Shown here: positions 1 to 16,569 of the stretch, in pieces
How the letters are laid out: every line of letters starts with the position of its first letter
How positions within the stretch are numbered: the first letter of the stretch is position 1
DNA from: an uncultured Pseudomonadota bacterium
Lineage (GTDB): Bacteria; Lernaellota; Lernaellaia; Lernaellales; Lernaellaceae
Length of the DNA stretch: 16,569 nucleotides
Reading direction: 5' to 3'
Assembly: GCA_937967875.1 (NCBI GenBank)
Contig: CALBTQ010000010.1
Coordinates: 1 to 16,569, forward strand
Made by a program: the position numbers and the translations under genes
Notes under the pieces: generated by a model
What the model saw: the letters and a program-made list of their open reading frames with translations, nothing else
What the model was told of the DNA's origin: nothing
The model's database searches: none

Positions 1-29
1 TGGAGTTCAGACGTGTGCTCTTCCGATCT
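1..29 (-). other. Illumina TruSeq adapter (library artefact)
   Basis: These 29 bases are the last 29 bases of the reverse complement of the TruSeq read-1 3' adapter, ending in the diagnostic CTCTTCCGATCT. They are not genomic. Read in frame with the first gene they encode the well-known spurious start Met-Leu-Phe-Arg-Ser. They are also an exact reverse complement of 16524-16552, so the window appears to have terminal inverted repeats. Genomic sequence starts at 30. Confidence 0.98.
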
Positions 30-839
30 GAACGCGGGTGGGCCGCGCCGGCGCTGCTCAAACGCTGGGGCCTGCGCCTGCTGCGCCTGGGCGGATCGCT
101 CGCCGGTCGGCTCGCGCCGCAAGTGGTCCGGCTCACGCGCAAACACGCGCGGCCGATTCACCCCAAGCATCTGCTGCCGGAAGGGCGCGATCATTATTGG
201 TACTCCGACGAACTGGCCGGCGGAACCGTCGCCCTTGATGTCGGCTGCAACGTCGGCGCGCACACGGCCTTCGCGGCCAAACAGGGCCTGCGCGTGATCG
301 GCTTCGACATCGACCGCCGGGCGTTGGCCCACGCGCGCTACGTGCTGGACGAACAACGGGCGCAACGCGCGCTGGTTCTGCGCGCCGGCGCGGACGAGAC
401 GTTCCCGGTCGCCGACGCCTCTTGCGACCGCGTGCTGGCTTTCGACGTCATCGAGCATCTGCGCGACCCGAACCATCTGCTCGCCGAAATCGACCGCGTG
501 CTGCGCGCCGACGGCCTGTTGCTGCTCACCGCCCCCAACGCCGAAACGACCTGGAAAAAACGCTATCGTGCGGCCGGGCTGGATTCGTTCGCCGACCCGA
601 CCCACCGGGTCGAATACACCCGCGCGGGCCTGCGTGAAACGCTTGCCGCGGCCGGTTTTACCGTCGTGCGCGAGGAGCCGATTGTGCTCGATACGCCGCT
701 CGCGCCGTGGTACGATTTGCTCGGGGCCTGCTCGTTGCGACTCTACGCCCGGCTGGCCGACCGCAAACGGCGAGCGGCATTGGCCCGCCCGGACGACTCC
801 ACCGGCTGGCGGCTGGTGGCGCGAAAGGCGTCGGCATGA
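30..839 (+). CDS. Class I SAM-dependent methyltransferase, 5' truncated
   Basis: The protein is a cytoplasmic methyltransferase of the Methyltransf_11 type, probably acting on a sugar or lipid-linked glycan intermediate. Counting from the first genomic codon at 30, the S-adenosylmethionine loop LDVGCNVGAH begins near residue 69. It is followed by the acidic ribose-binding motif GFDID and, further on, by DVIEHLRDP and a GLLLLTAPN strand, in the order expected of a Rossmann-fold methyltransferase. The true start is missing because the sequence runs into adapter; the GTG at 15 is adapter-derived. About 65 residues precede the SAM loop, so most of the protein is probably present. The stop overlaps the next gene's start (ATGA at 836-839), which suggests translational coupling with the glycosyltransferases downstream. 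The family is clear; the acceptor is unknown. Confidence 0.9.
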   Translation, partial: ERGWAAPALLKRWGLRLLRLGGSLAGRLAPQVVRLTRKHARPIHPKHLLPEGRDHYWYSDELAGGTVALDVGCNVGAHTAFAAKQGLRVIGFDIDRRALAHARYVLDEQRAQRALVLRAGADETFPVADASCDRVLAFDVIEHLRDPNHLLAEIDRVLRADGLLLLTAPNAETTWKKRYRAAGLDSFADPTHRVEYTRAGLRETLAAAGFTVVREEPIVLDTPLAPWYDLLGACSLRLYARLADRKRRAALARPDDSTGWRLVARKASA

Positions 840-2149
840 TGCACGTGGCCTTGCTGCACGAATACTTCGTTCCGCACGCGCCCGGCGGCGCGGAATGGTC
901 CACCCTGCACCTGGCGCGCGCGCTGGCCTTGCGCAATCTGCACGTCACCGTCATCACCACCGATCTGGCCGACGAAGCCACGCGCGCTGAAGCCGAGCGG
1001 GTGGACGCCGAACTGATTAACGACCGCATCCGCGTCGTGCGTCTGCCCTTCGACCGCAAAATGAGCGGCCCGCCGCAGGCCTTTCCCAGTTACGTCTTCG
1101 GCGCGCGGCGCACCGAGCGTTACCTGGCGCGCGCGCTGCTGGCGTCCGGAGTCGAGCCGGACATCTACCACGTACAGGGCCTGGGGATTCTCGTGGCCGG
1201 CCGCGAAGCGGCGCGGGCGCAGGGCAAGCCGCTGGCGTTGACGATCCGCGATTACCGCGCGCTGTGTCCGGTGGCGCTGTGTTTGCACCGCGACTATCTG
1301 CCGCCGATGTACTGCGGGCGGAAAAAATTCAACGCCTGCACGCGCGAGTATCTGGACGAATACGGCTATCGCCTCGGCCTGATGGGCCGCGTGCGCCACC
1401 GCGTGCGCCGCGAGTTGGAATGGCGGGCGCGACGTCGGCAGGCGGCGACGTTGCGCGACGCCGACGCGACGATCTTCGTTTCCGACGCCACGCGAATGAT
1501 CTACAACGCGGCCAACCTGCAGGGCCGCCGCAGCGCGGTCATTCACAATCTGCCTGCCGTCGATGAGGAAGGTGCGACCGCCGCGCAGGTGCGCGATCGC
1601 TACGGGCTGGACGGGCCGGTGGTGTTGTTCGTCGGGCGCTGGTCGCTGGGCAAGGGCGCGCAAGAGTTGAGTGAAGCTTGGCCGCTGATCGCCAAGGCGC
1701 ATCCGCAGGCGCAACTGGTCGTCGCCGGACGCACCGAATCCGCGCTGAAACCCGAACCGGCCGAACGCGTGATCTTCACCGGCGGCCTGCCGCACGCGGA
1801 CGTCATCGGACTGTATCGTCTGGCCGACGTGGTCGCGTTGCCCTCGCGCTGGCCCGAGCCCTACAGCCGCGTGGCGCTCGAGGCGATGCACGCGGGCAAG
1901 CCCGTCGTCGCCACGCACGCCGGCGGCAATCCGGAGCAGGTCGTCGAGGGCATGACCGGCTACATCGTGCCGCGCCGTCACGCGCCCGCGTTCGCCGAGG
2001 CCGTCAACCGTCTCTTGGCCGATCCGCCGTTGGCGCGCCGTCTGGGCGAGGCGGGCCGGCAACATTTGACGGAAGCGTTGAGCGGCGAGCGTCAGTTGGA
2101 TATGCTGATCGCACTGTACAAGCAACTGCTCGGCGAGGGGAGAAGCTGA
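836..2149 (+). CDS. GT4 family glycosyltransferase
   Basis: This 437-residue GT-B retaining glycosyltransferase should transfer a sugar from a nucleotide donor to a growing lipid-linked glycan at the inner membrane. The N-terminal half opens with HEYFVPHAPGGAE (residues 8-20), the glycine-rich loop of GT4 enzymes. A cysteine-containing stretch (C144, C149, C160, C168) follows the DYRALCP motif seen in a subset of the family. The C-terminal half has FVGRWSLGKG (265-274), whose Arg and Lys normally contact the donor phosphates, and an intact EX7E pair at E341 and E349, followed by GKPVVATHAGG. The ATG at 836 gives the usual 4-base overlap with the upstream stop; ATG 839 is also possible. The frame is open further upstream to 707, but that stretch overlaps the methyltransferase and looks unlike a GT. 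Donor and acceptor are unknown. Confidence 0.93.
   Translation: MMHVALLHEYFVPHAPGGAEWSTLHLARALALRNLHVTVITTDLADEATRAEAERVDAELINDRIRVVRLPFDRKMSGPPQAFPSYVFGARRTERYLARALLASGVEPDIYHVQGLGILVAGREAARAQGKPLALTIRDYRALCPVALCLHRDYLPPMYCGRKKFNACTREYLDEYGYRLGLMGRVRHRVRRELEWRARRRQAATLRDADATIFVSDATRMIYNAANLQGRRSAVIHNLPAVDEEGATAAQVRDRYGLDGPVVLFVGRWSLGKGAQELSEAWPLIAKAHPQAQLVVAGRTESALKPEPAERVIFTGGLPHADVIGLYRLADVVALPSRWPEPYSRVALEAMHAGKPVVATHAGGNPEQVVEGMTGYIVPRRHAPAFAEAVNRLLADPPLARRLGEAGRQHLTEALSGERQLDMLIALYKQLLGEGRS
2137..2142 (+). promoter_or_regulatory. Shine-Dalgarno site supporting the TTG start at 2152
   Basis: GGGGAG lies nine bases before TTG 2152, inside the end of the preceding gene. It is the main reason for choosing this non-ATG start, which places Met directly before RICAPATSL, a normal GT4 amino terminus. 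Confidence 0.6.
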
Positions 2150-2151
2150 CT

Positions 2152-4380
2152 TTGCGAATTTGCGCTCCGGCGACCAGCCTGCGGGAAGACACCGCCATGG
2201 GCGGTGGTTTTTTTCATGTTAAGAATCTGCAAGGCCTGGCCGACCTGGGCGTACGCTGTCTGATCCCCCTGGCCTTCCGCCCCGACTACCAAGCCCGCCG
2301 CCACTGGGAAGTGCGCACCCTGCCGTTGCGCCGCACGTTCAAACTCGGCGCGTTGCTCTCGAACCTCGTGTTCTTCGTCATGATCCTGTGGCAACGCTGC
2401 GGGCGCGGCGAGCGCTTCGACCTGGTGCGCATCGGCGACATGTATCATTTCGGCCCCGGCGCATTGCTGGCCGCGCGTTTGTGCCGTCGCCCGACCGTGG
2501 GAGTGATCCACCACATCGACGCGGATCGTCGGCGCGAGAATGCGGTGATCGGCTGGACCGCACGCCGGCTCGACGGCATCGCCGTGCCCAGCCGGGCGAC
2601 CGCGCGCGATGTCGAGCGTGTTTTCGGCGTCGCGCCCGAAAAGCTGCACGTGATCGCCGAGGGCGCGTCGGTGGCGGTGTTGCCCGAAGAGGAACGCGCC
2701 GCGGCGCAGGCGCGTTGGGGCGTCGACGGCAAACAGGTGATCGGCTACCTGGGGCGGCTCGACGAACGCAAGAACGTCGCGCTGCTGCTCGCCGCGTTCG
2801 CGCGCATCGCGTCGGCTCATCCGTCGGCCGTGTTGCTGCTGGGCGGCGACGGTCCGTTGCGTGAGGATCTGCTCGCGCGGGCGCACCAGTTGGGCGTGGC
2901 CGAACGCGTCGTGTTCGCCGGGCGCGTGGACGCGGCGGACAAGACGCTGTTCTATCGCGCGCTGGACCTGTTCGCCTTTCCCAGCCTGATGGAAGGCTTC
3001 GGCCTGGCGGTGGTAGACGCGCTCGCAGTAGGCGTACCGGCGATCGTCAGCGATCGCGGCAGCCTGCCCGAGGTGGTCGACGACGGGCGCACCGGCCGGG
3101 TCGTGCCGATCGACGATCCGCAACCGCTGGCCGATGCGCTGGCGCAATTGCTCGCCGACGACGAAATGCGGCGGACCTTGGGCGAAGCGGCGCGAAACGA
3201 TGCGGCCGCGCGCTTCACCTGGGAACAATGCGCGCGGGAAACGCTGGACGCCTACCGCCGCGTGCTGACCGAAAAACGCGGCCGGCATTTGGGCGTGCTG
3301 CTCAACTCCGGCGACAGCCTGGCGACGATGGAACGCGAAGGCCAGCGCGGGCGGTTCGTCGACCATTACCTGCGTCGCTACGTCGACGCCTTCGCGCAAG
3401 TCAGCGTGTTCACCTACGGCGACGAACGACGCACCATGTTCGCGCGCGCGCGTTTCGTGCCCGGCAAGCCGCGTTGGAAAGGCCCGTTGTACGCCGCGTT
3501 GATGCCGCTGTTGCACCGGCGCGTCTTCCGCGAGATCGGCCTGCTGCGCGTAATGCAGACCGGCGCAGCGCTGCCCGCCGTGATCGCCCGCGCGCTGTAC
3601 GGCACGCCGCTGGTGCTGACCTACGGTTATCGCTACGGCGATTTCATGCGCCTCAAGGGCCGCCGCGCGTACGGTTGGTGGCTCGACCGGCTCGAGCGCG
3701 TTGCGTTGCCGCTGGCCGAACGGGTGATCGTCACAACACCGACGCTACGCGCGCACGTGGCGCGGTTCGTCGGCGAGGAGCGCATCGCCTTCATTCCCAA
3801 CGGCGTCGACCTGTCGCACTTCAAGCCGCAGCCGCACGAACGCCCGGCGGTGGCGACCGCGTTGTTCGTCGGGCGGTTGACCGCGCAGAAAAACCTGCCG
3901 CTGGCCGTCGCCGCGCTGGGGCCGCTGGCCGAACGCGTGCGGCTGGTGTGCGTCGGTGCGGGCGAACAGGAAATGGAATTGCTGCAGGCGGCGCAGCGGG
4001 CCGGGCTGTCGCTGGAGCTGGTCGGCGCGGTGCCGCACGAAAAGCTGCCGGAGTATCATCGCCGCGCCGATTTGTTCGTGCTGCCCAGCTTGATCGAGGG
4101 GCACCCCAAGGCGTTGGTCGAGGCGATGGCCGCCGGCCTGCCGTGCGTGGGCGCGGACGCGCCGGGCATTCGCGACGTGATCGTGCACGAACAAAACGGC
4201 CTGCTGGTCGCGCCGGAACCGGCGGCCTTTCGCGCGGCGGTCGAGCGCCTGCTGGACGATCCGCAATTCGCGCGGGCTCTCGGCGAGCGGGCGCGGGCGA
4301 CGGCGATGGAAAAGTACGATCTGACGCGGCTGCTGGATCGCGAAGTCGTTTTGCTGCGCAACGTGGTGGAGGGATATTGA
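2152..4380 (+). CDS. Tandem double glycosyltransferase (two GT4 domains fused)
   Basis: This 742-residue protein contains two complete GT-B transferases, each about the size of a stand-alone GT4 enzyme. It may add two successive sugars. Domain A (residues 1 to about 370) opens with RICAPATSL and GGGFFHVKNL, has a hydrophobic stretch at 64-80 that could touch the membrane, a donor-site motif YLGRLDERKN, and an EX7E-equivalent of E281 and D289, so the second glutamate is aspartate. Domain B begins around residue 380 (LGVLLNSGD), has FVGRLTAQKN and a canonical E649/E657 pair. There is no stop between them. GTG at residue 371 could serve as an internal start, but no ribosome-binding site is obvious there. 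The start is TTG 2152, two bases after the preceding stop and nine bases past GGGGAG. The reading frame is open far upstream, but that part is a shadow of the previous gene. Confidence 0.88.
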   Translation: MRICAPATSLREDTAMGGGFFHVKNLQGLADLGVRCLIPLAFRPDYQARRHWEVRTLPLRRTFKLGALLSNLVFFVMILWQRCGRGERFDLVRIGDMYHFGPGALLAARLCRRPTVGVIHHIDADRRRENAVIGWTARRLDGIAVPSRATARDVERVFGVAPEKLHVIAEGASVAVLPEEERAAAQARWGVDGKQVIGYLGRLDERKNVALLLAAFARIASAHPSAVLLLGGDGPLREDLLARAHQLGVAERVVFAGRVDAADKTLFYRALDLFAFPSLMEGFGLAVVDALAVGVPAIVSDRGSLPEVVDDGRTGRVVPIDDPQPLADALAQLLADDEMRRTLGEAARNDAAARFTWEQCARETLDAYRRVLTEKRGRHLGVLLNSGDSLATMEREGQRGRFVDHYLRRYVDAFAQVSVFTYGDERRTMFARARFVPGKPRWKGPLYAALMPLLHRRVFREIGLLRVMQTGAALPAVIARALYGTPLVLTYGYRYGDFMRLKGRRAYGWWLDRLERVALPLAERVIVTTPTLRAHVARFVGEERIAFIPNGVDLSHFKPQPHERPAVATALFVGRLTAQKNLPLAVAALGPLAERVRLVCVGAGEQEMELLQAAQRAGLSLELVGAVPHEKLPEYHRRADLFVLPSLIEGHPKALVEAMAAGLPCVGADAPGIRDVIVHEQNGLLVAPEPAAFRAAVERLLDDPQFARALGERARATAMEKYDLTRLLDREVVLLRNVVEGY
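4368..4373 (+). promoter_or_regulatory. Shine-Dalgarno site supporting the GTG start at 4383
   Basis: GGAGGG lies nine bases before GTG 4383, the same gap as at the preceding gene. A competing TTG at 4377 overlaps the upstream stop but sits only three bases from this site, too close for efficient initiation. Confidence 0.6.
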
Positions 4381-4382
4381 CC

Positions 4383-5465
4383 GTGTCGCACGTGTTGATG
4401 CTCTTCAACCGTCCGCGCGCCGCCCTGCTGGCGGAGGCCGAGCAGGGGCGTTGTCCCGACGAGCTGCTCTACGGTCTGCGCACGCTGCGCGAACGCGGCT
4501 GGTCGGTCGAAACCAGCGACGACGGGTTCGCGCCGTCGTTGAATGCGCGCGCTTATCGGCTGCTCAACGATGCGCTTTCGCACGGCGGCCGGCGCACCGG
4601 CTTTCATCTGAAACAGGCGTTGCGCCTGCGCGCCCGGATGCGCCGCGCGGATCTGATCTTCGCCACCGCCGACAGCAGCGGCATGCCCGTGCTGCTGTTG
4701 CGCGCGCTCGGATTGCTCCGCACGCCGGTGGTCTACTCGTCGATCGGCCTGGCCGAAACCTTCGGCGAGCCGGTCGGCGCGGTGTATGGCCTGTACCGTC
4801 GCCTGCTGCGCGAAGCGGCCGCCGTGATCGTCTACGCGCCCGACGAACGCGACGCACTGATCAAGCTGTTCGGTCTTGCGCCGGAAAAAGTGCGCTTCGT
4901 GCCCTTCGGCGTGCAGGCGGAATTTTTCGCCGGCGACGCGACGACCGACGGACCGCCGCTGGCTTTCGGCATCGACCACCGCCGCGATTGGCCGACCTTC
5001 TTCGCCGCCGCGGCCGGTTACGACGGCACGCTGGAACTGGTGACCAATCCCGACCTGCTGCGCGGATTGGCGCGGCCGCGCAACGTGGTCGCCTTGAATC
5101 CCGAGCCGATCGTCGATTTGCGCGCCCGGTTGCAGCGCGCACGCTTCGTCGTGCTGCCGGTGCGCGACAACAATTACAGCGGCGCGACGATCAGCCTGTT
5201 GCAGGCGATGGCCGCGGGCAAGGCGGTGATCGTGTCGCGCACGCGGGCGGTCGCCGAGGGTTACGGGCTGGTCGACGGCGAGAACTGTCTGCTCGTACCG
5301 CCGGGCGACGTGCCGGCGCTGGCCGCGGCGCTCGACCGCCTGGCGCAAGACGAAGCGTTGGTTGAACGCTTGGGCGCCAACGCGGCGGCGCACGTGGGCG
5401 CGCACCACGACATCGGTCATCTGGCGACGGCGCTGGAGACCGTCTGGCGCGAGGTGCGGCCATGA
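4383..5465 (+). CDS. GT-B (GT4-like) glycosyltransferase lacking the EX7E pair
   Basis: This 360-residue protein has a GT-B layout. The amino terminus MSHVLMLFNRP is followed by a Rossmann-like half with VVYSSIGLAE and FVPFGVQAEFF, where GT4 enzymes have their inter-domain linker. The C-terminal half carries LPVRDNNYSGATISLLQAMA and GKAVIVSRTRAV, then the tail pattern ENCLLVPPGDVPALAAAL. That tail pattern is typical of GT4 enzymes. At the catalytic EX7E positions it has S266 and Q274 instead of two glutamates, a variation shared with the transferase at 9305. It may be active with different chemistry or serve as a partner. GTG 4383 is preferred over TTG 4377 because of the GGAGGG spacing. The stop overlaps the flippase start (ATGA, 5462-5465). 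Confidence 0.85.
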   Translation: MSHVLMLFNRPRAALLAEAEQGRCPDELLYGLRTLRERGWSVETSDDGFAPSLNARAYRLLNDALSHGGRRTGFHLKQALRLRARMRRADLIFATADSSGMPVLLLRALGLLRTPVVYSSIGLAETFGEPVGAVYGLYRRLLREAAAVIVYAPDERDALIKLFGLAPEKVRFVPFGVQAEFFAGDATTDGPPLAFGIDHRRDWPTFFAAAAGYDGTLELVTNPDLLRGLARPRNVVALNPEPIVDLRARLQRARFVVLPVRDNNYSGATISLLQAMAAGKAVIVSRTRAVAEGYGLVDGENCLLVPPGDVPALAAALDRLAQDEALVERLGANAAAHVGAHHDIGHLATALETVWREVRP

Positions 5466-7795
5466 TCCGCCGCGTCGCGCAACGGTTGAGCTTCGATCTG
5501 GATTATTATCTATCTGGATATTCTCTATTATTCGTCGACCAATTCATCACGTTGGCCACCGGCCTGGCCACGACCTGGTGTTTCACCAACCTCGCGGCGA
5601 AGGAAGTGTACGGCGGGTACGCGCTGATCGTTTCGATCGCCTCGTGGTTGACGATGGTCACCTTGCCCGGCGTGGGGCAGGCGATTCAACGGTCGTCGGC
5701 GCGCGGCTTCGACGGCGCGTTCATGGTCGGCATGCGGCGGCGCTTGACGGCCGGGGCGGTCGGCAGCGCGCTGATGCTCGTGATCGCGCTGGTTTTTTTG
5801 TTCGCCGGGCGCACGATGCTGGCCGGCGGCGCGCTGGCGGCGTCGGTGCTGTTTCCCTTCGTTTACGCGATGGACGATTTCCGCGGCGTGTTGTTCGGCA
5901 AGCAACGCGTCGGCGTCTACGTGGCGTTGCACGGCGTCATTCAGGCCGCCGTCGCCGCGTCGACGATCGTCATGCTGGTGCTGGGCTGGCCGCTGATCGC
6001 GATTCTCGCCGCGAACATGGGCGCGCGCGCGATGGGCCACCTGGCGGCGGTCGGGCTGATCCGCTGGAAGTTCCTGACCAACGACAAGGTCGACGACGAG
6101 TTTCACAGCTTCGGCTGGAACCTGAGTCTGGTCGGCGTCGTCGGCGGCACCAGCGCGCAACTGGACCGCATCATCGTCGCAGGCATGCTTGGCCTGGAGG
6201 CGATCGCCGCGTACGAACTGGCTTACCGGTTGACCGATCCGATGCGCAACCTCGGCGTGTTCCTCAACAAATTGCTGTTTCCGCGCGTGGTGCGCGTGTC
6301 CGGCGCGGCGGTGGCCGGGCGGTTCCTTTCGCGCATTGTGCCGCTGGTCGCGGGACTGACGATCATCGGCATCGTCGGCTCGCTGCTGTTCGCGCCGGCG
6401 ATGCGCTGGCTGTTCCCCAAGTATCCGGAGGCGATTCCCTATGCGATCTGGATGTTCTGGTCAACGCTGGCCGCCGTGATACTTATTTACTTGGAAACGT
6501 ACTACATCAGCCAGGATCGTTTCCAGCGCACCTATTATGCGGCCGCCGCGGCGCGCTCGATCGGCGTGATCGCGCTGCTGCCGTTTTTCATCCACTGGTG
6601 GGGCGTGTTCGGCGCGATCTGGGCGCGTTTTTTGGTGCGCGGCGCGCAGGCGCTGGCTTTGCTGGTCAAGTTGTTTTTCGACCGGCGCCTGCTCGAACGT
6701 GAGGAACTGGCCGACGCAACCGGCGACGACGAGATGGTGCGCGAAGCGTCGCCCTGCCCGCTGTGCGGCGATGGAGCGGGCGCGACGATCTACCGTGTGC
6801 CGGATCGACTGAGCGGCAAGCCCGGATTGTTTTCGCTGCGGCGCTGCGCCAGTTGCGGCCTGGTGCGGCAGGATCCGCGCGTGCCGCTCGCCGCGATCGG
6901 CGCGCATTACCCGGACGATTACGCGGCGCGCCGGCGGGAAACGAAACGTGCGTCCGGCGGCGAGCGCGCCTTGCGGCGGCGGCGCGATTGGCTGGCGTGG
7001 GTGGCGGCGAATCGTCCGGGCCCGCGCGACATCGGCTGGCGGCGCACGTTCGCCTTGTGGCCGGCGCGGTGGAGCGCTTGGGTACGACGCGGGCGCGACA
7101 ATCCGTTGGCCGCGCCGGGCAAGGGGCGCAAGATGCTGGACGTCGGATGCGGCGAGGGCGATTTTCTGCAAGAGATGACCGCGCTCGGTTGGCGGGCGTT
7201 CGGTCTGGAGCCGCATCCGGCGACGGCGGAAGCGGCGCGGCGGCGCGGTCTGAGCGTGATCACCGGCGCGTTGCCCGAGCAGGCGGCGCAGTTGCCCGGT
7301 CCCTTCGACGCGATTGCGCTGCGCACGATCGTCGAACATCTGCCGGATCCGGCGGCGTTGTTGCACGCGGCGCGCGACTTGCTGGCGCCCGGCGGCGTGC
7401 TCGTCGTGCAGACGGTCTACCATGACGGCTGGGCGGCGCGCCTGGCCGGGCTGCATTGGGCGCACTGGGATCAGCCGCGGCATTACGTGTTGTTCACGCG
7501 CGCGCATCTGAGCGCGTTGTTGCGCACCTGCGGTTGGCGGCCGGTGGCGGCGTACGATCGTTCGTCGGCGACGTCGTGGCTGGAGAGTCTGGACAATCGC
7601 CTGGCGGCGGGGCCGTTCGGCGAGTGGCTGGGTAAATTTGCGCGGCGCCGTTGGGCGCGGGTTTTAACGACGTTGCCGGCGGCGCTGGTCGATCGGCTCG
7701 GGCACGGCGACGCGGGGACGATCATCGCGGTGCGTGACGATGCGCCGGCCGCCGGATGGGCTCCGCGGGAAATACGGGATACACTGATCAAATGA
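5462..7795 (+). CDS. Wzx-type flippase fused to zinc-ribbon methyltransferase
   Basis: This 777-residue protein joins two activities usually encoded separately. Residues 1 to about 415 are a multi-pass membrane protein of the polysaccharide biosynthesis/MOP flippase type, with roughly a dozen hydrophobic segments (for example near 18-38, 48-68, 95-137, 290-320, and 330-410). Such proteins move undecaprenyl-linked repeat units across the inner membrane. From about 425 a methyltransferase follows: a zinc-ribbon with C432/C435 and C462/C465, a linker, then the SAM loop LDVGCGEGDF (559-568), a VEHLPDP motif and APGGVLVVQT. This Zn-ribbon plus methyltransferase layout is common in O-antigen clusters. 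There is no stop between the halves. ATG 6734 (M425) could start a separate methyltransferase, but no Shine-Dalgarno site precedes it at normal distance. Codons 14-24 are unusually AT-rich. The stop overlaps the next start (ATGA, 7792-7795). Confidence 0.88.
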   Translation: MIRRVAQRLSFDLDYYLSGYSLLFVDQFITLATGLATTWCFTNLAAKEVYGGYALIVSIASWLTMVTLPGVGQAIQRSSARGFDGAFMVGMRRRLTAGAVGSALMLVIALVFLFAGRTMLAGGALAASVLFPFVYAMDDFRGVLFGKQRVGVYVALHGVIQAAVAASTIVMLVLGWPLIAILAANMGARAMGHLAAVGLIRWKFLTNDKVDDEFHSFGWNLSLVGVVGGTSAQLDRIIVAGMLGLEAIAAYELAYRLTDPMRNLGVFLNKLLFPRVVRVSGAAVAGRFLSRIVPLVAGLTIIGIVGSLLFAPAMRWLFPKYPEAIPYAIWMFWSTLAAVILIYLETYYISQDRFQRTYYAAAAARSIGVIALLPFFIHWWGVFGAIWARFLVRGAQALALLVKLFFDRRLLEREELADATGDDEMVREASPCPLCGDGAGATIYRVPDRLSGKPGLFSLRRCASCGLVRQDPRVPLAAIGAHYPDDYAARRRETKRASGGERALRRRRDWLAWVAANRPGPRDIGWRRTFALWPARWSAWVRRGRDNPLAAPGKGRKMLDVGCGEGDFLQEMTALGWRAFGLEPHPATAEAARRRGLSVITGALPEQAAQLPGPFDAIALRTIVEHLPDPAALLHAARDLLAPGGVLVVQTVYHDGWAARLAGLHWAHWDQPRHYVLFTRAHLSALLRTCGWRPVAAYDRSSATSWLESLDNRLAAGPFGEWLGKFARRRWARVLTTLPAALVDRLGHGDAGTIIAVRDDAPAAGWAPREIRDTLIK

Positions 7796-9318
7796 GCAAC
7801 GGATCAAGCGATAGCGGCAAACCGCTGATCGATCGCGGCCTGCAGCGGGTCGGCGAATCGATGGCGGCGACGCCGCGCGGCGCGTTCGAAGCGGTGTTGA
7901 TTTTCCTGGCCGCGCTGGCGTTGGTGTATCTGTTCATCGCCAAGTCGCCTTACTATGCGATCGGCGCGGTGGTCGTATTGTTCGCCGTGCTCTTTTTATT
8001 GCGCAAACCGATTCTGCTTTCCTACACGCTCTTGCTGCTGGTGCCGCTGTACTGGCTCAACCTGCTGGGTCGCAGCCTGCGGGTGATCACCGTGCTGACT
8101 TTGATCGCGGTGGCGTACCATTCAGTCAAGATCGTGCTGGCGCGCGAACCGCTGCGCTTCAACCGAACGTACCTGGCCATCGGCCTGTACCTGATCAGTT
8201 GCGCGCTGAGCCTGGTCAATTCCAGCGACTTGGAATTGTCGTACCTGGGCACCAAATATTTTCTGCTGGCCATCGCGATGGGCTGGGTGCTGATCGTCAG
8301 CGTGCGCACCAAGGAACAGTTGCGCGTCTTGTTTCTGATCCTGCTGGCCTGGGGCGTGGCGCAGGCGATTCTGGGGATGCTGCAGACCTTCGTGTCGATC
8401 AAGTTTTTCCCGGCCTACTACTTCCACACCTTCGGCCTGCCGATCGTCGACGCCTATTCGGTCGGCGGCGTGCGGCGCGCGTCGGGGACGTTCCAGATCG
8501 GCCCGCGCTACGCGATGTATCTCATGCTGCCGCTGGCGATCATGGTGGCCGGCTTTATGTCGCGGACGATCTTTCACCGCCGCACCTGGCTGATGCTGCT
8601 GGCGCCGTTCGTCTTCGGTATTTTCGTCAGCCTCACGCGCATCGCCATCGCACTGAGCCTGGTTTTCGTGGTGTTCTACAATTTCTTCGCCCGCCGCCGG
8701 CAAGCGCTGATGGGCAGCCTCGCGGGCCTGCTCGTGCTCGGCATTCTCGTGGGCACGGTGGCGTTGATCATCCCCGCCGACGTCAAATACGCGCTCGGCA
8801 AGCGTTTCGGCGAAGAGGACGACGAAGTCTACAAGGACCGGCTGTACTTTTTGTGGAACGCCCTGGGCGCGTTCACGGAAAATCCGCTGCTGGGCATCGG
8901 CGTGGGCACGTACGAAAGCCGCTCGTGGGAGTTCATGCAGAAATACCCGGTGCCTTGGCGACAGGTGCGCTGGGACGTCGCTGCGCAGCGCAACATGCCC
9001 GAGTCGGTACCGGTGCACAACGAGTACGGACGCATGTTGGCCGAGCAGGGCATTTTTTCGATCCCGATTTTTCTCTTCCTGCTTTATACGGCGTTTCGCA
9101 ATCTCAGCTACGCCTACCGCTATACGAAGGACGAATTCGTGCGCACGATGGCGCTGGGCTTGTCGATGTTTCTGCTGTCGATGTCGGTGTACTGGTACTT
9201 CCATGAATATTTTCTGGAAGAGCCGTACACGTCGATTTTGCCTTTCGCGTTCAGTGTGATCATCTACAACCTCGTTCGCGATGAACAGGAGGCGTCGCCG
9301 GACAATGCGCAGGCCTGA
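7792..9318 (+). CDS. O-antigen polymerase/ligase family membrane protein (Wzy/WaaL type)
   Basis: This 508-residue integral membrane protein would polymerise repeat units (Wzy) or ligate the finished chain to lipid A-core or another acceptor (WaaL) on the periplasmic face. It has about ten to twelve hydrophobic segments with a large hydrophilic loop late in the chain (about 335-420). Signature motifs of the Wzy_C/O-antigen ligase family are visible: RRASGTFQIGPRYAMYL (228-244), SLTRIAIA (280-287), NPLLGIGVGTY (364-374), and VHNEYGRMLAEQG (408-420), including the conserved His-Asn. Sequence alone does not separate polymerase from ligase; the flippase directly upstream favours a polymerase. ATG 7792 is chosen for its 4-base overlap with the upstream stop. 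ATG 7756 is an in-frame alternative that would add 12 residues. No strong ribosome-binding site is seen, consistent with coupling. Confidence 0.9.
   Translation: MSNGSSDSGKPLIDRGLQRVGESMAATPRGAFEAVLIFLAALALVYLFIAKSPYYAIGAVVVLFAVLFLLRKPILLSYTLLLLVPLYWLNLLGRSLRVITVLTLIAVAYHSVKIVLAREPLRFNRTYLAIGLYLISCALSLVNSSDLELSYLGTKYFLLAIAMGWVLIVSVRTKEQLRVLFLILLAWGVAQAILGMLQTFVSIKFFPAYYFHTFGLPIVDAYSVGGVRRASGTFQIGPRYAMYLMLPLAIMVAGFMSRTIFHRRTWLMLLAPFVFGIFVSLTRIAIALSLVFVVFYNFFARRRQALMGSLAGLLVLGILVGTVALIIPADVKYALGKRFGEEDDEVYKDRLYFLWNALGAFTENPLLGIGVGTYESRSWEFMQKYPVPWRQVRWDVAAQRNMPESVPVHNEYGRMLAEQGIFSIPIFLFLLYTAFRNLSYAYRYTKDEFVRTMALGLSMFLLSMSVYWYFHEYFLEEPYTSILPFAFSVIIYNLVRDEQEASPDNAQA
9287..9292 (+). promoter_or_regulatory. 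Shine-Dalgarno site AGGAGG for the gene starting at 9305
   Basis: A perfect AGGAGG lies inside the end of the polymerase/ligase gene, twelve bases before ATG 9305. The gap is somewhat long, but this is the strongest such site in the plus-strand run and supports that start. Confidence 0.55.
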
Positions 9319-10359
9319 AATTCTGTTTCTCGCCAACTGGCCGCGCACGCATCGCGCGACCGGCGAATACGCATTTTTCGCGCATTGGCGCAGTCGGCCG
9401 CGCGTGAAATTTTTCGGCACGTTTTCGCTGGGCGCGTTCACCCGCTGGGAAAAATATCGGCTGCGTTTCTACCTGCTGCAACCGCTGCTCGCCCTGTTGC
9501 GCGCGCCGTTTTACGACGCGGTGATCGCCTTCTCGTCGCAAAGCGGCCTGCCCTTCGCCGCGCTGCTGCGTCTGTGTTTTTGGATGAAAACAAAACTGAT
9601 CGTCTTCGACGTCGAGTCGTTCGGGCGCGCCAAAAGTGGGATGAAGCTGCGCCTGGTGCGCTTCGGCGCGCGGCGCATCGATCATGTGATCTACGCCTCG
9701 CGCGCGCAGGAAACGTACTACGACGCCTATCTGCCGTTTCTGGGCGAGCGCCGCACGTTTGTGCCCTTGGGCATCGGACAGTCCGCGCCGCCGCCGGTCG
9801 GCGATGCCGGTGGCGACGGGCCGCTGCTGGCGCTGGGCAAGCACGGGCGTGCGTTCCGCGATTGGGCGACGCTGCTGCGCGCCTATGCGACGCTCGAGAA
9901 TGCGCCGCCGTTGCGGATCGTCGGCCGCGCCGATCTGCCTGCTGCCGAGCGCGAGAACGTCGAGCTGCCGCCGGGCGTCGAGCTGATCGACTATCTGCCG
10001 ATCGACGAGTTGCGCGCGCTCATCGCGCAGGCGCGGGCGATCGTGCTGCCGCTGCCCGAGCGCGAGCAGAGCCTCGGCCAGTTGTCGTTGTTGTTATCGA
10101 TGGCGCTGGGCAAGACGGTGGTCGCCAGTCGGATCATCGGGCTGACCGATTATCTGCGCGACGGCGAAACGGGGCTTTCTACGCGCCCGGCGACGCGGAC
10201 GATCTGGCGCGCGCGCTGCGCGAGTTGCTGGCCGATCCGGCGCGCGCCGTCGCGATGGGCCACGCGGCGCGGCGGGCGGTCGAGGAAAAGTTCAACGACG
10301 AGCTCATGGGCCGTCGCTGGGAAGACGTCTTTTTCGCGGTGACGAACCTGCCGCGCTGA
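9305..10359 (+). CDS. GT-B (GT4-like) glycosyltransferase with a one-base frameshift
   Basis: The first 290 residues, from ATG 9305, read as a GT-B glycosyltransferase: MRRPEILFLANWPRTH, a linker-region RRTFVPLGIGQ, LALGKHGRAFRDWATLLRAY, then LPEREQSLGQLSLLLSMALGK and GLTDYLRDGETG. At GGGG (10171-10174) the frame breaks. The expected GT4 tail (FYAPGDADDLARALRELL and onward) continues in the frame one base back, to a stop at 10357-10359. Without correction the frame ends at 10342 with an arginine- and serine-rich tail that does not look like a GT. Adding one G to the run restores a protein of about 351 residues. This is either an assembly or sequencing error or a real inactivating mutation. 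Like the protein at 4383, it lacks the EX7E glutamates (S256 and L264 instead). The gene overlaps the previous one by 14 bases. Confidence 0.82.
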
Positions 10360-11835
10360 TCAATCCAGATAACGCCACAGATCGTAGGCCGTCATCTGCT
10401 CGTGCATGCGACGATTGATGTCGTGATTGTCGCAGTGATGGCAATAGTCGGTATACAGCGGCTTGCCGTCGCGCATCAGCAGTGTGCCCGCGCGGCGCAG
10501 GTCCTTCGCCGCCAGCCGTGCCTGATGATACAGTCCGCCGGTCCACAGTTGATCGAAGGGTCCTTCGCTCAGATTCGCCACCGGTTTGACCGTGCAGCAG
10601 AACGACAGATCGCCGTTTGATTTGGCCAGTCCCAGCGCCCAACCGATGAAACACCCGTGATCGACGAACTCGTCGCCCGACCATTCGTCGGGATTCTTGT
10701 CGCTGTGCTGCACCTGGTGCGGGTAGGCGTCCCACAGTTTCAGCTCCAGGTCGCGGCAGCGTTGAATGAGGTTGGGCAGGCTCGCCTGCAGCCAGGCGAC
10801 GTCGTGGTCGGTCAGCGCCAGCCCGCGGTTGTATTCGTCGACGCGCAGCAGTTGCGGGCGCAGGCCGTCGAAGCCCAGCTCGGCGGCAAGGTCGGCCATC
10901 GCCAGCAGTTCGTAGGCGTTGGTGCGGCAGATGACGTTGACCATCCACGCTTCGGGGTGCGGCGTGTCGGCGGCTTCGCGCAGGGCGAAAAAGCGCCGCA
11001 GGTTGTCCATGAGCTCGCGCCACTCGATTTCGCCGACGGCGTGGTGCAAGCGCGAGTAGGTTTCGCTCGTCGCCGCGCTGACGGTGCAGAACATTTCCTC
11101 GGGACCGGCCGCGACGATCGCTTGCGCCGCTTCCTCGTCGAGCAACAGACCGTTGGTGAAGAAGTTGACGCGCAGTCCTTTCTTGCGCGCATAGACGATC
11201 ATCCGCACGAAATCCGGGTGCAGCATCGGTTCGCCGTTGGCCAGCACGGTCACGCCGTCCGTGCCCAGGCGGGCCAACTCGTCGACGGTCGCGGTGAACT
11301 GCTTGAAGGGCAGCACGGTGTCGAGGAAATCGCGGCCCGGTTGGCGGCAGGGCGCATGGATGTTGCAATAATGGCAGCGCGCGTTGCAGCGGTTGATCAC
11401 CTCGAAGACGAACCAGTGCGGCCCGATCAGCGCGGTGTCGCACAACACGCCCAGCAGCCGCAGCAGGTCGGTTTCGTTGCCGGTCGTGGCGCGCTCGCTG
11501 ATGTGCTCGAGCAGCGGCATGAGCAGCATGTCGTCTTCGATCAGCTTGACGCGGCAGCGGCGCCCTTGGTTGCGCAGCCAGACCAGATGATCGGCGAAGC
11601 GCTGCGCCAGCGTGGTCGCCGGATGCGGATCGAACGGTTCGATGTCGTAGTCGACGCCGCGCCGGCGGCAGGCCATGTCGATGATCGCTGCCAGATGAAA
11701 TGCATTGGCCCGACGCACCGGCACGTGAACTTCATCGGCGGCGGCCAATTGCGCGAGCGCCTCGGTAAACGAGCCGGCCTGGCCGGCGAGGCGGTCGTGC
11801 AACTGCGCGTCGTTTCCGAACAACGTCACGGCCAT
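10360..11835 (-). CDS. Radical SAM protein with SPASM-like C-terminus (paralogue 1)
   Basis: This 491-residue protein has a radical SAM core with the [4Fe-4S]-binding CxxxCxxC at C150, C154 and C157 (NRCNARCHYC), followed by the SAM-contacting ANGEPMLHP near 199-207 and FFTNGLLLDE. About 140 residues precede the cluster and are not recognisable by eye. The C-terminus has the SPASM-like pattern C395, C413-C414 and C465/C468, suggesting auxiliary iron-sulfur clusters. Substrate and reaction are unknown; known SPASM enzymes modify peptides, proteins or small molecules. It is the last gene of the minus-strand run. It overlaps the preceding gene by 10 bases and has its own Shine-Dalgarno (GGAAGGA, nine bases upstream). 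The stop abuts that of the convergent plus-strand gene. The frame is open well upstream of ATG 11835, but that part is a shadow of the paralogue. Confidence 0.92.
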   Translation of the reverse strand: MAVTLFGNDAQLHDRLAGQAGSFTEALAQLAAADEVHVPVRRANAFHLAAIIDMACRRRGVDYDIEPFDPHPATTLAQRFADHLVWLRNQGRRCRVKLIEDDMLLMPLLEHISERATTGNETDLLRLLGVLCDTALIGPHWFVFEVINRCNARCHYCNIHAPCRQPGRDFLDTVLPFKQFTATVDELARLGTDGVTVLANGEPMLHPDFVRMIVYARKKGLRVNFFTNGLLLDEEAAQAIVAAGPEEMFCTVSAATSETYSRLHHAVGEIEWRELMDNLRRFFALREAADTPHPEAWMVNVICRTNAYELLAMADLAAELGFDGLRPQLLRVDEYNRGLALTDHDVAWLQASLPNLIQRCRDLELKLWDAYPHQVQHSDKNPDEWSGDEFVDHGCFIGWALGLAKSNGDLSFCCTVKPVANLSEGPFDQLWTGGLYHQARLAAKDLRRAGTLLMRDGKPLYTDYCHHCDNHDINRRMHEQMTAYDLWRYLD

Positions 11836-13388
11836 GTGGGCGGATCCTTCCGTAGCAGAGGGCGCAACTGCAGGTCGTCGAGATCGCAAAGCGCCTGGTT
11901 GATGAACTCGTAATTGCCGCAGTAATCGCAGTCGGGCCCGAGCAGCGGCCCGCCGCAGTTTTCCTCGATCAGTTCCGGATTGACCGACAGGTCGAACGCC
12001 TTGGCCGCCTGGCGCAGCTTGCGGTAGCGCTCGGAAAACCAGATGTCGGCGAAGCGGCCGCGGTACAGCGAGCCGACGATTTTGTCGTGGCAGCAGAAGC
12101 TGAGCCGCCCGTCGGAAAAGGCGCGCCCGAAAAACCATCCCGCCAGACAGCCGGTCTGACTGTACAGATCGCGGCTCCAATGGAAGGGCAGCACGTCGGG
12201 CGACAACTCGAAGGTCTTGCCCGCCTGCGGCAGTTGAAACTCGATGTTGGCGACGATCTCGACGCCCGCCGCTTCGGCCTTGCGCCGTGCGCGCTGCAAT
12301 TGGGCCTCGACCGCCGCGTGCTGTTCCTTGGTGATCAGCAGATCGTCGAAGCTCGCGCCGCACGAATGCATGATCTGGTAGCGGACCGCGTCGACGCCGA
12401 CCTCCAGCGCCATGTCCATCGCGCCTTCCACCTCGTGCGCGTTGAGGCGGTTGATCACGTGGGCGAGAATAATGTACGGCTTGCGGTTCTTCGCGTTTTT
12501 CTTGCGCGCCAGTTCCTTGATCGCGCGCACCATCGGCGCGAACTTTTCCGCGCCATGCGCCGGCTGTTGCTTGGCGAAGGTTGCCGGCGACGCCGCCGAC
12601 AGCGACCAGTAGAAAATATCCAGATCGACCTCGACGAACAGATCGCTGATTTTCTCGTCGACCAATAGGCCGTTGGAAAAGACCGTCAGCCGCTGCCCCT
12701 TGCCGCGCACCTTGCGGATCATCTCGACGATGCGCGGGTGCGTCAGCGGTTCGCCTTCGCCGGAAAACAGAATGTCTTCGCGCGTGCCGATCGCCGCGAG
12801 GTCGTCGACCAGCGTTTCGAAAATCTCATAGTCGATGCGTCGCGTTTTCCAGCCCTCGGTGAAGCGCCGGCCGCGCATCGGTTTTTGCGGCTCGATCAGC
12901 AGCGGCGAGTGCAAACCGCAGAAAATGCAGTTCGTGTTGCACAGGTTCGACACGTCTAAATGGAACGTCTGCGGGCCGATGAAGCAGCCGTCGGTGAGCG
13001 CGCCCAACAGCCGCAGCAGGTTCGCGCGATTGTCCGCGTCCAGCGCGGCGTCGTATTTCTCCAGCAACTCGCGCAACGCGGGCGACGGTTCGTCGATACG
13101 CACCGGCGTGTCGGCCAGGCGCGCGCGCAGTTCATTGAGATGCCGCGCGAAAGGTTCGCGCAACTCGTGATGATCCTGCGGGTGAAAATCGGGCAGTTCG
13201 GCCGACCGACCGCACAACGACAACGCGTAGCGCGCGGTGCGTCCCAGGCGCCAGAGCGTCGCGGGTGCGGGCATGATCGAGGCCGCGTCGCCGTTGCGGA
13301 TGCGCGCGGTCGCGGCGGCGAAAGACAGCTCGGGGGACAGCGGATCGTGATCGGCCGCGCCGTCGGCGAACAGGCGCACGTCAGTCAT
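11826..13388 (-). CDS. Radical SAM protein with SPASM-like C-terminus (paralogue 2)
   Basis: This 520-residue radical SAM protein has its CxxxCxxC at C150, C154 and C157 (NLCNTNCIFC), exactly the same positions as in the gene downstream. SGEGEPLTHP follows at 209-218, then VFSNGLLVDE and WSLSAAS. The carboxyl end has C414, C432-C433, C478 and C487/C490, a SPASM-like set for auxiliary clusters, with SFCC and CDYCGN signatures. The stretch LLRLLGALTDG...IGPQTFHLDV before the cluster matches the downstream protein closely, so the two are paralogues, probably from tandem duplication. It also shares an NIEFQL stretch with the truncated radical SAM protein at 15650. ATG 13388 is chosen for its TGGAGG six to seven bases upstream and an 8-base overlap with the preceding stop. 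Substrate is unknown. Confidence 0.92.
   Translation of the reverse strand: MTDVRLFADGAADHDPLSPELSFAAATARIRNGDAASIMPAPATLWRLGRTARYALSLCGRSAELPDFHPQDHHELREPFARHLNELRARLADTPVRIDEPSPALRELLEKYDAALDADNRANLLRLLGALTDGCFIGPQTFHLDVSNLCNTNCIFCGLHSPLLIEPQKPMRGRRFTEGWKTRRIDYEIFETLVDDLAAIGTREDILFSGEGEPLTHPRIVEMIRKVRGKGQRLTVFSNGLLVDEKISDLFVEVDLDIFYWSLSAASPATFAKQQPAHGAEKFAPMVRAIKELARKKNAKNRKPYIILAHVINRLNAHEVEGAMDMALEVGVDAVRYQIMHSCGASFDDLLITKEQHAAVEAQLQRARRKAEAAGVEIVANIEFQLPQAGKTFELSPDVLPFHWSRDLYSQTGCLAGWFFGRAFSDGRLSFCCHDKIVGSLYRGRFADIWFSERYRKLRQAAKAFDLSVNPELIEENCGGPLLGPDCDYCGNYEFINQALCDLDDLQLRPLLRKDPPTWP
11845..11851 (-). promoter_or_regulatory. Shine-Dalgarno site for the gene starting at 11835
   Basis: On the minus strand, GGAAGGA sits nine bases before ATG 11835, inside the 3' end of the preceding radical SAM gene. 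It fixes the start of a frame that is open for more than 500 bases upstream. Confidence 0.55.
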
Positions 13389-14409
13389 CGTCCGCCTCCA
13401 GGAAGCGCCGATGCGCGGCGACGGTGAACACGCGAAACGCGCAGGCGGCGCAGGCGAAATCGGTCGGCCCCTCGCCCAGCGTCCAGGCGCGCGCGGCGAG
13501 CATCGCCGGGTGATTCCACAACGCGAGCGGATCGTCGCCGGGCAGACGGCCGAGCACCGGGCGCGGCGCCGGCGCTTCGAACAACGCCGAACAGCACCCC
13601 TGCACCACGCCGTCGTGACGCACGGCGAGCAACCGATAGGGCTGCTCGCAACGCGTCGTCCCCGCCAGCGGCGGCAGCGACAGCGCGACGTCATGTTCGC
13701 GCGCGGCCTGTTCGGCTTCGTAAAACACGAGCCGCGCGTGCTCGGCGACGCCCAACGCGCTGCTGTCGGCCTGGGTGCGCGAGTAGATCTTCTGGTGGAA
13801 GACGCGCACCTCGTGCACGTCGTGCGCGCCGGCGAGGGCGACGATCGCGGGCAGTTCGTCGAGGTTGTCGACCTGCAGCGTGACGTTGAAAACCGTGTGC
13901 AACGTGGATTGGCGCTCGCGCAGTCGTTGCAGATTGGTCAGTACTTCATGCAACGAAACGCCGCGGCGCAAGCGCGTGAGCTCCTCGTCGGCCGCGTCGA
14001 CGCTCAGCACGATTTCGTCGAGCCCGGCCGCGATCAGCCGCGCGGCGCGCCGGTCGTCGAGTTCGCCGCCGCCGGTGATGATCGTCGTGGCGCAGCCCGC
14101 CCCTTTGGCGCGGCGCAGAATCTCGTCGGTGATGTCGGCCAGCAGCGGCTCGCCGTAGCCGCCGACGAGCACCGTTTGCGCGTAGGGCAGCAGCGGCGCG
14201 AGCGCGTCGAGCACCGCCGGCGACAGATCGCCCGGCGCGTTGGCGGCGCGGTCGTAAAAATTGCGCGCGCAGGTCGGACAATTGCGGCGGCAGCGGTTGG
14301 TCGCTTCGAGCTGCAGTTCCACCGGCAGGCAGGTCAGCTCGGTCCGACCCTTTTCGCGTTCCAGCGCCTGCAGCGCCGCGTTGATGCGCCGACGATCCGG
14401 GCCGGTCAT
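13381..14409 (-). CDS. Radical SAM protein, shorter and divergent, with SPASM-like C-terminus
   Basis: This 342-residue radical SAM protein has its CxxxCxxC near the amino terminus (C40, C44, C47 in EATNRCRRNCPTCARN), so it lacks the roughly 110-residue extra N-terminal region of its neighbours. VGGYGEPLL (82-90) is the SAM-binding GGEP-type motif. LSVDAADEEL resembles the strand that follows in SPASM family proteins. The carboxyl end has C254, C272-C273 and C320/C323, the same twin-cysteine plus CxxC pattern as the other three. The gene starts at ATG 14409 with a 4-base overlap (ATGA) with the ABC ATPase stop. An in-frame ATG ten codons earlier (14439) lies inside the ATPase gene and is less likely. 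It is probably translationally coupled with both neighbours. Its reaction is unknown. Confidence 0.9.
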   Translation of the reverse strand: MTGPDRRRINAALQALEREKGRTELTCLPVELQLEATNRCRRNCPTCARNFYDRAANAPGDLSPAVLDALAPLLPYAQTVLVGGYGEPLLADITDEILRRAKGAGCATTIITGGGELDDRRAARLIAAGLDEIVLSVDAADEELTRLRRGVSLHEVLTNLQRLRERQSTLHTVFNVTLQVDNLDELPAIVALAGAHDVHEVRVFHQKIYSRTQADSSALGVAEHARLVFYEAEQAAREHDVALSLPPLAGTTRCEQPYRLLAVRHDGVVQGCCSALFEAPAPRPVLGRLPGDDPLALWNHPAMLAARAWTLGEGPTDFACAACAFRVFTVAAHRRFLEADDD

Positions 14410-15653
14410 GACAGATCCCCGAGCCGCGACAGACTCCATCGGTTGGGCATGCGCACCAGGCCGCCGCCATCGCGTCGATCGCTGACCACGGAGAGGATGT
14501 AGCGGAACTCGTGGATGTCGTATGGCGTTTTCGCCGTGTAGCTTTGGTATTCGTCGGGCCAGAGGCCCACGTTGATGTAGTAGTCGCCGGTCAGCAGGTT
14601 CAGTTCGGAAAATTCGCAGGACGCCTCGTACACGCCCTTGCCCAGCGGGCCGAAATCGAGCTGATGCCGAAAGGTGTTCGAGCCGGCGATGAGCAGCCCG
14701 TCATTGCGGCGGAACTGCACGCGCAGGCACGGATTGCCGATCGGCTCGTCGACGCGAAAACGCACGCGCACGGTCAGCGCGTTGCCGCTGTGTACCGAGG
14801 CCGCCTCGCGTCCGGCGTCGTCGAGCAGATGCACCTCGACCAGGTGCGCCTGCCCGGTGCGTTCCAGGCAGCAGGAAATCGACTCGTCCTGCAGGCGCAT
14901 GATCGGCGCTTCGATGCTGCTGTAGCGCTTTTCGCACGCCTCGATGTACTGCTGCACGACCGTGTCGGTCTTGCCGATCATCGCCATCTTGCCTTCCTGC
15001 AGCAGGATCAGCCGGTCGCAGAACGTCGACACGTCCGAGAGACTGTGGCTGGCGACGACGATCGTTTTGTTCTGCTCCTTAAAGGCGCGGATGGCGTTGA
15101 TGCACTTGCGCTGGAACAGGTAGTCGCCGACGGCGAGCACTTCATCGACCAGCAGAATGTCGAAGGGCACGTGGATCGCCACGGAAAAACCGAGCCGCAC
15201 GACCATGCCGAAGCTGTAGGTTTTGATCGGATGATCGATGCGCTCGCCCAGCCCCGAAAAATCGTGGATCACGTCGAACAGTTCGTTGATTTGGGCCGCG
15301 GTCATGCCCAGCAGCGCGCATTTGATGTGCACGTTTTCGCGCCCGGAAAAATCGGGGTTGAAACCGGTCGTCGGATCCAGGATGTAGCTGACCTTGCCGT
15401 TGATCTCCAACTCGCCCGCGGTCGGATAGGAGGTCTGCGCCAGGATCTTGAGCAGCGTCGATTTGCCCGAGCCGTTGTCGCCGATCACGCCCAGGCATTC
15501 GCCCTGCGCCACGTCGAAATTCAACTCGCTCAGCGCGCGCTTGGTGTCGTGAAACACGCGCCGGTTGAGCGTCACCATCTCTTTGAATTTCTGCGCGCGG
15601 CGCGAATAGATCTTGTAGACCTTCGTCAGATTGCGCGCGGCGATCGCTTTCAT
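14406..15653 (-). CDS. wzt: Wzt-like ABC transporter ATPase with C-terminal carbohydrate-binding-type domain
   Basis: This 415-residue protein is the nucleotide-binding subunit of a polysaccharide ABC exporter (Wzt/TagH/KpsT type), acting at the cytoplasmic face of the inner membrane. Motifs in order: Walker A GDNGSGKST (58-66), a Q-loop region, signature YSFGMVVRLGFS (146-157), Walker B DILLVDE (165-171), and switch His203 in VASHS. The amino terminus before Walker A has the long insert typical of this family. From about residue 245 a beta-rich domain follows (for example LRVQFRRNDGLLIAGSNT and GDYYINVGLW), matching the Wzt C-terminal domain that in E. coli O9a binds the modified end of the glycan. 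The signature reads YSFGM rather than the family's common YSSGM. No Wzm-type permease is in the window. It overlaps both flanking radical SAM genes by 4 bases. Confidence 0.92.
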   Translation of the reverse strand: MKAIAARNLTKVYKIYSRRAQKFKEMVTLNRRVFHDTKRALSELNFDVAQGECLGVIGDNGSGKSTLLKILAQTSYPTAGELEINGKVSYILDPTTGFNPDFSGRENVHIKCALLGMTAAQINELFDVIHDFSGLGERIDHPIKTYSFGMVVRLGFSVAIHVPFDILLVDEVLAVGDYLFQRKCINAIRAFKEQNKTIVVASHSLSDVSTFCDRLILLQEGKMAMIGKTDTVVQQYIEACEKRYSSIEAPIMRLQDESISCCLERTGQAHLVEVHLLDDAGREAASVHSGNALTVRVRFRVDEPIGNPCLRVQFRRNDGLLIAGSNTFRHQLDFGPLGKGVYEASCEFSELNLLTGDYYINVGLWPDEYQSYTAKTPYDIHEFRYILSVVSDRRDGGGLVRMPNRWSLSRLGDLS

Positions 15654-16523
15654 TCATCCCCCGGCAATAAGGGCGTCACCCCGGTTTCCCGGGCCAGGCG
15701 GCGGGAAGCGAAGTTGAGAATGTAATTGTAGCAGAAGTCGCATTGGCCGTCGCGCAACATGCCGCCGTCCGGCAACCGTTCGTTGTCGCCTTCCGGCATG
15801 CGGATCGCCGCTTCCCGACAGCGGCGCATCCTAGCGCCGCGCCAGTGCTCGTGCAAGGTCGTCTCGTGCGCGTTGCCGAAAAATTTGAGGCCGCAGCAAA
15901 AGCTGATCGCCCCGTCGCGACGCACGCGGATCATCTCGTAGCCCACGTGGCAAGGGATGCGGTCGTACAGGTCCTTGGTGTAGAGCCCCGATTCCAGGTC
16001 GACGTGCGCGAGTTGAAACTCAATGTTGTCGTGGATGTCCAAACCCGCCGCCGAGGCCAGCTCGTGCGCCTTGCGCAGTTCCTGACGGATCGACTCGATT
16101 TCCTTTTCGTCAGGCGCCAGCGGCCGCGCGGCGTCGTTGAGCTCGGTGAGCTTGTACTCGATTTCGTCCACGCCCAGTTCGATCGCCCGGCGGATCATCG
16201 GCAGCACTTCGCGCACGTTGCGCTTGTTGAGCACGTGGACGATGCCGATTTTCAAACCCGGTTCGCGGCGTTCGACGAGCTTGCGGATCGACTCCTCGAT
16301 TTTATCGAACAGGTGCGGCGACATCTCGGGGCGAAAGGCGGCCCAGGTCGGCGCGGTCGCGGCCGACAGCGAAAAGGTGACCATTGCGCGGTGCGCGTTG
16401 GCGAAACGGTGGATCATCGCATCGTTCCACAGCAGGCCGTTGGTGTAGACCTCCCAATCGACGGGCTGCCGTTTCAGCAGGCTGACCAGATCGGCGAAGC
16501 GCGAGTGCAGCAGGTTTTCGCCC
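15650..16523 (-). CDS. Radical SAM protein with SPASM-like C-terminus, 5' truncated (paralogue 3)
   Basis: Only the last 290 residues are present, because the sequence runs into adapter at 16524; the apparent Met-Cys-Ser-Ser-Asp-Leu start is adapter-encoded. The genomic part opens at GENLLHSRF, equivalent to the GEPLTHP motif of its relative at 11826. By analogy about 210 residues, including the CxxxCxxC, are missing. VYTNGLLWND and FSLSAAT follow, then DNIEFQL, and a SPASM-like tail with ISFCCGLKF and CDFCYNY. These stretches match the paralogue at 11826 more closely than the one at 10360. The stop overlaps the ABC ATPase start (ATGA). Its place directly ahead of a glycan-exporter ATPase suggests a role in making or modifying the exported material, but this is inference. 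Confidence 0.88.
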
Positions 16524-16569
16524 AGATCGGAAGAGCACACGTCTGAACTCCAGTCACCGAATACGATCT
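16524..16569 (+). other. Illumina TruSeq adapter with index (library artefact)
   Basis: Positions 16524-16557 match the 34-base TruSeq read-1 3' adapter starting AGATCGGAAGAGC. The next eight bases, CGAATACG (16558-16565), sit where the i7 index belongs, and ATCT (16566-16569) is the start of the following constant part. This is read-through from a short insert that the assembler kept. Genomic sequence ends at 16523. Confidence 0.98.

What the first reader, a model, noticed from the sequence alone, without database searches (positions are those of the whole stretch)
10360..16523. Four radical SAM/SPASM-like proteins packed around a Wzt-type glycan exporter ATPase
All five genes overlap by 4-10 bases, so they are almost certainly co-expressed. 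Each radical SAM protein ends with the same layout of auxiliary cysteines (a lone Cys, a Cys-Cys pair, and a final CxxC). Exporter ATPases with a Wzt C-terminal domain normally sit with glycosyltransferases or a chain-terminating methyltransferase or kinase. A run of four radical enzymes would suggest that the exported glycan, its lipid carrier or a co-exported peptide undergoes several radical modifications such as epimerisation, dehydrogenation, C-methylation or C-C/C-S linkage. This is the best candidate here for an undescribed system.
Basis: partly seen in the sequence, partly recalled or inferred. Interest (0 to 1): 0.75.

Follow-up and report, generated by a model that had tools for sequence, protein, structure and literature searches.

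The report
Radical enzymes tied to glycan exporter
In an uncultured bacterial phylum, the motor of a surface-sugar exporter is encoded next to a radical-chemistry enzyme, often with three more, which suggests that these bacteria chemically remodel a surface sugar by radical reactions before exporting it.

Summary
Five overlapping minus-strand genes (A-Wzt-B-C-D) are present. Gene A is cut by sequencing adapter at the contig end, so its radical SAM motif lies outside the window; full-length orthologues have it. The auxiliary Cys layout (C - CC - CxxC) is invariant in 39 C sequences and nearly so in 26 B sequences; it fits a twitch-type, one-cluster domain. None of the NCBIfam models listed reaches its cut-off. 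The set is conserved in candidate phylum Lernaellota. Of 7 genomes held, Wzt and B are adjacent in 7, A sits directly before Wzt in 5, C is present in 5, D in 4, a Wzm orthologue in 7 (adjacent in 3). A control set of 90 Wzt_C loci from three other phyla shows no such radical SAM gene nearby. The same genomes carry GT4-radical SAM and carbamoyltransferase-radical SAM fusions, and a double radical SAM protein joining both enzyme clades. I conclude that these enzymes most likely act on a glycan or its precursor exported by Wzm/Wzt, with B as the Wzt-linked core. The reaction is unknown. The boldest reading is that B makes the terminal mark read by Wzt's carbohydrate-binding domain. RiPP maturation is disfavoured, not excluded.

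The parts
15650..16523 (-). Gene A, radical SAM/SPASM-twitch protein, 3' part only (5' part lost to adapter)
   Evidence: full-length orthologues in L036/L037/L038/L050 have CxxxCxxC
14406..15653 (-). Wzt: exporter ATPase (Walker A, Walker B, SFGM signature) with Wzt C-terminal carbohydrate-binding domain, 415 aa
   Evidence: PF00005 and PF14524; closest solved sequences TagH and an ABC transporter matched over residues 8-364; motifs
13381..14409 (-). Gene B, radical SAM protein with five auxiliary Cys, 342 aa; neighbour of Wzt in all 7 genomes held
11826..13388 (-). Gene C, about 130-residue N-terminal domain + radical SAM + twitch/SPASM, 520 aa
10360..11835 (-). Gene D, paralogue of C with a similar N-terminal domain, 491 aa
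9281..10359 (+). Convergent glycosyltransferase (GT4); its 3' end reads in a second frame (apparent frameshift)
   Evidence: same convergent neighbour in L036, L037, L050
7756..9318 (+). O-antigen ligase/polymerase-like (Wzy_C)
   Evidence: next to the operon in L036, L037, L050
5462..7795 (+). Wzx-type flippase and SAM-dependent methyltransferase domain in one ORF
   Evidence: 792-aa and 778-aa homologues in L036 and L037
1678..5465 (+). Glycosyltransferases (one ORF with two GT domains, one separate; starts uncertain)
30..2149 (+). Methyltransferase and glycosyltransferase at the start of the neighbouring polysaccharide cluster
16524..16569 (.). Illumina adapter sequence (not genomic)
   Evidence: sequence; adapter identity recalled
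1..29 (.). Illumina adapter sequence (not genomic)
   Evidence: sequence; adapter identity recalled

Best explanation
A glycan modification and export operon of candidate phylum Lernaellota. Shown: the ATPase of an ABC exporter with a C-terminal carbohydrate-binding domain (Wzt) is encoded with twitch-type radical SAM proteins, and B is its constant neighbour, mostly with overlapping ends. Inferred: a lipid-linked glycan, or the sugar donor or lipid-linked unit that feeds it, is built in the cytoplasm. B, and where present A, C and D, use a [4Fe-4S]-SAM cluster to make a 5'-deoxyadenosyl radical that abstracts hydrogen from a sugar carbon, with one auxiliary cluster holding or oxidising the substrate. 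The result is a changed sugar (epimerised, dehydrogenated, deoxygenated or decarboxylated; which one is not known). Wzt binds the finished glycan through its C-terminal domain, and Wzm/Wzt exports it.
For: Wzt orthologues (46-68% identity) occur in 7 of 7 Lernaellota genomes held, with B immediately downstream in 7 of 7; the nearest possible start of B overlaps the stop of Wzt by 4 bases in 5 of 6 loci usable (28 in the sixth). In G003 and G004 Wzt-B stands alone; the neighbours that gave Pfam matches are mostly unrelated. Control: 0 of 90 Wzt_C loci from three other phyla (893 genomes searched) have a radical SAM hit in the fetched flanks, about 6 kb per side where the contig allowed; the same profiles find radical SAM genes in 9 of 9 distant loci L003-L011. 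Of 7 other Wzt-like loci in the same genomes none has an adjacent radical SAM gene, though in 2 of them (L174, L176) the contig ends just behind Wzt. Substrate class: Wzt_C domain; a GT4-radical SAM fusion and a carbamoyltransferase-radical SAM fusion in a cluster with NAD-sugar epimerases; a double radical SAM protein whose first half groups with the GT-fused domains and second half with A/C/D. BlsE and DesII (DesII's sugar substrate is recalled) tie with SkfB as closest folds. No precursor-peptide ORF was found nearby.
Confidence: 0.6

Rival explanations
1. Radical SAM peptide (RiPP) or protein maturation, with Wzm/Wzt exporting a modified peptide or glycopeptide.
For: Enzymes with a SPASM domain usually act on peptides (statement in PMC10352776, passage read); SkfB, SuiB, PqqE and anSME are among the closest folds; weak profile matches to peptide maturases.
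Against: No RRE/PqqD Pfam match; only 17 bases outside genes between 9281 and 16522. Of the small-ORF pairs (20-110 aa) shared between 8 loci, 12 lie outside the known genes on both sides; 10 of them overlap other long ORFs of L036/L050 and 2 lie across gene junctions on the opposite strand. The exporter carries a carbohydrate-binding domain. An unlinked precursor cannot be excluded.
Confidence: 0.15
2. The enzymes modify the lipid carrier or lipid anchor (for example C-C bonds in polyprenol or acyl chains) and Wzm/Wzt exports the resulting glycolipid.
Against: Scores are far below the Tes cut-off (29.9 for D against 450 bits); related domains are fused to a glycosyltransferase and a carbamoyltransferase.
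Confidence: 0.1
3. Metalloenzyme or cofactor maturases (tungsten-oxidoreductase or heme type) that share an operon with an exporter by chance.
For: The highest-scoring NCBIfam hits of B, C and D are TIGR04317 or TIGR04311.
Against: A-D score 36-91 bits (TIGR04317) and 31-97 bits (TIGR04311) against cut-offs of 380 and 400; Wzt-B adjacency in 7 of 7 genomes and no hit in 90 control loci is not chance-like.
Confidence: 0.08
4. Viperin-like antiviral enzymes.
Against: NF038283 viperin model at 26-38.5 bits for B, C and D against cut-off 180; the matches cover the general radical SAM core; glycan-export context.
Confidence: 0.02

Closest known systems
ABC-transporter-dependent O-polysaccharide export with a Wzt carbohydrate-binding domain (Klebsiella O3/O5/O12, E. 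coli O9a)
   Same: Wzt with ABC ATPase and C-terminal carbohydrate-binding domain; Wzm partner; in the terminated Klebsiella systems only chains whose terminal epitope is bound by that domain are exported (PMC11231755, passages read)
   Different: Known termini are made by WbdD-type enzymes or Kdo transferases (PMC3482155 abstract; PMC11231755 passages); here the constant neighbour of Wzt is a radical SAM enzyme
BlsE (cytosylglucuronate decarboxylase) and DesII (radical SAM sugar enzyme, role recalled)
   Different: Antibiotic pathways (DesII recalled), no exporter link known to me; sequence identity 15-16%; BlsE NCBIfam model far from its cut-off
SkfB/SuiB/PqqE/anSME SPASM-twitch peptide and protein modifying enzymes
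   Different: No RRE match, no precursor ORF found, carbohydrate-binding exporter as neighbour
GT4-radical SAM/SPASM fusion proteins (Lernaellota; others named Wallbacteria, Planctomycetes, Myxococcota)
   Same: Radical SAM domain related to C and to the first half of the double fusion
   Different: Fused to a glycosyltransferase, in another cluster. A search with one gave 256 proteins at E <= 1e-40, 120 listed, of which 94 carry both GT and radical SAM Pfam domains. I found no paper on them in the searches made

Membership tests
Radical SAM superfamily | CxxxCxxC [4Fe-4S]-SAM motif | tested here: met
   B, C, D in the window; invariant in 39/39 C and 26/26 B sequences aligned; A only in orthologues L036/L037/L038/L050
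Radical SAM superfamily | PF04055 above cut-off | tested here: met
   D 62.2, C 49.3, B 69.0 bits against 29.5; the A fragment scores 24.7, below cut-off
SPASM (two auxiliary clusters) | seven or eight auxiliary Cys (as stated in PMC10352776, passage) | tested here: not met
   five conserved auxiliary Cys in C (39/39) and in B (three at 26/26, two at 25 of 26 with one gap). PF13186 itself is passed by C (27.1) and the A fragment (25.9), just missed by D (20.1 against 21.5) and not matched by B
Twitch domain (one auxiliary cluster) | C-x(9-15)-G-x4-C ... C-x2-C (rule recalled) | tested here: met
   in C: C414, 12 residues, G427 (38/39), x4, C432; C487-x2-C490. Cluster number itself not measured
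NF033640 twitch domain-containing radical SAM protein | score >= 170 bits | tested here: not met
   C 44.7, B 42.1, A fragment 23.3 bits
TIGR04317 tungsten cofactor oxidoreductase maturase | score >= 380 bits | tested here: not met
   C 91.3, B 85.3, D 74.8, A fragment 36.1 bits; full-length A orthologue 51.9
Wzt (ABC glycan exporter ATPase) | ABC ATPase motifs plus Wzt_C domain | tested here: met
Wzm/Wzt export system | Wzm permease encoded with Wzt | tested here: inconclusive
   not in the window (contig ends in A); orthologue in 7/7 genomes, adjacent in 3; PF01061 in G001
Chain terminator (WbdD/WbbB type) | coiled-coil ruler in the terminator protein | tested here: inconclusive
   longest helix of the C model is 21 residues; B was not modelled
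RiPP cluster | precursor peptide gene in the cluster | tested here: not met
   an unlinked precursor was not tested
RiPP cluster | RRE/PqqD-like domain | tested here: inconclusive
   no Pfam match; N-terminal domain model shows no confident fold match
Prokaryotic viperin | NF038283 score >= 180 bits | tested here: not met
   38.5 (D), 26.0 (C), 34.7 (B) bits

The most novel reading that the evidence does not exclude
B is a radical chain terminator: it makes, by radical chemistry, the modified terminal sugar that the Wzt carbohydrate-binding domain must recognise before export, replacing WbdD-type methyltransferase-kinases, while A, C and D add further radical changes. This would be an export checkpoint that reads a radical-SAM-made mark.
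Probability: 0.18. Interest if true: 0.82.

Novelty: new variant of a known kind. Interest (0 to 1): 0.62.

Why it matters
Radical SAM enzymes are known on peptides, cofactors and a few antibiotic sugars (recalled). A pairing of one with a glycan-exporter ATPase across a phylum points to radical remodelling of surface polysaccharides, for which I found no description in the open-licence papers searched. It gives a defined, testable two-gene core (Wzt-B), and it ties into a set of glycosyltransferase-radical SAM fusions found under names from several phyla, for which those searches gave no described function.
Full report
What is there. The window is a contig whose two ends are adapter sequence (1-29 and 16524-16569; sequences, identity of the adapter recalled). 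Gene A is truncated by adapter, so the window shows three radical SAM motifs, not four; full-length orthologues of A carry CxxxCxxC in L036, L037, L038 and L050.

Conservation. The genome scan found two close relatives (L001, L002) among 11 loci. Their phylum-level group holds 7 genomes. NCBI places Alcyoniella in candidate phylum Lernaellota. Wzt: 7 of 7. B next to Wzt: 7 of 7, in G002 as two pieces. A directly upstream of Wzt: 5 of 7, not found in G003 or G004. C: 5 of 7 (G001, G002, G005, G006, G007), next to B in 4. D: 4 of 7 (G001, G006, G007 after C; G002 on another contig). Wzm orthologue: 7 of 7, adjacent in G001, G005 and G007. In G003 and G004 Wzt-B stands alone; Pfam-matched neighbours include AcrB, penicillin amidase, YhcG and a phosphoesterase, plus, about 8 kb away in G003, an ORF with two radical SAM domains. 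The convergent GT4/Wzy neighbour recurs in L036, L037 and L050. In a 60-row tree A (6 rows), C (6) and D (5) are each 100/100 clades; six B rows form a 99/98 clade with G005_B outside it in a 9-row group with the second B-like genes; the broken G002 B was left out, and the program warns of long branches around B.

Controls. Wzt_C (PF14524) was sought in three other phyla, reached through the distant loci L004, L009 and L007 (by record title Chitinophagia, Acetivibrio and Helicobacter): 25 of 296, 26 of 299 and 35 of 298 genomes had it. All 90 matches listed (27 + 27 + 36) were fetched with about 6 kb on each side where the contig allowed. None has a radical SAM hit at E < 1e-4 with profiles built here; a Wzt homologue is seen in 53 of 54 and 36 of 36 of these loci. 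The same profiles find radical SAM genes in 9 of 9 distant loci L003-L011, in none of which a Wzt homologue was found nearby; these loci were found with the C family, so the sensitivity test is a mild one. Seven other Wzt-like loci in the Lernaellota genomes: none has an adjacent radical SAM gene, but in two (L174, L176) the contig ends just behind Wzt, and one (L172) has a weak hit (E 5e-7) 3.7 kb away and a strong one 11 kb away.

Substrate. The exporter has a carbohydrate-binding domain. The same phylum carries radical SAM domains fused to a GT4 glycosyltransferase (Pfam-tested in G007 and G002; by similarity also in G003, G004, G005, G006) and to a carbamoyltransferase domain (Pfam-tested in G007; by tree position also in G003-G006), in clusters with NAD-sugar epimerases and carbamoyltransferases. 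An ORF of 912-1183 aa with two radical SAM domains occurs in 6 of 7 genomes (not found in G002); its first half groups with the GT-fused domains (18 rows, 99/97), its second half with A, C and D (23 rows, 88/86, below the program's own mark for good support). GT-radical SAM fusions extend beyond the phylum: a search with one gave 256 proteins at E <= 1e-40; of the 120 listed, 94 carry both GT and radical SAM Pfam domains, with names from Wallbacteria, Planctomycetes and Myxococcota among others, and 26 are long proteins with radical SAM but no GT domain, those named being Omnitrophota. No conserved precursor peptide was found nearby. I therefore read the substrate as a glycan or its precursor (inference).

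Mechanism. In the terminated Klebsiella systems described in PMC11231755 (passages read), only terminated chains are exported, and the carbohydrate-binding module of the transporter recognises the terminal moiety; in E. coli O9a the terminus is made by WbdD, a kinase-methyltransferase (PMC3482155 abstract). In the Lernaellota genomes held, the constant neighbour of such a transporter ATPase is B. The simplest reading is that B modifies the glycan that Wzt recognises. The bold reading is that B makes the terminal mark itself. Against the bold reading: known terminators carry a coiled coil, whereas C shows no helix longer than 21 residues and B was not modelled.

Verdict. A real association, so far seen only in this phylum, of a known exporter type with an uncharacterised set of radical SAM enzymes. 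The chemistry is open, and the minimal core (Wzt-B) is directly testable.

Noticed in passing
window 1-29 and 16524-16569: Both contig ends are Illumina adapter sequence (recalled), so gene A is cut artificially and the outermost ORFs translate adapter.
   Followed up: yes
L054:9263-11845, L049:12216-14546, L055-L058: GT4 glycosyltransferase-radical SAM/SPASM fusion protein in 6 of 7 Lernaellota genomes (Pfam-tested in 2); 94 of 120 listed matches elsewhere show the same two domains, including Wallbacteria, Planctomycetes and Myxococcota names.
   Followed up: partly
L054:5987-8647: Carbamoyltransferase N-domain fused to a radical SAM/SPASM domain.
   Followed up: partly
L042, L043, L044, L045, L046, L047: ORF of 912-1183 aa with two radical SAM domains from different clades, in 6 of 7 genomes; in G001 and G007 next to a second B-like gene.
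   Followed up: partly
P0137 (named Omnitrophica): 1440-aa protein with three radical SAM core regions; 26 of 120 proteins listed are of this long, GT-free kind or similar.
   Followed up: no
window 5462-7795: Wzx-type flippase and SAM methyltransferase in one ORF, with similar lengths in L036 and L037.
   Followed up: no
window 9281-10359: GT4 gene reads in two frames near its 3' end: apparent frameshift or assembly error.
   Followed up: no
L040 (G002): The A and B copies of G002 are split over two frames each.
   Followed up: no
window 12999-13388 (minus): N-terminal domain of C, confidently modelled (pLDDT 95) but without a confident fold match in the PDB searches.
   Followed up: partly
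L055:12211-13998: ORF with a radical SAM/SPASM domain and a weaker B12-binding match in the second glycan cluster of G005.
   Followed up: no
L036:13188-14375: GDSL/SGNH hydrolase ORF overlapping and following D in G007, possibly a glycan esterase.
   Followed up: no
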